From Delftia sp. PS-11 (GTDB lineage Bacteria > Pseudomonadota > Gammaproteobacteria > Burkholderiales > Burkholderiaceae_C): a stretch of 64,000 nucleotides of DNA. The first letter of the stretch is position 1. Every line of letters begins with the position of its first letter. The stretch is taken from positions 74,233 to 138,232 of the forward strand of contig NZ_JACSYA010000013.1 in the NCBI RefSeq assembly GCF_029870285.1, written 5' to 3'. Made by a program: the position numbers and the translations under genes. Positions 1-64,000 of the stretch are shown here, one piece after another. A model generated the notes under the pieces. It ran no database searches. It saw only the letters and a program-made list of their open reading frames with translations, and had not been told where the DNA came from.

Positions 1-166
1 TCATACGTGTGGCCGCCAGCCGCGCCACGTTGTCCGAAGGGCCGCCCGCTGGCCAGCCCACGATCAGCGTGATGGGCCCCGGTGGCAGCGGCCCTTGAGC
101 CAGCGCCGGCAAGCAGACAGCGCACAGGGCGGATACGGTCAGGCTGCGGCGTGTGAATCTGCGCAT
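1..166 (-). CDS. Bug/TctC family periplasmic receptor, C-terminus cut by window edge
   Basis: Only the first 55 or so residues are inside the window; the gene runs off the left edge. The reading frame starts at an ATG with an AAGGA-like ribosome site just upstream. It shows a basic n-region, a hydrophobic stretch ending in ALAQ that looks like a Sec signal peptide, and then the segment PITLIVGWPAGGPSDNVARL, typical of the start of the mature tripartite-tricarboxylate receptor (Bug) fold. These periplasmic proteins bind small carboxylates. It sits 35 bases downstream of a second Bug gene on the same strand, so it is probably the last known member of the 2-hydroxyacid operon. The ligand cannot be read from the sequence. 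Confidence 0.8.
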   Translation of the reverse strand, partial: MRRFTRRSLTVSALCAVCLPALAQGPLPPGPITLIVGWPAGGPSDNVARLAATRM

Positions 167-201
167 GGAAATCTGTCCTTTCGACATTTTCACAATGCTC
201 C

Positions 202-1185
202 TCAGGGCTTGCCGTCCTGCCAGGGCATCTCGCTCCACAGCTTTCGGAAACCAGCTTCGGTGCGTTCCAGCTCGGCCGCATAGGCCGGGGGCGCCAGATA
301 GCGCAGCGGCGCGTACATCGCTTCGGCCTGCTGGTGGAACTGGGGATCGGCCGCGATGGCGGCCACGGCATCCACGAGCTTTTTGCGCACGCCTTCGGGC
401 AGGCCCTTGGGCGCGGCCAGGCCGCGCAGCGAGGCCAGTTCGATGTCGATACCCTGCTCCCTGAAGGTGGGCACCTGTGGCGCCAGCGAACTGCGCGCAG
501 CCGACATCTGGCCCAGCAGACGCAGGGGCGTGCCGCTCTTTTGGTAGGCCAGCACCTCGCCCACGTTGATGGCGCCGATGGTGATCTGCTGGCCTGTGGA
601 GGCAGCGCGCACCTCGCCAGCGCCCTTGTAGGGCACATGGGTCAGCTGCGTGCCCGTGGCCTTGGCGAACAGCAGCATGGCCAGATGATCGTCCGAGCCC
701 GTGCCCGTGGTGCCCACGGTGACGGCGCCGGGATTGGCCTTGGCGTAGGCGGCCAGGCCCGCCAGCGTGGTGATGGGGTTGCTGTTGTGGATGGCAAAGC
801 CGCCCGGATCGTCCACGAGGTTGCCGATCAGGTCGTACTGGCTCCAGTGGAAGCTGCTCTTGCGCTCGATGGGGATGGTCAGCACGTTGGGCGTGTTGAT
901 GAAGCCGATGGTGTAGCCATCGGGCCTGGCGCGGGCCAGTTCGCCAAAGCCGATGCCGCCGCCCGCGCCGGGACGGTTGAGCACGACCACGCTGGCGCCC
1001 AGCTTCTTTTCGAGGTGGCGCGCCAGCAGCCGTGCCACCAGATCGGTGCCGCCGCCCGGGGCATAGGCGACGATCATTTCGATGCTGCGCGTGGGATAGG
1101 GAGCCTCGGTCTGGGCCATGGCCGGCAGCGCCATACAGGCGGCGGCCAGGCCAGCGCAGAATGCGCGTCTTGCTTGCGGGTTCAT
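202..1185 (-). CDS. Bug/TctC family tripartite tricarboxylate transporter receptor
   Basis: This 327-residue protein has the normal length of a Bug solute receptor. Residues 1-24 form a signal peptide ending in AMAQ; the mature start carries YPTRSIEMIVAYAPGGGTDLVAR, the first ligand-loop region of the family, followed by the conserved NRPGAGGGIGFGELARARPDGYT segment and a later VPYKGAGE segment. Such receptors scavenge carboxylates in the periplasm and are often orphans without the TctAB membrane partners, as here. It follows the D-2-hydroxyacid dehydrogenase by 56 bases on the same strand, which suggests its ligand is a hydroxy or keto acid handled by the neighbouring enzymes. That link is inference. 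Confidence 0.9.
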   Translation of the reverse strand: MNPQARRAFCAGLAAACMALPAMAQTEAPYPTRSIEMIVAYAPGGGTDLVARLLARHLEKKLGASVVVLNRPGAGGGIGFGELARARPDGYTIGFINTPNVLTIPIERKSSFHWSQYDLIGNLVDDPGGFAIHNSNPITTLAGLAAYAKANPGAVTVGTTGTGSDDHLAMLLFAKATGTQLTHVPYKGAGEVRAASTGQQITIGAINVGEVLAYQKSGTPLRLLGQMSAARSSLAPQVPTFREQGIDIELASLRGLAAPKGLPEGVRKKLVDAVAAIAADPQFHQQAEAMYAPLRYLAPPAYAAELERTEAGFRKLWSEMPWQDGKP

Positions 1186-1241
1186 GCTTGTCTCCTGTGT
1201 GCCCTGTCAGTGGTCTGCGGGCTTTATTGATGGCGGATGGA

Positions 1242-2282
1242 TCAGCGCGATGGCTGCAGCACCCTGGCAATGCGCTCACGCGCCAGCGGCCAGACCTCGG
1301 GATTGACCAGTCGCGCAGGCCGCTGGCCATCGGCCAGCAGGCACACGATCTGCGTCGCAGCCAGTTCAGCGTTGTTGCGCCGCGCCTCGTGCGTGACCCC
1401 GGCGGTGTGGAATGTGGCCACCACCTGGGGCAGCGACAGCAGCGGATGGTCCGCAGGCGGCGGCTCCTGGTCCCAGACATCCAGTCCGGCGCCCGCCAGA
1501 TGGCCGCTGGCCAGGGCATGGTGCAAGGCGGCTTCGTCATGGATGCCGCCGCGCGCCGTACTCACGAAAACCGCGCCCGGCTTCATGGTGGCGAAGGCGG
1601 CCGCATCCATCATGGACAGCGTGCCGGCATCGCGCGGGCAGTGCAGCGAGACGATGTCCGCGCTGCGCAGCAGCTCCTGGAAGCTGACAGCCTCGGCGCC
1701 CCGCGCGGCCAGCGCGGCTGCGTCGTAGGCCGGGTCGCAGCCGATCACGCGCATGCCGAAGGCGCGGCCCAGGGCAGCGGCGCGGCGGCCCGTCTCGCCC
1801 ACGCCCACCAGGCCCAGCGTGCGGCCGCGCAGTTCGTGGCCCATCACATCCTCGCGGCTGAAGCCGCGCGCCGGTGCGCGCAGCAGCCGGTCGGACTCGG
1901 CAATGCGCCGCAGCACAGAAAGCATCAGACCCAGGGCCATCTCGGCCACCGAGTCCGCGTTGCCGCCGGACTGGTTCATGACGGCAACGCCAGCCCGGGT
2001 GCAGGCATCGATGTCGATGGTGTCGCAGCCCGAGCCGCTGGAAGAAACAGCCAGCAGGCCGGGACAGCGCTGCAGCAGCTCTTCGGTGGCGAACCAGTGG
2101 CGCGGCAGCTCGTCCTTGGCCGCAGAGATCTGGTACACATGGGCGCCGGCCAGCGCCTGCCAGGCGGCGGCATCATCGCCCTGGCGGCGGCAGGTCTGCA
2201 GCTGAACGCCAGGCGCGGCGCCGACAATGCGGTCGAAGGCCGGGTCCAGCCAGTAGTCGAAACGAACCACGTTCAAAGCCAT
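1242..2282 (-). CDS. D-2-hydroxyacid dehydrogenase, NAD-dependent
   Basis: A 346-residue member of the D-isomer-specific 2-hydroxyacid dehydrogenase family, which interconverts 2-keto acids and D-2-hydroxy acids. The nucleotide-binding motif GLVGVGETG lies near residues 158-165. The catalytic Arg (STARGG), Glu (DQEPP) and His (TFHTAG) follow in the expected order in the C-terminal half. The ATG chosen overlaps the TGA of the upstream aldolase gene by one base, which implies translational coupling. An in-frame GTG one codon earlier is possible. Substrate is unknown; the operon context points to a short hydroxy acid taken up with help from the Bug receptors. Confidence 0.88.
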   Translation of the reverse strand: MALNVVRFDYWLDPAFDRIVGAAPGVQLQTCRRQGDDAAAWQALAGAHVYQISAAKDELPRHWFATEELLQRCPGLLAVSSSGSGCDTIDIDACTRAGVAVMNQSGGNADSVAEMALGLMLSVLRRIAESDRLLRAPARGFSREDVMGHELRGRTLGLVGVGETGRRAAALGRAFGMRVIGCDPAYDAAALAARGAEAVSFQELLRSADIVSLHCPRDAGTLSMMDAAAFATMKPGAVFVSTARGGIHDEAALHHALASGHLAGAGLDVWDQEPPPADHPLLSLPQVVATFHTAGVTHEARRNNAELAATQIVCLLADGQRPARLVNPEVWPLARERIARVLQPSR

Positions 2283-2959
2283 CACAGCACCCCCTTGGCA
2301 GCCAGGGTGCGCGCCACCCAGGAGCGGTCGGCACGGCCTGCGGCAATGGCGGCCAGCACATCGGCCTCGTCGCGCTGTATGGCCTCCACGCGGTCGGCGA
2401 TACCGGCGGCCTCGGCGGCCGGCACGGCCAGCAGGCCATCGCCATCGCCCAGCACCAGATCGCCGGGGTGCACCACCATGCCGTCAATGCTCACGCTCAC
2501 ATGCAGCTCGCCGGGGCCATCCTTGTAGGGGCCACGGTGGGAGACGCCGCGTGCATAGACGGGCAGGCTGTGCCGGCCAATGGTGTCGCTGTCGCGGATC
2601 AGCCCGTCGATGACGATGCCGGCCGCGCCGCGCGCCATCATCAGCGCCAGCATGATCTCGCCGATGATGGCGTTGGGGCCCGCGCCGCCCGCGTCCACGA
2701 CGATCACGTCGCCGGGGCCGCAGATATCGATGGCATGGTGGACCATGAGGTTGTCGCCAGGGCGGGTGCGCACGGTCAGCGCGCGTCCGGCCATGGCGCC
2801 CTGGCGCAGATGAAAGGGCCGCAGCGCCGAGGTGCCCGTGGTGCGGCTCATGGCATCGCTGACGTTGGCGACCGCGAAGCCCTGGTAACGGCCCAGCAGC
2901 GCATCGCTGATGGCCGCCGCAGGCCGCTCATGGATATGGAATCCGGGAATCTTGCTCAC
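2282..2959 (-). CDS. RraA-like 4-hydroxy-4-methyl-2-oxoglutarate aldolase family protein
   Basis: A 225-residue protein of the RraA/HMG-aldolase family (formerly annotated as dimethylmenaquinone methyltransferase-like). Visible family features include VANVSDAM near the start, the GDVIVVDAGG strand, the GEIMLALMMARGAAGIVIDGLIRD core with the Arg-Asp pair that binds metal and substrate, and the late HPGDLVLGDGDGLLAVP segment. The start codon is GTG, supported by an AAGGAGA ribosome site nine bases upstream. It is translationally coupled to the dehydrogenase behind it. In this setting an aldolase or oxaloacetate-decarboxylase role in aromatic or hydroxy-acid breakdown is more likely than RNase E regulation. 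Confidence 0.85.
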   Translation of the reverse strand: MSKIPGFHIHERPAAAISDALLGRYQGFAVANVSDAMSRTTGTSALRPFHLRQGAMAGRALTVRTRPGDNLMVHHAIDICGPGDVIVVDAGGAGPNAIIGEIMLALMMARGAAGIVIDGLIRDSDTIGRHSLPVYARGVSHRGPYKDGPGELHVSVSIDGMVVHPGDLVLGDGDGLLAVPAAEAAGIADRVEAIQRDEADVLAAIAAGRADRSWVARTLAAKGVL

Positions 2960-2989
2960 TGCCTTGTCTCCTTCACATCGTCGTTTTCA

Positions 2990-4204
2990 TCAAAAACCAT
3001 CCCAGGCACGCGCCGGCCGCACGCAGGCCGCAGTGACCTGCTCCAGCCGGGTCACGCCCAGCATGGCCATGTCGCGCAGCACCTCTTCGCGCAGCAGGGC
3101 CATGGCATGCGCTGCACCCGCAGGCCCCGCCACCGAGGCCGCATAGTTGAAGGGCCGCCCCACGAAAACGCAGCGCGCACCCAGGGCCAGGGCCTTGAGC
3201 ACATCGGTGCCCCGGCGCACGCCGCTGTCCAGCATCACGGGCAGGTCCGGCACGGCACGCACGATGCCGGGCAGCACGCGCAGCGGCGCCACCGCGCCAT
3301 CGAGCTGGCGCCCGCCATGGTTGGAGACGATGAGCGCATCCGCGCCATGGTCGCGAGCCAGCACCGCGTCCTGGGCTGCCAGGATGCCCTTGACCACCAG
3401 CTGCCCCTGCCAGCGCTGGCGGATGGCGCGCAGGTGCGGCCAGGCCAGATGCGAGCGGTCCGAGAAGTCGCGCATCACGCTGGCCGACAGAATGGGCGCG
3501 CCCCGGTGCGCGTAGTTGTTCTCGAAGTGAGGCATGCCATGGCGCAGCAGTGTCCTGAGGAACGTGCCCAGCAGCCAGCGCGGATGGCTGATGCCCTGCC
3601 AGGCCAGGCCCAGGCTGGGCCGCAGCGGCGTGGAAAAGCCCGCGCGCACGTTGTTCTCGCGGTTGGCGGAGACGGGCGTATCCACCGTGATCACCAGGGT
3701 CTGCACACCGGCGGCGGCCACGCGGTCCAGCAACGCATCGATCTGCGCCTGATCGCCGGGCAGGTAGGCCTGGAACCAGGTGTGGGGCGCGGCGGCCATC
3801 ACGTCCTCCAGCCGGATCAGCGAAGAGCCGCTCATGATGGCCGGCAGGCCCGCCTGCTGCGCAGCCTGGGCCAGCACCAGATCGCCCCGGTAGGCCGACA
3901 GCGCCGCGATGCCCATGGGCGCCACGCCGAACGGGGCGCTGTAGCGGCGCCCGAACAGCTCGAAGCCGGGGTCGCGCTGCGCCACGCCGACCAGGGTGCG
4001 CGGCACAAAGGCCAGATCGGCGAAGGCGCTGCGGTTTTCAGCCAGCGAGGCGTTGTCTTCGACAGCGCCGCTGATGTAGGCATGGATGGGGCGCGGCAGA
4101 TGGCGCTTCGCCAGCCGCTCGAAGTCATCGAGCGACAGCACCTGGCGCAGGCGGCTCGGCAGCGGGACGGCGGCAGTGCGGGAAGCGGTGGAGTCTGTCG
4201 TCAT
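2990..4204 (-). CDS. FMN-dependent alpha-hydroxy-acid oxidase/dehydrogenase
   Basis: About 404 residues, matching lactate/glycolate/mandelate dehydrogenases of the FMN TIM-barrel family. Motifs seen are HAYISGAVEDN near the N-terminus, the VITVDTPV strand, the active-site segment SNHGGRQLDGA with the base His and substrate Arg, and the phosphate-binding LDSGVRRGTDVLKALALGA followed by VFVGRPF. The ATG at 4204 is preferred; another lies eight codons upstream inside the promoter region. It is the first gene of the minus-strand cluster and diverges from a LysR gene, its probable regulator. The product likely oxidises an L-2-hydroxy acid to the keto acid for the downstream enzymes. Confidence 0.88.
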   Translation of the reverse strand: MTTDSTASRTAAVPLPSRLRQVLSLDDFERLAKRHLPRPIHAYISGAVEDNASLAENRSAFADLAFVPRTLVGVAQRDPGFELFGRRYSAPFGVAPMGIAALSAYRGDLVLAQAAQQAGLPAIMSGSSLIRLEDVMAAAPHTWFQAYLPGDQAQIDALLDRVAAAGVQTLVITVDTPVSANRENNVRAGFSTPLRPSLGLAWQGISHPRWLLGTFLRTLLRHGMPHFENNYAHRGAPILSASVMRDFSDRSHLAWPHLRAIRQRWQGQLVVKGILAAQDAVLARDHGADALIVSNHGGRQLDGAVAPLRVLPGIVRAVPDLPVMLDSGVRRGTDVLKALALGARCVFVGRPFNYAASVAGPAGAAHAMALLREEVLRDMAMLGVTRLEQVTAACVRPARAWDGF

Positions 4205-4253
4205 GGCAAGCCAATGTAGGCGGACCACCCTTGAATAAAAAGCGAAATAAATA

Positions 4254-4267
4254 GGAATGCATATTCC
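4254..4267. promoter_or_regulatory. Inverted repeat in the LysR/oxidase divergent promoter
   Basis: GGAAT-GCAT-ATTCC is a perfect 5-bp inverted repeat with a 4-bp centre in the AT-rich 83-bp gap between the divergent oxidase and LysR genes. LysR proteins usually bind imperfect palindromes in such gaps, so this is a candidate operator. It has not been compared with other sites. Confidence 0.4.
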
Positions 4268-4287
4268 ACTTTTACGACAATGAGAAC

Positions 4288-5190
4288 ATGACCCTCAAAC
4301 AGCTCGAAGCCTTCTACTGGGCGGCCACCTGCCTGAACTTCTCGGTAGCCGCCGAGCGCGTGCACCTGTCGGTCTCTTCGCTGTCCAAGCGCATTGCCGA
4401 GCTGGAGGCATCTTTGGGCACGCAACTGTTCGACCGCAGCGGCCGTGCCGCCGTGCTGACGCCCCAGGGCGAGCAGTTGCTGCCGCGCATCCGCGAGCTG
4501 CTGCACGGCGCGGCCCAGCTGCGCGAGGCCGCAGGCCGCAGCACGGGGCTGCAGGGCCGCTGCCGGCTGGGCTTTGGCGAACTCAGCGCCATGACCTGGC
4601 TGCCGCAGCTGGTGCGGCGCGCGGCCGAGCTGCACCCGGACCTGCAGATCGAGCCGCATGCCGACATCGGCCAGGTGCTGGAACAGCGCATCGTGGATGG
4701 CGAGCTGGACTGCGTGGTCATCGCCGGCCCCTCGTCGCGCGGCAGCCTGGCTTTCGAGCAGGTGGCGCAGGTGCGCTTCGTCTGGGCCGCCAGCGACGAT
4801 TTCCTTGCCCGCGCAGGCACTGGCGAGCCCCGGCGTCTGGTGCGCGAGCAGTTGCTCATTGCCTTGCCCACGGGCTCGGGCGCCACGCGCACGCTGGACG
4901 AATGGCTGGGCCGCCACGGCCTGGCCGTGCAGCGGCACCTAGCCTGCAACAGCTGGGGCGCCGTGGTCGGCATGGTGGTGGATGGCCTGGGCTTTACCTA
5001 CATGCCCGAGCAATGGGCCCTGGCGCTGCAGCAGCGCGGCGCGCTGCGCATCCTCGCGCCCGATGCCGATCTGGCCCCGCTGACCTACACCGTGCAATGG
5101 CGCCGCGACGACGCGCGCCCCCTGATCACCGAGATGCGCGAGATCATCAAGAGCGTGATCGATTTCCCGGCGCCCAGGTGCCTGGTCTGA
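4288..5190 (+). CDS. LysR family transcriptional regulator
   Basis: A 300-residue LysR-type regulator. The N-terminal winged helix-turn-helix begins MTLKQLEAFYWAATCLNFSV with the family pattern through residue 60 (SVSSLSKRIAELEASLGTQLFDR), followed by a two-lobe effector-binding domain. It is transcribed away from the hydroxy-acid cluster across an 83-bp gap, the classic arrangement for a LysR activator of its divergent operon. The inducer is probably a substrate or intermediate of that pathway. Confidence 0.93.
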   Translation: MTLKQLEAFYWAATCLNFSVAAERVHLSVSSLSKRIAELEASLGTQLFDRSGRAAVLTPQGEQLLPRIRELLHGAAQLREAAGRSTGLQGRCRLGFGELSAMTWLPQLVRRAAELHPDLQIEPHADIGQVLEQRIVDGELDCVVIAGPSSRGSLAFEQVAQVRFVWAASDDFLARAGTGEPRRLVREQLLIALPTGSGATRTLDEWLGRHGLAVQRHLACNSWGAVVGMVVDGLGFTYMPEQWALALQQRGALRILAPDADLAPLTYTVQWRRDDARPLITEMREIIKSVIDFPAPRCLV

Positions 5191-5267
5191 AGGTCTGCCC
5201 CTGCGCCTGCATGCCCATTCGCATCCGGGCAGCAGGCTTTGCTGCCGCTGCGGGACAATCAGCCACC

Positions 5268-5465
5268 ATGCGCACAGACCCCATCCCCACCGCCGAATCC
5301 GACCCCATGCCCCAGCCCCCCGTGCAGCCGGATCTTGACGCCTGCTGCGGCAATGGCTGCGACCCCTGCATCTTCGACACCTACGACCTGGAGATGGATG
5401 CCTACCGCCAGGCGCTGCGGGCCTGGAAGGCGCGCAACGAGGCGCAGGGGCCGGCCGCGACCTGA
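5268..5465 (+). CDS. Small oxidoreductase-like Cys-rich protein
   Basis: A 65-residue protein with a disordered Pro-rich start and then DACCGNGCDPCIFDTYDLEM, the CC-x3-C-x2-C-x(n)-Y signature of the oxidoreductase-like domain (PF09791 type). Four clustered cysteines suggest metal or disulfide chemistry, but no function is established to my knowledge. The chosen ATG is the first one that gives a plausible short protein; an internal Met at residue 14 is an alternative. It ends immediately against the stop of the convergent RidA gene (no gap). Confidence 0.7.
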   Translation: MRTDPIPTAESDPMPQPPVQPDLDACCGNGCDPCIFDTYDLEMDAYRQALRAWKARNEAQGPAAT

Positions 5466-5945
5466 TCAGTCCACGCGGGCGATCAGGTCCAATTCCACGG
5501 CTGCGCCCTTGGGCAGCTGCAAGACGCCCACCGAGGTGCGGGCATGCGCCCCCGCAGCCCCCAGCACCTGGGCGATCAGATCGGAGGCGCCATCGGCCAC
5601 CTCGCTGTGCTGCGTGAAATCGGGCGCGCAGCGCACATAGACCGTGATCCGGGGCACGCAGCGCACGGCCTCCAGCGAGCCCGCTGCGCGCTGCACAAAG
5701 GCCAGTGCGCGCATAGCGCAGATGGCTGCCGCCTTTCTGGCACTGTCCAGATCCACCTCGGCGCCCACAGCGCCCACGTACAGCACCTCATCCCCGACAC
5801 GGGGAATCTGACCGCTGACGAACAGCTGCTGCCCGTCGCGCACCACGGGCGTGTAGTTGCCGCCTATCTTGATCTCACCATCAAAGCGGTGGCCCAGGCT
5901 GGCCGCTGCCTGGGCGAAGCGTTCATCTGCTGTCATGCTGTGCAT
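5466..5945 (-). CDS. RidA/YjgF family enamine-imine deaminase-like protein
   Basis: A 159-residue member of the Rid superfamily. The trimer-forming fold is indicated by YTPVVRDGQQLFVSGQIPR, the mid segment ALAFVQRAAGSLEAVRCVPRITVYVR, and the C-terminal ARTSVGVLQLPKGAAVELDLIARV, where the conserved Arg and Glu of the active site sit. RidA proteins hydrolyse reactive enamine/imine intermediates; this longer form is closer to the RidA-like (Rid2/Rid3) groups than to E. coli RidA. A second Met at residue 4 could be the start. It stands alone, convergent with the small Cys protein. Confidence 0.85.
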   Translation of the reverse strand: MHSMTADERFAQAAASLGHRFDGEIKIGGNYTPVVRDGQQLFVSGQIPRVGDEVLYVGAVGAEVDLDSARKAAAICAMRALAFVQRAAGSLEAVRCVPRITVYVRCAPDFTQHSEVADGASDLIAQVLGAAGAHARTSVGVLQLPKGAAVELDLIARVD

Positions 5946-6114
5946 CCGTCAAAGGAAAGCAGCCAGTCTATGCGCACGGCCAGGCAGACCATGGCACCAG
6001 CACTTCAATGCGCGCTGGGTACGGCGCTGAGACTGGTCCCGGCAGACATACGCCCCTTGCCTGAAGACGGCACCGCCCAGACATAGCCGGATGCCCATGC
6101 GGCTGCCCAACGCC

Positions 6115-6546
6115 TCACTTGCCAACCCGGCCATCGAGCGCGTAATTGATGGGAATGCGCGCCCACATGGCCTCGGGCACGCCGTTGCGGGTGCCGGGCG
6201 TGAAGCTCCAGCTGCGCACCGTGGCCAGCGCGGCCTGGTCCAGCAGCGGGTGGCCGCTGGACTCCTTGATCTCGGCGTAGGCCACCTGGCCCTGGGTATC
6301 GACCAGGGCACGCACCATCACGCGGCCCTGCTGGCCGAGCTGGCGCGCCTCGGCGGGGTAGATGGGGGGGCGGCTCTTGCTGACCACGGGCGGGAACTTG
6401 CCCTGGCTGATGCCTGGCAGGGACCGCTCCCTGGCCGGTGCCGGCAGCCTGGCGTCCGTTGAGGCCGCTGCCGTGGCGCAGGCCAGCAGGGCAGCGCATG
6501 CCGCCGCAGTGCGTTTGATCGAGTCTCTGTTCCAAGGCATTCCCAT
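6115..6546 (-). CDS. TonB-like energy transducer, C-terminal domain only
   Basis: About 143 residues with a hydrophobic, signal-like N-terminus (ACAALLACATAAAS) and a TonB C-terminal domain: PPIYPAEARQLGQQGRVMVRALVDTQGQV, then SSGHPLLDQAALATVRSWSFTPG. The usual long Pro-rich linker and ExbB/ExbD partners are missing, so it may be a short TonB-family protein secreted to the periplasm rather than a true transducer. The start is uncertain: Met codons at 6582, 6546 and 6540 are all open and none has a good ribosome site. Confidence 0.75.
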   Translation of the reverse strand: MGMPWNRDSIKRTAAACAALLACATAAASTDARLPAPARERSLPGISQGKFPPVVSKSRPPIYPAEARQLGQQGRVMVRALVDTQGQVAYAEIKESSGHPLLDQAALATVRSWSFTPGTRNGVPEAMWARIPINYALDGRVGK

Positions 6547-6646
6547 GGGCCGCGAGCATAAGCATCCCGCGCGGTGCGGCACACCCTATTCCCTACCGGG
6601 TCTGCGGAATGCCGGTGCGCCGATGCGCCGGTGCGCCGGGCAAGGT

Positions 6647-8962
6647 TCAGGGGCCGTCGTCCACCTGCCACCAGCGGGGCAGCAGCGCGCGCACTTCGGC
6701 GCGCCGGTAGCGGTCATCGATCAGGAAGACCACGCCACGGTCCTGCTCGCTGCGGATCACACGGCCCGCCGCCTGCACCACCTTGCGCAGCCCCGGATAG
6801 AGGTAGCTGTAGTCATGGCCCTTGTCGGTGCCGAAGTGCCGGTCCATGGCCTGCTTCATGCGTTCATTGACGGGGTTGACCTGGGGCAGTCCCAGCGTGG
6901 CCACGAAAGCGCCGATCAGCCGCTCACCGGGCAGGTCCACGCCTTCGGAGAACGCGCCGCCGAGCACGGCAAAGCCCACGCCCTGCCCGCCCTCGGCAAA
7001 GCGCGCGAGAAAGGCCGCGCGGCCGGCTTCGTCCATGGCGGGTGTCTGCCGCCAGACAGGCACGGCGCGATGGTGCTGCTGCAGGCAGTCAGCCACGCGC
7101 TGCAGGTAGTCGAAGCTGCTGACAAAGCACAGGTAATTGCCGGGCCTGCGCGCGTACTGCGCAGCCACGAGGTCGGCGATGGGGCGCAGCGAGCGCTCGC
7201 GGTCGCGGTAGCGCGTGGAGATATGGCCAGCCACCTGTACGTCGAGCTGGGCCGCCTGGAAAGGCGACTCGGCCTCGACCCAGTAGGTGCCCTCGGGCAG
7301 GCCCAGCAGGTCACGGTAGAAATGCGGCGGACTCAGCGTGCCCGAAAACAGCACCGTGGCATGGGCCGCCGCATGGCGCGCGGCCAGATGCGGCGCGGGC
7401 ACCACGTTGCGGATGCACAGCAAAGAGGGCGGCCCGCCACGGGCGCTGCTGCGCCCTGGCAGCAGGTGCACATCGAACAGCGCATGGCTGCCGAACTGCT
7501 CGGCCAGCGCCATGAACTGCAGCGCCTCCCAATAAAAGGCCAGCACCGGGTCGCCGGGCGGCATGGGCGCATCGGCATTGGCATCGGCAATCGCGGCCAC
7601 GGCGCGCTGCACGGCCGCCAGCAGCGCGCCGGGAACGTCGTCATAGGCCTGGTAGCTGGCGGCCTGCGCCCTGTTGAGCGCGCTCCAGCTGCGCTGCAGG
7701 CGGTCCAGCGACTTGCGCACCGCTGCGCTCGCCGCCTTGCGCGCGGCCGCCAGCGCAAACTGCGACAGCTCGGCCGTGTACATGCGGCGCGCGCGATCCA
7801 GCAGGTTGTGGGCCTCGTCCACCAGCACGCCCGCCTTCCATTGCAGGGCCTGGGTCAGCGCGTACAGCATGGCCGAGGTGTCGTAGAAGTAGTGGTAGTC
7901 AGCGACGGTCACGTCGCTCCAGCGCACCAGTTCCTGGGCCAGGTAGTAGGGGCAGACTTCGTGTGCCAGCGCCAGCGCGCGCACGGCGGCCGGGTCCCAG
8001 GGCGCGGGCTGGGACAGCGCGGCGGCGCGCGCAGCGGGCAGGCGGTCGAAAAAGCCACGCGCCAGCGGGCAATCGTCGCCGTGGCAGGCTTTGCCGGGAT
8101 GCTCGCAGGCCTTGTCGCGCGCCAGCACACCCAGCACGCGCAGTTGCGGGGGCGGCTCGCCGCAAGGCGCCTGTGCGGCAAGCTGGCGGTTCACGCTGGC
8201 CAGCGCCTGCAGCGCCAGTGCCTGGCCCGTGCCCTTGGCCGTGAGGAAGAACAGGCGATCCAGGCCCTGGCCAGGCATGGCCTTGAGCATGGGAAACAGC
8301 GTGCCCAGTGTCTTGCCGATGCCGGTGGGTGCCTGCGCCATCAGGCACTGCCCGCCCTGTGGCGCGCACGCCAGGCGGTAGACGGCCACGGCCAGTTCGC
8401 GCTGGCCCGCGCGAAAGTCGGGCAAAGGAAAGCGCATCGCCTGCAGCGCGGCATCGCGCGCCGCGCGGTGGGCCGCCTCGCCGCGCGACCAGTCCAGAAA
8501 CAGCGCGCACTGCTGCTCGAAGAAGGCACGCAGCTGGTCCGCGTCTTCTTCCTGCACCAGCACCGTTTCCTGCGAAGTGCCCACGTTGAAATACACCAGC
8601 GCCACGCGCAGCCGCTCCAGGCCGCGCGCCTCGCACAGCAGATGGGCGTAGATGCGCGCCTGCGCCCAGTGCAGGGCGCGGTGGTGGGCACGCACGCCCT
8701 CGATCTGGCCACGGTAGGTCTTGATCTCTTCGAGCTGCCCGGCCAGCGCGTCAAAACCGTCGGCGCGCCCGCGCACGCACAGCGGCCCGTACTGGCCGCT
8801 CAGGCTGATCTCGGTCTCGTAGCCCGGGCCCCGGCGCGACTGCACCAGGCGGTGGCCGGCCATGCCCTCCAGCGCACTGGGCGCTGGCGTGAAGCGCAGG
8901 TCCAGGTCGCCCGCGCGCGCCGTGAACTCGCACAGCGCGCGCACGGCAACGGTGTAGCTCAC
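6647..8962 (-). CDS. PD-(D/E)XK nuclease-XPD/DinG-type DNA helicase fusion
   Basis: A 771-residue protein read from a GTG that overlaps the stop of the FAN1-like gene (GTGA). The first 170 residues carry a RecB/Cas4-like nuclease pattern: GRADGF near residue 66, EEIKT near 78-82, and a QARIYAHLL helix. The rest is a superfamily 2 Rad3/XPD/DinG helicase: Walker A APTGIGKT at 211-218, DEAH box in VLVDEAHNLL, and four cysteines (DKAC, KAC, DDC, HEVC) in the position of the 4Fe-4S cluster of this family. The C-terminal motifs include SGTLSPP and QAAGRVIR. It should be a 5'-3' DNA helicase acting with the upstream nuclease in repair. Confidence 0.9.
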   Translation of the reverse strand: MSYTVAVRALCEFTARAGDLDLRFTPAPSALEGMAGHRLVQSRRGPGYETEISLSGQYGPLCVRGRADGFDALAGQLEEIKTYRGQIEGVRAHHRALHWAQARIYAHLLCEARGLERLRVALVYFNVGTSQETVLVQEEDADQLRAFFEQQCALFLDWSRGEAAHRAARDAALQAMRFPLPDFRAGQRELAVAVYRLACAPQGGQCLMAQAPTGIGKTLGTLFPMLKAMPGQGLDRLFFLTAKGTGQALALQALASVNRQLAAQAPCGEPPPQLRVLGVLARDKACEHPGKACHGDDCPLARGFFDRLPAARAAALSQPAPWDPAAVRALALAHEVCPYYLAQELVRWSDVTVADYHYFYDTSAMLYALTQALQWKAGVLVDEAHNLLDRARRMYTAELSQFALAAARKAASAAVRKSLDRLQRSWSALNRAQAASYQAYDDVPGALLAAVQRAVAAIADANADAPMPPGDPVLAFYWEALQFMALAEQFGSHALFDVHLLPGRSSARGGPPSLLCIRNVVPAPHLAARHAAAHATVLFSGTLSPPHFYRDLLGLPEGTYWVEAESPFQAAQLDVQVAGHISTRYRDRERSLRPIADLVAAQYARRPGNYLCFVSSFDYLQRVADCLQQHHRAVPVWRQTPAMDEAGRAAFLARFAEGGQGVGFAVLGGAFSEGVDLPGERLIGAFVATLGLPQVNPVNERMKQAMDRHFGTDKGHDYSYLYPGLRKVVQAAGRVIRSEQDRGVVFLIDDRYRRAEVRALLPRWWQVDDGP

Positions 8963-10629
8963 GCCGCCTCTCCCCCAGGCTGGCCGCGCCACTGCACATG
9001 GCACACGCGCACCGGTATGCCATGCCCGGCACAGTACTGCAGCCAGCGCACCTGGTTGTCCTGCAGCTTGTCGCCGGGCGCCTTGGCTTCGACCAGCTCG
9101 TAGCGGCGCTCGGCTGGCCAAAAGCGCACCAGGTCCGGAAAGCCCGTGCGATTGGCGCGCACGTCCTGCAGCAGCCGCCTGAAAAACAGCTTCAGGTGGC
9201 CGGCCTCGATGCAGTCCAGCGCCAGTGCCAGCAGCGGCGCATTGAGCGTGCCCCAGAACACGAAAGGCGACTGCAGGCCCTGTTTTTCGGCAAAGCGCTG
9301 CTCGATGACTGCGCGGTAGCTGCCATCGTCGAGCCGGGCCAGGCACTCCTCGAACAGCGCCGCGCGGCGCTGGACGAAATCGGGCGCGCCCAGATCGGCC
9401 GGGCCGCTTTGGAACGGGTGGAAAAAAGCCCCGGGCAATGGCGCGAAAATGGCCGGCCAGCACAGCAGGCCGAACAGCGAATTGATCAGCGCATTCTCGA
9501 CATAGAACACCGGCGTGGCCTCGCTGTGCCAGTGATCGCGCAGCACGTATTCCACGCTGGCGCGCCCGGCAGGCAGCGCCAGCTCCAGGTCGATGCGCAT
9601 CTGGGCCACTGCGGGCTCCAGTGCCGCAGCACGCGCGCGCGCACCGCCCTGCCCCAGGGCGCGGCGCAGGCGCGGCAGCATGCGCGCCACGCGCTGCAGC
9701 TCCTCGTCACTCTCGGGCTGCTCCAGGGCCTGCCGGGCCAGATCCATGGCATCGGCGAAGCGCTCCATGCGCTCGTACACGCGCATGCGCCGGTGGCGCG
9801 CACCGGGGTAGCGGCTTTGGGCATAGGCCTGCGCGGCACGCTCCCAGTCCTGGGCGCGCTCGCAGGCCTGGCCAATGCGCAGCAGCAGCTTGGCGCGGCG
9901 CTTTTCCAGCCAGGCATTCGCGCTTTCGCAGCCGGCGGCGGACTGCAGCAGGCCGTCGATGTCAGCCCCCTCATCCAAGGCCACGCGGCAGGCATGCAGC
10001 GCCAGATAGCCATCCACATCGGCACGCGACTGGAAAGCCCGCGAGGCGGCATCAAAGGCCACGGTTTCATAGCGGAACACACCCAGGTCGGCCAGCACGA
10101 ACTCCGACCAGTCCTGGCGCAGGTTGCCAAAGAACATCAGCCGCAGGCGCTCGCACAGCGGGCCGGCCATCACGCGCCAGGCTGCGCCGGCTGCCTGCGG
10201 GTTCCATTGGGCGTAAGGCCGTGGCGCCTCATGCAGGGCCTGCAGCGACTGCAGCATCTCGGCCTTGCGCTGGCCCGCATGGACGGGCGCACCGGCGAAC
10301 AGCTGCAGCAGCTCGGGCTTGGTGTGCAGCGCGAACAGCTCGTCCAGCGCCATGGGCACGCCTGCATCGAGCCAGCCCAGCTCCAGCAAAGGCTGTGCCG
10401 CGCCGGCAATGCTGGCAATCTCCTCGTAGGCCAGCTTGTCCGCCAGAAACCAGGGTCCGCGCCGCATCAGCAGGCGCACCATCAACGCCTGCGAGGGCTG
10501 GGGCAATTGCGCGAAACGCGCCAGGAATTGCTGCTCGGCAGCGTCCAGCAGATCGCCATAACGCCCGGCGATCCACTCCAGCGCACGCTGGAAGTTGTGG
10601 AGATAGTAGAAGCGGTGGGGAGCAAGCAT
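8959..10629 (-). CDS. FAN1-like VRR-NUC domain nuclease
   Basis: A 556-residue protein beginning RFYYLHNFQRALEWI, the start seen in bacterial FAN1 homologues. A SAP-like and helical-repeat middle (tetratricopeptide-like segments around residues 250-330) is followed by a C-terminal VRR-NUC nuclease domain with GFPDLV, YELVEAK and KLQDNQ; the catalytic Asp, Glu and Lys fall near residues 499, 514 and 516, with the same spacing I recall for the Pseudomonas FAN1. FAN1 is a structure-specific 5' nuclease that unhooks interstrand crosslinks. It is the first gene of a two-gene operon and follows a LexA-type box. Confidence 0.9.
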   Translation of the reverse strand: MLAPHRFYYLHNFQRALEWIAGRYGDLLDAAEQQFLARFAQLPQPSQALMVRLLMRRGPWFLADKLAYEEIASIAGAAQPLLELGWLDAGVPMALDELFALHTKPELLQLFAGAPVHAGQRKAEMLQSLQALHEAPRPYAQWNPQAAGAAWRVMAGPLCERLRLMFFGNLRQDWSEFVLADLGVFRYETVAFDAASRAFQSRADVDGYLALHACRVALDEGADIDGLLQSAAGCESANAWLEKRRAKLLLRIGQACERAQDWERAAQAYAQSRYPGARHRRMRVYERMERFADAMDLARQALEQPESDEELQRVARMLPRLRRALGQGGARARAAALEPAVAQMRIDLELALPAGRASVEYVLRDHWHSEATPVFYVENALINSLFGLLCWPAIFAPLPGAFFHPFQSGPADLGAPDFVQRRAALFEECLARLDDGSYRAVIEQRFAEKQGLQSPFVFWGTLNAPLLALALDCIEAGHLKLFFRRLLQDVRANRTGFPDLVRFWPAERRYELVEAKAPGDKLQDNQVRWLQYCAGHGIPVRVCHVQWRGQPGGEAA

Positions 10630-10664
10630 GGAGCTGGCAGATCGGGCAGGCAGATCACCAAAAA

Positions 10665-10680
10665 CTGTACTTATGTACAG
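10665..10680. promoter_or_regulatory. LexA (SOS) box upstream of the FAN1-helicase operon
   Basis: CTGTACTTATGTACAG matches CTGT-N8-ACAG exactly, with arms CTGTAC/GTACAG symmetric around TTAT. It ends 36 bases before the FAN1 ATG, where it would cover the promoter. The CTGT-N8-ACAG form is the LexA consensus of beta- and gammaproteobacteria. Confidence 0.8.
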
Positions 10681-11134
10681 TCATCATAGCAAACTGCTGC
10701 AGACCGTACGGCTCACCCCTCCACCACCGGCAACACAATGCGCGACGCATGGCAGCCGCCCATGTGCACGCTGTTGAAAGCCACCTGCCTCGGGCCCGCG
10801 CTGTCCGGGCTTTGCTGTGCTCATGCCGCCGCAAGCCATACGGGTGCTGGCTTCGGTGGTGAGTTCACCACACGCTCAATGCGCAGCCCCATGCCCCTGC
10901 GCGCCATGCAACAGACCACCTGCGCAGGCATGGGCGCCAGCCATGGTTTCAACCGTGCTCCGCTGGCTACCATGAAGTGAATAACAAGCTAACAAGCAAT
11001 CCCAGGCATGGCACCGGGCCATGCCGCCGTGGCCCCCCCCCGCAGGCGCGGGCCGCCGGACCGAACGCTGTGCAGCGGGCCACCGCCTTGCACAGCGATA
11101 CCGCTTGACACTTCACACGAGGCAAACAACTCCG
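10681..11134. other. Intergenic stretch without a convincing gene
   Basis: This 454-bp gap separates the SOS-type operon from the divergent giant repeat protein. Short open frames exist on both strands (an 80-codon one on the plus strand from 10738, a roughly 50-codon one on the minus strand), but none resembles a known protein, and a stop interrupts the minus-strand frame near 10830. A decayed gene fragment is possible. The last part before 11135 should contain the promoter of the large gene; no clear -35/-10 pair was found. Confidence 0.4.
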
Positions 11135-14100
11135 ATGGCGACCACCAATACCGCCCCTACTTTTGCGTCTGCCGCAGGCACTGGCAAGCTGCTTGTACCT
11201 GTGAGTCAATACACTGACGTAGCCTACAGCGTCATCCTGCAGTCTGATGGCAAGATCGTGGCGACTGGCACAGGCGGCGGCGACTTCAGCCTGATCCGGC
11301 TGAACGCCGATGGCTCGCTGGATACCAGCTTTGGCGGCAATGGCACGGGCAAGCTGCTGGTGCCTTTGAACGGTGGCTGGACTAGCAGCGCCATCCTGCA
11401 GTCCGACGGCAAGATCGTGGTGGCCGGTTTCAGCCATAACGGCAGCGACTACGATTTCAGTCTGATACGTCTGAATACCGATGGCACCTTGGATACCGGC
11501 TTTGGCGGCAATGGAACAGGCAAGTTGCTCGTGCCCTTGGGCAGTGGCGATGACAAGGGCAGCAGCGTCGCCCTGCAGTCTGACGGCAGGATTGTGGTGG
11601 CTGGATACGCCTACAACGGCAGCAACGATGACTTCGGAGTGATCCGCCTGAACACCGATGGCACACTGGATACCAGCTTTGGTGGCAACGGAACAGGCAC
11701 GCTGCTGGTGCCTGTGGGCAGCAGCGGCAGCGGCAGCGGCTGGAGCGCCGGTGTTGCCGTGCAGCCCAGCGACGGCAAGATCGTGGTGGCCGGGGTCAGC
11801 GACAATGGCAGCAACCAGGACTTCAGCCTGATCCGCCTCAATACCGATGGCACGCTGGATACCAGCTTTGGCGGCAACGGAACAGGCACGCTGCTGGTGC
11901 CTGTGGGCCATGGCCGAGACCTTGCCAACAGTATCGCCTTGCAGGCTGACGGCAAGATCGTGGCCGCTGGATTTAGCTCTTACGGAAGCTCCATTGAATT
12001 CAGCCTGATCCGCTTGAATACGGATGGCACGCTGGACACCAGCTTTGGCTTCAACGGAACAAGGATCGCTCCCATGGGCGGCTACGGCAGCACAGGCTTT
12101 AGTGTCCTTGTGCAGCCCGATGGCAAGATCGTAATGGCTGGAGACTATGAGAGCGGCAGTGGCCGCACCGATTTCGGTCTGATCCGTTTGAATACCGATG
12201 GATCATGGGACACCAGCTTTGCCGGAACAGGCAAGCTGACCGTGCCCCTCAGCGCGGGCGTGGACACAGGCTATAGCGTTGCTCTGCAGTCTGATGGCAA
12301 GATCGTGGTGGCAGGAAGTGGTCCCAACAGCGGCTACCTCGACTTTGGCCTGATCCGCGTCAACCCCGATGGCACGCTGGACACCAGCTTTGGCGCGCCC
12401 AGCACGCTGAACGGTGCGGCAGCCTATACCGAGAATGCGCCCCCTGTGCTGCTCGATGGTTCTGTGGCCATCTTCGACGCCGAACTGGCGGCCCAGGGGC
12501 ACTATGGCGGCTCCAGCGTCACCCTGGCGCGCAGCGGCGGCGCCAATGCGCAGGATGTGTTTGGCGCCACCGGCAATCTGGTGTTCGCCAGCAATGGCGA
12601 TGTCACGCTCTCGGGCACCGCCATCGGCAGCCATGCCCAGTCTGGCGGTGCGCTGACCATCACATTCAATGCCAAGGCCACGCAGGCCCGTATCAACGAA
12701 GCGCTGAGCGCGCTGACCTACGCCAACACCAGCGATGCGCCCCCCGCCAACGTCACCATCGACTGGACCTTCAACGATGGCAATCAGGGCGGCCAGGGCA
12801 GCGGCGGCGCGCAGTCGGTTTCTGGCAGCACGGTGGTCCACATCACTTCGGTCAATGATGCGCCCGTCATCGGCCATACCGCCGTCAGCAAGACCCTGGT
12901 CCAGAACAGCTTCCAGAGCTTTGCGGCGGCAGATTTTGGCTTTACCGATGTGGACACAGGCGACACGCTGCAATCGGTCACCATTGTCTCGGCGCCTCTG
13001 GCGGGCGAGCTGTTCATCGATGCCGATCAGGACGGCATGCGCGGCGCTGGCGAAGCAGTGCTGGGTGATGGGGCCCAGGTCGATGCCGCTGACATTGACC
13101 AGCTGGTTTTCCGCCCGGCGGCGGATGCGGTGGGCAATGACTATGCAGGCTTTACCTGGACCGTCAGCGACGGCAGGGCCGACTCTGCCAACACGGGCAC
13201 CATGACGCTCCATGTGGCCAGCGCCGCCACACCGGCGCCGCCCCCGGCACCAACGCCCCCGCCTGCACCAACGCCGCCTCCGGCGCCGATGCCTCCGCCT
13301 GGGCCGACGCCTCCGCCTGGGCCCAAGCCTCCCCCTGCGCCAACGCCACCGCCATCGATCGCGCCGCCTGAAGGCCCCACAGAACCTGCAGAGCCCACAC
13401 CGCCGCAGCCTCCCCCGCCGCATCCGGAAGAGGAGCCTGCCCCCACGGCACCGGCCCCCACCACGGTCATCGTGGATGGCATGCCTGTCACCACCACCTG
13501 GCTGCCTGACGGTTCAGTCCGTACCACCGTGCCTGTGGTTCCGATTGACCGGGTGGATACGATCGGCCACCCCAGCACTGCGGATATCGCACTGGTCCAA
13601 CACCCCACCGGGCAAACGCTGCTGGACGTGGGCCTGCCCCTGGGCGTGAGCCTTGCTGCCGAAGGGCCTGCCTCGCCACTGGCCGCCTCCGCCGCCCTGG
13701 CAGACCTGGGTGCGCGTCTGCAAAAGGTCGATGCCAGCAACCCATGGGCCATTGACAGCAACGCCTTTGCCGCTGCGCTGGCGCCCACGGCCACCCTGGC
13801 CGTGCAGCAGATCACGCCAAGTGCCCCTTCGGGCAGCGCCCCTGGCGTGCCGATCCGCATCACGGGCGGCGCGTCGGCCAGCAGCCTTGAAGCGGTGGTC
13901 ATCGATGCCCGATCCCTGCCTTCGGGCACGATGCTGCAGGCCGAGAGCATCGATTTCATGGCCATTGCAGGCAGCGTGCGGGTGACCGGCAGCGGCGGCA
14001 ACAGCTTTGCCACGGGCGACGCTAGCGCCCAGTGGATGGTGCTGGGCGCGGGCGATGACATCCTGCATGGCGGCGCCGGCGACGACACCGTCGGCAGCCT

Positions 14101-15169
14101 GGGCGGCAATGACCAGGTGTCTGGCGATGCGGGCAACGACATCGTGTTTGGCGGCACGGGCAACGACACCCTGTCGGGCGGTGCAGGCAATGACCGCCTG
14201 GACGGTGGCCTGGGCTGGGACACGGCCCTGCAGTCAGGTAGCCTGGCCGACTACACGCTGCGTACCGAAGGCCCGTTCCTGGTACTCACGAACAAGGCCA
14301 CGGGCGAGGTGGACCGTTTGAAGTCCATCGAGACCGTGCAATTCGACACCGGCCCCAACCTCTATATTGCCGACAGCGATGCCGAGGCGGCGCTGGCCCA
14401 TATCGCCACGCGCTGGCTGGGCCGTGCGCCCACAGCCGAGGAAGGCGTCTGGGCGCAGCAAAACAGCCAGCTGAGCGATGTGCAGGTGGCGCAGGCCGCA
14501 CTGCGCAGCAGCCAGGGCGCTGCGCTGCAGGGCAAGACGGCGCAGGAGCTGGTGGCAGGTTGGCAAAGCAATGCGCAGATCGTGCGCATGGACACTGTCC
14601 CTGAGCGGGTGCAGGGCACGACCGGTCTGGACCAGATCGGCTACGGCCTGCGCTGGGCCGATGTGCATCTGGCGCGCACCGGCACTGGCCGCTGGGAGGG
14701 CACATCGCTGGTGGATGGTGACATGGCCGAGCTGGTGGGCATCGAGCGCCTGCACCTGAAGGACACCAGCGTGGCGCTGGACACGCAGGGCACGGCAGGC
14801 AAGGCGGCGGCGCTGCTGGCCGTGACGTTGGGCGCCAGTGCGCTGGCTGACAAATCACTGGCCGGGCAGGTGCTGGCGGCACTGGATACAGGCATGAGCG
14901 TGCAGGCCGTGAGCGAGGTGGCGCTGCGCTATTCGCAGACCCAGCAAAGCAAGCAGTTCACGGCGCAGGAGACGGTGCAGTGGCTGTGGAAGAACGCCAC
15001 GGGCAGCGAAGGCACGCAGGTGCAGCTGCAGCCGTATGTGCAGCAGTTGCAGAGCGGGCAGGCCAGCGCTGGCGATCTGGTCAATGCAGCCGTGCAACAC
15101 GCACTGGCCTATCCATCGGCCCAGCTGGTGGGGGTGATGGATTCGGGGCTGCTGTATACGGCGGCATAG
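11135..15169 (+). CDS. Giant delta-60 repeat/RTX secreted or surface protein
   Basis: About 1344 residues. The region to about residue 430 holds seven delta-60 beta-propeller-type repeats, each ending in a variant of LNTDGTLDTSFGGNGTG. Next come cadherin/Ig-like segments (residues about 430-690), a Pro-rich linker built of PPPAPT units, another beta-rich segment, and hemolysin-type calcium repeats (GAGDDILHGGAGDDTVG to GGAGNDRLDGGLGWD) near 970-1030. The tail has DUF4214-like repeats. There is no Sec signal peptide, as expected for type I secretion through an RTX-type C-terminal region; no T1SS genes are nearby. The ATG giving MATTNTAPTF is chosen because the upstream extension is not protein-like. 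Probable adhesin or matrix protein. Confidence 0.85.
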   Translation: MATTNTAPTFASAAGTGKLLVPVSQYTDVAYSVILQSDGKIVATGTGGGDFSLIRLNADGSLDTSFGGNGTGKLLVPLNGGWTSSAILQSDGKIVVAGFSHNGSDYDFSLIRLNTDGTLDTGFGGNGTGKLLVPLGSGDDKGSSVALQSDGRIVVAGYAYNGSNDDFGVIRLNTDGTLDTSFGGNGTGTLLVPVGSSGSGSGWSAGVAVQPSDGKIVVAGVSDNGSNQDFSLIRLNTDGTLDTSFGGNGTGTLLVPVGHGRDLANSIALQADGKIVAAGFSSYGSSIEFSLIRLNTDGTLDTSFGFNGTRIAPMGGYGSTGFSVLVQPDGKIVMAGDYESGSGRTDFGLIRLNTDGSWDTSFAGTGKLTVPLSAGVDTGYSVALQSDGKIVVAGSGPNSGYLDFGLIRVNPDGTLDTSFGAPSTLNGAAAYTENAPPVLLDGSVAIFDAELAAQGHYGGSSVTLARSGGANAQDVFGATGNLVFASNGDVTLSGTAIGSHAQSGGALTITFNAKATQARINEALSALTYANTSDAPPANVTIDWTFNDGNQGGQGSGGAQSVSGSTVVHITSVNDAPVIGHTAVSKTLVQNSFQSFAAADFGFTDVDTGDTLQSVTIVSAPLAGELFIDADQDGMRGAGEAVLGDGAQVDAADIDQLVFRPAADAVGNDYAGFTWTVSDGRADSANTGTMTLHVASAATPAPPPAPTPPPAPTPPPAPMPPPGPTPPPGPKPPPAPTPPPSIAPPEGPTEPAEPTPPQPPPPHPEEEPAPTAPAPTTVIVDGMPVTTTWLPDGSVRTTVPVVPIDRVDTIGHPSTADIALVQHPTGQTLLDVGLPLGVSLAAEGPASPLAASAALADLGARLQKVDASNPWAIDSNAFAAALAPTATLAVQQITPSAPSGSAPGVPIRITGGASASSLEAVVIDARSLPSGTMLQAESIDFMAIAGSVRVTGSGGNSFATGDASAQWMVLGAGDDILHGGAGDDTVGSLGGNDQVSGDAGNDIVFGGTGNDTLSGGAGNDRLDGGLGWDTALQSGSLADYTLRTEGPFLVLTNKATGEVDRLKSIETVQFDTGPNLYIADSDAEAALAHIATRWLGRAPTAEEGVWAQQNSQLSDVQVAQAALRSSQGAALQGKTAQELVAGWQSNAQIVRMDTVPERVQGTTGLDQIGYGLRWADVHLARTGTGRWEGTSLVDGDMAELVGIERLHLKDTSVALDTQGTAGKAAALLAVTLGASALADKSLAGQVLAALDTGMSVQAVSEVALRYSQTQQSKQFTAQETVQWLWKNATGSEGTQVQLQPYVQQLQSGQASAGDLVNAAVQHALAYPSAQLVGVMDSGLLYTAA
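11150..12400 (+). repeat. Tandem delta-60 coding repeats
   Basis: Seven in-frame units of roughly 165-190 bases encode the LNTDGTLDTSFGGN-type repeats. Neighbouring units share long identical DNA stretches (for example GATACCAGCTTTGGCGGCAA variants), so copy-number change by recombination or slippage is plausible. Confidence 0.8.
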
Positions 15170-15340
15170 CAGGCAAGGGGCCACGCACCTTCAAAATGTC
15201 CGGATCGCTATAGCTGTTGTCCGAATGAAGCGAGCAAGGCGCGCGCCAAGGCCCTATCGTGGGCACCTCGCGCATTGACTCCCGTCAAAACCATATTTTT
15301 CCAAAGACGGTGCCGCTCCCGTGCGGCCGCTTCCCTGCCC

Positions 15341-16576
15341 ATGACCAGCAACAATCCCTCCGTTGACGCGGCACGCGGCTTTGCCGCGCATCCCCCCTCC
15401 ACCAGCGCCCCGCAGGGCTTTGTGCTGCGCATCGTCGGCGCTGCAGCCTTCGCCCACCTGCTCAACGATCTGATCCAGGCCGTGCTGCCCGCCGTCTATC
15501 CCATGCTCAAGGCGCAGTTCTCGCTGAGCTTCGCGCAGATCGGCTGGATCGCGATGATCTACCAGATCACGGCCTCGCTGCTGCAGCCCTGGATCGGCAT
15601 GTACACCGACAAGCATCCCAAGCCCTACCTGCTGCCGCTGGGCATGGTCGTGACCCTGGTGGGCATCGGCCTGCTGGCCCTGTCCGGCAGCTACCCCATG
15701 CTGCTGGTGGCCGCCTCGCTGGTCGGGGTGGGCTCTTCCACCTTCCACCCCGAAGCCTCGCGCGTGGCGCGGCTGGCCTCCGGTGGGCGTTTCGGCACGG
15801 CGCAATCGACCTTCCAGGTGGGCGGCAACACCGGCACGGCCATCGGCCCGCTGATGGTTGCAGCCATCATCATGCCCTTCGGCCAGCATGCCATCGCCTG
15901 GTTCATGCTTGTGGCGCTGCTGGCCATCTGGGTGCTGCTGCGCATCACCCACTGGCGCCTGCACCATGCGCCGGCACAGGTCATGGCCACAGGCCAGCAT
16001 GCGATGACCGCGCTCAGCCGGCCCCAGGTCATCCGCGCCATCGCTGTCATCTGCATGCTGATGTTCGCCAAGTTCGTTTACATCGCCGCTTTCACCAACT
16101 ATTTCACCTTCTACCTGATCGAGCGCTTCGCGCTGCCCGTGCAGCAGTCGCAGCTGTACCTCTTCGCCTTCCTGGCCGCCGTGGCCGCAGGCACCTTCGC
16201 GGGCGGCCCCGTCGGCGACCGCATCGGACGCAAGGCCGTCATCTGGGTGTCCTTCCTGGGCGTAGCCCCCTTCGCCCTGCTGCTGCCGTACGCCAGCCTG
16301 TTCTGGACGGCTGCGCTGTCCATCGTCATCGGCCTGGTCATGTCCTCGGCCTTCGCTGCGCTTGTGGTCTACGCACAGGAGGCCGTGCCCGGTCGCGTGG
16401 GTCTGGTCTCGGGCCTGATGTTCGGCCTCATGTTCGGCATCAGCGGCCTGGGCGCAGCCGGCATGGGCAATCTGGCCGACACCCACGGCCTCATCCAGGT
16501 TTACCAGTGGGTTTCGTTCCTGCCGCTGCTGGGTCTGGCTACGGCCTTCCTGCCGGAGACGCGCGTGCGGCGCTGA
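15341..16576 (+). CDS. MFS exporter, fosmidomycin-resistance (Fsr) type
   Basis: A 411-residue, 12-helix major facilitator transporter. The segments FAHLLNDLIQAVLPAVYPMLK, IYQITASLLQPWIGMYTDKHPKPYLLPLGM and GVGSSTFHPEASRVARLASGGRFGTAQSTFQVGGNTG are characteristic of Fsr-type exporters, including the A-like DKHPKP loop. Fsr pumps fosmidomycin and related compounds out; natural substrates vary. The ATG at MTSNNPS is preferred over one 22 codons earlier because membrane helix 1 follows a short polar leader. It precedes the TonB-dependent receptor on the same strand by 136 bases, which could mean a role in siderophore export, but this is inference. Confidence 0.85.
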   Translation: MTSNNPSVDAARGFAAHPPSTSAPQGFVLRIVGAAAFAHLLNDLIQAVLPAVYPMLKAQFSLSFAQIGWIAMIYQITASLLQPWIGMYTDKHPKPYLLPLGMVVTLVGIGLLALSGSYPMLLVAASLVGVGSSTFHPEASRVARLASGGRFGTAQSTFQVGGNTGTAIGPLMVAAIIMPFGQHAIAWFMLVALLAIWVLLRITHWRLHHAPAQVMATGQHAMTALSRPQVIRAIAVICMLMFAKFVYIAAFTNYFTFYLIERFALPVQQSQLYLFAFLAAVAAGTFAGGPVGDRIGRKAVIWVSFLGVAPFALLLPYASLFWTAALSIVIGLVMSSAFAALVVYAQEAVPGRVGLVSGLMFGLMFGISGLGAAGMGNLADTHGLIQVYQWVSFLPLLGLATAFLPETRVRR

Positions 16577-16683
16577 AGGGGGCAGCGCCAAGGACTGCAT
16601 ACGGATACGCCGCCGGGCGTGTGGACACAAACACACAGATCGAGCGGCCACCCGGCTGCAGCAGGACTGCATTGATAAAATCA

Positions 16684-16700
16684 ATAGGAATCATTCCTAT
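16684..16700. promoter_or_regulatory. Fur-like palindrome before the siderophore receptor
   Basis: ATAGGAAT-C-ATTCCTAT is a perfect 8-bp inverted repeat around one base, sitting 12 bases before the receptor ATG in an AT-rich block. Its symmetry, the central ATCAT and the location fit an iron-dependent Fur operator, though it deviates from the GATAATGATAATCATTATC consensus at several positions. Confidence 0.5.
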
Positions 16701-16712
16701 CAAGATTAACAA

Positions 16713-18953
16713 ATGCCATCCTCCTTTCACGCCCCGACCCCGATGGCCGGGGCCCTGGCCCTGCTTTTGTCCGCTGGCACCGCCTGGGCGCAGGCCGCGC
16801 CGCCCGCGCCCACGGCAGCCACCGCCGAGCTGGGCACCATCACCGTGGAGGCCAGCGCCGATGCCTCGGCCGAGGGTCTGTCCAGACCGTACGCAGGCGG
16901 GCAGGTGGCGCGCGGCGGGCGGGCCGGCATCCTGGGCACGCGCGACCACATGGAGACGCCGTTTTCCATCACCAGCTATACCAGCGAACTGATCCAGGAC
17001 CGCCAGGCCAAGAGCGTGGGCGATGTGCTGCAAAACGATCCGTCCGTGCGCATGGCGCGCGGCTTCGGCAATTTCCAGGAAGCCTACTTCGTGCGCGGCT
17101 TCGTGCTGGGCTCGGACGATGTGGCCTATAACGGGCTGTACAGCCTGCTGCCGCGCCAGTACATCGCCACCGAACTGTTCGAGCGCGTGGAGCTGCTGCG
17201 CGGCGCCTCGGCCTTTCTCATGGGCGCCAGCCCCAACGGCGGCGGCCTGGGCGGCAACATCAACCTGCTGCCCAAGCGCGCGGGCAACGATGCGCTGTCG
17301 CGCGTGACGGCGGGCATTGCCAGCGGCGGCCAGGCCTTCGTGGCGGCAGACGTGGGCCGGCGCTTCGGCCCGGACCAGAGCACGGGCATCCGCCTCAATG
17401 CCGCGCACCGTGGCGGCGATACCGCCATCGACCGCGAAAGCTCCCGGCTGGACCTGATGTCCGTGGGCATGGACTGGCGCAGCCGCAATGTGCGCCTGTC
17501 GGGTGACATCGGCTGGCAGGACAACCGGCTCAAGCGCACGCGCACCAATGTCACGCCCAGCGCAGGCATGGCGGCCATCCCTGCGGCGCCCGATGCATCT
17601 TCCAACTGGGCGCAGCCCTGGACCTATTCGGACGAACGCGATCTGTTCGGCACGCTGCGCGGCGAATGGGACATCAGCAGCAACGTGACGGCCTGGGCCG
17701 CCTATGGCCTGCGCCGCAGCACGGAAAACAATTCGCTGGCCAATATCACGCTGGCAGCGGCCGGCAGCGGTGCGGCCACTACCAGCCGCTTCGACAACGC
17801 GCGCAAGGACCGCGTGAGCACGGGCGAGCTGGGCGTGCGCGCCCGGCTGCAGGCAGGCAGCGTGGGCCACGAGATCGTGGCCAGCTACTCGGCCTTCGAC
17901 CTCAAGGTCTACAACGCCTATGGCATGAGCACCGGCGCGGGCAGCACGCTGGCCACCCATCTCTACCGCCCCAGCGACTTCGCGATCACGCCGCTCACCT
18001 ATCTGGGCAACGACCTGTCCGACCCTGCCTACAACCGAGGCACACGGCTGCACAGCTTTGCGCTGGGCGATACGCTGTCGCTGATGGACGGGCGCATGCT
18101 GGTGACGGCCGGCGTGCGCCGCCAGGCCATAGCGACCGATTCGCTGACCTACCGCGTCGTGAACAACGGCGCAGTCAGCAGCCAGGGCGGCGTGCGCACG
18201 GCCTATGACCAGAGCCGCACCAGCCCGGTGCTGGGCGCGGTGTTCAGGCTCACGCCCCAGGTGTCGGTGTACGGCAATTACATCGAGGGCCTGGCCCAGG
18301 GCGACACGGCGCCGGCCCGATCGGGCGATACGGTGATCGTCAACGCGGGCGAGCAGATGTCGCCCTACGTGACCCGGCAAAAGGAAGTGGGCGTCAAGTA
18401 CGACGGCGGCAAACTGGGCGCCAGCCTGGCCTTTTTCTCCACGGACAAGCCGCGCTCGCTGATCGACGGCAACCGCTTCACCTCGGCCGGCAAGGACCGC
18501 CACCAGGGTCTGGAGTTCAATGTCTTTGGCGAAGCCGCGCGCGGTGTGCGCCTGCTGGGCGGCGCCACCTGGCTGAATGCCCGCCAGGAAAGCACGGGCA
18601 ATGCGGCCACCACCGGCAAGCGCGTGATCGGCGTGCCGCGCCTGCAGGCCACGGCAGGCGTGGAGTGGGATGTGCCGGGCGTGCGCGGACTGACGCTGGA
18701 CGGCCGCCTGGTGCACACCGGCGCCAGCTATGCCAACGATGTCAACAGCTTGCGCGTGGCCGGCTGGAGCCGCCTGGACCTGGGCGTGCGCTACATGACC
18801 GAGGTGCAGGGCCGGCTGCTGACGCTGCGCCTGCGCATGGACAACGTGGCGAACCGCAACTACTGGGCCTCGGTGGGCGGCTACCCGGGCTCGGGCTACC
18901 TGACGGTGGGCGCGCCGCGCACTGTCTCGCTGAGCGCGAGCATGGATTTCTGA
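16713..18953 (+). CDS. TonB-dependent siderophore receptor
   Basis: A 746-residue outer-membrane receptor. Residues 1-28 form a signal peptide (ALALLLSAGTAWAQA). The plug domain shows TPFSITSYTSELIQDRQAKSVGDVL, DPSVRMARGFGNFQEAYFVRGF and LLRGASAFLMGASPNGGGLGGNINL, all typical of FhuA/FpvA-type siderophore receptors. The rest is a 22-strand barrel ending in the aromatic residue of VSLSASMDF. It imports ferric siderophores using TonB energy. A TonB box-like stretch may lie in GTITVEAS after the signal. The Fur-like palindrome supports iron control. Confidence 0.93.
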   Translation: MPSSFHAPTPMAGALALLLSAGTAWAQAAPPAPTAATAELGTITVEASADASAEGLSRPYAGGQVARGGRAGILGTRDHMETPFSITSYTSELIQDRQAKSVGDVLQNDPSVRMARGFGNFQEAYFVRGFVLGSDDVAYNGLYSLLPRQYIATELFERVELLRGASAFLMGASPNGGGLGGNINLLPKRAGNDALSRVTAGIASGGQAFVAADVGRRFGPDQSTGIRLNAAHRGGDTAIDRESSRLDLMSVGMDWRSRNVRLSGDIGWQDNRLKRTRTNVTPSAGMAAIPAAPDASSNWAQPWTYSDERDLFGTLRGEWDISSNVTAWAAYGLRRSTENNSLANITLAAAGSGAATTSRFDNARKDRVSTGELGVRARLQAGSVGHEIVASYSAFDLKVYNAYGMSTGAGSTLATHLYRPSDFAITPLTYLGNDLSDPAYNRGTRLHSFALGDTLSLMDGRMLVTAGVRRQAIATDSLTYRVVNNGAVSSQGGVRTAYDQSRTSPVLGAVFRLTPQVSVYGNYIEGLAQGDTAPARSGDTVIVNAGEQMSPYVTRQKEVGVKYDGGKLGASLAFFSTDKPRSLIDGNRFTSAGKDRHQGLEFNVFGEAARGVRLLGGATWLNARQESTGNAATTGKRVIGVPRLQATAGVEWDVPGVRGLTLDGRLVHTGASYANDVNSLRVAGWSRLDLGVRYMTEVQGRLLTLRLRMDNVANRNYWASVGGYPGSGYLTVGAPRTVSLSASMDF

Positions 18954-19001
18954 GTCCCCTGAGCCGCATGGCTTACGCGTGCTGCGGGGCAGCAGGTCGC
19001 A

Positions 19002-20348
19002 TCAGGCTTGCGCCTTGTCTTCGGGCCTGGGAGCCTGCGCAACCAGCATGGCCAGCATGTGCTGGGCCAGGGTTTCATACAGCGGCCGGGCCAGCATGCG
19101 CGACACCAGGCTGGCCAGCATGGCTGCGGCCATGAGGCTGAGCACCATGGAGTGCCCGTCCACCATTTCCATGACGATGATGAAGGCCGTCAGCGGCGCC
19201 TGCGTCACGGCGGCCAGGAAGGCGGCCATGCCCATGGCGATGAGGGCGGGCGCGATGTCAGCGCCCATCAGCGTGGCCACGTTGTGGCCCACGCCCGCGC
19301 CGATCGACAGGGATGGCGCGAAGATGCCGCCCGGCACGCCCACCCAGGCCGACAGCCAGGTCACGACGAATTTGAGCGTGACGTAGAACGCTGGCACATC
19401 GGCCTGTCCTTCCAGCATGTGCTTGACCGCCTCCGATCCCGCGCCGAAGGTGGCGCCGCCCGTCACCATGCCGATGACCGCGATGAGCAGCGCCACCGCC
19501 GCCGCGAAGCGGATGGGAAAGCGCGCGCGCAGCCGGTTCAGCCGCTCGGGCGCACGGGTCAGGGAGGCCGCCAGCAGCTTGGCGAACAGCCCGCCCAGCA
19601 CGCCGCAGGCCAGGGCCACGCACAGGCCGGGCAGCAGCGCGTCCCAGGTGAGATGGGGCACCTGGATGCGGCCAAAATAGCTCAGGTTGCCGAATGCGGA
19701 CACCCCCATCAGGCCCGCCAGCACGATGGCCGCGATGATGAGGCCGCTGGAGCGCGACTCCAGCTTGCGCGACAGCTCCTCGATGGCAAAGACCACGCCC
19801 GCCAGCGGCGCATTGAAGGCCGCCGCAATGCCCGCCGCGCCGCCGGCCACCAGCAGCGCATGGCTGCTGATGCCGGACTTGGGCCCGAACCAGCGCCGCG
19901 CATGGTGCATGACACCGGCGGCCACCTGCACCGAAGGCCCCTCGCGCCCGATGGACAGCCCGGCCGCAAAGCCCGCGCTGGCCAGCGTCATCTTGGCGAA
20001 CGACAGCCACAGCGACACAAAGCGTCCACGCTGCGCCACATCCAGCGCAGGGTCCAGCGCCGCAACGACCTGTGGGATGCCGGAGCCGGCCGAACCGGGT
20101 GCCCAGCGGCGCGTCAGCCACACGGTCCCCGCCGTGACGGCCGGCATCCACAGCAGCACCAGCCAGCCGCCCTGCCAGTGGTAGATGCTCTCGAAAAACT
20201 CGAAGCTGGCATCGGCCATCACCGTGAAGGCCACCACGCACAGCCCGGCAGCGGCGGCATAGGCCAGCACGATGGTGCGCTCCAGCCAGCGCCTGCCATC
20301 CCTGAATTCCTGGTTCAGGTTATGGAGGAAGTCGGGTTCTTGCTGCAT
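19002..20348 (-). CDS. ClC family chloride channel/H+ antiporter
   Basis: A 448-residue ClC protein. The selectivity-filter motifs are present: GSGIP near residue 88, GREGPS (with the gating Glu) near 134, and GGIFAPSLSIGAG in the C-terminal half. FNAPLAGVVFAIEEL carries the intracellular proton-transfer Glu pair, so it should be a 2Cl-/H+ antiporter rather than a channel. No CBS domains follow. It lies 154 bases downstream of cobF on the same strand but has no obvious link to cobalamin. The end is 48 bases from the convergent siderophore receptor. Confidence 0.92.
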   Translation of the reverse strand: MQQEPDFLHNLNQEFRDGRRWLERTIVLAYAAAAGLCVVAFTVMADASFEFFESIYHWQGGWLVLLWMPAVTAGTVWLTRRWAPGSAGSGIPQVVAALDPALDVAQRGRFVSLWLSFAKMTLASAGFAAGLSIGREGPSVQVAAGVMHHARRWFGPKSGISSHALLVAGGAAGIAAAFNAPLAGVVFAIEELSRKLESRSSGLIIAAIVLAGLMGVSAFGNLSYFGRIQVPHLTWDALLPGLCVALACGVLGGLFAKLLAASLTRAPERLNRLRARFPIRFAAAVALLIAVIGMVTGGATFGAGSEAVKHMLEGQADVPAFYVTLKFVVTWLSAWVGVPGGIFAPSLSIGAGVGHNVATLMGADIAPALIAMGMAAFLAAVTQAPLTAFIIVMEMVDGHSMVLSLMAAAMLASLVSRMLARPLYETLAQHMLAMLVAQAPRPEDKAQA

Positions 20349-20502
20349 GGTGGGTCCAGGCTGGGCTCAAACAGCCCATTGTGCACAGACTGCGCAGGCA
20401 CGCTGCGCGCAAGTGCCAATGCCGACCCTGGCGCTGCGTTGCTGGACAGGCAGCACCCGATTGCTGCATACAGCCTGCAGGCGCATCAGGCAGGGCCGGG
20501 CT

Positions 20503-21300
20503 TCAGGTCTGGCGCCGCAGCAGGTAGATATCCATGATCCAGCCATGCCGCTGGCGCGCGGCGGCGCGGGCCTGCACGATGCGCGGGCCGGCTTCGGCCA
20601 GGGGGCCACTGTCGAGCATCTGGCGGTCCATGCCCAGGTAGGCGCCCCACCAGATGGACAGGCCCTCGGGCGACAGTTCGGTGAAGCTGCACTGCCCATC
20701 CAGCATGACCACGGCCGTGTCCACGCCGGGCGGCCAGCCTTGCTCGCGCAGCTGGCGGCCTGTGGTGACCACGAAGGGCTGGCCGATGCCGTTGAGCGCA
20801 ATCGCATGGGCCGCGCACAGCACCTGCATGGAGCTGATGCCCGCCACCACGGTGACGCTGTGCGGCGCAGGCTGCATGCGCGCGGCAATGCGCAGCGTGC
20901 TGTCGTACAGCGCCGGATCGCCCCAGACCAGCAGCGCCACGCGCAGGGGCTGGCCCGCCGCGCGCGACTCCAGCCCCTGCGCCACGGCCTGGGCGATGGC
21001 CGCCTGCCAGCGGTGGGTGATGGCGGCATGCCATTCATCGACCTGGGCCAGGTAGTCATCGCCCGCGCTGCGGCGCACCGGCATGTCAAAGCCCGCGATG
21101 CGCGGGCCGGGGGCGGTGAGCACCGCGTCGCACAGGTCGCGGCGCAGGGCGGCCAGCTCGGCCTTGTCCTCGCCCTTGTGGGGCAGCAGGATCAGGTCGG
21201 CCGCCTGCATGGCGGCCTGGGCCTCGCGCGTGAGGTGTCCGGGGTGACCCGTGCCGATGCCGATCAGGCTCAGCGCCACGGGCGGCAGGACTGGCGTCAT
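20503..21300 (-). CDS. cobF: Precorrin-6A synthase (deacetylating)
   Basis: A 265-residue SAM-dependent tetrapyrrole methylase that methylates C1 and removes acetate, converting precorrin-5 to precorrin-6A in aerobic cobalamin synthesis. The N-terminal [16 protein letters not shown] motif, [13 protein letters not shown] and [11 protein letters not shown] are the usual SAM-binding segments, and the Trp-rich [11 protein letters not shown] tail is specific to CobF. Its ATG overlaps the cobM stop (ATGA). It is the last cob gene of the minus-strand cluster. Confidence 0.92.
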
Positions 21301-22139
21301 GCGCCGCCCCCGGCCAGAGGCGTGTCGCGCGCCGTGTCCAGCGCGGCGCCTGCACGCACATCGGTGGCGGGAAAGCGCGGCTGCACGCCCAGCGGGCGGT
21401 AGCGGCGGTCATAGTCGGCGGCATAGAGGCGGCTTTCGGCAAAGTCCTCGGCCTGCAGGCTGCGGCCCACCAGGATCAGAGCCGTGCGCTCCATGTGCGT
21501 GGCCACGGCCTCGGCCAGGCCGCCCACGGTGGTGCGCACCACGGTCTCATCGGGCCAGCTGGCGCGCCAGACAATCGCCACAGGGCAGTCGCTGCCGTAG
21601 TGCGGCAGCAGTTCGGCCTGCACCTTGGCGGCCACATGGATGGACAGGTGGATGGCCAGCACCGCGCCCGTGGCGGCAAAGGCCGCCAGGTTCTCGCCCT
21701 CGGGCATGGCCGTGGCGCGGCCCGAGGTGCGTGTCAGCACCACCGACTGGCACAGGCCCGGCAGGGTCAGCTCCGCGCCCAGCGTGGCCGCTGCCGCCGC
21801 GAACGAGGGCACGCCGGGCGTGACCGTATAGGCAATGCCGGCTTCGCGCAGGCGGCGCAGCTGCTCGCCCATGGCCGACCAGACGGACAGGTCGCCCGAG
21901 TGCAGGCGGGCCACGTCCTCGCCGCGCGCCTCGGCGGCCTGGATTTCGGCCAGGATGTCATCCAGGCTCATGGCGGCGGTGTTGACGATGCGCGCCCCCG
22001 GCGGGCAGTGCGCCAGCAGTTCGCGCGGGATCAGCGAGCCTGCGTACAGACAGACCGGGCAGGCGGCCATGAGGTCGCGCCCGCGCACGGTGATGAGGTC
22101 GGCGGCGCCGGGGCCGGCGCCGATGAAATGCACGGTCAT
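21297..22139 (-). CDS. cobM: Precorrin-4 C11-methyltransferase
   Basis: A 280-residue tetrapyrrole methylase that turns precorrin-4 into precorrin-5. It opens [21 protein letters not shown], then shows [25 protein letters not shown] and [15 protein letters not shown], all diagnostic for CobM/CbiF. The ATG overlaps the stop of the CobE gene upstream, and its stop overlaps the cobF start, so translation of the three is likely coupled. The C-terminal 25 residues beyond the methylase fold look disordered. Confidence 0.94.
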
Positions 22140-22645
22140 GCCGTCGCTCCTTGGTTGGATGCCCCGCCAGCGTGGGCCAGGCAACAGTTCAATGGTCCGG
22201 CCTGGCGCAGCGCCAGGGCCAGGGTGGCGCTGCCGTCGCCCGCCACCAGGCGCGGCAGGCGCAGCGCGGCGCCGGGCCCGGCCGCCGCCAGGGCCGCCGC
22301 CTCGGACACGCTGCCCGTGCCGTAGCGCGCCAGCATGCGCGGCGACTGCGTGACCACGGGCTGGCCAGGCAGGTGCTGCGCCGGCACACGCACCAGCGCG
22401 GCAGACGGCGCCACGTCGGCCAGCCAGGCCGCCAGCGCCGGGTGGGCGGCCTTGGTGTCCAGAACCGCCACGGCGCAGACGGCCTGCGGTGCGCTGCACT
22501 CTTGCTGCAGCAGGGCCTGGGCCTGCTGCCACAGGGCCTGCAGGGCGCCGGGCTGGGCATCCGTGTGCATGCCCAGGCCCAGCACGCCGCAGCGGTGGGG
22601 GGCGGGGGACGTGTGCGTCTCGCAGCTCACCGCTGCCAGCTCCAT
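22136..22645 (-). CDS. cobE: CobE/CbiG C-terminal domain protein
   Basis: A 169-residue protein matching the CobE family, which equals the C-terminal domain of CbiG. Seen are [70 protein letters not shown] and [18 protein letters not shown]. CobE is needed for B12 synthesis in aerobic producers, though its exact role is uncertain (substrate handling has been suggested). It overlaps the end of cobL by 19 bases and couples to cobM by ATGA. Confidence 0.85.
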
Positions 22646-23838
22646 TGCACCAGCGGCCGCGCGGCCTTCCAGCTGCGCATGCGGCCCAGGGGCTCGGCGC
22701 TGGACAGCTCCAGCCGCAGCAGGCTGCCGCCGTGGCTGGCATGCAATTGCACCAGCAGGGCCTGGGTCTCCAGCGTCACCGCGTTGACGACCAGACGGCA
22801 GCCCTCGGGCATCAGAGCGCGCAGGTGCTCGAACAGCACCGCGTCGAACCCGCCGCCCACGAAAACGGCCTGGGGCTGCGCCAGCGCCTGCAGGGCATCC
22901 AGGGCTGCGGGCGCCACGCCCTGGACCACGCGCAGCCGCGCATGCGGCCCGTGCAGGCCGAAGCGCTCGGCATTGCGGCGGATATTGTCCGCGCGCGCCG
23001 CATGCTGCTCCAGGCTGATGGCCATGCCACCCGCCAGGCACCATTCCACGGCCACCGAGCCCGAGCCGCCGCCAATGTCCCACAGGCATTCGCCCTGGCG
23101 CGGCGCCAGGGCCGCCAGGGTCAGGGCGCGGGCCGGGGCCTTGGTGATCTGGCCGTCGTTGGCGTACCAGTGGTCGGGCCGGCCGGGCACGCGCGGCAAG
23201 GCCGCGCCTCCCTGGGCCTGCAGGGCCACGGCCACGGGCGCATGGGCCGGGTCGGCCGCCAGGGCGGCGGCGGCCTCGGCGGCGCGCCAGGCACGGCGGC
23301 GCTCGCGCGGGCCGCCCACGGACTCCATCACCTGCAGGTGGCTCTCGCCCCAGCCCTCGCGCTCCAGCCAGCCGGCCAGGGACGCCACGGCCGCGCCATC
23401 GCGCAGCAGCACCAGCAGCTGGCGGCCCGGCGACAGGCGCGGCAGCAGCTGCTGCAGTGGCGCGGCATGCAGGCCCAGACAGTCCGTCTCCTCCAGCTTC
23501 CAACCCAGACGGGCCGCCAGCAGCGAAAATGTCGAGGGCTGGGCATGGCAGCGCCATTCCTGCGGCGCCAGATGCGCCGCCAGGCTGCCGCCCGCCCCGA
23601 ACCAGAACGGATCGCCCGAAGCCAGCACCACCGTGGGCCGGCCACGGCAGGCCAGCACGGGCGCCACGTCGAAAGGCACGGGCCAGGGACGGCCCCGCTC
23701 GCCGGCACAGGCCAGCGCCAGGTGGCGCGGCCCGCCGAAAACGATCTCGGCCGCCTCCAGCGCGCGCAGCGCGGCGGGCGCCAGGCCCTGCAGGCCGTCC
23801 TCGTTCAGGCCCACCAATGTCAACCAGGGATCAGTCAT
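22627..23838 (-). CDS. cobL: Precorrin-6Y C5,15-methyltransferase (decarboxylating)
   Basis: A 403-residue two-domain enzyme: an N-terminal CobE-type tetrapyrrole methylase half ([42 protein letters not shown]) and a C-terminal CbiT-like class I methyltransferase half ([23 protein letters not shown]). It methylates C5 and C15 and decarboxylates the C12 acetate, giving precorrin-8X. The methyl-donor motif GGGSGS is intact. Its start codon is the mirror image of the cobK start on the other strand: both use the same CATG. It therefore cannot have a private upstream promoter outside cobK. Confidence 0.94.
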
Positions 23839-24604
23839 GCCCCATGTTCTCCTGCTCGGCGGCACCAGCGGTGCCAGCCAGCTGGCCCAGGCCCTGCACC
23901 GCGCCGGCATTGCCGCCGTGTTCTCGTATGCGGGCGCCACCGCGTCGCCCGTGGCCCAGCCTCTGCCCACGCGCGTGGGCGGTTTTGGCGGCGCCCAGGG
24001 CCTGGCGCAGTTCCTGCGCGGGCAGGCCATCAGCCATGTGGTCGATGCCACGCACCCGTTCGCCGCGCAGATGAGCCGCAACGCCTGCGAAGCCTGCGCG
24101 GCCACGGGCACGCCGCTGCTGGCGCTGGAGCGCGCCCCATGGCTGCCCCGGCCAGGTGACCGCTGGGTGGATGTGCCCGACATGCAGGCCGCCGCCGCCG
24201 CCCTGCCCCAGGCGCCCGCGCGGGTCTTCCTGGCGGTGGGCCGCAAGCAGCTGGCCGCCTTCGCGGACCAGCCACAGCACCACTATCTGCTGCGCCTGGT
24301 CGATGCGCCTGCCCCCGGCAGCCTGCCCCTGCCCCACACCTCGGTGGTGCTGGGGCGCGGCCCCTTCAGCGCGGCCGGCGATGAGGCGCTGCTGCGCAGC
24401 CACGCCATTGCCTGGCTGGTGGCCAAGAATGCGGGCGGCGAGGCCACGCGCGGCAAGCTCGATGCCGCGCGCGCCCTGGGCCTGCCCGTGGTGATGGTGC
24501 AGCGCCCCGACCTGCCGCAACGCCCGCGCACCGAGTCGGTGGACTGCGTGCTGCACTGGATCGCTCATGGAACGCTGCCCGCGCAGGCGCCGTCCATGCC
24601 GTAG
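23837..24604 (+). CDS. cobK: Precorrin-6A reductase, antisense within the cob cluster
   Basis: A 255-residue NADPH-dependent reductase that reduces precorrin-6A to precorrin-6B (dihydro form), the substrate of CobL. Family marks are HVLLLGGTSGASQLAQAL, VVDATHPFAAQMSRNACEAC and LVAKNAGGEATRGKLDAAR. It is the only cob gene here on the plus strand. The ATG is fixed by the CATG shared with cobL, and its last 40 bases overlap the 3' end of cobJ tail-to-tail. Any transcript joining cobJ to cobL must run antisense across all of cobK. Confidence 0.92.
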   Translation: MPHVLLLGGTSGASQLAQALHRAGIAAVFSYAGATASPVAQPLPTRVGGFGGAQGLAQFLRGQAISHVVDATHPFAAQMSRNACEACAATGTPLLALERAPWLPRPGDRWVDVPDMQAAAAALPQAPARVFLAVGRKQLAAFADQPQHHYLLRLVDAPAPGSLPLPHTSVVLGRGPFSAAGDEALLRSHAIAWLVAKNAGGEATRGKLDAARALGLPVVMVQRPDLPQRPRTESVDCVLHWIAHGTLPAQAPSMP

Positions 24605-25368
24605 TGGCGCGGCGTATAGACCCAGCGGCCCACGGTGCGCGTCATGCTGTTGCCGACCAGCACCACGGTGCGCATGTCGGCCATCTCGGGCAAGGCGTCG
24701 GCCAGCGTGCACACCCGCAGATGCTCATCGGGGGTGGACACGGCCCGCGCGAACACCAGCAGACGGCCAGGCTCGCAGCAGCCGCGCAGCAGCTGCAGCA
24801 GGCGCACAAAGCCCTCGGGGCGGCTTTGGGAGCGCGGGTTGTAGAAGGCCATAGCAAAGTCGGCCTCGGCCGCCAGCTGCACACGCCGAGCGATCACGGG
24901 CCAGGGCTTGAGGTTGTCCGACAGGTTGATGCAGCAAAAGTCATGGCCCAGCGGCGCGCCGGCCCGCGCGGCGGCGGCCAGCATGGCCGTGATGCCGGGC
25001 AGCACCTGCACATCCAGGGCCTGCCACAAGGCGGCCTCGCTGCCATGGGCCGATTCAATGGCCTCGAACACCGCCGAGGCCATGGCAAACACGCCCGGAT
25101 CGCCCGAGGACACGACCACCACGCGTCGCCCCTGGGCGGCCAGCGCCAGCGCCTGGCGCGCGCGCTCCAGCTCCACGCGGTTGTCCGAGGCATGCCAGGC
25201 CACGGCCTGCTCGCGCCCGCCCTGGCGCGCCAGGGCGCGGGCACGCGCCACATAGGGCAGGTAGCCGACCACATCGGTGGCGTCCTGCAGGGCCTGCGCC
25301 ACCTCGGGCGTGACCTGCTGCAGCGCGCCCGGCCCCAGGCCGGCAATGCACAGGCGGCCGCTCACCAT
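24565..25368 (-). CDS. cobJ: Precorrin-3B C17-methyltransferase
   Basis: A 267-residue tetrapyrrole methylase that methylates C17 and contracts the ring (precorrin-3B to precorrin-4). It shows LCIAGLGPGALQQVTPEV, VVGYLPYVARARAL, VVVVSSGDPGVFAMASAVFEA and VLPGITAMLAAAARAGAPLGHDFCCINLSD, the last being typical of CobJ/CbiH. The start overlaps the cobI stop by a few bases. Its downstream neighbour in the same direction (cobL) is 726 bases away, with cobK lying antisense between them. Confidence 0.94.
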   Translation of the reverse strand: MVSGRLCIAGLGPGALQQVTPEVAQALQDATDVVGYLPYVARARALARQGGREQAVAWHASDNRVELERARQALALAAQGRRVVVVSSGDPGVFAMASAVFEAIESAHGSEAALWQALDVQVLPGITAMLAAAARAGAPLGHDFCCINLSDNLKPWPVIARRVQLAAEADFAMAFYNPRSQSRPEGFVRLLQLLRGCCEPGRLLVFARAVSTPDEHLRVCTLADALPEMADMRTVVLVGNSMTRTVGRWVYTPRHYGMDGACAGSVP

Positions 25369-26132
25369 GCGGCCTCCGGACGGCGGCCCTGGCCATGCAC
25401 GAGCACGATGGCGAAATAAGGGCAGGCATCGTCGGCCACATCGCTCAGGCGCGCTACCTGCTCGCTGTCCGTGGTGCCGTTTTGCACCAGCCAGGCGGCA
25501 TCGATGCGGCCGGCGCGCTGCAGGGCGCGGCGTATGCGCGGCAGGTTGCGGCCCACCTTCATGATGACCAGGGCCTCGGCGGTCTGCATGCGGCGCACCA
25601 GCTCGTCCTCAGGCAGGGTGCCAGTCATCACGCTGAGCACATCGTCGCCCCAGGTGATGGGCTCGCCCGTGGCATGCCAGCAGCCCACCATGCCGGGGAT
25701 GCCGGGCACCACCTCCAGCGTCACCTGGCCGCGCTCGCGCAGCCGCGTGTACAGGTGCATGAAAGAGCCGTACAGAAAGGGGTCGCCCTCGCACAGCACC
25801 ACCACCTGCTCGGTGCGCGCCAGCGCCTCCAGGCGCAGGCACCAGTCGTCGTAAAAGCGCGCCAGCAGCTCCACATAGGCCGCGCTGTCCACCGGCAGTT
25901 CGGTGGTCACCGGGTACTCCATGGCATGTTCGGCCGCGCCTTCGGCCAGCAGCCCGGCCACCAGCTGGCGCGCTTTGCCGGGGCGGCCTTTCTTGCGAAA
26001 GAACGCCACCTGACGCGCGCTGCGCACCAGACGGTCGGCCTTGACGCTCATCAACTCGGGATCGCCCGGGCCCAGGCCCACGCAGACAACGCCAGGTCCG
26101 CCCTGGCTGGGGCGCGGCGCTTCACTCGACAT
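25362..26132 (-). CDS. cobI: Precorrin-2 C20-methyltransferase
   Basis: A 256-residue methylase that commits precorrin-2 to the corrin branch. Visible are VCVGLGPGDPELMSVKA, VVVLCEGDPFLYGSFMHLYTRL, VVPGIPGMVGCWHATGEPITWGDD and the VIMKVGRNLPRIRRAL segment specific to CobI/CbiL. It overlaps the end of cobH by 11 bases and the start of cobJ by 7, so the order cobG-H-I-J forms one tightly coupled unit. Confidence 0.94.
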   Translation of the reverse strand: MSSEAPRPSQGGPGVVCVGLGPGDPELMSVKADRLVRSARQVAFFRKKGRPGKARQLVAGLLAEGAAEHAMEYPVTTELPVDSAAYVELLARFYDDWCLRLEALARTEQVVVLCEGDPFLYGSFMHLYTRLRERGQVTLEVVPGIPGMVGCWHATGEPITWGDDVLSVMTGTLPEDELVRRMQTAEALVIMKVGRNLPRIRRALQRAGRIDAAWLVQNGTTDSEQVARLSDVADDACPYFAIVLVHGQGRRPEAAW

Positions 26133-26751
26133 GGCTGGCCAATGCGTTGATGGCGGCCACGGTGATGGCCGATCCGCCCAGGCGGCCGCGCACCACCATG
26201 CAGGGCGCAGGCATATCCTGCATCAGCGCATCCTTGGATTCCATGGCGCCGACAAAGCCCACGGGGCAGCCGATGATGGCGGCCGGCCGGGGACAGCCGG
26301 GCTGGCGCAGCATGTTGAGCAGATGAAACAGTGCCGTGGGCGCATTGCCGATGGCCACCACGGCGCCATCCAGGTGCGGGCGCCACAGCTCCAGCGCGGC
26401 GGCGCTGCGCGTGTTGCCCATCTCGCGGGCCAGCGCGGGCACACGCTCGTCCTGCAGCGTGCAGATGACGGGGTTGGCCGCTGGCAGGCGCGAGCGCGTG
26501 ATGCCCTCGCTGACCATGCGCACATCGCACAGCACGGGCGCGCCGCACTGCAGCGCCTGCGCGGCGGCCTCGGCCATGCCCGGCGAAAAATCCACATGCG
26601 GGGCCAGCTCCACCATGCCGGAGGCGTGGATCATGCGCACCACCACGCGCTCCTCCACGGGCGAAAAACGCCCCAGCGCCGCCTCTCGGCGGATGGTGGC
26701 AAAGGACTGCCGGTAGATCTCGGCGCCATCGGTTTCGTAGCGGTGCAGCAT
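26122..26751 (-). CDS. cobH: Precorrin-8X methylmutase
   Basis: A 209-residue mutase that moves the C11 methyl to C12, producing hydrogenobyrinic acid. The start MLHRYETDGAEIYRQSFATI and the core FSPVEERVVVRMIHASGMVEL (with the conserved catalytic His), together with IGNAPTALFHLLNML and IGCPVGFVGAMESKD, define CobH/CbiC. The ATG follows the cobG stop with a single base between. An upstream extension is open but is not homologous to the family. Confidence 0.94.
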   Translation of the reverse strand: MLHRYETDGAEIYRQSFATIRREAALGRFSPVEERVVVRMIHASGMVELAPHVDFSPGMAEAAAQALQCGAPVLCDVRMVSEGITRSRLPAANPVICTLQDERVPALAREMGNTRSAAALELWRPHLDGAVVAIGNAPTALFHLLNMLRQPGCPRPAAIIGCPVGFVGAMESKDALMQDMPAPCMVVRGRLGGSAITVAAINALASHVE

Positions 26752-26752
26752 C

Positions 26753-27991
26753 TTATTTTTCTGAAAACAGCAATCCTGGATTGTCTCGCACCGCAGCCAT
26801 GGCCTGCCGCTGCATTGCCACATCCCCCGCGCGGCCCTGGCGGACCACGGCATACACAGGGCCTGGCCCATCGCCCGCCTCGGCACGCAGCACGACGGTG
26901 GCCGGCGCCTGGCGCGCGCAGCCCTTGGCGCAGCCCGTCACATGCAGATGGGCGCCGGGCGGCACCTGCGGCGCCAGCTCCAGGGCCAGCGCCAGGGTGG
27001 GCCCCAGCGCCTGGGCGCAGCCCGGCGCCCCCGTGCAGGCCGACACGCGCAGGCGCGGATCCTCGGCACTGGTGATCCATTCAGCGGCATGGTCCAGCCC
27101 CGCTGCCGCCCACCAGACGGGCCGAGGCGGGCCTGCCGCAGTGTCCTCCAGCAGCAGCATGCGCCAGGGCGTGGCGCGCAGGCCGGCCTGCGGCGGCAGG
27201 GCACGCAGCAGCCGCGCCAGGGCGCTGGCGGACAGGCGGCCCAGCGGCGCACCCGCCAGCCAGCCCAGGCCGGGCACCCAGCCCGGCGCAGGCGCCTGGC
27301 CCTGCGCCGCGTGCAGCGCCTGCCAGGCCATGCCCGGCGGCAGCGGCAGCGACCGGGCCACGGCAGCCATGCGCCCGGGGCGCAGGCCCTGGGTGCGGCA
27401 GCGGGCCGCATGGCCGGCAAACCAGCGCGCCCACTGCAGGCAGACTGCCACGGCCTGCTGCGCATCGCGGACCGCCAGCGCCTGCTCACGCCCATCAGGC
27501 CATACCAGCCAGCCCGAAGAGGTGCGCTGCAGCCGGATATCGGCCGACACGCCCGCCAGCCGGCCCGGCGCGCCCTCAATGGCCCAGCCGAACTTGGCCG
27601 GCAGGGCCTGCAGGTCATCGGCCGAGTCCAGCGCCTGCTGCAAGGCCCGGCCCATGGCGGCAACGCCCTCATGCGGACGGTGCAGCGGATCGAGCACCAC
27701 GTTGCGCCGGCGCTCACGGGCGGCATCGGCATCGAGCAGGCCCACGGCCGCCAGGGCGCGCAGCACGGCGCTGTGGCGCCCTGGCGCAATGCCGCGCAGT
27801 TGCACATTGGCGCGGCTGGACAGCTCCAGCGCGCCATTGCCATGCGCCAGGGCCAGGCGCGCCAGCCGCCGCGCCTGGGCCAGCGTCAGCCGGCCCAGCG
27901 GCGGGCGCACGCGCACCACCAGCCCGTCGCCGCTGGCCATGGGTTGCCAGGCGCCGGGGCACCAGCCTTGGATATGGGGAAGAGAGTTCAT
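26753..27991 (-). CDS. cobG: Precorrin-3B synthase
   Basis: A 412-residue protein related to sulfite/nitrite reductases, which inserts oxygen into precorrin-3A to make the C20 hydroxy-lactone; it marks the aerobic route. The ferredoxin-like half repeats (RPPLGRLTLAQARRLARLA, ELSSRANVQLRGI) are followed by the 4Fe-4S ligands CTGAPGC and TGCAKGC. The ATG at MNSLPHIQ is chosen because the upstream extension is hairpin-forming DNA. It heads the minus-strand cob cluster; no B12 riboswitch (no B12-box motif) is visible in the 105 bases before it. Confidence 0.9.
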   Translation of the reverse strand: MNSLPHIQGWCPGAWQPMASGDGLVVRVRPPLGRLTLAQARRLARLALAHGNGALELSSRANVQLRGIAPGRHSAVLRALAAVGLLDADAARERRRNVVLDPLHRPHEGVAAMGRALQQALDSADDLQALPAKFGWAIEGAPGRLAGVSADIRLQRTSSGWLVWPDGREQALAVRDAQQAVAVCLQWARWFAGHAARCRTQGLRPGRMAAVARSLPLPPGMAWQALHAAQGQAPAPGWVPGLGWLAGAPLGRLSASALARLLRALPPQAGLRATPWRMLLLEDTAAGPPRPVWWAAAGLDHAAEWITSAEDPRLRVSACTGAPGCAQALGPTLALALELAPQVPPGAHLHVTGCAKGCARQAPATVVLRAEAGDGPGPVYAVVRQGRAGDVAMQRQAMAAVRDNPGLLFSEK

Positions 27992-28058
27992 CGGTGGCGC
28001 CACTGTACGGCGCGCCGAGGGTCCGATGGCGCAACGCGGATTTGGCGATGCCGTTTGT

Positions 28059-28100
28059 TTGATCCATGCAGGGCCACGCATGCGGCCCTGCATGGATCAA
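28059..28100. repeat. Perfect 17-bp inverted repeat between cobG and a GGDEF gene
   Basis: Arms 28059-28075 and 28084-28100 are perfect reverse complements (TTGATCCATGCAGGGCC and its partner) with an 8-base loop. The right arm contains the stop of the GGDEF gene. On the minus strand the stem is followed by AAACAAACGG, not a T-run, so it is not a standard intrinsic terminator, but the stem is very stable and may limit read-through into cobG. Confidence 0.75.
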
Positions 28101-31100
28101 TGCGCCTCCTGCGCCACCTCCGGGATGCGTGGCGTCCAGCAGGTGACCTGGTTGCGGCCGTTGCGCTTGGAGTAGTACATCGCAGCATCGGCCCGTTCAA
28201 GGCATTGCGCGACACTGGCATCGCCTTGCTCCATGGTGCACACCCCCAGGCTCACGGTGAAGCGGATGGGCGCCAGCCCCTGGACAGGCACGGACAGACG
28301 CTCCACAGCCAGGCGCAGGTCCTCGGCCCGCCGCAGAGCCGTCTGCGCATCCACGCCGGACAGCAGCACCGCGAACTCTTCGCCCCCCAGACGCCCCTGC
28401 AGATCATCCGCGCGCAACTGCCGGGACACCGCAAGGACCAGATGCTTGAGCACCTCATCGCCCACGGCGTGCCCGTACGAATCATTGACCCGTTTGAAAT
28501 GGTCGATGTCCAGCATGACCAGCGCGCAAGGGCGGCCCAGGCCCATGCGCAGATGCTCCAGCTCCAGCTCCATGCGCCCGAGAAATGCGCGCCGGTTGCT
28601 GGCGCCTGTCAGCGCATCGGTGGACGCCAGCGTCTCCAGCTGCGACTCGCGCTGCTTGTAGTCCGTGACATCGTGGAACACCCAGCATTGCCCCAGCAGC
28701 TGCCCCTGCTGGCTCAGCGGCAACCGCTCGATCTCGATGTGCCGCCCGTTGGACAGCGCATGCACCGTGCGGCCCGAACCGGGCAACTGCACGCTGGCAT
28801 CGCACTGCAGCACCCGGGCCACCGGCATGGGCAGGTGAGGCACCAGCGACTGCACCGGCTCGCCCACCAGTTGTTCCGGGGCCAGGGGCAGCTGCAGCAT
28901 GGACACCAGCATGCGGTTGGCGGCAACGATGCACTGCCCCGCCCCGTCCGTGACCAGCAGGCCGGAGGGAAAGCGCTCGATGATGGCATCCATGCGCTGG
29001 CGCATCTGGGCCAGCCCGGCTTCTGCCTGGTGGCGGGCATCGATATCGAAAAGCGTCCAGATCACATTGCCCTCGGGGTCCTGCGGGTCCAGCAGCGTCC
29101 CCTGCATGTCGAACCAGCGCAGACCGCCGCCGGCCACGCGCAGGGCCCACTCCACGCGCACGGTGCCCTGGGCCTTGAGCTGGCCATACAGCCCGCCAAA
29201 TCCCACAAAGCTATCGTCGTTGCCGTGCAGTTGCCGCATGGGCAGGCCCGGCTGCACCGGGCCTGCCGCGATGCCGAAGCAGGCCGCCGCCCGCGCGTTG
29301 GCATATACGGCATCACGCGCGGGGCTGGCCACCAGCACCAGCGCGCTGCCCCGCTCCAGCAGGGCCCCCACCAGACGGGTCTGCTCCACACGCTCCTGGA
29401 TGTCGGAGTGCATGCCCATCATCCGCAAGGGCTTGCCATCGATGCCGTGCTGCGTGACTTCACCGCGCGACTCCACCCAGCGCCAGTTGCCATCGGCCTG
29501 GCGCAGCCGCATTTCCACGCGGAACGGCTCGCCCTGCTCAAGGTGCTTTTCCAGCAGGGACTGCACGCGCTGCCGGTCCTGGGGATGCAGCAGCTCCACA
29601 AAACCGGCCAGTGTGAATACCCCCAGGGCCTGGTCGGCCAGGCCCAGCATTTCATGGCAGCGCGCATCCCACTGCACGCGGTCGTTGACACAGTCCCATT
29701 GCCACAGGCCATCGCGGACCGCGCCAATGGTCAGGCGCAGCTGTTCCTCGCCGCGGCGCAAGGCTTCCTGCAGGGCCTCGTCGCGGGTCACATCGAGGAT
29801 GTAACCGTGCCAGAGCACCGAGCCGTCCTTTTCCAGTTGTGGCCGGGCATGGCCGTGCAGCCAGCGCACCATGCCGTCCGGCGCGACAACGCGGTAGCGG
29901 TGGGCCCAGTCGCCACGGGTGTGAATGGCCTGCGTGATGGAGCGATGCAGCGCAGCAAGGTCCGCCTGATGCACCTTGGCCGCCAGGCCGGACAGGCCCT
30001 GCGCCTGCACCTGCGGCGAAGCATCCAGGCAGTGCATGGAATAAAAGCCGGGATTGGTGAAACGCATCCGTGGCTGGCCCTGGGCATCCACTGCACACTG
30101 GAACAGCCCGCCCGGCACCTCGCGCGCCAGGCGCATGAAGCGCTGCTCGCTTTGCCTGCGCTGCGCCTCCTCGCGGCGGCGCTGCCATGCCAGCCAGGCA
30201 GTCAGCAGCGCCCCCAGGAAAATCAGCGCTGTTCCGATGCCATTGCGCCACAGGCTTTGCCGGATGGCGGCATTGAGCGGGCCATAGACAGCCTCGCTGT
30301 CCAGACCTGTGCTCACCAGCAGCGGAAAGCCTTGCACACGGCTCCAGGCGTACAGTCGGTGCGTGCCGTCGGGCATGGCCTGGGCCTCATAGGTGCCCTG
30401 CGCAATACCCGGTGCAAACAGCGCCAGCCGCTGCTGGGGAACCTCACGGCCCATGACATCGTCCTGCTGCTGCGAACGGGCCAGATAGGCGCCATCCTCG
30501 CGCAGCACCAAAATCACGTCACGCTGGCTATCGGCAATCGATTGCAACTGCCGGGACAGGTACTGTGGCGACAGCGACAGCACCAGCACGCCATCGAACT
30601 GCCCATCACGATACAGAGCACGGCTGAGCTGTACGCTCCACTTGCCCGAAACCCGTCCCAGCAAGGGGCGCCCCACGAACAGCGGTGCGGAGCCGGGCTG
30701 CAGATGCGCCTTGAAGTGCTCACGATCGGCAATGGACACCCCCTTGACGGCATGCGCAGGGTTGTCCAGGTTGCTGTAGATCACCATGCCCTGTGCATCG
30801 GCCACGGATACCTGCACGATCGTGCCCGACGGATAGGTGGCCTGGGCGGTGGCGATGGCACGCGCAAACGACGCCCTGTCACCCGACTCATAGTCGCTGA
30901 CCATATCCTGCAGCGTGTAATCCAGACCAGCAAGCATGGAGCGGACCTGCTCGGAAACTGCTCGCGACACCTGGGTGACACGCTGCCATGCATGCTCCTG
31001 CGTGTAGCGCTGAAGGTCACGATGGCTGTCCAGCAAGACCGACCAGTAAACGGCTGCCGCAAACAAGAGGCAACAGACGCCCGCCACAATAGCCAGCGAC

Positions 31101-31162
31101 GTTCTGGTCAGAGACTGCGCCACACCATGGGGTTCATCGGCAGGAAACGGATATGAAAGCAT
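28097..31162 (-). CDS. dCache-PAS-GGDEF diguanylate cyclase
   Basis: About 1021 residues. A first membrane helix (TRTSLAIVAGVCCLLFAAAVYWS) and a second near residue 325 (GIGTALIFLGALLTAWLAW) flank a periplasmic Cache sensor (VQVSVADAQGMVIYSNLD, RPLLGRVSGKWSVQLSR, LRQ-type helices). Four PAS-like units follow, with a PAC segment (YILDVTRDEALQEAL), and then a GGDEF domain starting DALTGASNRRAFL. The active motif is GGEEF; an inhibitory RxxD (RADD) lies five residues before it, so product inhibition is likely. It should make c-di-GMP in response to periplasmic and cytosolic cues. The start is uncertain (open frame continues upstream). Confidence 0.9.
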   Translation of the reverse strand: MLSYPFPADEPHGVAQSLTRTSLAIVAGVCCLLFAAAVYWSVLLDSHRDLQRYTQEHAWQRVTQVSRAVSEQVRSMLAGLDYTLQDMVSDYESGDRASFARAIATAQATYPSGTIVQVSVADAQGMVIYSNLDNPAHAVKGVSIADREHFKAHLQPGSAPLFVGRPLLGRVSGKWSVQLSRALYRDGQFDGVLVLSLSPQYLSRQLQSIADSQRDVILVLREDGAYLARSQQQDDVMGREVPQQRLALFAPGIAQGTYEAQAMPDGTHRLYAWSRVQGFPLLVSTGLDSEAVYGPLNAAIRQSLWRNGIGTALIFLGALLTAWLAWQRRREEAQRRQSEQRFMRLAREVPGGLFQCAVDAQGQPRMRFTNPGFYSMHCLDASPQVQAQGLSGLAAKVHQADLAALHRSITQAIHTRGDWAHRYRVVAPDGMVRWLHGHARPQLEKDGSVLWHGYILDVTRDEALQEALRRGEEQLRLTIGAVRDGLWQWDCVNDRVQWDARCHEMLGLADQALGVFTLAGFVELLHPQDRQRVQSLLEKHLEQGEPFRVEMRLRQADGNWRWVESRGEVTQHGIDGKPLRMMGMHSDIQERVEQTRLVGALLERGSALVLVASPARDAVYANARAAACFGIAAGPVQPGLPMRQLHGNDDSFVGFGGLYGQLKAQGTVRVEWALRVAGGGLRWFDMQGTLLDPQDPEGNVIWTLFDIDARHQAEAGLAQMRQRMDAIIERFPSGLLVTDGAGQCIVAANRMLVSMLQLPLAPEQLVGEPVQSLVPHLPMPVARVLQCDASVQLPGSGRTVHALSNGRHIEIERLPLSQQGQLLGQCWVFHDVTDYKQRESQLETLASTDALTGASNRRAFLGRMELELEHLRMGLGRPCALVMLDIDHFKRVNDSYGHAVGDEVLKHLVLAVSRQLRADDLQGRLGGEEFAVLLSGVDAQTALRRAEDLRLAVERLSVPVQGLAPIRFTVSLGVCTMEQGDASVAQCLERADAAMYYSKRNGRNQVTCWTPRIPEVAQEAH

Positions 31163-31455
31163 GCAAGAGGCTGGAAAAACGAAACAGGCGGCAGTGCTGC
31201 GCCTGGCCGGGTCAAGACACGGACCCGGGTGGCGCGGCAAAAAACGGTGAGCGGATCAGCCGGCCCCTGTCCAGCCGGCCCCCTGCTTCATGGGGCGCGG
31301 GCTGGCAGGCCCTGTGATAGTGATCATGTTGTCCATGGCTCGGCCTTCCTGGAACCTGGGTTCCCTGACCGCCCACGCGCTGCTTGCATGCTACCCGACG
31401 CAGCGCCGGGCTTTCTGTCCGTTTGCTATCGTTTTCTTCCTTTTGTCCGGGCGTG

Positions 31456-33078
31456 TCAACAGGATTGGATCAGGAGATAAGGCGTTGCATCCGTGCGTTC
31501 GCGCGACTCCTGCGCACCCAGCCGGAAGATTTCCACCGCCTGCTCCAGCTGCTGGGCCTGCATCCTGAGACTGGCCGCTGCGGCTGCGCTTTGCTCGACC
31601 AGCGCAGCGTTCTGCTGCGTTGCCAGGTCCATCTGGCTGACGGCCTGGCCGACCTGGATGACGCCTGTGCTTTGCTCGTCGCTGGCGCTGCTGATCTCGC
31701 CCATCAGATCGGTCACGCGCCGGATGGACTGCACGACCTCCGCCATCGAGGTACCCGCGCGGTCAGCCAGCTCGGAGCCCTGCTGCACACGTGTGGCACT
31801 GGTCCCGATCAGGTGCTTGATTTCATGGGCAGCCTGTGCGCTGCGCTGCGCCAGGGTGCGCACCTCACCGGCCACCACGGCAAAGCCCCGGCCCTGCTCG
31901 CCAGCGCGCGCAGCCTCCACGGCGGCATTGAGCGCCAGGATATTGGTCTGGAAGGCAATCGCGTCGATCACGCCCACGATTTCCCCGACCTGGCGCGAAC
32001 TGTCGCTGATGTCCCGCATCGCGGCCACCACCTCCTGCACCACAGTGCCCACCTTGGCCGCCACCTGGCTTGCCCCCAGCGCGAGCTGGTTGACCTGGCG
32101 CGCGTTGTCCGCATTTTGCTGAACCGTCAGGGACAGCTGGTCCATCGATGCCGTAGTCACCTGCAGCGCCGAAGCCTGCTGCTCCGTGCGCTGGCTCAGA
32201 TCGGCATTGCCCCTGGCGATCTCCGCACTGGCAACGGCCACGCTGTGCGCGTTGCTGCGCACGCCCTGCACCACCGATGCCAGGCTTTGCAGCATGGCGT
32301 TGAGAGAATCCTGCACACTGCCGGCAGAGGCACTATCACGCACCAGCTCCTGGCTGAGGTTGCCTGCTGCGATCTGCTGTGCCACCTGTCTCAGATGGCC
32401 AGGCTCGGCACCCAGCCTGCGCATGAGGCTGCGGGCAATGACCTGTCCCATGACCACCACCAGCACGAAGGCAAGGGCACACGCCGCCATCAGCAGATTG
32501 CGGCGCAGCGCATACTCCTGCGCCGCTTGATCGATAATTTGCCGCGAGCCTGCCTGGGCCAGCTCGCTGTACCGGTCCGTAGCCGCGATCAGCTCCACCA
32601 GCAGAGGACGGCATTCGTTGTTCATGCGGGTGATCGCCGCCTCCTTGTGGCGCTGGAGCGCCAGATCCACGATGCCCAGCGCCACCGGCCCATAGCGGCT
32701 CTCGACTTGGGCGATGCGCTCGGCCTGCGCGCGCGCATCCGCTCCCGCATCGGGCGCAGCCACCATGGCCTTGAGCTCGCCCAGCAGGCGCTGGACTTCG
32801 GCATGCGCCGCAGTCACCACCGCCTTCTCGACCTGCAAATCGGCATCCGACTCCACCAGCACCAGATTGCGCGCAGCAATGGCTCGCCGGTCCACGGCCG
32901 AACGGATCTGCGCGGCCAGGCGCGCGCGGGCGTTGACCTGCGCAACGAAATGGCTGAGATTGTCGTTGGCGCTTTCCAGCGCACGCAGCGCCAGCGCGGA
33001 CACCAGCGCCACCATCAACGCCAGCAGACCAAAGGCAATGGTCAAGCGGGCCTTGATCGTCAGGTTGTGCAAATTCAT
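31456..33078 (-). CDS. Methyl-accepting chemotaxis protein, 4-helix-bundle sensor
   Basis: A 540-residue chemoreceptor. Membrane helices at about 8-32 and 190-212 bound a periplasmic four-helix bundle sensor; a HAMP-like linker leads to the signalling hairpin with the highly conserved tip [37 protein letters not shown] (core about residues 375-415). Methylation helices flank it. The C-terminus (LLIQSC) lacks a CheR-binding pentapeptide. It is downstream of a cheW gene by 59 bases on the same strand, so receptor and adaptor are probably co-expressed. Confidence 0.93.
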
Positions 33079-33137
33079 GCGCTCTCTCCCATCGGAACAT
33101 TCACGCGGATCGGGGATAGCGAGGCTTGCGCAGCTGC

Positions 33138-33599
33138 CTACAGGCCGGCCACAGCCCCGTCCATCAGCCTGCCGGCATCGACCAGGATCAGCGCACGTTC
33201 GTCCTGCACGCCCATGGCCAGAAGGTAGTCGTTGGCAGCGCTGTCGCTGAGCACGGGCATGGTGCGCAACTGCTGCGGCAGCAGCGTCACCACATCGGTC
33301 ACGCTGTCGACCACCATGCCCACCAGGCCGCGCGCCAGGCGCAGCATGATCGTCACCGTGGACTCGTCATAGTCCCGGCGCTGCAGCCCCAGCTTGCTGC
33401 GCAGGTCGATCACCGGCACCACCTCGCCACGCAGATCCAGCACGCCGTTGACGTAGTCAGGGGCGTTGTACAGCGGGGTGGGCGCCTGGTACGTATGGAT
33501 CTCCTGCACCTGCAGGACATCGATGCCGTATTCCTCGCCATCCATGCGGAATGACAGCCACTGCCGGGGCGCATCCGTGTCAGAGGTGTTTGTTATCAT
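33138..33599 (-). CDS. cheW: Chemotaxis adaptor CheW
   Basis: A 153-residue CheW with the double beta-barrel signature [48 protein letters not shown] and [12 protein letters not shown]. CheW couples receptors to the CheA kinase. The chosen start (MITNTSDTD) is five codons inside a longer open frame. No cheA, cheY, cheR or cheB is in the window, so this must work with a kinase encoded elsewhere. The upstream 250 bp are AT-rich and contain the promoters of this gene and the divergent GGDEF-EAL gene. Confidence 0.93.
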
Positions 33600-33804
33600 T
33601 TTAACCAAATGCAAGTGATTAATTTGATAGAAATCCTATCATCAATCCGCATATTTGCAACCTGTAGTTACAAAATTTGCAGCAACTCTTACACTTCCTC
33701 AGTCCAGCGCACACCAGCTGCTCCCCTGCAGATATAGGGAAAAACTCTGCTCCGCCTTTTTTCTTTGAAAAAAACAAAGCAGAAAACCCGTGCTGTCCCG
33801 GTAT

Positions 33805-33824
33805 CTTTCGGCGGATGCCGAAAG
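33805..33824. promoter_or_regulatory. Stem-loop in the leader of the GGDEF-EAL gene
   Basis: CTTTCGGC-GGAT-GCCGAAAG is a perfect 8-bp stem with a 4-base loop, 29 bases before the ATG. It could act in mRNA stability or translation, or be a protein-binding palindrome; no T-run follows, so it is not a terminator. Confidence 0.45.
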
Positions 33825-33853
33825 CGGTAACGGTCAACAAATAGGCGCACCCC

Positions 33854-36526
33854 ATGGTCACATCGGCAAGGCGCCGCTTCATCTGGCTCATCACTGCCAG
33901 CTACGGGCTGCTCGCCCTGGCCTGGATCGTCCTGTCCGACCAGTTGCTTTTCGCGCTGGCAGGCGAGGCGCAAATCGGCAGTGTTTCCATGCTCAAAGGA
34001 CTGTTCTTTGTGCTGGCGACGGCGTTCGCGCTGTACATGGCCCTGAGTGCCGTGCCTGCAGAGCCGGTGGCCGCAGGCTCGGCGATCACCCGCAGGCCTG
34101 GCCAGCGGCGCATTCCTGCCTGGGCCGCCTACCTGTTTGCCGCTGCCGTGAGCCTGGCCATGCTCTCCATGCGCGACATGCTGACCGAGCACTTGAGTGA
34201 ACGGGCCCTGATCATGATGTTCATGCTGCCCATCCTGCTCAGTGCGCTGGCGGGAGGCCTCGGTGCCGGACTGCTGTCCACCGCCATGGCCGTCCTGGGC
34301 ATGGACCATCTGGATATGGAGCCCCTGCGCAGCATCTATGTGGCATCCACGCGCGACCGGCTGCTGCTGGGTATCCTGGCATTCAATGGCATTGTGGTCA
34401 GCCTGCTGGTTGAATCGCTGCAGCGTTCGCTGCGCAAATCCGACCTGCAGCGCCTGCTGCTCGATTCCGTGATTTCAGGCACATCCGATGCGGTCTACGT
34501 CAAAGACCTCGATGGCCGCTACCTGCTGGTCAACGAAGCGACTGCCCGCTATATTGGCAGGCCTGCACAGGACATCGTCGGCAAACGCGATTTCGATCTG
34601 TTTCCCGAGGCAACCGCGCAGCGGCTCACCCAGAAAGACAAGCAGGTACTGCAGGCAGGGGTGACCAGCACCCACGAAGAGCGCATGAAAACCGGGCAGG
34701 GGCAGTCGCTGTACTTCCTGGTCACCAAGGGCCCTGTGACCAACGGCCTGGGACAAAAGACGGGGCTGTTCGGCATCGCGCGCGAGATCACGGCCCGCAA
34801 GCTGACAGAGCAGGAGCTGGCCCAGGCAGCCGCCGTCTTCGAGAGCAGCCACCAGGGGATCATGATCGTCACCCCCAGCCGGCAGATCAGCCGGGTCAAT
34901 CCGGCGTTCACGCGGATCACCGGCTACACCCTGGAAGATGTCCAGGGCAAAACCCCGCGAACCCTGTCCTCCGGCCTGCACGGACCCGAGTTCTACCGCC
35001 AGATGTGGGCCTGCATCGCCCGCGATGGCTTCTGGCATGGCGAGATCTGGAACCGCCGCAAATCGGGCGAGGTCTACGCGGAAATGCTGTCGATCTCGGT
35101 GGCGCGCGGCGAGGATGCCAGCGTACAGCACTACATCGGCGTCTTCACCGACATCAGCCAGATCAAGGCCCACGAGGCGGCGCTGGACCGCGCCAACCAC
35201 TACGATGCACTGACCGGGCTGCCCAACCGGCGCCTGCTCATCGACCGCCTGAACCAGGCCGTGCTGCGCATCGCCTCCAGCGGCAAATTCCTCGCCGTCT
35301 GCTTCATCGACCTGGACGGGTTCAAGGAAATCAATGACCACCATGGCGCCCAGGCTGGCGACACGCTGCTGATCGGTGTCACGGAAAACCTCAAGGCCGT
35401 GCTGCGGGGCGACGATACGCTGGCACGGCTGGGCGGCGATGAATTCGTGCTGCTGCTGTCGAACATGGAGTCGGCACAGGGCTGCACCGCCATTCTCGAC
35501 CGTGTGCTCGCCGCCGTCAGCCAGCCGGTGGACATCGGCGGCAGCACCCAGGTGGCCACCAGCGCCAGCATCGGCGTCTGCCTCTACCCCGATGACCAGG
35601 CGGATCCCGACACCCTGCTGCGCCATGCGGACCAGGCCATGTGCCTGGCCAAAGAGGCTGGCAAGAACCGCTACCACCTGTACGACCCCGACCATGACCG
35701 CAAGGCCCAGGCCCACCGCCTGCAGGTCATGCGGCTGCGCAGCGCCCTGGAAAAGAACGAATTCCAGCTGTACTACCAGCCCAAGGTAGAGCTGCGCAGC
35801 GGCCGGCTGACCGGCGTGGAGGCACTGCTGCGCTGGTGCGAGCCGCAGCGCGGCATCCGCCCGCCGTCGGAATTCCTGCCCTTCATCGCAGGCAGCGACC
35901 TGGAGCTGCCCCTGGGGCGCTGGGTCATCCGCGAGGCCATCGCCCAGGCGGCCCAATGGGCGGCCCAGGGGCTGGAAATCCAGGTAAGCATCAATATCGG
36001 CGCCCTGCAGCTGCTGGACCCCGGGTTTCCCGAAGACCTCAAGGCAGTGCTGTCACAGCACCCCGGCCTGCCGGCCCAGCGCATCGAGCTGGAAATCCTG
36101 GAGAGCGCAGCCCTGGCCGACATGGGCCAGGCCATCGCCGTGCTGCGCCAGTGCCGCCAGATGGGCGTGCGCTTCGCGCTCGATGACTTTGGCACCGGCT
36201 ACTCCTCGCTGACCTACCTGCGCAAGCTGCCCCTGCAGACACTGAAGATCGACCAGAGCTTCGTGCGCGACATGCTGGGCGACCCCGACGACCTCAACAT
36301 TGTCGAGAGCGTCATCAAGCTGGCCTCCACCTTCAAGCTGGAAGCCGTGGCCGAAGGCGTGGAAACCCACGAACACGCCTGGCTGCTGCAGCGCATGGGC
36401 TGCCATGTCGGCCAGGGCTATGGCATCTCCCGCCCCATGGCCGCACAACAACTGCCGGACTGGCTTCGCCAGTGGCAAGAAGGCAGCAACTGGCTGGCGC
36501 CGCAGCAGCAAGCCCCCCAGGCCTGA
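33854..36526 (+). CDS. Membrane PAS-PAS-GGDEF-EAL c-di-GMP enzyme
   Basis: An 890-residue protein. The N-terminal 200 residues hold several membrane helices, the later ones resembling the DUF4118 sensor (MLPILLSALAGGLGAGLLSTAMAVLG). Two PAS domains follow (GTSDAVYVKDLDGRYLLVNEATARYIG and SSHQGIMIVTPSRQISRVNPAFTRITGY). The cyclase domain keeps LGGDEFVLLL, and the phosphodiesterase domain keeps VEALLRW, the DDFGTGYSSL loop and EAVAEGVET, so both activities look intact. It should switch c-di-GMP up or down depending on PAS and membrane input. Confidence 0.93.
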   Translation: MVTSARRRFIWLITASYGLLALAWIVLSDQLLFALAGEAQIGSVSMLKGLFFVLATAFALYMALSAVPAEPVAAGSAITRRPGQRRIPAWAAYLFAAAVSLAMLSMRDMLTEHLSERALIMMFMLPILLSALAGGLGAGLLSTAMAVLGMDHLDMEPLRSIYVASTRDRLLLGILAFNGIVVSLLVESLQRSLRKSDLQRLLLDSVISGTSDAVYVKDLDGRYLLVNEATARYIGRPAQDIVGKRDFDLFPEATAQRLTQKDKQVLQAGVTSTHEERMKTGQGQSLYFLVTKGPVTNGLGQKTGLFGIAREITARKLTEQELAQAAAVFESSHQGIMIVTPSRQISRVNPAFTRITGYTLEDVQGKTPRTLSSGLHGPEFYRQMWACIARDGFWHGEIWNRRKSGEVYAEMLSISVARGEDASVQHYIGVFTDISQIKAHEAALDRANHYDALTGLPNRRLLIDRLNQAVLRIASSGKFLAVCFIDLDGFKEINDHHGAQAGDTLLIGVTENLKAVLRGDDTLARLGGDEFVLLLSNMESAQGCTAILDRVLAAVSQPVDIGGSTQVATSASIGVCLYPDDQADPDTLLRHADQAMCLAKEAGKNRYHLYDPDHDRKAQAHRLQVMRLRSALEKNEFQLYYQPKVELRSGRLTGVEALLRWCEPQRGIRPPSEFLPFIAGSDLELPLGRWVIREAIAQAAQWAAQGLEIQVSINIGALQLLDPGFPEDLKAVLSQHPGLPAQRIELEILESAALADMGQAIAVLRQCRQMGVRFALDDFGTGYSSLTYLRKLPLQTLKIDQSFVRDMLGDPDDLNIVESVIKLASTFKLEAVAEGVETHEHAWLLQRMGCHVGQGYGISRPMAAQQLPDWLRQWQEGSNWLAPQQQAPQA

Positions 36527-36758
36527 GCGCCATCCCCCCTCTGCACGCGCCTGCGCCCCTGCTGTGCGGCGCAGCCGTCCATGCGCTGCGGGCATGGCCT
36601 GCGCGCTCGCTGCCGACAAGCACATCCGCCGCAACACAGGCGGGCAATACCCCTATCGCCATCCTTAGCATTTTTTGCAGGTTGTAAGCAAACTAACAGC
36701 GTTCGAAAGTATCATTTCAATCAAATAAATCATTTAACCCACCATACAGGGAACACCC

Positions 36759-38504
36759 ATGATCCTTCGACGCATCTCCATCGGAGCCCGCCTGGGGCTG
36801 TCCTTCTGCGTGCTTCTCGTACTGCTGGCCATGGTGGGAACCATCGGCACATTGCAGATAGGGCGTGTGCAGTTCAATGCCAATGAGTTGGGCAACAACT
36901 GGCTGCCCAGCGTCCAGGCGCTGGGCTCAGTCCGGGCTGCCGCGAACGAGGTACGCCGGGCCAGCCTGCGCCACGTGCTGGCGGAGAAGGATGAAGACAA
37001 GAAAGCCCAGGCCCAATTGATGGACAAGGCACTGGCTACAACAGTCCCCCAGTTGCTGACAGCTTATGAAAAGCTCGTCTCTTCCGAAGAGGAGCGCCGG
37101 CTCTACAACGACCTGCGCGCCCGCTGGGAGGCCTATCTGCCGCTGCACCAAAAACAGATTGCGCTGTCCAGCGCAGGGCCCGAGCAATTCGCCCAGGCAA
37201 GGGCATTTGCCACAGGCCCGGCACAGGAAGCCTTCGCAGCCGTCGTTGCCGCACTGGAAAAATCTACCCAGCTCAACCTGGATGGAGGCGAAGCCTCCAC
37301 GGCGCAGGCCAAGACAGACTATGACAAGGCTCTGTACCAACTGGGCAGCGTGATTGCAGTTGCCATCCTGGCAGGCATGGCCCTGGCCTGGAGCATCACG
37401 CGCTCCATCACCGGCCCGTTGCGTACGGCGGTCACCATGGCCGAGACCGTGGCCAGTGGCGACCTGACCACCACGCTGGCCGTGCAGGGCAACGACGAGC
37501 CCGCCAGGCTGCTTGGGGCCATGCAGGACATGAACCAGAAGCTGGCCGATCTGATCACCCGCGTGCGCCACAGCAGCGACAGCATTGCCACAGGCTCGGG
37601 CGAAATTGCGGCAGGCAGCCTGGATCTGAGCCAGCGCACCGAAGAGCAGGCCAGCAGCCTGGAAGAAACCGCAGCCTCCCTGGAGCAGCTCACGGCCACC
37701 GTGCGCACCAACGCGGAGACCGCGCAGCATGCCAACGAGGTGGCATCTTCGGCGTCCCACGCTGCCATCGAAGGCGGGGAATCCGTGGACCAGGTGGTGC
37801 AGACCATGGGCGAGATCACCACGGCTTCGCGAAGCATCGCGGACATCACCAACGTGATTGACGGCATTGCCTTCCAGACCAACATCCTGGCGCTGAACGC
37901 CGCCGTGGAAGCGGCGCGTGCCGGCGAGCAGGGCCGGGGCTTTGCCGTGGTGGCGACCGAGGTGCGCTCGCTGGCACAGCGCTCGGCCACTGCCGCCAAG
38001 GAAATCAAGGAGCTGCTTGCCACCAATCTGCAGAAAGTGGAACGGGGCGCGCAGGTGGCGGCCAAGGCAGGAGAGCAGATGGGCCGCATCGTGGAACAGG
38101 TGCGCAACGTGGACACCATGATCAGCGAAATGGCCAATGCCTCCAATCAGCAGGCCCAAGGCATCCGCCAGATTGGCGAAGCCGTCAACCAGCTCGACCA
38201 GGTCACGCAGCAAAATGCCGCCCTCGTGGAAGAAAGCTCGGCCGCCGCAGGCAGCCTCAGGCAGCAGGCCGCCACCCTGGCCGAGGTCATCGGCAGCTTC
38301 AAGATCGCCGAGTCGGCACGCGCTGCACAGCGGCCCATGCCACCGCAGCACAGCGCAGCCCGCATGCCTGCGCCGGCCCTGGCGCCCAAGGCATCTGGCG
38401 CCGCTGCCCACAAGCTGGCGCCAGCCGCTGCCAGGCCCGCGCCAAGGCACACCGCAGCCGCACCGGCAGCCGTGTCCGCCGATAAGGAATGGGAGTCTTT
38501 CTAA
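36759..38504 (+). CDS. Methyl-accepting chemotaxis protein with CheR-docking tail
   Basis: A 581-residue chemoreceptor of the Tsr/Tar type. Helix 1 (residues 10-32) and helix 2 (about 193-213) enclose a four-helix periplasmic sensor; a HAMP domain (ITRSITGPLRTAVTMAETVASGDL) and the full signalling hairpin follow, with the tip [29 protein letters not shown] Pro/Ala-rich linker of about 50 residues ends in EWESF, a CheR/CheB-binding pentapeptide of the NWETF type. An AGGGAA ribosome site precedes the ATG. Its stop overlaps the convergent REC-HPt stop by 4 bases. Confidence 0.95.
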   Translation: MILRRISIGARLGLSFCVLLVLLAMVGTIGTLQIGRVQFNANELGNNWLPSVQALGSVRAAANEVRRASLRHVLAEKDEDKKAQAQLMDKALATTVPQLLTAYEKLVSSEEERRLYNDLRARWEAYLPLHQKQIALSSAGPEQFAQARAFATGPAQEAFAAVVAALEKSTQLNLDGGEASTAQAKTDYDKALYQLGSVIAVAILAGMALAWSITRSITGPLRTAVTMAETVASGDLTTTLAVQGNDEPARLLGAMQDMNQKLADLITRVRHSSDSIATGSGEIAAGSLDLSQRTEEQASSLEETAASLEQLTATVRTNAETAQHANEVASSASHAAIEGGESVDQVVQTMGEITTASRSIADITNVIDGIAFQTNILALNAAVEAARAGEQGRGFAVVATEVRSLAQRSATAAKEIKELLATNLQKVERGAQVAAKAGEQMGRIVEQVRNVDTMISEMANASNQQAQGIRQIGEAVNQLDQVTQQNAALVEESSAAAGSLRQQAATLAEVIGSFKIAESARAAQRPMPPQHSAARMPAPALAPKASGAAAHKLAPAAARPAPRHTAAAPAAVSADKEWESF

Positions 38505-39247
38505 GCCTGCGCCACCAGCTCGCCGATACGGGCCTGCAGAAACGCCCAGTGGTCCTGCGCCTGAGTCCAGTCCTGCTGCAGGCAGGCCTGCTCCAGCTCC
38601 TGGGCCCGGTCGGCGGCTGGTGCCAGCCCCAGCATGCGCAGCACGCTCTTGAGGCTGTGCGCCAGGCGGCGCAAGGCAGCGGCATCGCGCCGCTCCAGCA
38701 GACTCTGGCCCAGCGCCAGATCCGAAGGCATCTGCGCAATGCAGGCTGAGCGATAGCTGTCAAACAGCGCCGCATCGCCCCCGAAGAAGACATCAACCGC
38801 CGAAGGCTGCAACTCATCGGCCTGGGCCATGCCAGCGGGATCCGGCTGCGGCGCATCCGGTGCTGCAGCAGATTCTGCGAGTACCGACTCCACGCATTCC
38901 AGCAGTTGCGCCACAGAGACGGGCTTGCGCAAAGTGCGCAGCACCTGCAGCTGCTGCAGGCGCTGCGCCATCGCCTCATCAATGCCTGCGCTGAAAACCA
39001 CGGCCGGACAGCCGGCCGCTGAGCCAGACTCGCGCAGCCTCTGCAGCAGCTCCACGCCGGACATGCCCGGCAGCATCAGGTCGGTGATCAGCAGCGCAAA
39101 GCTGCGCTCGCGCAGCAATGGCTCGGCCTGCTCCGCGCTGGTGCAGACCGTCAGCTCCAGCGGCAGCTCCTCCAGCACCATGGAGACGAAGCGGGCAATG
39201 GAAGGGTCGTCCTCGACAAGCAGGACGGCAGCCGCCGCCGCGCTCAT
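38501..39247 (-). CDS. Receiver-HPt phosphorelay protein
   Basis: A 248-residue two-domain protein. An N-terminal receiver (VLLVEDDPSIARFV, acceptor Asp in LLITDLMLPGMSG, and the conserved Lys in TLRKPVSV) is linked through an Ala/Pro-rich stretch to an HPt domain whose phospho-His is in RRLAHSLKSVLRMLG near residue 200. It could shuttle phosphate between a kinase and a second receiver. Its start overlaps the stop of the HTH-receiver gene (ATGA), so the pair is made together. Confidence 0.88.
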   Translation of the reverse strand: MSAAAAAVLLVEDDPSIARFVSMVLEELPLELTVCTSAEQAEPLLRERSFALLITDLMLPGMSGVELLQRLRESGSAAGCPAVVFSAGIDEAMAQRLQQLQVLRTLRKPVSVAQLLECVESVLAESAAAPDAPQPDPAGMAQADELQPSAVDVFFGGDAALFDSYRSACIAQMPSDLALGQSLLERRDAAALRRLAHSLKSVLRMLGLAPAADRAQELEQACLQQDWTQAQDHWAFLQARIGELVAQA

Positions 39248-39903
39248 GCCGACTCTGCCTGCAGCAGTTCCTGCATCACCTGGGGCAGTTGCTGGACCAG
39301 TTGCGGCTTGTGGATCACGCGCACGCCGCTGAGCGCGAATGCGTAGGCTTCGCGCTCGGCAGCATCCAGCGATGTGACCACCAGCAGCTTGCTGCGCGCA
39401 AACTGCGCATGTGTGCGCAGTGTGGTGATCAGCGCCGCGCCATCGATGTCGGGCAGCAGGATGTCCACCAGCAGCACATCGGGCTGGATCTGTCCGTACA
39501 GCGCCATGCCCGTGATGCCATCATGCGCCACATGCAGCTCGACCTGCGGGAAATGGCGCTGCAGCAGCAGCCGCACCAGATTCTGGAAGTGAACGGAATC
39601 TTCAATCAGAAGCACTCGTGTTACGGATTTTGCCGAAGCAGGGCCCTGTGCAGCAGCAGGTATGGACGCAGGCGCTGCCGCCGCCATAGTAGGTGCAGGT
39701 GCCGGCGTCCCCGACTGGCGGGTGCGCCACTGCTCCACGGAAGCCCGGGTGATGCGCCGGTGGCCTCCAGGCGTCTTCCAGGCCTCCAGTTCGCCCCGGT
39801 CCACCATCAGCTGTACCGAACGGACAGCCATGCCTAGCAGATTGGCGACTTCCGCCGTGGTGTAGTGGGGAATGAGACTGGGGGGTGGGTTGTGCTCTGA
39901 CAT
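39244..39903 (-). CDS. Response regulator with N-terminal MerR/excisionase-like HTH
   Basis: A 219-residue regulator with an unusual order: a DNA-binding helix-turn-helix first (YTTAEVANLLGMAVRSVQLMVDRGELEAWKTPGGHRRI, MerR/HTH_17 type, residues 14-52), then a Pro/Ala linker and a receiver domain (VTRVLLIEDSVHFQ, Asp in VLLVDILLPDIDG, Lys in VIHKPQ). Most response regulators carry the receiver first. It is likely a phosphorylation-dependent transcription factor acting on the divergent operon across the AT-rich 115-bp gap. Confidence 0.85.
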   Translation of the reverse strand: MSEHNPPPSLIPHYTTAEVANLLGMAVRSVQLMVDRGELEAWKTPGGHRRITRASVEQWRTRQSGTPAPAPTMAAAAPASIPAAAQGPASAKSVTRVLLIEDSVHFQNLVRLLLQRHFPQVELHVAHDGITGMALYGQIQPDVLLVDILLPDIDGAALITTLRTHAQFARSKLLVVTSLDAAEREAYAFALSGVRVIHKPQLVQQLPQVMQELLQAESA

Positions 39904-39944
39904 AGCAGCAATTTTGCAGCAAATCTGATTGAAAAATCCAATAA

Positions 39945-39960
39945 CAATTTGATGAAATTG
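39945..39960. promoter_or_regulatory. Inverted repeat in the HTH-REC/REC divergent promoter
   Basis: CAATTT-GATG-AAATTG is a 6-bp inverted repeat with a 4-bp spacer, in the AT-rich gap between the divergent HTH-receiver gene and the receiver-HD-GYP operon. It is a candidate operator for the MerR-like HTH domain; this is a guess from position and symmetry. Confidence 0.35.
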
Positions 39961-40018
39961 ATAACTATGATAGGATCATTGAAAATCCAGTCTGCCCCTG
40001 CGTCGCGAAAGGCTTGCC

Positions 40019-40390
40019 ATGAAAAAAATCCTCATCGTCGAAGACCATGCCGACATCCGCAAGCTCCTGCGGATGACGCTGGAGTTCAGTGACTTCGACG
40101 TCTCGGAAGCCACCAACGGCGATGAGGCGTGGACCGAAGCGCTGCGCATCCGCCCCGACATCGTGCTGCTCGACGTCATGATGCCCGGCTCCCTGAGCGG
40201 GCTGGAGGTGTGCAGCCGCATCAAGACCTGCGACGATCTGCGCCACACCCTGGTGATCCTGCTGACGGCGCGCGGCAATGCAGAAGACCGCGAGGCAGGC
40301 TTCAATGCAGGGGCAGATGAATACCTGGTCAAGCCTTTCAGCACGCTCAAGCTGCTGGAGACCATCGAGAACCTGGGCAGGAGCGAATGA
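40019..40390 (+). CDS. Stand-alone CheY-like receiver
   Basis: A 123-residue single receiver domain. The acidic pair ED (residues 8-9), phospho-acceptor Asp52 in DIVLLDVMMPG, Thr in LLTARG and Lys in YLVKPF are all present. It has no output domain and may bind to the HD-GYP protein encoded directly after it: the two genes overlap by ATGA and together would equal an RpfG-like response regulator (REC plus HD-GYP) split in two. Confidence 0.93.
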   Translation: MKKILIVEDHADIRKLLRMTLEFSDFDVSEATNGDEAWTEALRIRPDIVLLDVMMPGSLSGLEVCSRIKTCDDLRHTLVILLTARGNAEDREAGFNAGADEYLVKPFSTLKLLETIENLGRSE

Positions 40391-41154
40391 TGCCCCAGGG
40401 TCAGACCCAGCAGCCCGCCGCCGAATCGCAGCGATTCGACCCCGCCGCACTGGCGCAGATGGAGCAGTTCGTCCATGACTTCGGCCGCATGTACCGCGAG
40501 CGCAACGAGCTGCTCAAGGAAGTGACACGTGCACACCACGAAACCCTGCTGCGCCTGGCCATGGCGGCCGAGTTCAAGGACGACGACACAGGCTCGCACA
40601 TCATCCGCATCGGCTACCTGGCAGAGGCACTGGCGCTGCGCCTGGGCTGCGCCCCCGACTTCGCCAGCCTGCTGCGCAAGGCGGCGCCCATGCACGATAT
40701 CGGCAAAGTCGGCATTCCTGACACCATCCTCAAGAAAAAAGGCCCGCTGACCCCTGAGGAGCGCGCCGTCATGAACCAGCACACCGAGATCGGTGCCCGG
40801 CTGCTGGGCCAGTCGCGCATTCCCGTATTCAAGATGGCCGCCGAAATCGCAGCCTGCCACCATGAGCGCTTCGACGGCAAAGGCTATGTGCAGGGCCTGG
40901 CCGGGGAAGACATCCCGCTGGCGGCGCGCATCACCTCCATCGTCGATATCTTCGATGCGCTGACCATGGACCGGGTGTACCGGCCTGCCTTCCCCCTGGA
41001 CAAGGCCCTGAGCATGATCCAGGCAGAGCATGGAAAGGCACTGGACCCCCGGATCGTCGATGTGTTCATGGAACACATCGACGAACTCAACGATATCCGT
41101 CTGGCACTGACACGGCAGTCACCGAGCTTCAGCGACCTCATTGACACTCCCTGA
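40387..41154 (+). CDS. HD-GYP domain protein, GYV variant
   Basis: A 255-residue HD-GYP protein, a family that hydrolyses c-di-GMP. A coiled-coil start (residues 20-55) leads into HETLLRLAMAAEFKDDDTGSHIIRIG, the HD pair in MHDIGKVGIPD, and HHERFDGKGY. The usual GYP tripeptide is GYV here (GKGYVQGL), while the metal-binding His and Asp residues appear kept. Enzyme activity is therefore likely but not certain. Translation is coupled to the receiver gene. Confidence 0.88.
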   Translation: MMPQGQTQQPAAESQRFDPAALAQMEQFVHDFGRMYRERNELLKEVTRAHHETLLRLAMAAEFKDDDTGSHIIRIGYLAEALALRLGCAPDFASLLRKAAPMHDIGKVGIPDTILKKKGPLTPEERAVMNQHTEIGARLLGQSRIPVFKMAAEIAACHHERFDGKGYVQGLAGEDIPLAARITSIVDIFDALTMDRVYRPAFPLDKALSMIQAEHGKALDPRIVDVFMEHIDELNDIRLALTRQSPSFSDLIDTP

Positions 41155-41163
41155 GAAACCACC

Positions 41164-42006
41164 ATGCCTGCTTCCACCACATCGCATTGCCGCAGGGAAC
41201 AAAGGACCCGCCAGGTCATTTTCCATCTGTTGGCCTCTTTCATGCTGCTCGCGCTGGCGTTCTGGACCATGGCGGCACATGCGGGCGAAGTGCTCGACCG
41301 CGTACGCGCCAAATCGGTGGTGCGCGTATGCATCTGGCCCGAGTACTACGGCATCACCTTCCGGGACACGCGCTCTGGCAGGCTGCAGGGCATGGACGCA
41401 GAACTGTCGGCCGAACTGGCCAAGGACCTGGGTGTGCAGGTACAGTACGTGGACTCCTCTTTCCCCCGCCTGATACCCGACCTGCTGGAGTCGCGCTGCG
41501 ACGTCGCCATGTTCGCCGTGGGCATGCTGGCGCAGCGCCAGCAGCAGTTGCGCTTCACCCAGCCCTACATGAGCAGCGACATCTACGGCATCACGACCAA
41601 GAGCAACCCTGCCGTCAAGTCCTGGGCGGACATCGACAAGCCCGGCGTGCAGGTGGCCGTGCAGCGCGGCACGTTCATGGAGCCGGTCATGCTCCAGACG
41701 CTCAAGCATGCCAACGTGGTGCTGATCGAGCCGCCGCTGACGCGCGAGAAGGAACTGATGGCCGGCCGTGTCGACGTATTCATGACCGACTACCCCTACA
41801 GCCGCCGGCTGCTCGACAGCACTGACTGGGTGCAGCTGATCGCGCCGCCCCAGCCCTTCCATGTGCTGCCCTATGGCTATGCCGTGCGCCCCGGCGACGC
41901 ACAATGGCTGGCGCGCCTGGACCAGTTCGTCGCTGACATCAAACGCGACGGGCGGCTGGCCAAGGCGGCACGCAACAACGGACTCTCTCTGATCGTCCCC
42001 CATTGA
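41164..42006 (+). CDS. Periplasmic amino-acid-type solute-binding protein (SBP_bac_3)
   Basis: A 280-residue family-3 solute-binding protein with an N-terminal signal segment (VIFHLLASFMLLALAFWTMAAHA). The mature part begins VLDRVRAKSVVRVCIWPEYYGITFRD and keeps the two-lobe pattern (LQGMDAELSAELAKDLG, RCDVAMFAVGMLAQRQQQLRFTQPYM). No ABC permease or ATPase is near. It lies 9 bases after the HD-GYP gene and its TGA overlaps the start of the histidine kinase gene, so it is more likely the periplasmic ligand sensor of that kinase than a transporter part. Confidence 0.88.
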   Translation: MPASTTSHCRREQRTRQVIFHLLASFMLLALAFWTMAAHAGEVLDRVRAKSVVRVCIWPEYYGITFRDTRSGRLQGMDAELSAELAKDLGVQVQYVDSSFPRLIPDLLESRCDVAMFAVGMLAQRQQQLRFTQPYMSSDIYGITTKSNPAVKSWADIDKPGVQVAVQRGTFMEPVMLQTLKHANVVLIEPPLTREKELMAGRVDVFMTDYPYSRRLLDSTDWVQLIAPPQPFHVLPYGYAVRPGDAQWLARLDQFVADIKRDGRLAKAARNNGLSLIVPH

Positions 42007-44552
42007 CGCAACCCGACAGCACCGTGAACATGCCCCACCGCACAGCCGCACGCCGCCTGCAAGGCACCCGGCATACAGCCCAGATCAAGGCCCTGATACT
42101 GACCTTCGCGCTGTGCGTGCTGGCTGGCCTGGTGCTCTATGTCTGGAGCCAGCTGCATGTGCAGGCAGACCATAGCAAGGGCCAGGCCACGCTGCTGGCC
42201 CGCGTGCTGGAAGACCAGACCGCCCGGACCTTCGAGACCAGCGAGGTGGCGCTGACGAGCCTGGCGCACAACCCCGTCATCCAGGCCCGTGACGGCACAC
42301 GCGCCGCACGCGAGGCCGCACTGATGCAGGCAGTCGCGCAGTTGCCTTTTCTGCGAGGCATGGCGCAGCTGGACGCGCAGGGCCGCATCCTGGCCAGCAC
42401 CCAGCCGGGCGATGTTGGCCTGCAGATTGCCATCGACCAGTTGCTGGACAGCAAGGCCCGGGCCCTCTCGCCGGGCAAGCCCCAGCTGGGACTCCTGATC
42501 CCGGGCCGGGGCCTGTCGGCGCTGGCGCCCGGTGCCAAAGCCGCGCCGCGCGGCGTGGCCTTTCTGCCCCATGTGCTGGGCTTTATCCAGGAAGACGGCA
42601 AGCTGGGCGTGCTGGTGGCGCTGATCAACCCTGACGCCGTGGCCAACTTCTACCAGGCCACGCTCGAAGACCTGAGCTACGAGGCCGTGCTGCTGTCCTA
42701 CGACGGCAGGCCGCTGGCCAGCAGCAATGCAGGCGCTGGCGTACAGATGCAATGGGCGCTGCAGACGCTCATCTTCAAAAGCCAGCCACGCCCTGAGCTG
42801 GGCTCCTACATCGGCGCCGGCATGCTGGGCGAGCATGAAGTCGTGTCCTTTCGCGCCGTGCGCAACTGGCCCCTGATGCTGGTGGTCGAGGAGCCCTACT
42901 CGGCCGTCGTGGCCCGCTGGCGCCAGGATGCCTTCGCGTTTTTTGTGGCCGGCGTGGCGCTGCTCATGCTGGTTCTGATCCTCGGCCTGTCCGTGCTCAG
43001 GACACGCAGGCTGCAGCTCTCGGCGCAGCGGGACATGGAGCAGGCCCAGGCGCGCATTGCCCGCAGCGAGCACGAGCTGGCCGTGATCATGCGCAGCGTT
43101 CAGGAGCTGATCTTCCGCACCGACAGCAAGGGCCTGCTCACCTTCGTCAACGCCCGCTGGGAAAAGCTCACCGGCCAGACCAGCGAAAAGGCGCTGGGAC
43201 GGCACCTGGAGGGCATCGTGGACGAGCGCTACAAGCCACAGATCCAGGCCCTGCTGGACCCCCAGGCCACGCTGCGCCCGCGCTCGTGCCAGGCGCTGTT
43301 CAAACTGCCCAACGGCAAGGAAATGCTGTGCGACATCGCAGTCGTACCTCTGCTGCGCGAGGGCCGACTGGCCGGTTTCGCCGGCAGCGCCGTGGACGTG
43401 ACGGCGCGCTGGAAGGCGCAGCAGGAGCTGCAGACCCAGCTGGCCTTCCAGCATCTGCTGTTCGAGACCACGCCGCTGCCCATGCTGGTCACGGACTCCA
43501 AGCACCGCGTCGCCCTGGTCAACAAGGCCTGGGAGGACTTCTGCGGCAAGAGCCGCTACTCCGTGCTGGGCTCCGAGCTGACCGGTTTTCTGCCGCGCGA
43601 CGATGCACTGCTGCAAATGCAAAGCAATGCCCAGGTCCTGAGCCAGGGCCAGAGCATGACCATCGAAGCCAAGATACCCCATGTCGATGGCAGCTACCGC
43701 GACATGCAGATCGCCAAGGCGGCCGTGAAAAATGCCGACGGCCAGATCACGGGCGTGCTCAGCATCTCCGTGGACGTCAGCGAATTCCGCGCGGCAGAGC
43801 ACGCCACGCGGGAAGCGCGCGATGCGGCGGAAGAAGCCTTCCGCGTGAAATCGGAATTCGTCGCCAACATGAGTCACGAGCTGCGTACCCCCCTGCAATC
43901 CATCATGGGCTTTGCGGAACTGGGCGGCATGCGCGCGCGCGCCACCCCCAAGCTGGCCGAAATGTTCAACGACATCCACGCCTCCGGCCAGCGCATGCTG
44001 GCGCTCGTCAACGACCTGCTGGACGTTGCCAAGCTCGAAAGCGCCATGGGCACCATGCACCTGGAGCGCATCGACCTGCGCAACCTGATCCGCCCCGTGG
44101 TGAGGGAGCTGGAGCCGCTGCAGCACCAAAAGCAGATCGATTTGCGCCTGCAGCTGGACGAAGACCCCCTGGTCGCCAAGGCCGACCCGGTGCGCTTCCA
44201 GCAGGTCATCCGCAACGTGCTGGCCAACGCCATCAAGTTCTCGCCCGCCGGCGGGCGCATCGAGCTGCGGGCCATGCTCGATGGCCAGGGCAACATCCGC
44301 ATCGACTGCACCGATCAGGGGCCGGGCATTCCACCCCAGGAACTGGAAAACATCTTCCAGCCCTTCGTGCAATCGAGCAAGACCAAGGACGGCTCCGGCG
44401 GCACCGGGCTGGGCCTGGCCATCTGCCGCAAGATCATCGACGCCATGGACGGCTCCATCGTCGCGGCCAACCGATCCGGCGGAGGCTCCCTGTTCCGCAT
44501 TCTGCTGCCCAGCCGCAATCTCTTCGAGACCCAGCCGGCCGAGCTGATGTAG
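42003..44552 (+). CDS. Membrane PAS sensor histidine kinase
   Basis: About 849 residues. Two membrane helices (about 28-48 and 305-325) flank a periplasmic domain; two PAS domains follow (VQELIFRTDSKGLLTFVNARW, and PLPMLVTDSKHRVALVNKAW with a PAC segment), then the HisKA helix with VANMSHELRTPLQ and an ATPase domain (N box NVLANAIKFS, DQGPGIP, GGTGLGLAICRKI). There is no receiver, so phosphate must pass to the separate receivers nearby. The start is uncertain: TTG at 42003 overlaps the upstream stop, while GTG (42024) and ATG (42030) follow in frame; none has a good ribosome site. Confidence 0.92.
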   Translation: MTQPDSTVNMPHRTAARRLQGTRHTAQIKALILTFALCVLAGLVLYVWSQLHVQADHSKGQATLLARVLEDQTARTFETSEVALTSLAHNPVIQARDGTRAAREAALMQAVAQLPFLRGMAQLDAQGRILASTQPGDVGLQIAIDQLLDSKARALSPGKPQLGLLIPGRGLSALAPGAKAAPRGVAFLPHVLGFIQEDGKLGVLVALINPDAVANFYQATLEDLSYEAVLLSYDGRPLASSNAGAGVQMQWALQTLIFKSQPRPELGSYIGAGMLGEHEVVSFRAVRNWPLMLVVEEPYSAVVARWRQDAFAFFVAGVALLMLVLILGLSVLRTRRLQLSAQRDMEQAQARIARSEHELAVIMRSVQELIFRTDSKGLLTFVNARWEKLTGQTSEKALGRHLEGIVDERYKPQIQALLDPQATLRPRSCQALFKLPNGKEMLCDIAVVPLLREGRLAGFAGSAVDVTARWKAQQELQTQLAFQHLLFETTPLPMLVTDSKHRVALVNKAWEDFCGKSRYSVLGSELTGFLPRDDALLQMQSNAQVLSQGQSMTIEAKIPHVDGSYRDMQIAKAAVKNADGQITGVLSISVDVSEFRAAEHATREARDAAEEAFRVKSEFVANMSHELRTPLQSIMGFAELGGMRARATPKLAEMFNDIHASGQRMLALVNDLLDVAKLESAMGTMHLERIDLRNLIRPVVRELEPLQHQKQIDLRLQLDEDPLVAKADPVRFQQVIRNVLANAIKFSPAGGRIELRAMLDGQGNIRIDCTDQGPGIPPQELENIFQPFVQSSKTKDGSGGTGLGLAICRKIIDAMDGSIVAANRSGGGSLFRILLPSRNLFETQPAELM

Positions 44553-44557
44553 GACTA

Positions 44558-44681
44558 AGAACCGCTAACACGACCCAGCAAATCGAAGATTTGCGGTTGA
44601 GACGAGGCGCGAAGCCGCAGGCAGTACAACCAGTACGACAAGGCGAAGCAACGACGTATCAAGGGTTGTGTTAGCGGTTCT
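44558..44681. repeat. Long hairpin-forming intergenic element
   Basis: Arms 44558-44576 and 44663-44681 are 19-bp inverted repeats with one mismatch (AGAACCGCTAACACGACCC against its complement), enclosing about 86 bases. Inside is a second hairpin, GCAAATC-GAA-GATTTGC (44578-44594), and a direct repeat of AGTAC. It fills the gap between convergent genes (histidine kinase and HD-GYP). I believe similar modules occur in other Burkholderiales, but cannot check. It may serve as a bidirectional terminator or be a mobile/REP-like unit. Confidence 0.7.
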
Positions 44682-44687
44682 AACTGC

Positions 44688-45590
44688 TCACACAGAACAG
44701 TGGTCCATCCCCGGCAGGCACTCCCCGACCACGCGCTCAATGAGATCCGTGTCCGGCGATGCTGCGAGCGCACGGGCGGTGTTGCGCTTGCCTGTGGCGA
44801 GCAGGCCTGTGCTGGTTGAAGCGATCGTGTATTCGCTGTGGCAGGCCGGGCAGTAGAGAGTGTCTCCAGGCTTGGCACTGCGCGGGCGCACGACGATGGG
44901 GCCGCAGGCTGCGCAGCGCTCCAGCGGAATGCCTGCATCGCTGTGGCCGACGATATGCGCCAGCTCCGGGTGCCGGGCCAAGCCGACGAAAAGCTGGCCC
45001 AGCCGGGCATCGAATTGACGGCCGAGTTCACTCTCGATGATCTCGATGGCACGCGCAACCGGCATGCCGGTGCGGTAGGGCCGTGTGCTGGTCATCGCAT
45101 CGAAGGCATCGCAAATGCCGACGATGCGAGCCACCAGCGGAATGTCATCGCCGCGCCGGCCATAGGGATAGCCGCGCCCGTCCGGCGTCTCATGGTGCAG
45201 CAGTACCGCGTCCTGCGCCAGCGCCGCGAGCGGATGGCCTGCCAGCATGCGCAGGCCGATTTCAGGATGGGTCTTGATCACGGCATATTCATCGCCATCG
45301 AGCTTGCCCTTTTTGCCCAGCACCGCATCCGGAATTCCTATCTTGCCCAGATCATGCAGAAAAGCGCCGATGGTGATGCGGCAGACCTCTTGCGGTGCAA
45401 GCCCTGCCGTCTCGGCCAGCAGCCGTGACAGGCGGGCCACGCGCCACAGATGGCCGCCGGTATAGGGATCTCGCGCCTCCACCGCCCATGCCAGCAGGAA
45501 CAGGCTGAACAGCAGCCTGTCGGCACGCTGTGCATCGGGGAGGTCAGGTGCCTTGCGCCTGGCGCGCTGCCACAGAGAGAGCAGGTTCAT
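44688..45590 (-). CDS. HD-GYP phosphodiesterase with C-terminal zinc ribbon
   Basis: A 300-residue protein: an HD-GYP domain (EARDPYTGGHLWRVARL, HDLGKIGIPDAVL, HHETPDGRGYPYG with an intact GYP, and DAFDAMTSTRPYR) followed from about residue 225 by a four-Cys ribbon (CAACG ... YCPACHSEY). It should degrade c-di-GMP; the zinc ribbon could sense metal or bind a partner. It lies 58 bases after the distal NrsF gene on the same strand, so it may be the last gene of the SigF operon. Confidence 0.88.
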   Translation of the reverse strand: MNLLSLWQRARRKAPDLPDAQRADRLLFSLFLLAWAVEARDPYTGGHLWRVARLSRLLAETAGLAPQEVCRITIGAFLHDLGKIGIPDAVLGKKGKLDGDEYAVIKTHPEIGLRMLAGHPLAALAQDAVLLHHETPDGRGYPYGRRGDDIPLVARIVGICDAFDAMTSTRPYRTGMPVARAIEIIESELGRQFDARLGQLFVGLARHPELAHIVGHSDAGIPLERCAACGPIVVRPRSAKPGDTLYCPACHSEYTIASTSTGLLATGKRNTARALAASPDTDLIERVVGECLPGMDHCSV

Positions 45591-45648
45591 GGAAAAATTT
45601 CTTGAATGCCGCTGATTGAACAGCCCTGATGGATATCGTCCGTCTGCG

Positions 45649-46290
45649 CTACCAGCGCAGCAGGCGGGGCCCCAGGCACAGACCGGCTGCCGCGGGGATC
45701 AGTATGCCGAGGAAATACCACAGCCCCCAGAAAGGCACGCCCATCTCAGGGCAGTGCAGGCAATACACCACGGTGGCGATGGAGCCAGCCAGCAAACCGG
45801 CCACTGCGCCGGTCAGGCGCAGCCGGGTCGGCGCCATGGCGCGCACAGCCCAGACGATGGTCACGCACAGAGGCAGCGACAGCAGAGCGATGTTGAACGG
45901 GCAACTGCGCCACGAAAATCCCATCAGCAGAGGCAGGCGTTCGGCCACAGGGGCGCCCGCCAGTACGACCGCACTGGCAATCCATACCGTCAACCCCGGT
46001 GCAGCAATGCCAAGCCAGTTGCGGCCGACACGCAGGCCGGGGCGCAGCAGCCGGCGCAATACCAGCAGCGAGCCTGCCGCCATCGCGGCAGGGAAAGCCA
46101 GCTTGGCCCAGAACAGCGGCACCCCCATCATCAGCGCAAGATCGGCACGCAGCCCATAGATCAGCAACATCAGCGCCAGCGAGCAGGCGCTGCCAAGAGA
46201 CAGGGCCTGCACCATGCGCCGCAGCGGCAGGCGCAGGTCCACTGGCGCCACATTGGTGGACATCATCTCGATCAAATCATCGGTCTTCAT
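45649..46290 (-). CDS. NrsF (DUF1109) anti-sigma factor, second copy
   Basis: A 213-residue, six-helix membrane protein of the NrsF/DUF1109 family, which holds SigF-type ECF sigma factors inactive at the membrane. The family C-terminal segment [31 protein letters not shown] and [15 protein letters not shown] are present. Two conserved cysteines (in SCPFN and HCPEM) match the positions proposed for redox/metal sensing in Caulobacter NrsF. The ATG overlaps the sigF stop (ATGA). A paralogue lies on the other side of sigF. Confidence 0.88.
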
Positions 46291-46943
46291 GGTGAAAGCT
46301 TCTCCCGGATTTTGGCGGCCAGCGCCTTCAGGCCACGGTGCACACCGACCTTCACCGCAGACTCGCTCATGCCGGTCAGTTGAGCGGTTTCCGCCACCGA
46401 CAGCCCTTCCAGCTTGACATGCAGGATGGGCAGGCGCTGGCGGTCGGGCAATTGCTCAAGCAGCGCCCTGACATCGCGCCGGGCCTGCGCAGGCTCATCG
46501 TCGCAGGCGGCAAACAGCTCATGCTCGTCACCCAGCGGATCATTGAAAGCCTCGCGGCGTGCGCGTGCACGCAGGAAATCCATCAGTTTGTAGCGGGCGA
46601 TGGCATGCACCCAGGCCGTCAGCGGCTGGTCGGCGCGGTAGGTGTGGCGCGCGTTATGCACGGCCAGCAGGGTTTCCTGGACAAGATCCTCGACCTCATC
46701 TTGCAGGTGCTGCAGCCGCTTGCGCAGAAAGGCGCGCAGGCGGCTGCTGAGTTCAGACAGAAAGCTGCGGTACGCCACGGCGTCGCCGTCCAGTCCGGCA
46801 AGCAGCAATGCGCGCAGGCGCTCTTCCGCCGGATGCTGCGGCTGCTTGCCCACCGGCGCCACGGGGCGGACAGCGGCATGGCTGCCGTCATCGGACGGAT
46901 CATGAACGAATTCGTTGGCGAACAACGGTTGGCTATTGGTCAT
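46287..46943 (-). CDS. sigF: ECF RNA polymerase sigma factor, SigF type
   Basis: A 218-residue extracytoplasmic-function sigma factor. An unstructured Pro-rich start is followed by region 2 ([42 protein letters not shown], residues about 58-102) and region 4 ([44 protein letters not shown]). Its position between two NrsF paralogues and beside a bufferin operon matches the SigF system of Caulobacter and Cupriavidus, which responds to metals and oxidative agents. The ATG comes 16 bases after the proximal nrsF stop. Confidence 0.92.
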
Positions 46944-46959
46944 GGAGCACGTCCCAGGC

Positions 46960-47610
46960 TCACCAGCGCAGCAATACAGGTGCGCACAGCGCGCCCACAA
47001 GCGCCGGAGCCAGCACCCCCAGCACATACCAGACGCCCCAGAACGGCGGCGCCATTTCCGCACAGTACAGTGAATACACTAGCACGCCCTGCGCGCCTGC
47101 CACCAGGCCGGCCATGGCACCGGCCTCAGCCAGCCGGGTTGGCGCCAGACCGCGCATGAACCAGAACATGGCGGCCAGCGTCGGCAGCGACAGCAGGGCG
47201 ATGTTGCCCGAGCAGACCTCCCAGGTGCTGCCCAGCAGCAGTTGCAGCCGCTGCGACGGCGGCGCCAGCGCCAGCCACACGGCTCCCGCCAGCCACAGTG
47301 CCAAAAGGGACAGCAGCAGCGCGGCTGCCGGCCTCGTGCCGATGCGCGCACCCGGGCGCGCCAGGCGGGCGGCGCCAGTCTGCGCAGCCAGCAGCACTGC
47401 AAGCGGAAACGACACTTTCAGCCAGAACAGCGGCTGCTGCAGCAACTGCGGCATGTCGCTGCGCACGCCATAGATCACGGCCAGCAGCAGCGCCGAGCCC
47501 ACCATGCCCGAGGCCAGCGCCATCTCCATGCGCGCACCGGTGGCTGCATGCCGGCCAGCCATGCCATCAGTGCCTGCCGCCAGCATATCGACCAGCTCCA
47601 TCGTCTTCAT
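46960..47610 (-). CDS. nrsF: NrsF (DUF1109) anti-sigma factor, first copy
   Basis: A 216-residue membrane protein of the NrsF family, first gene of the sigma operon. Family marks are the short cytoplasmic start [13 protein letters not shown], six hydrophobic helices, [31 protein letters not shown] and [15 protein letters not shown]. The Cys pair (in EVCSGNI and YCAEM) is kept. Its ATG has an AAAGGAGA ribosome site. Open frame continues upstream with a GTG at 47667 that would add a (Cys-Gly-Cys-Lys)3-like tail encoded by 12-bp repeats, but that GTG lies upstream of the predicted transcript start. Confidence 0.88.
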
Positions 47611-47623
47611 CGGGTCTCCTTTG

Positions 47624-47659
47624 TTGCAGCCGCACTTGCAGCCGCACTTGCAGCCGCAC
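47624..47659 (-). repeat. Three perfect 12-bp tandem repeats in the nrsF leader
   Basis: TTGCAGCCGCAC is repeated three times head-to-tail (read GTGCGGCTGCAA on the transcribed strand) between the SigF-type promoter and the nrsF ATG. It makes up most of the predicted leader. The repeats could affect translation, or expand and contract. Confidence 0.85.
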
Positions 47660-47670
47660 CTTCTCACCTA

Positions 47671-47696
47671 TTCGCCCGCCATGGCCATCTGGTTAC
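47671..47696 (-). promoter_or_regulatory. SigF-type promoter for nrsF-sigF operon
   Basis: On the minus strand, GTAACC (47696-47691) and CGAA (47674-47671) are separated by exactly 16 bases. This is the consensus I recall for Caulobacter SigF. Transcription would begin near 47664 and lead into the repeats and nrsF, giving autoregulation. Confidence 0.75.
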
Positions 47697-47712
47697 AGCG
47701 CATGCAAAAAAT

Positions 47713-47725
47713 ATTTCCTGGAAAT
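47713..47725. promoter_or_regulatory. Palindrome between the two SigF-type promoters
   Basis: ATTTCC-T-GGAAAT is a perfect 6-bp inverted repeat around one base, centred between the divergent promoters in an AT-rich tract. It could be a site for a second regulator of both operons. Confidence 0.35.
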
Positions 47726-47739
47726 TTGCGGAGACGGCT

Positions 47740-47767
47740 GTAACCGATGCACCCGCCCCGGCGAAAT
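47740..47767 (+). promoter_or_regulatory. SigF-type promoter for the bufferin operon
   Basis: GTAACC (47740-47745) and CGAAAT (47762-47767) are separated by 16 bases, identical in architecture to the divergent nrsF promoter. The bufferin precursor ATG is 65 bases downstream. Confidence 0.75.
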
Positions 47768-47831
47768 AGCTTGCAGACCGGCAGTTGGACAGCCGCCGGT
47801 CACCCCCCTTCCAACCCTCAAGGAGCCCACC

Positions 47832-48113
47832 ATGAATGCACGCATCGCCGCTACTACCGCCGCCCTGACACTCGCCACACTGGCCTGCGGCGCGGCCATG
47901 GCGCAAAGCCAGCAGCCCGCCGCCAAAACCGCCGTCGAAAAATGCTACGGCGTCTCGCTGGCAGGCCAGAACGACTGCAAGGCCGGCGAAGGCACTACCT
48001 GCGCAGGAACGGCCAAGATGGACTACCAGGGCAATGCCTGGAAAAACGTTCCGGCCGGCACCTGCACATCGATCAAGACCCCTCGCGGCATGGGTTCGCT
48101 CAAGCCCTTCTGA
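47832..48113 (+). CDS. bufA: Bufferin precursor peptide (DUF2282)
   Basis: A 93-residue precursor with a Sec signal peptide (residues 1-25, ending AAMAQS) and a mature peptide with four cysteines at 38, 49, 57 and 78 in the DUF2282 pattern (KCYGV, NDCKAG, TTCAG, AGTCTSI). Peptides of this family, called bufferins, are RiPPs in which central cysteines are turned into thiooxazole rings by a DUF692 enzyme; the product binds copper in the periplasm. An AGGAG ribosome site lies 7 bases upstream. It is the first gene of the operon driven by a SigF-type promoter. Confidence 0.9.
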
Positions 48114-48127
48114 GCACAGTGCTGCAC

Positions 48128-48976
48128 ATGGACGCGACATCGCTTGCAGCGGGCCTGGGCCTCAAGCCCCAGCATTTCGACGCAGCACTCGCCTGTGCCG
48201 CGCCGGGTCTGTGGTTCGAGGTCCACCCGGAGAACTACATGATGGACGGCGGCCCGCGCCTGGCATGGCTGGAGGCCGTGCGCAGCCGCCATCCGCTGTC
48301 GCTGCATGGCGTGTCGCTGTCGTTGGCCGGTCCGGATGCGCCGGATCCGGTCCATCTGCGGCGCCTGGCGCAACTGGTGGCACGCACCGAGCCGGCGCTG
48401 GTGTCAGAGCATCTGGCATGGTCGCGCGCCGGCGGCCGCTATTTTCCGGACCTGCTGCCGGTGCCGCGCACCCGCCAGACGCTGGAGCGACTGGCAGGCA
48501 ACATCGCGCGCACCCAGGATGCGCTCAAGCGCCATATCGCGCTGGAAAATCCGTCGCACTACCTGCGCATGGATGGCCACGAATGGAGCGAGCCGGACTT
48601 TCTGAGCGAACTGGTGCGCCGCACCGGCTGCGGCCTGCTGGTGGATGTCAACAACGTCCATGTCAGCGCGGTCAATCTGGGCTTCGATGCAGCGGCCTAT
48701 CTTGCCCAATTGCCATCGCAGGCTATTGAGGAAATCCACCTGGCCGGACACAGCTGCGACGCGGGCCTGCCCGGGCTGCTGATCGATTCGCATGACACGG
48801 CCGTGGCCCAGCCGGTATGGGCGCTGTACCAGGCGCTGGTGGCGCGCACCGGGCCGAGGCCGACGCTGATCGAGCGCGATGGCCATGTGCCGGAGTTCGG
48901 CGCGCTGCTGGCAGAGCGCGACATCGCGCAGGACATCCTTGCATCACACCAGCCACTGCAGGAATACGCATCGTGA
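48128..48976 (+). CDS. bufB: DUF692 MNIO enzyme, bufferin-modifying
   Basis: A 282-residue TIM-barrel of the multinuclear non-heme iron oxidase (DUF692) family. Likely metal ligands are His60 (LHGVSLSL), His95 (SEHLAW), Glu140 (ALENP), Asp173/Asn176/His178 (DVNNVH), His204 and His208 (EIHLAGH), Asp220/His222 (DSHD) and Glu249 (ERDGH). It should install oxazolone/thiooxazole rings on BufA cysteines. The ATG is 14 bases after bufA; a GTG three codons upstream is an alternative. Its stop overlaps the bufC start (GTGA). Confidence 0.93.
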
Positions 48977-49722
48977 GCCGCAGCGACTACTACAGCGCCT
49001 TCATGGACGCCATCCATCAAGGCCACAGTGCCGATCCGCAGGTGGCAGCGCTGCTGGCGCAACCGGCCTTCGCGGTCTATCGCAACACCATTTTCAAGGG
49101 CGTCACCGACGCGCTGGCCGCCAATTACCCGGCGGTACGGCGGCTGGTTGGCCAAGCCTGGTTCCATTCAGCGGCACTGGCTTACGCACGGCAGCATATG
49201 CCGGACGATGCCTGCCTGATCACCTATGGCCAGCACTTCCCCGCGTTCCTTGCGGGTGCGCAGGCGGCAGCCGACTTGCCCTATCTGGCGGACGTGGCAG
49301 CGCTGGACCGCAGCTGGAGCGAGTCGCATCTGGCGGCGGACGACCCGCTGCTGAACGCGGCCGGCCTGCACGCGGCGCTGACCGCAGGGCGCAATGTCCG
49401 CCTGACGCTGCACGCAGCAGCGCGCTGGCACTGGAGTGCGCAACATCCCTGCTACGCCATCTGGGACGCCAGCCGCAGGGATGACACGGCCCCCATGGAG
49501 CAGCCCGAATGGCGTGGCGAGGGCGCCCTGCTGACACGGCCGCAAGGCAGCGTGCTATGGCGGCAGATCGGTTATGGCACCTGCTGCTTTCTGGACGCCT
49601 GCCGCGCCGGAGCGGACATCGCCGAGGCTGCCGCACTGGCGCTGGCGAACGAGCCGGACATCGACGTGGCCGCCATGCTGGGCGAGCTGCTGCAGGCCGG
49701 CGCCTTCACTTGTTTTCATTGA
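48973..49722 (+). CDS. bufC: DUF2063 partner protein of the MNIO enzyme
   Basis: A 249-residue protein starting at a GTG that overlaps the bufB stop. The N-terminal domain of the DUF2063 family ([44 protein letters not shown]) is evident; a second, winged-helix-like part recruits precursor peptides in related systems. BufC proteins are required with BufB for bufferin maturation, probably by presenting the substrate. No DNA-binding function needs to be assumed despite the older family name. Confidence 0.9.
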
Positions 49723-49733
49723 CGGAGAACGGC

Positions 49734-50210
49734 ATGAACCCTCCCACCCTGGCGCCACAAGGCGGCGAAACGCTCAGCCGCCCATCGCTGTGGTCCCGCG
49801 CCGCTGCGCTGGCGCAGCGCCTGATCTGCGACAGCCTGCTGTCGCTGGTGGCACGCATAGCAATCGCAGCCATCTTCTTCCTGTCGGGGCGCACCAAGGT
49901 CACCGGCCTGCTGACCATCAAGGACAGCACCTACGTGCTGTTCCAGGAAGAATATCGCCTGCCGCTGGTGCCGCCGGACATCGCAGCCCACCTGGCGGTC
50001 TACGCCGAACACCTGTTGCCGCTGCTGCTGGTGCTGGGCCTGTTCACGCGCGGCGCCGCGCTGGCGCTGCTGGGCATGACCGCCGTGATCGAGGTATTCG
50101 TCTACCCGGACGCCTGGCCCACACATCTGTCCTGGGCGGGCCTGCTGCTGCTGCTGATGGCGCGCGGCGGCGGTGCCCTCTCGCTGGACCACAGGCTCGG
50201 CATTCGCTGA
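49734..50210 (+). CDS. DoxX family membrane protein of the bufferin operon
   Basis: A 158-residue protein with four membrane helices of the DoxX type ([63 protein letters not shown]). DoxX proteins are usual fourth members of DUF692 operons in Caulobacter, Cupriavidus (gig) and Burkholderiales; their role is unknown, perhaps electron transfer or export. It starts 11 bases after bufC with a GGAGAA ribosome site, and a chemoreceptor gene follows 16 bases later. Confidence 0.9.
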
Positions 50211-50226
50211 ATCGGGGGAGCTGCTC

Positions 50227-51837
50227 ATGCTGGCCAAACTGAAAATACGCACCGGACTGCTGCTGGTGCTGGGCATCTTTTCAATGGCGCTGTGGAGCGC
50301 GGTCTACATGGCGTGGAGCGGGGCGCGCTCATCAGCGCAAGCGACCGCTGCACTGATCGATTTGTCGGACAGACGCATACAGCCGCTGCATGACACCGAG
50401 CGGCTTTTCCTGTCTGCACTGATCAGCATGGACAACGCCTACATCAACCTGCTCAAGGGCGACCAGATCAAGTCCAACGACTACACGCGCCGTGCCTCGG
50501 CTGCGCTTCAGGAAGTCAAAAAGACATTCGATACCTACCTGAAAGGTCTGCCACCACACGCCATGGATGAAGCGGATGCACGGCGCGTAGCGCAGGCTTA
50601 CGAAGCCTACATTCATGTGCTTGGCCTGCGCGAAGTGGCGCTGTACGACGTATCGCTGGACGACTATGCCACGGCAACGGCCAGCGCCGAACAGGCAGAC
50701 CGCGAATTTGCCGCCACTCTGCGCAACGTGATCGCCCATGCCGAGTCGGTACGTGACGAACTGCGCTCTGCGTCGGAGCAACGCTACGCCAGCGCCACAT
50801 ACCTTGCCGCAGCCATGCTCCTGTGCTCGCTGCTGCTGGTGGGAGGCTACTGGGCGCTGTTCGATCGGGTGCTGCTGCGCCCGCTCAAGGCAGCCAGCCG
50901 CCACTTCGACCGCATTGCCAATGGAGATTTGAGTTCACAGGTACAGGGCATTTCAGACAACGAAATCGGCGTACTGCTGGCAGCTCTGGACCGCATGCAA
51001 AGTGGACTGGCTGGCACAGTCGCCCACATACGCGACGCTACGACAGACGTCAACCGGGGCGCGTGCGAGATCGCCCACGGCAACAGCGATTTGGCGCAGC
51101 GCACTGAGCGCCAGGCCGCCGCCCTGCAAGAAACGGCCGCCACGCTGGAACAGCTCTCGGCCGCGATACGCAACAATGCCGAAAATGCAGGCCGCACCAG
51201 CCAGCTGGCAGCCGACGCTGCCAACGATGCCAAACGCGGCGGCAAGGTCATGGATGGCATTGCCGGCGCGATGGAACAGGTCACAGCAAGCGCCAGTCGC
51301 ATTTCCGATATCGTCAGCGTGATCGATGGCATTGCTTTCCAGACCAACATTCTGGCGCTCAACGCATCGGTGGAGGCATCACGTGCCGGAACGCAAGGAC
51401 GCGGCTTCTCAGTGGTGGCGGCGGAAGTGCGCTCGCTGGCACTGCGCAGCGCCGAAGCCGCACGCGAGGTCAAGGGGCTGATCACCGCCTCGGTCACGTC
51501 AGTGGCACGTGCCTCACAGCAGGTGGCGCAGGCACACCATACGATGGGGCAGATCGTAGACTCCTTCGGACACGTGATGAAGACCGTCAATGACATTGCC
51601 ACAGCCACGCATGAGCAGGCCGAGGGCATCGGCCAGGTCAGCCGCACCGTCGTCGAAATGGACCGCTCCACGCAGCAAAACACAGCACTGGTGGAACAGA
51701 CCTCGGCAGCGGCAGCCACGCTGACGTCCCAGGCCAACGCCCTATCGGAATCCGTCGCCGTGTTCACGCTGCACGCGCCAGCGCAGGATGCGCAGGTTGC
51801 GCCGAGAGCAGCGCAACTGGCATGGTCGCCGCATTAA
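50227..51837 (+). CDS. Methyl-accepting chemotaxis protein attached to the bufferin operon
   Basis: A 536-residue chemoreceptor. Two membrane helices (about 11-30 and 198-218) enclose a four-helix periplasmic sensor with a long central helix pair. HAMP (LLRPLKAASRHFDRIANGDLSS) and the signalling hairpin follow, with the tip [28 protein letters not shown], where Ala-to-Ser changes are mild. There is no C-terminal pentapeptide. An AGCTGC-rich spacer of 16 bases separates it from doxX, so it is probably co-transcribed under the same SigF-type promoter. It may respond to metal or redox signals; ligand residues cannot be read. Confidence 0.9.
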   Translation: MLAKLKIRTGLLLVLGIFSMALWSAVYMAWSGARSSAQATAALIDLSDRRIQPLHDTERLFLSALISMDNAYINLLKGDQIKSNDYTRRASAALQEVKKTFDTYLKGLPPHAMDEADARRVAQAYEAYIHVLGLREVALYDVSLDDYATATASAEQADREFAATLRNVIAHAESVRDELRSASEQRYASATYLAAAMLLCSLLLVGGYWALFDRVLLRPLKAASRHFDRIANGDLSSQVQGISDNEIGVLLAALDRMQSGLAGTVAHIRDATTDVNRGACEIAHGNSDLAQRTERQAAALQETAATLEQLSAAIRNNAENAGRTSQLAADAANDAKRGGKVMDGIAGAMEQVTASASRISDIVSVIDGIAFQTNILALNASVEASRAGTQGRGFSVVAAEVRSLALRSAEAAREVKGLITASVTSVARASQQVAQAHHTMGQIVDSFGHVMKTVNDIATATHEQAEGIGQVSRTVVEMDRSTQQNTALVEQTSAAAATLTSQANALSESVAVFTLHAPAQDAQVAPRAAQLAWSPH

Positions 51838-52038
51838 TGGTGCGAAGATCAGCGATCCATCTCGGGCATGCCAGCAGGCACTATGCAAACCTCTTGCGCA
51901 TCTGGAATCTCCCTTGCTGGAGGCTCACGAAAACCAGGGTGATGGCGCTTTCAGCGCTGGTCACCACGCTGAATCAAACGAGTGCTCGCGCAGTACTCTG
52001 CGGCTGCGCGGCATCAGATCACCCAGGCTACCTGCGCC

Positions 52039-52698
52039 TCACAGCGAGGACTCCAGCAATAGTTCGCTGATCTCGTCGCTCCGCTCAAACAGCACAGGAA
52101 ACCGCTCCATGAATGCCTCATAACGGGGCCATCGTCCAGACTCGACCAGTCCCTTCATCAGTTCATCAGTTTTTGCCCCGACCACTTCCACACGTGTCCC
52201 ATCAGGAAACTGATAGGGCTCAGCCTGTAGTGGCTTGAAGTTCAAGCCGAAGAAGCGCCGCAGCATCGGCGTATAACTGGGCTCCTGAACCAAGTAAACG
52301 GCTTTGATATTGTTGTACAGCACGTACTGGCAAAACATCTGGAATAGCAGTTCAACGGCTTCCAGGGAAGACTCTCGACTGAGGGCTGGATGAACAACGC
52401 GGCGAGAAAGCTCGACTCCATAATGGCGCTCAAGCTGCAGGTATGAATCGTCATGCAGGCAAGCACGGAAATCCTTGTCCAGCATATATCCAGAGGCGCC
52501 ATTCCCCCGGAGCGCACGCATGTAGGCGATCAACCGACCATTATGTTCCACACCCATATGCAGCGCGGCATCATCGTAGCCGTCGAGTTCGAGGCCCTGT
52601 TCGTTGCAAGGCACCCACCCTTTCTCGACAGCAAAAAACTGATGCCTCAGCCGGGCTGCCTGCTCCAGCAGGAGTCGGTTAACAATGACAGGTTTCAT
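52039..52698 (-). CDS. LuxI-like acyl-homoserine-lactone synthase homologue
   Basis: A 219-residue protein in the GNAT-like autoinducer-synthase fold. The LuxI signature residues appear in order and at matching spacing: Arg18 and Phe22 (RLRHQFF), Trp28, Glu37, Asp39 and Asp42 (LELDGYDD), Arg61 (AYMRAL), Phe77, and Glu96 and Arg99 (VELSRR). It would join an acyl chain to SAM or an amino acid. Its ATG overlaps the stop of the desaturase gene (ATGA). Base composition is clearly lower in GC than its neighbours, indicating transfer. An N-acyl amino acid synthase of the FeeM type is the main alternative. Confidence 0.7.
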   Translation of the reverse strand: MKPVIVNRLLLEQAARLRHQFFAVEKGWVPCNEQGLELDGYDDAALHMGVEHNGRLIAYMRALRGNGASGYMLDKDFRACLHDDSYLQLERHYGVELSRRVVHPALSRESSLEAVELLFQMFCQYVLYNNIKAVYLVQEPSYTPMLRRFFGLNFKPLQAEPYQFPDGTRVEVVGAKTDELMKGLVESGRWPRYEAFMERFPVLFERSDEISELLLESSL

Positions 52699-53669
52699 AA
52701 TTTTTCGAGTTCTTTCCAAGTAAGCATTCGCTGATTTCGTTCATCCCAGACAGCCAATCCATAACAGGATCTCAAGGCCGATGGAGAAGGCTTTAACAGA
52801 GGGCCCTGATGAAACCCAGGGAAGTCCTTCCACACTTCAGGCAGGCGATAAAAAGGAATCGCCTCGTGATAGTGATGAATGGCGTGATAACCAATGTTTG
52901 CAAGGCAGGTATGTCCCCAGGCTGGCAAGTCCAGTTGAGACGAGCATTCCAGTGGTGCTGGCTCACCGCGTCGGGCGCGTTGCTTTTGGTAGATGACTGA
53001 CGGGAAATTGTGCTGAACATAAAAAAGCACAGAGCCGATAAAAGAAGCCAAGGCCAACGGCAGAAAAAATGCGCGAAACCAAGGCCAGAAGGCATGGCAT
53101 GACAGGGCCAATGCAAGGATCGAACCATGCAGCATCAGGCAGACGGCTGCATCCCAATGGATGCGTGGCCGACGCATCAAGGGCAAAATCACCATACCAA
53201 AGCAGAACACTGTGACCAGGCCCAGCAGTGCATTGGCAGGATGGCGGATCCAGCGATAGGCTATTTTTTCAAGGACAGAACTGCGTCTCCACTGCCGCGT
53301 AGTCCATACGGGGAACGAGCCAATATGGGCACTTCGATAAATGCCTGTTCTGCGGTGATGGTAGGTATGGCTTTGCCGCCAAACGCTCAGGGGAGAGAGC
53401 AGTATCAGTCCAACCCACCAGAAGATAGCACTGGCAAATCGCGACCTTCTCAGAAAAGCACCGTGGACATGGTCATGAAAAATGACGAACAAGCGAACCG
53501 AGGCAAACCCTGCTGCAAGCGCCATCAGGTTGGCAGCAGGATTGTCCAGCAAAGCAGCCAGTGCACTGAATGTGGCAGTCACTGCCACTGTTGCCAAAAG
53601 TTCGCGCCATGACCGATGCAAATCCTCCTGGGTATATCGTTTTAGTTCTTTTCGAGATGGCAGTTGCAT
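52695..53669 (-). CDS. Membrane fatty-acid desaturase
   Basis: A 324-residue integral membrane di-iron desaturase. The three His boxes are intact: HDHVHG, HTYHH and HAIHHYHE, with pairs of membrane helices between them (ATVAVTATFSALAAL, FWWVGLILLSPLSVW, AFFLPLALASFIGSVLF). These enzymes introduce cis double bonds into acyl lipids or acyl carriers. It is first of a two-gene, overlapping unit with the LuxI-like synthase, so it probably makes an unsaturated acyl chain for the signal. Composition is AT-rich relative to the window. Confidence 0.88.
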   Translation of the reverse strand: MQLPSRKELKRYTQEDLHRSWRELLATVAVTATFSALAALLDNPAANLMALAAGFASVRLFVIFHDHVHGAFLRRSRFASAIFWWVGLILLSPLSVWRQSHTYHHRRTGIYRSAHIGSFPVWTTRQWRRSSVLEKIAYRWIRHPANALLGLVTVFCFGMVILPLMRRPRIHWDAAVCLMLHGSILALALSCHAFWPWFRAFFLPLALASFIGSVLFYVQHNFPSVIYQKQRARRGEPAPLECSSQLDLPAWGHTCLANIGYHAIHHYHEAIPFYRLPEVWKDFPGFHQGPLLKPSPSALRSCYGLAVWDERNQRMLTWKELEKL

Positions 53670-53750
53670 CGGATCACGGTTATGAAATGGCTCGATCCTG
53701 GGAAAGACGGGCCAGAATATGGAACAAAGGAATACGTTAGGGCGCTGCAA

Positions 53751-53781
53751 CAGGCGCCACTGCGTGAACACATGGCGCCTG
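53751..53781 (-). terminator. Stem-loop after glmS, terminator-like
   Basis: CAGGCGCCA and TGGCGCCTG (9 bp) flank a 13-base loop, starting 8 bases past the glmS stop on the minus strand. No T-run follows, so termination would be inefficient. Confidence 0.4.
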
Positions 53782-53788
53782 CCCGGCC

Positions 53789-55708
53789 TCACTCCACCGT
53801 CACGCTCTTGGCCAGGTTGCGCGGCTTGTCCACGTCGGTACCGCGTGCGCAGGCGGTGTGATAGGCCAGCAGTTGCAGGGGCACCACATGCAGGATGGGG
53901 CTCAGGGCGCCATAGTTCTCGGGCATGCGGATGACGTGCACGCCCTCGCTGCTGTCGATGTTGGTCTTGGCATCGGCCAGCACATAGAGCACGCCGCCGC
54001 GCGCGCGCACTTCCTGCATGTTGCTCTTGAGCTTTTCCAGCAGTTCGTCGTTGGGCGCCACCGTGACCACGGGCATGGCGCTGTCCACCAGGGCCAGCGG
54101 GCCATGCTTGAGCTCGCCTGCCGGGTAGGCCTCGGCGTGGATGTAGCTGATTTCCTTGAGCTTGAGCGCGCCTTCCAGGGCAATCGGATAGTGGATGCCC
54201 CGGCCCAGGAACAGTGCGTTCTCGCGCTTGGCAAAGTCCTCGGACCAGTTGATGATCTGCGGCTCCAGCGCCAGCACCGATTGCAGGGCCACCGGCAGGT
54301 GGCGCATGGCGGCCAGGTACTGCTGCTCCTTGTCCTCGGGCAGACGGCCCTTGGACTGGGCCAGCGCCAGGGTCAGCAGGAACAGGCCGGCCAGCTGGGT
54401 GGTGAACGCCTTGGTCGAGGCCACGCCGATCTCGACACCGGCGCGCGTGATGTAGGCCAGTTCGCACTCGCGCACCATCGCGCTGGTGCCCACATTGCAG
54501 ATGGTCAGCGTATGCGCCATGCCCAGGCTCTGGGCGTGGCGCAGCGCGGCCAGCGTGTCGGCTGTCTCGCCCGACTGGCTGATGGTGACGACCAGGGTGC
54601 GGGGGTCAGGCACGCTGGTGCGGTAGCGGTATTCGCTGGCCACTTCCACGTTGCAGGGCAGGCCGGCCAGGGACTCGATCCAGTACTTGGCCGTGCAGCC
54701 GCTGTAGTAGCTGGTGCCGCAGGCCAGGATCAGCACGCGGTCGATTTCCTTGAACACGCGCCAGGCCGCCGTGCCGGCCTTGCCATCGGCGCCCACGCCA
54801 TCGAACAGTTCAGGCACGATGGACTGCAGGCCTTCCAGCGTATCGGCAATGGCGCGCGGCTGCTCGAAGATTTCCTTTTGCATGTAATGGCGGTACGGGC
54901 CCAGCTCGGCCGCGCCGCTGTGGGCGCGGACGGTGCGCACGGGGCGCTGCCCGGCCGTCAGGCGCGCGCCGCCCTTGCCCATGATCCAGTAGCGGCCCGG
55001 CTGCAGATCCACGATGTCGCCTTCTTCCAGGTAGACGATCTGGTCAGTAACGCCTGCCAGGGCCATGGCATCGCTGGCCAGGAAATGCTCGCCGCCATCC
55101 TGGCCCACACCCAGGATCAGGGGAGAACCGGCACGCGCGCCCACCACACGGCTGGGCTCGTCCTTGTGCATGACAGCGATGGCAAAGGCGCCATGCAGGC
55201 GCGCCGTGGCGGCCTGCACGGCCTCGAACAGGTCGCCGCCGTACAGGCTGTCCACCAGATGGGCGATGACTTCGGTATCGGTCTGGCTGGAGAACACATA
55301 GCCACGGGCCTGCAGCTCGGCACGCAGCGCCTCGTAGTTCTCGATGATGCCGTTGTGCACCAGCGCCACACGGGCCGGCTGGTCAGTATCGGCAGCAGGC
55401 GCCACGCCCGGGCCATGGCTGAAGTGGGGGTGCGCATTGCGCACGGCCGGTTCGCCATGCGTGGCCCAGCGCGTGTGGGCGATGCCCGTATGGCCCGTCA
55501 CATGGTCCTGGGCCACCTGGGCCATGAGCTCGGCCACGCGCGCGGTCGAGCGGGTGCGGCGCAGGCCCAGGCTGTGCACGCCCTGGGCATCCAGCGCCTG
55601 CACGGCCACGCCGCAGGAGTCATAGCCTCGGTACTCCAGACGCTGCAGACCCTGGACAAGGACGGGAACGATATCGCGGTGAGAGACCGCAGCGACGATG
55701 CCACACAT
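53789..55708 (-). CDS. glmS: Glutamine-fructose-6-phosphate aminotransferase
   Basis: A 639-residue two-domain enzyme. The catalytic Cys must follow the initiating Met ([31 protein letters not shown]), so the ATG at 55708 is the start although open frame continues two codons upstream. The glutaminase domain is followed by two SIS isomerase domains ([32 protein letters not shown] type segments, and the C-terminal KSVTVE). GlmS makes glucosamine-6-phosphate for cell-wall precursors; GlmU later in the window acts in the same pathway. The C-terminal coding sequence is the attTn7 recognition site of TnsD. Confidence 0.97.
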
Positions 55709-55845
55709 AGACAAACTCCTGGTTTCGCAATGGCGTCGGATGCTACGCAGGTTGAAAAGAAATTTTCAATCAATTTATTATTGATATTGAATTAATATTT
55801 CATATCATTTCACTACTGAAATATTCATTCAAAAACATATTTTTC

Positions 55846-56364
55846 ATGGAAAAAAATTCCACATCTCTGGATGCCATCGATCTGCAATTGCTCCATGCAT
55901 TGCAGCAGGACGCCAGCCGCAGCAACCAGGCGCTGGCCCAGGCGCTGAACCTGTCTGCCCCCACCTGCCTGCGCCGCGTGCGCCGGCTGCAGGAATCCGG
56001 GCTCATCGAGCGCCAGGTCGCACTGCTGCATCCCGACAGGCTGGCCGCCACGCTGGGCCATGGGCTGCAGGCCATCGTGGAGGTCGTGCTGGACCGTCAG
56101 GACAGCAGCTCGCTCGATGCCTTCGAGGCGCGGGCCGTAGCGCACAACGCCGTGCAGCAATGCTGGCGGGTCTCCTCGGGGCCGGATTTCATTCTCGTGA
56201 TGGCGGCAGCCGACATGCCGTCCTTTCTGCGCGCCAGCCAGCAGCTGCTGACCGAAGACGCGAACGTGCGCAATGTCAAAACCTTCTTCAGCATCAAACG
56301 CGCCAAATTCATGACGGCCCTGCCATTGCCAGCGGCAACGACCGGGCCGCAGGCACTCCGCTGA
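55846..56364 (+). CDS. Lrp/AsnC family transcriptional regulator
   Basis: A 172-residue regulator with an N-terminal winged helix (DAIDLQLLHALQQDASRSNQALAQALNLSAPTCLRRVRRLQESGLIERQVALL) and a C-terminal RAM ligand-binding domain (RAVAHNAVQQCWRVSSGPDFILVMAAADM, SIKRAKFMTALPL). It diverges from glmS across an AT-rich 137-bp gap. It could regulate glmS or itself; Lrp regulators often bind amino acids. Confidence 0.92.
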   Translation: MEKNSTSLDAIDLQLLHALQQDASRSNQALAQALNLSAPTCLRRVRRLQESGLIERQVALLHPDRLAATLGHGLQAIVEVVLDRQDSSSLDAFEARAVAHNAVQQCWRVSSGPDFILVMAAADMPSFLRASQQLLTEDANVRNVKTFFSIKRAKFMTALPLPAATTGPQALR

Positions 56365-56504
56365 GCATCAAGCGACCGGCGGGACGTTTTTACACGTCAA
56401 TCAGTATGTAAGAGCGTTGCGCGCAGCGTTCGACAATGATACAAATTGATGCAACAACACTCTGACGCGCTTTGCACATCGGCGCGAACCCGGCACGCAC
56501 CGCC

Positions 56505-57641
56505 ATGTCCTTGCGCCAGCGCATCCACCGCCGCACCTATCCCTTGCGGGTCACCAGCATGGCATTGGGTGGCCTGGTCGTTGCCACCTGCATGACGGAA
56601 TTCGGGGCAGACACGGCAGTCTGGGGCTTTGTGCTGGTCAGCTCGCTGGTATGGCCCCACATCGCCCAGTTGCACACCCGCCACAGCCAGGACCGCCTGA
56701 GCGCCGAGAACGCCAACCTGCAGATCGATGCCATCATCATCGGCAGCTGGATACCGATCATGCATTTCTGCGCGCTGCCCAGCATCGCGCTGCTGGCCAT
56801 CAGCATTACCGACCGCAACCACACCTGCACCCGGGATGGCTGGCTGTACTCATTGTGTGCCACCTTCGCAGCCATGGGGCTGGCGGCCGTGGTCATCAGG
56901 CCCACGTTCGCGTGGGAAGCCAGTCTGGCCGTGCAACTGAGCATGCTGCCATTGCTGCTGCTGCACAGCGTCTTCTCCAGCTGGTCCACACGCCAGCTGG
57001 TGCGCAAGCTGGCACAGCAGAACGTGAAGCTGCAGGTGCTCAGCCGCATCGATCCGCTGACCACGCTCTACAGCCGCGACTACTGGTGGCAGAAGGCGCG
57101 GGCCGCGCTGCGCGACTTTCGCCAGACCCAGGCCTCGGCCTGCCTGCTGATCGTGGATATCGACCATTTCAAGCACATCAACGACAGCTTCGGGCATACC
57201 GTGGGCGACGAGGTGTTGCAGGCCATCGGGCTGACCATCCGGCACTGCCTGCGCTCGCACGATGCGGCAGGACGCTATGGCGGCGATGAGTTCGCCGTGC
57301 TGTGCATACACACCAGTCTGGACGAGGCCTACGCAGTGGCCCTGCGCATCCGCAACCAGCTGAGCCAGTTGCGCGTTCGGGAGTATCCGCAGTTGCGCGT
57401 AAGCGCCAGCATCGGCGTGGCAGCGGCCGATGCAAGCTTCACCTCCGTCAAGGACTGGGTGCAGGCGGCAGACAGCGCGCTGTACAGCGCCAAGGATGCG
57501 GGGCGCGATCAGGTCATTCATGCGCCACTGATGGCCGGAGGCACCCCCATCGTGCGGCGTACGCTGCCTGCCCCCCCGGCAGACACCAGGCCTGATGCCG
57601 CCCAGGTGGCTGACAGCACAGGCGCTGGCGAAGCAGGCTAG
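56505..57641 (+). CDS. MASE2-GGDEF diguanylate cyclase
   Basis: A 378-residue cyclase. The first 165 residues contain five membrane helices of the MASE2 type (as in E. coli DgcC/AdrA). The GGDEF domain begins RIDPLTTLYSRDYWW and carries VDIDHFKHINDSFGHTVGDEVL, the RxxD I-site (RSHD) and GGDEF in RYGGDEFAVL. Product feedback is likely. The start at ATG 56505 is used rather than an upstream TTG. No partner gene adjoins it. Confidence 0.93.
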   Translation: MSLRQRIHRRTYPLRVTSMALGGLVVATCMTEFGADTAVWGFVLVSSLVWPHIAQLHTRHSQDRLSAENANLQIDAIIIGSWIPIMHFCALPSIALLAISITDRNHTCTRDGWLYSLCATFAAMGLAAVVIRPTFAWEASLAVQLSMLPLLLLHSVFSSWSTRQLVRKLAQQNVKLQVLSRIDPLTTLYSRDYWWQKARAALRDFRQTQASACLLIVDIDHFKHINDSFGHTVGDEVLQAIGLTIRHCLRSHDAAGRYGGDEFAVLCIHTSLDEAYAVALRIRNQLSQLRVREYPQLRVSASIGVAAADASFTSVKDWVQAADSALYSAKDAGRDQVIHAPLMAGGTPIVRRTLPAPPADTRPDAAQVADSTGAGEAG

Positions 57642-57684
57642 GGCCCATCTGGGGATCGCGTTGCCCGGCAGCGGCGTCAGATGC

Positions 57685-57702
57685 AAGGCGCACGCGCGCC
57701 TT
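57685..57702. terminator. Short GC stem between convergent genes
   Basis: AAGGCGC-ACGC-GCGCCTT is a 7-bp stem with a 4-base loop between the convergent GGDEF and histidine kinase genes. It may serve as a two-way terminator; no T-run follows on either side. Confidence 0.35.
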
Positions 57703-57754
57703 GATTGGCACGCTGGCAGACTGCTTCGCGACCTCAGATCAGTGTGAGCAGGCC

Positions 57755-58597
57755 CTATGGCCTGCGCGGTGCGGCGCCAGGCCAGCGCAGGCGGACGCTG
57801 CAACCCGCGCCCGGCATGCCATGTATCGACACATCGCCGCCATGGCGGCGGGTGACGCTGCGCACCAGCGCCAGACCCAGCCCCAGGCCAGGGAACTCGG
57901 ACTCGCGGTGCATGCGCTGGAAGATGCCAAACAGCGTGCCGGCACGCGACGGATCAAAACCTGCCCCATTGTCGCTGATGCTCAGCTCGATGCCGCCGTC
58001 GGCGCCATGCTCCACCTCGATGGCGATGCTCGGCTGGGCGGTATTGCGCGTGAACTTGAGGGAGTTGTCCATCAGCTCCGCGAGCACCTGGCGCAGCAGG
58101 CTGGCATCGGCGCGCACCACCGGTAGCTGCGGCGGCATGCGCCATTGCACCTCCCGCTCCAGCGCGGCCCACTGGGGGCGCGCCAGCACGGCTTCACGGG
58201 CTTGCTGCAGCAACTCGCCCAACGCCACGGGCTGCCACTGCAGCGGCGTGCGCGCGGCGCGCGCCAGCGCCAGCAGGCCGTCGAGCATGACACCCATGCG
58301 CCGCGCAGACTGGTCCATGGTGCGCAAAAACTCCCGCGCCTCCTGCAGCTCCTGGGGCGAAGGCGCGGCCTGCCCCAGCAGCTCATCGACCAGCGGGCCG
58401 AACGAAAGCACATGCCGAAGCGGCGCGCGCAGGTCGTGCGAGACGGCGTGCAGCCATTCCTGCTGGGCCTGGCGCAGTGCCTGCAGTTCCTGCTCGCGCT
58501 GGGCCAGGCGCTCCAGCGCATCCTCCAGCGTACGCGGCGGACCGAGATGATCCGCGCCACCCTCAGGCAGCGCAGGCGGCTCAGCTGTGTCCTTCAT
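57755..58597 (-). CDS. Soluble sensor histidine kinase
   Basis: A 280-residue cytoplasmic kinase with no membrane segment or PAS domain. A short coiled-coil start leads into HisKA with LHAVSHDLRAPLRHVLSF and an ATPase domain with LMDNSLKFT, DNGAGFDP and GLGLGLALVRSVTRRHGG. It resembles the bacteriophytochrome-type kinase core. It lies 31 bases downstream of glmU on the same strand and is probably co-transcribed; no response regulator adjoins it. Its partner and stimulus are unknown. Confidence 0.9.
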   Translation of the reverse strand: MKDTAEPPALPEGGADHLGPPRTLEDALERLAQREQELQALRQAQQEWLHAVSHDLRAPLRHVLSFGPLVDELLGQAAPSPQELQEAREFLRTMDQSARRMGVMLDGLLALARAARTPLQWQPVALGELLQQAREAVLARPQWAALEREVQWRMPPQLPVVRADASLLRQVLAELMDNSLKFTRNTAQPSIAIEVEHGADGGIELSISDNGAGFDPSRAGTLFGIFQRMHRESEFPGLGLGLALVRSVTRRHGGDVSIHGMPGAGCSVRLRWPGAAPRRP

Positions 58598-58628
58598 GGC
58601 TTGGACTCCTCAAGGCAAGCGGCATGAC

Positions 58629-60059
58629 TCAGGGCTTGGGCAGTTTGACAGGGCGCTTCCAGCTCGTGATGCTGACCTGCCTGCCACGGGAGACCGACAG
58701 CACCCCCGGTTCGGTGCTCTTGGTGATGGTGGAGCCGCCGCCCACCGTGCCGCCTGCGCCGATGGTGACGGGCGCCACCAGGACGCAATTGCTGCCGATG
58801 AGCACATCGGCCCCGATCACGGTACGGTGCTTGTTGACACCGTCGTAATTGGCCGTGATGGAGCCCGCGCCATAGTTGACGCGCTCGCCCACGGTGGCAT
58901 CGCCCAGGTAGGCCAGGTGGTTGGCCTTGGCACCCTCTGCCAGGGTGGAGTTCTTGACCTCGACAAAGTTGCCGATGTGAACCTCGCGCCCCAGTTGGGC
59001 ACCAGGGCGCAGGCGCGCAAACGGGCCGACCAGGGCACCCTCGCCCACGCTGGCGCCTGCCTTCTCCCCATCGATATGGGTGTAGGGATGGATCACGGCG
59101 CCCGCCGCAATCGTGGCGTTGGCAATGCTGCAGTAGGCGCCGATGCGCGCGCCCTCACCGATCTCGACCTCGCCGGCAAAGATGCAGCCCACGTCGATCT
59201 CCACATCCTGGGCGCACTGCAGCCGGGCCGCGCGGCCTGTGCGGGGATCGTCGCGCAGATCGAAGCGGGCCGGATCAGCCAGGCGCACGCCCTGTTCCAT
59301 GAGTGCGCGGGCCTGGGCCGCCTGGTGGGCACGCTCCAGTTCGGCCAGCTGCAGCGGACTGTTGACGCCCGCCACCTGCACCGGATCGGCAATGCGGTGG
59401 GCCACCACGGGCACGCCATCGGCCACGGCCATGGCCACCACATCGGTCAGGTAGTACTCGCCCTGGGCGTTGTCATTGGTCAGGCGCGCCAGCCAGCCCG
59501 CCAGGTGGCGCGCTGGCACGGCCATGATGCCGCTGTAGATTTCCTGGATGGCACGCTCGGCTTCGCTGGCGTCCTTTTGCTCGACGATGCGCTGCACCAT
59601 GCCGTCGCCGCCGCGCACGATGCGGCCATAGCCCGTGGGATCGGGCAGGCTCACGGTCAGCAGCGCCAGCCGCTGTCCGCCCGCCGCATCGACCAGCGCC
59701 TGCAGCGTGTCGGCACGCGTCAGCGGCACATCGCCCGACAGTACGATGACCATGCCATCGCCTGCCAGCGCCGGCACGGCCTGCTGCACCGCATGGCCCG
59801 TGCCCAGCTGGGGCTCCTGGCGCACGAACTTCAGCGCCATGGTGCCATCCTGGTAGGCCTGTGCGATGGCGGACTCGACCTGCTCGGCGCCATGGCCGGT
59901 GACCACCACGGCCGAGCGCGCATCGAGCTGCGCAGCCGTGGACAGCACATGGCCCAGCAGGGGCCGGCCCGCAAGGCGCTGCAAAACCTTGGGCAGGCGG
60001 CTCTTCATGCGCGTGCCCTTGCCCGCAGCCATGATGACGAGATCAAGAGGTGCTGTCAT
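58629..60059 (-). CDS. glmU: Bifunctional GlmU: GlcN-1-P acetyltransferase/GlcNAc-1-P uridyltransferase
   Basis: A 476-residue bifunctional enzyme producing UDP-GlcNAc for peptidoglycan and LPS. The uridyltransferase half starts LDLVIMAAGKGTRMKSRLPKVL and includes GDVPLTRADTL and EYYLTDV; the left-handed beta-helix acetyltransferase half shows the hexapeptide repeats IGEGARIGAYCSI to TVGERVNYGAGSITANYDGVNKHRT and ends SWKRPVKLPKP. It complements glmS (4 kb away, same strand), but the genes between are not cell-wall genes. Confidence 0.97.
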   Translation of the reverse strand: MTAPLDLVIMAAGKGTRMKSRLPKVLQRLAGRPLLGHVLSTAAQLDARSAVVVTGHGAEQVESAIAQAYQDGTMALKFVRQEPQLGTGHAVQQAVPALAGDGMVIVLSGDVPLTRADTLQALVDAAGGQRLALLTVSLPDPTGYGRIVRGGDGMVQRIVEQKDASEAERAIQEIYSGIMAVPARHLAGWLARLTNDNAQGEYYLTDVVAMAVADGVPVVAHRIADPVQVAGVNSPLQLAELERAHQAAQARALMEQGVRLADPARFDLRDDPRTGRAARLQCAQDVEIDVGCIFAGEVEIGEGARIGAYCSIANATIAAGAVIHPYTHIDGEKAGASVGEGALVGPFARLRPGAQLGREVHIGNFVEVKNSTLAEGAKANHLAYLGDATVGERVNYGAGSITANYDGVNKHRTVIGADVLIGSNCVLVAPVTIGAGGTVGGGSTITKSTEPGVLSVSRGRQVSITSWKRPVKLPKP

Positions 60060-60171
60060 AGATATTTCTTGCTACGCCGGACACTTCCGGCAACGCAGGC
60101 GATTATCGGCCCGCCAGACAGGCTTGCCAGCCAGCGCAGCGATCGGCAACTGCCGTATGCTCGGCAGCAAC

Positions 60172-61140
60172 ATGCCCCATGCCACCACCGCTCCTGCCCC
60201 TCTGCTGCGCACGCGCGCCATCGGCGCCGGCCACCTGCGCGCCTTCCTGGCCGTGGCCAGGCACCTGAACTTCCGCGCCGCTGCCGACGAGCTGGCGCTG
60301 ACCCAGTCGGCCGTGAGCCGCCAGATCCAGTCGCTGGAAGATGAAGTGGGCGTGCCCCTGTTCCTGCGGCATACGCGCGCAGTGGAGCTGACAGGCGCTG
60401 GCGCCCTGCTGCTGCGCTCGGCGGCTCCCGCGCTGGAACAGATCGACGCATCGGTGCGCCAGATCCGCCAGACCGTGGGGCGCAAGAGCGTGGCTATCAC
60501 CACATGGGCCAGCTTTGCATCGATGTGGCTGATCCCCCGGCTGGAGGCGCTGCAGCGTGCCTGGCCCGATGTGGACATCCGCATCGACACCAGCGACACC
60601 GTCATGGACCTGGACACCACCGATGTGGATCTGGCCCTGCGCTATGGCAGCGCCAGCAGCAGCTGGCCCCAGGCGCAGCGCCTGTTCGGCGAGCAACTGG
60701 CCGTGGTCGCCAGCCCGCGCCTGCTGGCCGCAGGCCCACCACTGCGCGAACCGGCCGACGCCGCGCGCTACACCCTGATCGAAACCGGCGACGTGCACCG
60801 CATGCCCCAGCTCGAATGGCTGAGCTGGCAGCGCTGGTTCGGCGCCCAGGGCTGCGACCAGCTGCAACCGCCGCGCTGGCTGTATTTCAACTACGCCCAC
60901 CAGATCGTGCAGGCCGCCCTGGCAGGCCAGGGCCTGGCCATCGCGCGGCTGCCGCTGGTGGCCGATGCACTGGCTGCAGGCACCCTGGTCGAAGTGCTGC
61001 CCCGCCACCGGCTGGCGTCGCCGCTGGCCTACTGGCTGCTCGTGGGCCCGCGCAGTGCCCAGCGGCCTGAAGTGGCCGCATTCTGCCAATGGCTGCTGGA
61101 GCAGGCCAAAGCCACGCGCGAAACGATGGAGCCGGCCTGA
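60172..61140 (+). CDS. LysR family transcriptional regulator, GcvA-like
   Basis: A 322-residue LysR regulator. The HTH is RTRAIGAGHLRAFLAVARHLNFRAAADELALTQSAVSRQIQSLEDEVGVPLFLR (residues 12-65), followed by the effector domain (TTWASFASMWLIPRLEALQRAWPDVDIRI, DVDLALRYG) typical of the GcvA subgroup. A Met five codons upstream (60157) is an alternative start. It diverges from glmU and converges with tyrS; its targets cannot be inferred from context. Confidence 0.92.
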   Translation: MPHATTAPAPLLRTRAIGAGHLRAFLAVARHLNFRAAADELALTQSAVSRQIQSLEDEVGVPLFLRHTRAVELTGAGALLLRSAAPALEQIDASVRQIRQTVGRKSVAITTWASFASMWLIPRLEALQRAWPDVDIRIDTSDTVMDLDTTDVDLALRYGSASSSWPQAQRLFGEQLAVVASPRLLAAGPPLREPADAARYTLIETGDVHRMPQLEWLSWQRWFGAQGCDQLQPPRWLYFNYAHQIVQAALAGQGLAIARLPLVADALAAGTLVEVLPRHRLASPLAYWLLVGPRSAQRPEVAAFCQWLLEQAKATRETMEPA

Positions 61141-61156
61141 AAGCCGGCCGGCGCAA

Positions 61157-62389
61157 TCAGCCCAGGGTCACGCGCGCGAACTTGCGCTTGCCCACCTGCA
61201 CCACATAGGTGCCAGCTTCCAGCTTCAGGCCCCGGTCGCTGACCGCCGAGCCGTCCACACGCACGCCGCCGCCATCGATCAGGCGGTTGGCCTCGCTGGT
61301 CGAAGGCGCCAGATTGGCCTGCTTGAGCAGGGCGCCAATGCCCAGGGGGGCGCCCGAGAGGCTGACCTCGGGGATCTCGTCGGGAACGCCGCCCTTGCTG
61401 CGATTGATGAAATCCTGCTCAGCCGCATCTGCCAGCGCCGCGCTGTGAAAGCGCGCCGTGATCTCCTTGGCCAGCATGACCTTGGCATCCTTGGGATTGC
61501 GCCCGCCCGCGATCTCGGCCTTGAGCGCAGCGATCTCGGCCAGGCTCTTGAACGACAGCAGCGTGTACCAGTCCCACATCAGCGTGTCCGAGATGCTCAG
61601 CACCTTGGCGAACATGGTGTTGGCGTCCTCGGTGATGCCGATGTAGTTGTTCTTGGACTTGGACATCTTGTGCTCGCCGTCCAGGCCGACCAGCAGCGGC
61701 ATGGTGAGCACGCACTGCGTCTCCTGGCCGTACTCCTGCTGCAGATGACGTCCCATGAGCAGGTTGAACTTCTGATCGGTGCCGCCCAGCTCCAGATCGG
61801 ACTTCAGCGCCACCGAGTCATAGCCCTGCAGCAGCGGGTAGAGGAACTCGTGCAGGCTGATGGAGTTGCCTTCGGTGAAACGCTGGTGGAAATCGTTGCG
61901 CTCCATCATGCGCGCCACCGTGTACTTGGCCGACAGCTCGATCATGCCGCGCGCGCCCAGCTTGTCGCACCACTCGCTGTTGTAGCGCACCTCGGTGCGG
62001 GCCGGGTCCAGCACCTTGGCCGCCTGGGTGTAGTAGGTCTCGGCATTGACCTTGATCTGCTCGGCCGTCAGCGGCGGGCGCGTGCTGTTGCGGCCGGACG
62101 GATCGCCGATCAGCGTGGTGAAGTCGCCGATCAGGAAAATCACCTGGTGGCCCAGGTCCTGCAGCTGGCGCATCTTGTTGAGCACCACGGTGTGGCCCAG
62201 GTGGATGTCGGGCGCCGTCGGGTCCAGGCCCAGCTTGATGCGCAGCGGCACGCCCGTGGCCTCGGAGCGGGCCAGCTTCTGGGTCCAGTCGGCCTGGGGC
62301 AGCAGTTCATCCACGCCGCGCAGGGTGATTTCCAGCGCTTGGCGCACGCCTTCGGTGACCGGGTATGTTGTAACAGCAGATTGATTCAT
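61157..62389 (-). CDS. tyrS: Tyrosine-tRNA ligase
   Basis: A 410-residue class I aminoacyl-tRNA synthetase. HIGH appears as HLGH in [15 protein letters not shown], the KMSKS motif is exact ([10 protein letters not shown]), and a C-terminal S4 RNA-binding domain ([23 protein letters not shown]) follows. The start [10 protein letters not shown] is used; longer open sequence upstream overlaps the divergent promoter with the M23 gene. It is of the TyrZ-like bacterial type. The gap to the convergent LysR gene is only 16 bases. Confidence 0.97.
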
Positions 62390-62557
62390 AAGGGTTTTTC
62401 GCCAGGCAGCGTAGGACGGCGTCGGTATACTGCGGTGGTTTTTCGCTGTTGCGAATTCTAGACGCCCGCCTATCCGCACCGCAGAGCGCGGACTTGTTGC
62501 CTGTCTGGAGCGCGTATCCCGCCACAGCGACGCTCCACGCATGGTTCCTCCATACGG

Positions 62558-63952
62558 ATGCGCGCGACCCAAGGACTCAATGTTGTGACATATGGCTTGA
62601 TCCAAGCTGGCCGTGCTTTTGTGGCGCGGCTGAACTCCGTTATCCAGCAACACCCCCGGCGTGTCACTGCGGCCCTGGCCACCCTCCTGCTCACGGGCGG
62701 TGGCGGCGCCTTCGCCGTGGCCAGCCTGGGGCCCGATCCGTCGGACCTGCCTGTGCGCATGCTCTCCACGCCCGTGCAGTCGCTGGCAGACGGCCAGTCG
62801 CTGGCCGACCTGACCGACAGCGTCCAGGGCATGGCCCTGTACCGATCCGAATACACGCGCGGCAGCGACACCGCCGAAAGCCTGCTGCAGCGCCTGGGCA
62901 TCGCCGACCCGGCGGCGGCGGCCTTCATGCGCGCCAACGACCAGGTTCGCCAGCATGTGCTGGGCCGCGCTGGCCGCCTTGTGACCGCCGAGACCACGCC
63001 GGACCACCAGCTCACGCAGCTGACCGTGCGCTGGGCGCCCGACGAGGACGGCAGCTTCCGCCGCCTTGTGGTCGAACGCAGGGACAACGCGCTGAGCGCC
63101 CGCGTCGAAACCGGCCGGCTGACATCCACCCCGCGCTTGGCAGGCGGCATCATCCGCAGCTCGCTGTTCGCCGCCACCGATGCAGCCTCCATCCCCGATT
63201 CCGTGGCCATCCAGATGGCCGACATCTTCCAGGCCGACGTGGACTTCCGCCGCAGCCTGCGCAAGGGCGACCGCTTCTCCGTGGTCTACGAATCGCTGGA
63301 AGCCGATGGCGAGCCACTGCGCGCCGGCCGTGTGCTCAGCGCCGAATTCCACAACAACGGCAAGGTCGTCCAGGCCATCTGGTTCCAGGACGAAGGCAAA
63401 TCCAAGGGCGACTACTACACGCTGGAAGGCAAGAGCCGCCGCCAGGCCTATCTGACCTCGCCCGTGGAGTTCTCGCGCATCAGCAGCGGCTTCGCCATGC
63501 GCCTGCACCCCATCCAGAAAACCTGGCGCGCCCACCTGGGCACGGACTTCGCGGCGGCCACCGGCACCAAGGTGCGCACCGTCGGCGACGGCGTGGTTTC
63601 GTTCGCCGGTGTGCAAAACGGCTACGGCAACGTGGTCTTCGTGGACCACGCCAGCCACCACACCACGGTCTACGCCCACCTGAGCCACATCGGCGTCACG
63701 CGCGGCCAGCGCGTCGAGCAGGGCGACATCATCGGCAACGTGGGCTCCACGGGCTGGGCCACGGGACCGCACCTGCACTTCGAGTTCCGCGTCAACGGCG
63801 AGCACCGCGACCCGCTGACCATCGTCCAGGCCACCGACGCCGCCCGCCCGGTCTCCAAGGCCGGCCGCCCGGCCTTCGACAAGCTGGCGGCGCAGATGCG
63901 CATCGAGCTGCAGGCTTCCAACGAAGCCCTGGCCCTGGCCACCGAGCGCTGA
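62558..63952 (+). CDS. M23 family cell-wall peptidase (MepM-like)
   Basis: A 464-residue envelope peptidase. An N-terminal membrane anchor ([20 protein letters not shown]) is followed by an OapA/LysM-like region and a C-terminal M23 lysostaphin-like domain with the zinc ligands in [11 protein letters not shown] and [10 protein letters not shown]. It should cleave peptidoglycan crosslinks during growth. The gene diverges from tyrS; in many Burkholderiales it is followed by anmK, but the window ends here. A terminator-like hairpin follows. Confidence 0.93.
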
Positions 63953-63974
63953 GCAGCATCCGTCTGCCACACCC

Positions 63975-63996
63975 AAGGCTGCCCCATGGCAGCCTT
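63975..63996 (+). terminator. Hairpin terminator after the M23 peptidase, partly outside window
   Basis: AAGGCTGCC-CCAT-GGCAGCCTT is a perfect 9-bp stem with a 4-base loop, followed by TGTT at the window edge. The T-run cannot be judged because the sequence stops. Confidence 0.6.
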
Positions 63997-64000
63997 TGTT

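Follow-up and report, generated by a model that had tools for sequence, protein, structure and literature searches.

A membrane fatty-acid desaturase gene and a gene for a LuxI-like acyl synthase overlap in the window (the whole stretch of DNA analyzed, 64,000 nucleotides), and the question raised by this locus is whether the two proteins serve one pathway and, if so, what that pathway would make. The sequence-only reading had proposed a new unsaturated acyl signal. We found that the overlapping pair is real and rare and that its synthase, a distant relative of the enzymes that make quorum-sensing signals, forms a clade of its own; judged from sequence, the product may be either a lipid or a signal with an unsaturated tail.

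The overlapping genes and the desaturase

The coordinates of both open reading frames (ORFs) and their ATGA overlap are exact in the sequence (Table 1), with the desaturase gene ending in ...TTATGA and the synthase gene starting with ATGAAACCT. Both start codons are supported by close homologs, which begin with MKPVIV or MQPAV in the case of the synthase (P0003, P0004, and P0006) and with MQLPSRK in the case of the desaturase (P0014 to P0016). The earlier description of the two as fused has to be dropped, because the overlapping stop and start separate two ORFs that code for separate polypeptides. A single fusion protein is ruled out by these two ORFs.

Table 1. Features of the desaturase-synthase locus, in window coordinates
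Feature	Position	Strand	Basis or remark
Low-GC stretch holding the pair alone	51838..53788		Likely an acquired insert; its neighbors are glmS and a chemotaxis receptor gene
Desaturase P0002, membrane fatty-acid type	52695..53669	minus	324 aa; Pfam FA_desaturase, three His boxes
His box 1, HDHVH, residues 65-69	53463..53477	minus	H65, D66, and H69 invariant in 10 rows of alignment A3
His box 2, HTYHH, residues 101-105	53355..53369	minus	H101, H104, and H105 fully conserved across the 10 A3 rows
His box 3, HAIHH, residues 262-266	52872..52886	minus	H262, H265, and H266 fully conserved across the 10 A3 rows
ATGA overlap, desaturase stop and synthase start	52695..52698	minus	Sequence
LuxI-like acyl synthase P0001	52039..52698	minus	219 aa
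Trp28, LuxI tryptophan position	52615..52617	minus	Residue comparison, 49 rows
Glu96 of the ELSRR motif	52411..52413	minus	E96 in 49/49 rows

The first gene product is a membrane fatty-acid desaturase by its Pfam FA_desaturase profile (PF00487; 85 bits against a cut-off of 29.7, E value of 9.3e-24) and by the three His boxes already described in the sequence-only reading, which are all present with invariant histidines, as is H220 in the same 10 rows. The NCBIfam model of the DesA delta-5 desaturase (NF052548) is matched over residues 6 to 320 with 113.3 bits, below its cut-off of 500. An AF2 model of the protein (pLDDT of 79.9) gave two PDB matches at an E value of ≤0.001, both chains of chloroplast Orf2971/Ycf2-FtsHi complexes and uninformative on the substrate.

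The synthase family among LuxI, FeeM, and OlsB relatives

Protein searches with the synthase returned 10 matches among 613 candidates and 17 among 8,000 scored sequences of a larger set, and P0001 together with 15 of these matches makes up the family of 16 rows considered here, including one from a Myxococcota MAG (P0138). The profile search that had been suggested for this protein came out divided. P0001 scores just above the cut-off of Pfam Autoind_synth (PF00765; 24.9 bits versus 24), a model that 9 of the 16 family rows match at an E value of ≤0.01, and it matches Acetyltransf_5 at 2.4e-8; Pfam FeeM (PF21926), matched by 10 of the 16 rows at the same threshold, is not listed for P0001 itself, although a precomputed match exists for its 99% copy P0003. 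The PEP-CTERM/exosortase acyltransferase model TIGR03694 matches 14 of the 16 rows, at best with an E value of 1.7e-10, and gives P0001 40.6 bits, below the cut-off of 111.95, while two NCBIfam AHL-synthase models, both of TraI, give it 19 to 22 bits against cut-offs of 250 to 292. NCBIfam OlsB is matched weakly by a single family row (1/16; E value of 0.0023) and is not listed for P0001, in a search whose HMMER filters drop most weak matches. Profile-profile comparison of the family gave E values of 8e-16 with LuxI (four rows), 2e-14 with the exosortase type, and 2e-9 with the OlsB type.

The predicted fold of the synthase is that of acyl-HSL synthases, in agreement with the earlier assignment to acyl-transferring synthases, and the model has LasI, RpaI, and BjaI as its top matches, with FeeM close behind. 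Among viral structures, the best match is a Roseobacter phage AHL synthetase (E value of 4.5e-8).

The 10 LuxI positions recognized in the sequence-only reading are kept in the window protein (R18, F22, W28, E37, D39, D42, R61, F77, E96, and R99). Trp28 is found in 16/16 family rows, 8/8 LuxI rows, 4/5 intermediates, 3/10 exosortase-type rows, and 0/10 OlsB-type rows, and Phe77 in 15/16, 8/8, 3/5, 0/10, and 10/10, respectively, with none of the 20 exosortase-type and OlsB-type rows carrying both. The ML-x3-F and ELSR motifs are likewise as in LuxI. Two further residues appear to be characteristic of the family: R100 (16/16 family rows and 0/33 others) and Q138 (16/16 and 1/33, the exception being a TraI row). 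One family member (P0136) has E at D42. Another (P0006) keeps the remainder of the 10 positions without F22, F77, and R99 and is possibly a decaying copy. Overall, the conserved residues lean toward LuxI, a tendency countered by the slightly larger number of family rows that match FeeM rather than Autoind_synth, and the tree leaves the placement undecided.

For this tree of 49 rows, the 99% copy P0003 and the 119-aa fragment P0140 were left out, as were the reference loci L005 to L007 (near copies of L004), L009 and L036 (the own gene), L031 (short), and L027 and L028 (no frame matching the family profile); P0012 was retained as an intermediate. Four of the eight LuxI reference rows are partial PDB stretches, and the RpaI, EsaI, and FeeM sequences stand outside the tree. 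The exosortase-type label rests on three loci that pass the TIGR03694 cut-off (L011, L033, and L045) and the OlsB-type label on L046, an OlsB-like match below its cut-off, with the remaining rows of both types labeled by likeness. All 16 rows of the family fall into a single clade (support of 100/100, stem of 1.24), separate from the eight LuxI rows (100/99) and from the 10 OlsB-like rows (100/100), and the 10 exosortase-type rows join two intermediates (100/97); the tree includes two long branches (L030 and L010) and three rows of odd composition (P0139, L008, and L030). Approximately unbiased (AU) tests gave P values of 0.136 for grouping the family with LuxI, 0.335 with OlsB, and 0.0504, which is borderline, with the exosortase type, and therefore no single nearest kin is fixed by the tree. 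One of the reference rows, a LuxI-like protein with 68.8 bits for Autoind_synth and 27.9 for FeeM, is encoded at L008:9932-10624 on a contig labeled as a Bacillota MAG (UBA8346) and pairs weakly with L002 (90/65). LuxI-like synthases are, to our knowledge, unusual in Bacillota.

The genome itself (5.44 Mb, 80 contigs, completeness of 100) was searched for partners of each type of enzyme. The autoinducer-binding domain PF03472 has no match at an E value of ≤0.001 anywhere in it (of the 14 control genomes, E. coli alone gave a match), which extends to the whole genome the earlier remark that the window lacks a LuxR homolog. A cognate LuxR in the genome is usual, though not universal, for LuxI synthases. 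The exosortase PF09721 is also without a match in the genome (control match in M. jannaschii, 1 of 14), which does contain one OlsB-like gene of its own (L046) and three FA_desaturase matches, that of the pair included.

A LuxI or AHL synthase in the strict sense is not supported by these results. LasI, RpaI, and BjaI resemble P0001 in predicted fold, in length, and in the near-equal spacing of the 10 residues, whereas the P0001 family is a clade outside the eight LuxI rows, even if a joint clade is not rejected, has its own invariant R100 and Q138, scores far below both matched NCBIfam AHL-synthase cut-offs, and here resides in a genome without a PF03472 receptor. A true AHL synthase that uses SAM and makes an unsaturated AHL read by a non-LuxR or foreign receptor would be consistent with W28, F77, and the two motifs, with the top fold matches, and with LuxI being the best profile-profile match, but we consider it unlikely.

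Rather unlikely too, if less so, is a FeeM- or OlsB-like synthase of N-acyl amino acids or aminolipids, whose product would be a desaturated membrane lipid or surfactant and no signal. The FeeM and TIGR03694 matches within the family and the clade with OlsB, which the AU test does not reject, argue for it. FeeM and exosortase-associated acyltransferases (PF21926 and TIGR03694) share the predicted fold and the R, E, D, D, R, E, and R positions with P0001 as well as weak profile matches, and OlsB-like ornithine acyltransferases share the Acetyltransf_5 domain, F22, and F77. On the other hand, P0001 combines W28 with F77, falls far below the TIGR03694 cut-off, lacks a FeeM listing of its own, and comes from a genome without an exosortase, and the grouping with the exosortase type is borderline; at the tryptophan position, the 10 OlsB-like rows carry A or V, and G-R replaces S-R-R in them, and the host already possesses a separate OlsB-like gene.

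Probable acquisition and partial linkage of the pair

Both genes differ in composition from their surroundings, with a GC content of 51.9% in the desaturase gene and 54.2% in the synthase gene versus 67.4% in glmS and 67.0% in the window, and a third-position GC of 52% and 61% versus 86% in glmS. Positions 51901 to 53730 are the 1,830 bases of lowest GC in the entire window (scan in 50-base steps). The desaturase gene shares the strand of glmS and begins 119 bases beyond its end, and the 3' end of the synthase gene faces the convergent chemotaxis receptor gene. We compared this site within the genus by searching 41 genomes, of which 40, including the own one, have glmS; 30 loci were returned, 29 of them from relatives. 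In none of these 29 loci (flank of 1.5 kb, less at contig ends) do the desaturase, the synthase, or the chemotaxis receptor gene follow glmS, and the three genes are also absent from 10 wider stretches of 10 relatives (one of which, L079, stops 0.9 kb past glmS); on the upstream side of glmS, all 29 retain the Lrp-type gene. Just after glmS (window positions 53670 to 53788), the six relatives compared there (L078, L080, L081, L083, L084, and L085) have differing ORFs, as if the site were a recurrent insertion place. As the pair is absent after glmS in 29 relatives that keep the Lrp-type gene and the ORFs downstream are variable, it is best read as acquired, and the low-GC pair was probably obtained by horizontal transfer.

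A repeat scan detected six families of short direct repeats and two inverted pairs. The pair lies between the two copies of an exact 12-base direct repeat (51860 to 51871 and 53917 to 53928, the second copy inside glmS), which is possibly an insertion trace but is not distinguishable from chance. No promoter-like site was detected, and one terminator-like site was seen where 2.3 were expected; it lies within the desaturase gene, on the plus strand. No tRNA or Rfam match occurs within the window. Elsewhere in the window (46287 to 47667), an ORF for an ECF-type sigma factor overlaps one for an NrsF-type negative regulator, as the ORFs were called.

The synthase is rare among related genomes. Of 61 genomes of the host group, 7 have a match at an E value of ≤0.001, strong in the own genome alone, with the other 6 at 8e-5 to 6e-4 and 31 to 36% identity over part of the query. 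Among 399 genomes of the taxonomic family, a 10-row alignment of the synthase family recovers the own gene at 7e-115, and 6 genomes match at ≤1e-6, again strongly only in the own genome (next E value, 2e-8). P0001 had no match in the genome contigs searched, in which alignment A2 found one locus of 28% identity (L008, the Bacillota MAG contig); viral contigs gave no match, and plasmids gave one AHL synthase of 27% for P0001 and one match of 30% for the family member P0005. The desaturase P0002 has no plasmid match at 1e-40, and six of its protein matches exceed 50% identity (99, 70, 66, 66, 53, and 51%), the rest of the best 120 of 484 being at ≤42%.

Linkage between the two genes is partial. 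A synthase with 60% identity (P0005) and a desaturase with 51% (P0018) come from the same sources, and the longest contig of either is 4,642 bases; from these equal lengths we take the two to lie on one contig, so that the pair is probably present in a second lineage. Two genomes of one other genus in the same family (G326 and G388) code for desaturases of 67% and 65% identity at ordinary GC, with no synthase recognized among the adjoining ORFs and none found in either genome at an E value of ≤0.1, in a search run without its own positive control. In that other genus, the desaturase gene at L018 and L019 lies, read by eye, downstream of a NUDIX-like ORF, with further ORFs between the two at L019. 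No synthase match came from contigs of the sizes given for the desaturases of Curvibacter sp. RS43 and Sphingomonas elodea, a comparison of limited sensitivity that uses the longest contig only. For the context of the S. elodea desaturase, P0017 gave matches of 35 to 37% besides the own genome in 398 genomes of the phylum at 1e-40 and, among the best 10 of 165 plasmid records, at most 31.5%.

The earlier claim of a desaturase dedicated to the synthase is weakened because the two genomes with 65 to 67% desaturases show no synthase match. The two genes could merely travel together, with the desaturase acting independently on membrane phospholipids, which are a common substrate of membrane desaturases. 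Such unlinked desaturases are what this explanation would lead one to expect; the ATGA overlap, the shared composition, the confinement of the low-GC stretch to these two genes, and the probable second lineage speak against it, and we regard it as improbable.

A candidate pathway for an unsaturated N-acyl product

We slightly favor the reading that the pair is an acquired mobile cassette for an N-acyl compound whose chain is desaturated, because of the overlap, the shared low GC, the fold matches to AHL synthases, the 10 LuxI residues, the profile-profile E values, the probable second linked lineage, and published precedents. The LuxI-fold protein would acylate an amine, with acyl-ACP or acyl-CoA as the donor, to yield an N-acyl compound, as its fold and residues suggest, and the membrane desaturase, presumably co-translated with it, would add a double bond to the acyl chain, as the His boxes suggest, either while the chain is still on a lipid or CoA, before its transfer, or once the amide is complete. 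That both steps belong to one pathway is suggested by the overlap and the co-transfer. Should the product be an N-acyl compound, an amino acid or another amine is a somewhat likelier acceptor than SAM, which would give an AHL; the AHL synthase and the FeeM- or OlsB-like synthase weighed above are these two cases of the favored reading. A quorum signal is a possible product.

Precedents exist for parts of this arrangement. In Mesorhizobium japonicum, the production of a di-unsaturated AHL involves a crotonase-superfamily gene located 8 bases from the LuxI gene (PMC10470506). This R1-I1-crotonase circuit likewise places a synthase gene beside that of a probable chain-modifying enzyme with an unsaturated product, but the enzyme is not a membrane desaturase as here and the circuit has its LuxR (PMC10470506). 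In the planctomycete Stieleria, the stieleriacine cluster groups a putative desaturase with N-acyl amino acid synthases, four of them and all putative; it resembles our pair in this grouping and differs from it in being large, in its number of synthases, in a gene for a PEP-CTERM protein, and in not being an overlapping two-gene unit (PMC7293339). Desaturases are also supposed to act on unsaturated AHLs in the excerpted text of a further report, where no desaturase gene is named (PMC5479921). In the literature, judged mostly from titles and the openings of abstracts and mostly open access, we found no report of a desaturase-LuxI pair.

Neither unsaturated AHLs nor N-acyl amino acids are new in themselves. 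A bolder proposal, which we hold to be doubtful, is that the family is a fourth branch of the LuxI fold beside LuxI, the FeeM/exosortase type, and OlsB, traveling with its own desaturase, and that its product is an unsaturated N-acyl signal of a new class, perceived by a non-LuxR receptor. If the translational coupling of desaturase and synthase holds, it would be a simple route by which one mobile pair could equip a cell with a lipid or signal new to it. The synthase clade has an intermediate place, with signal-making enzymes on one side and lipid-making enzymes on the other, and identifying its acceptor would reveal the residues that separate SAM users from amino-acid users.
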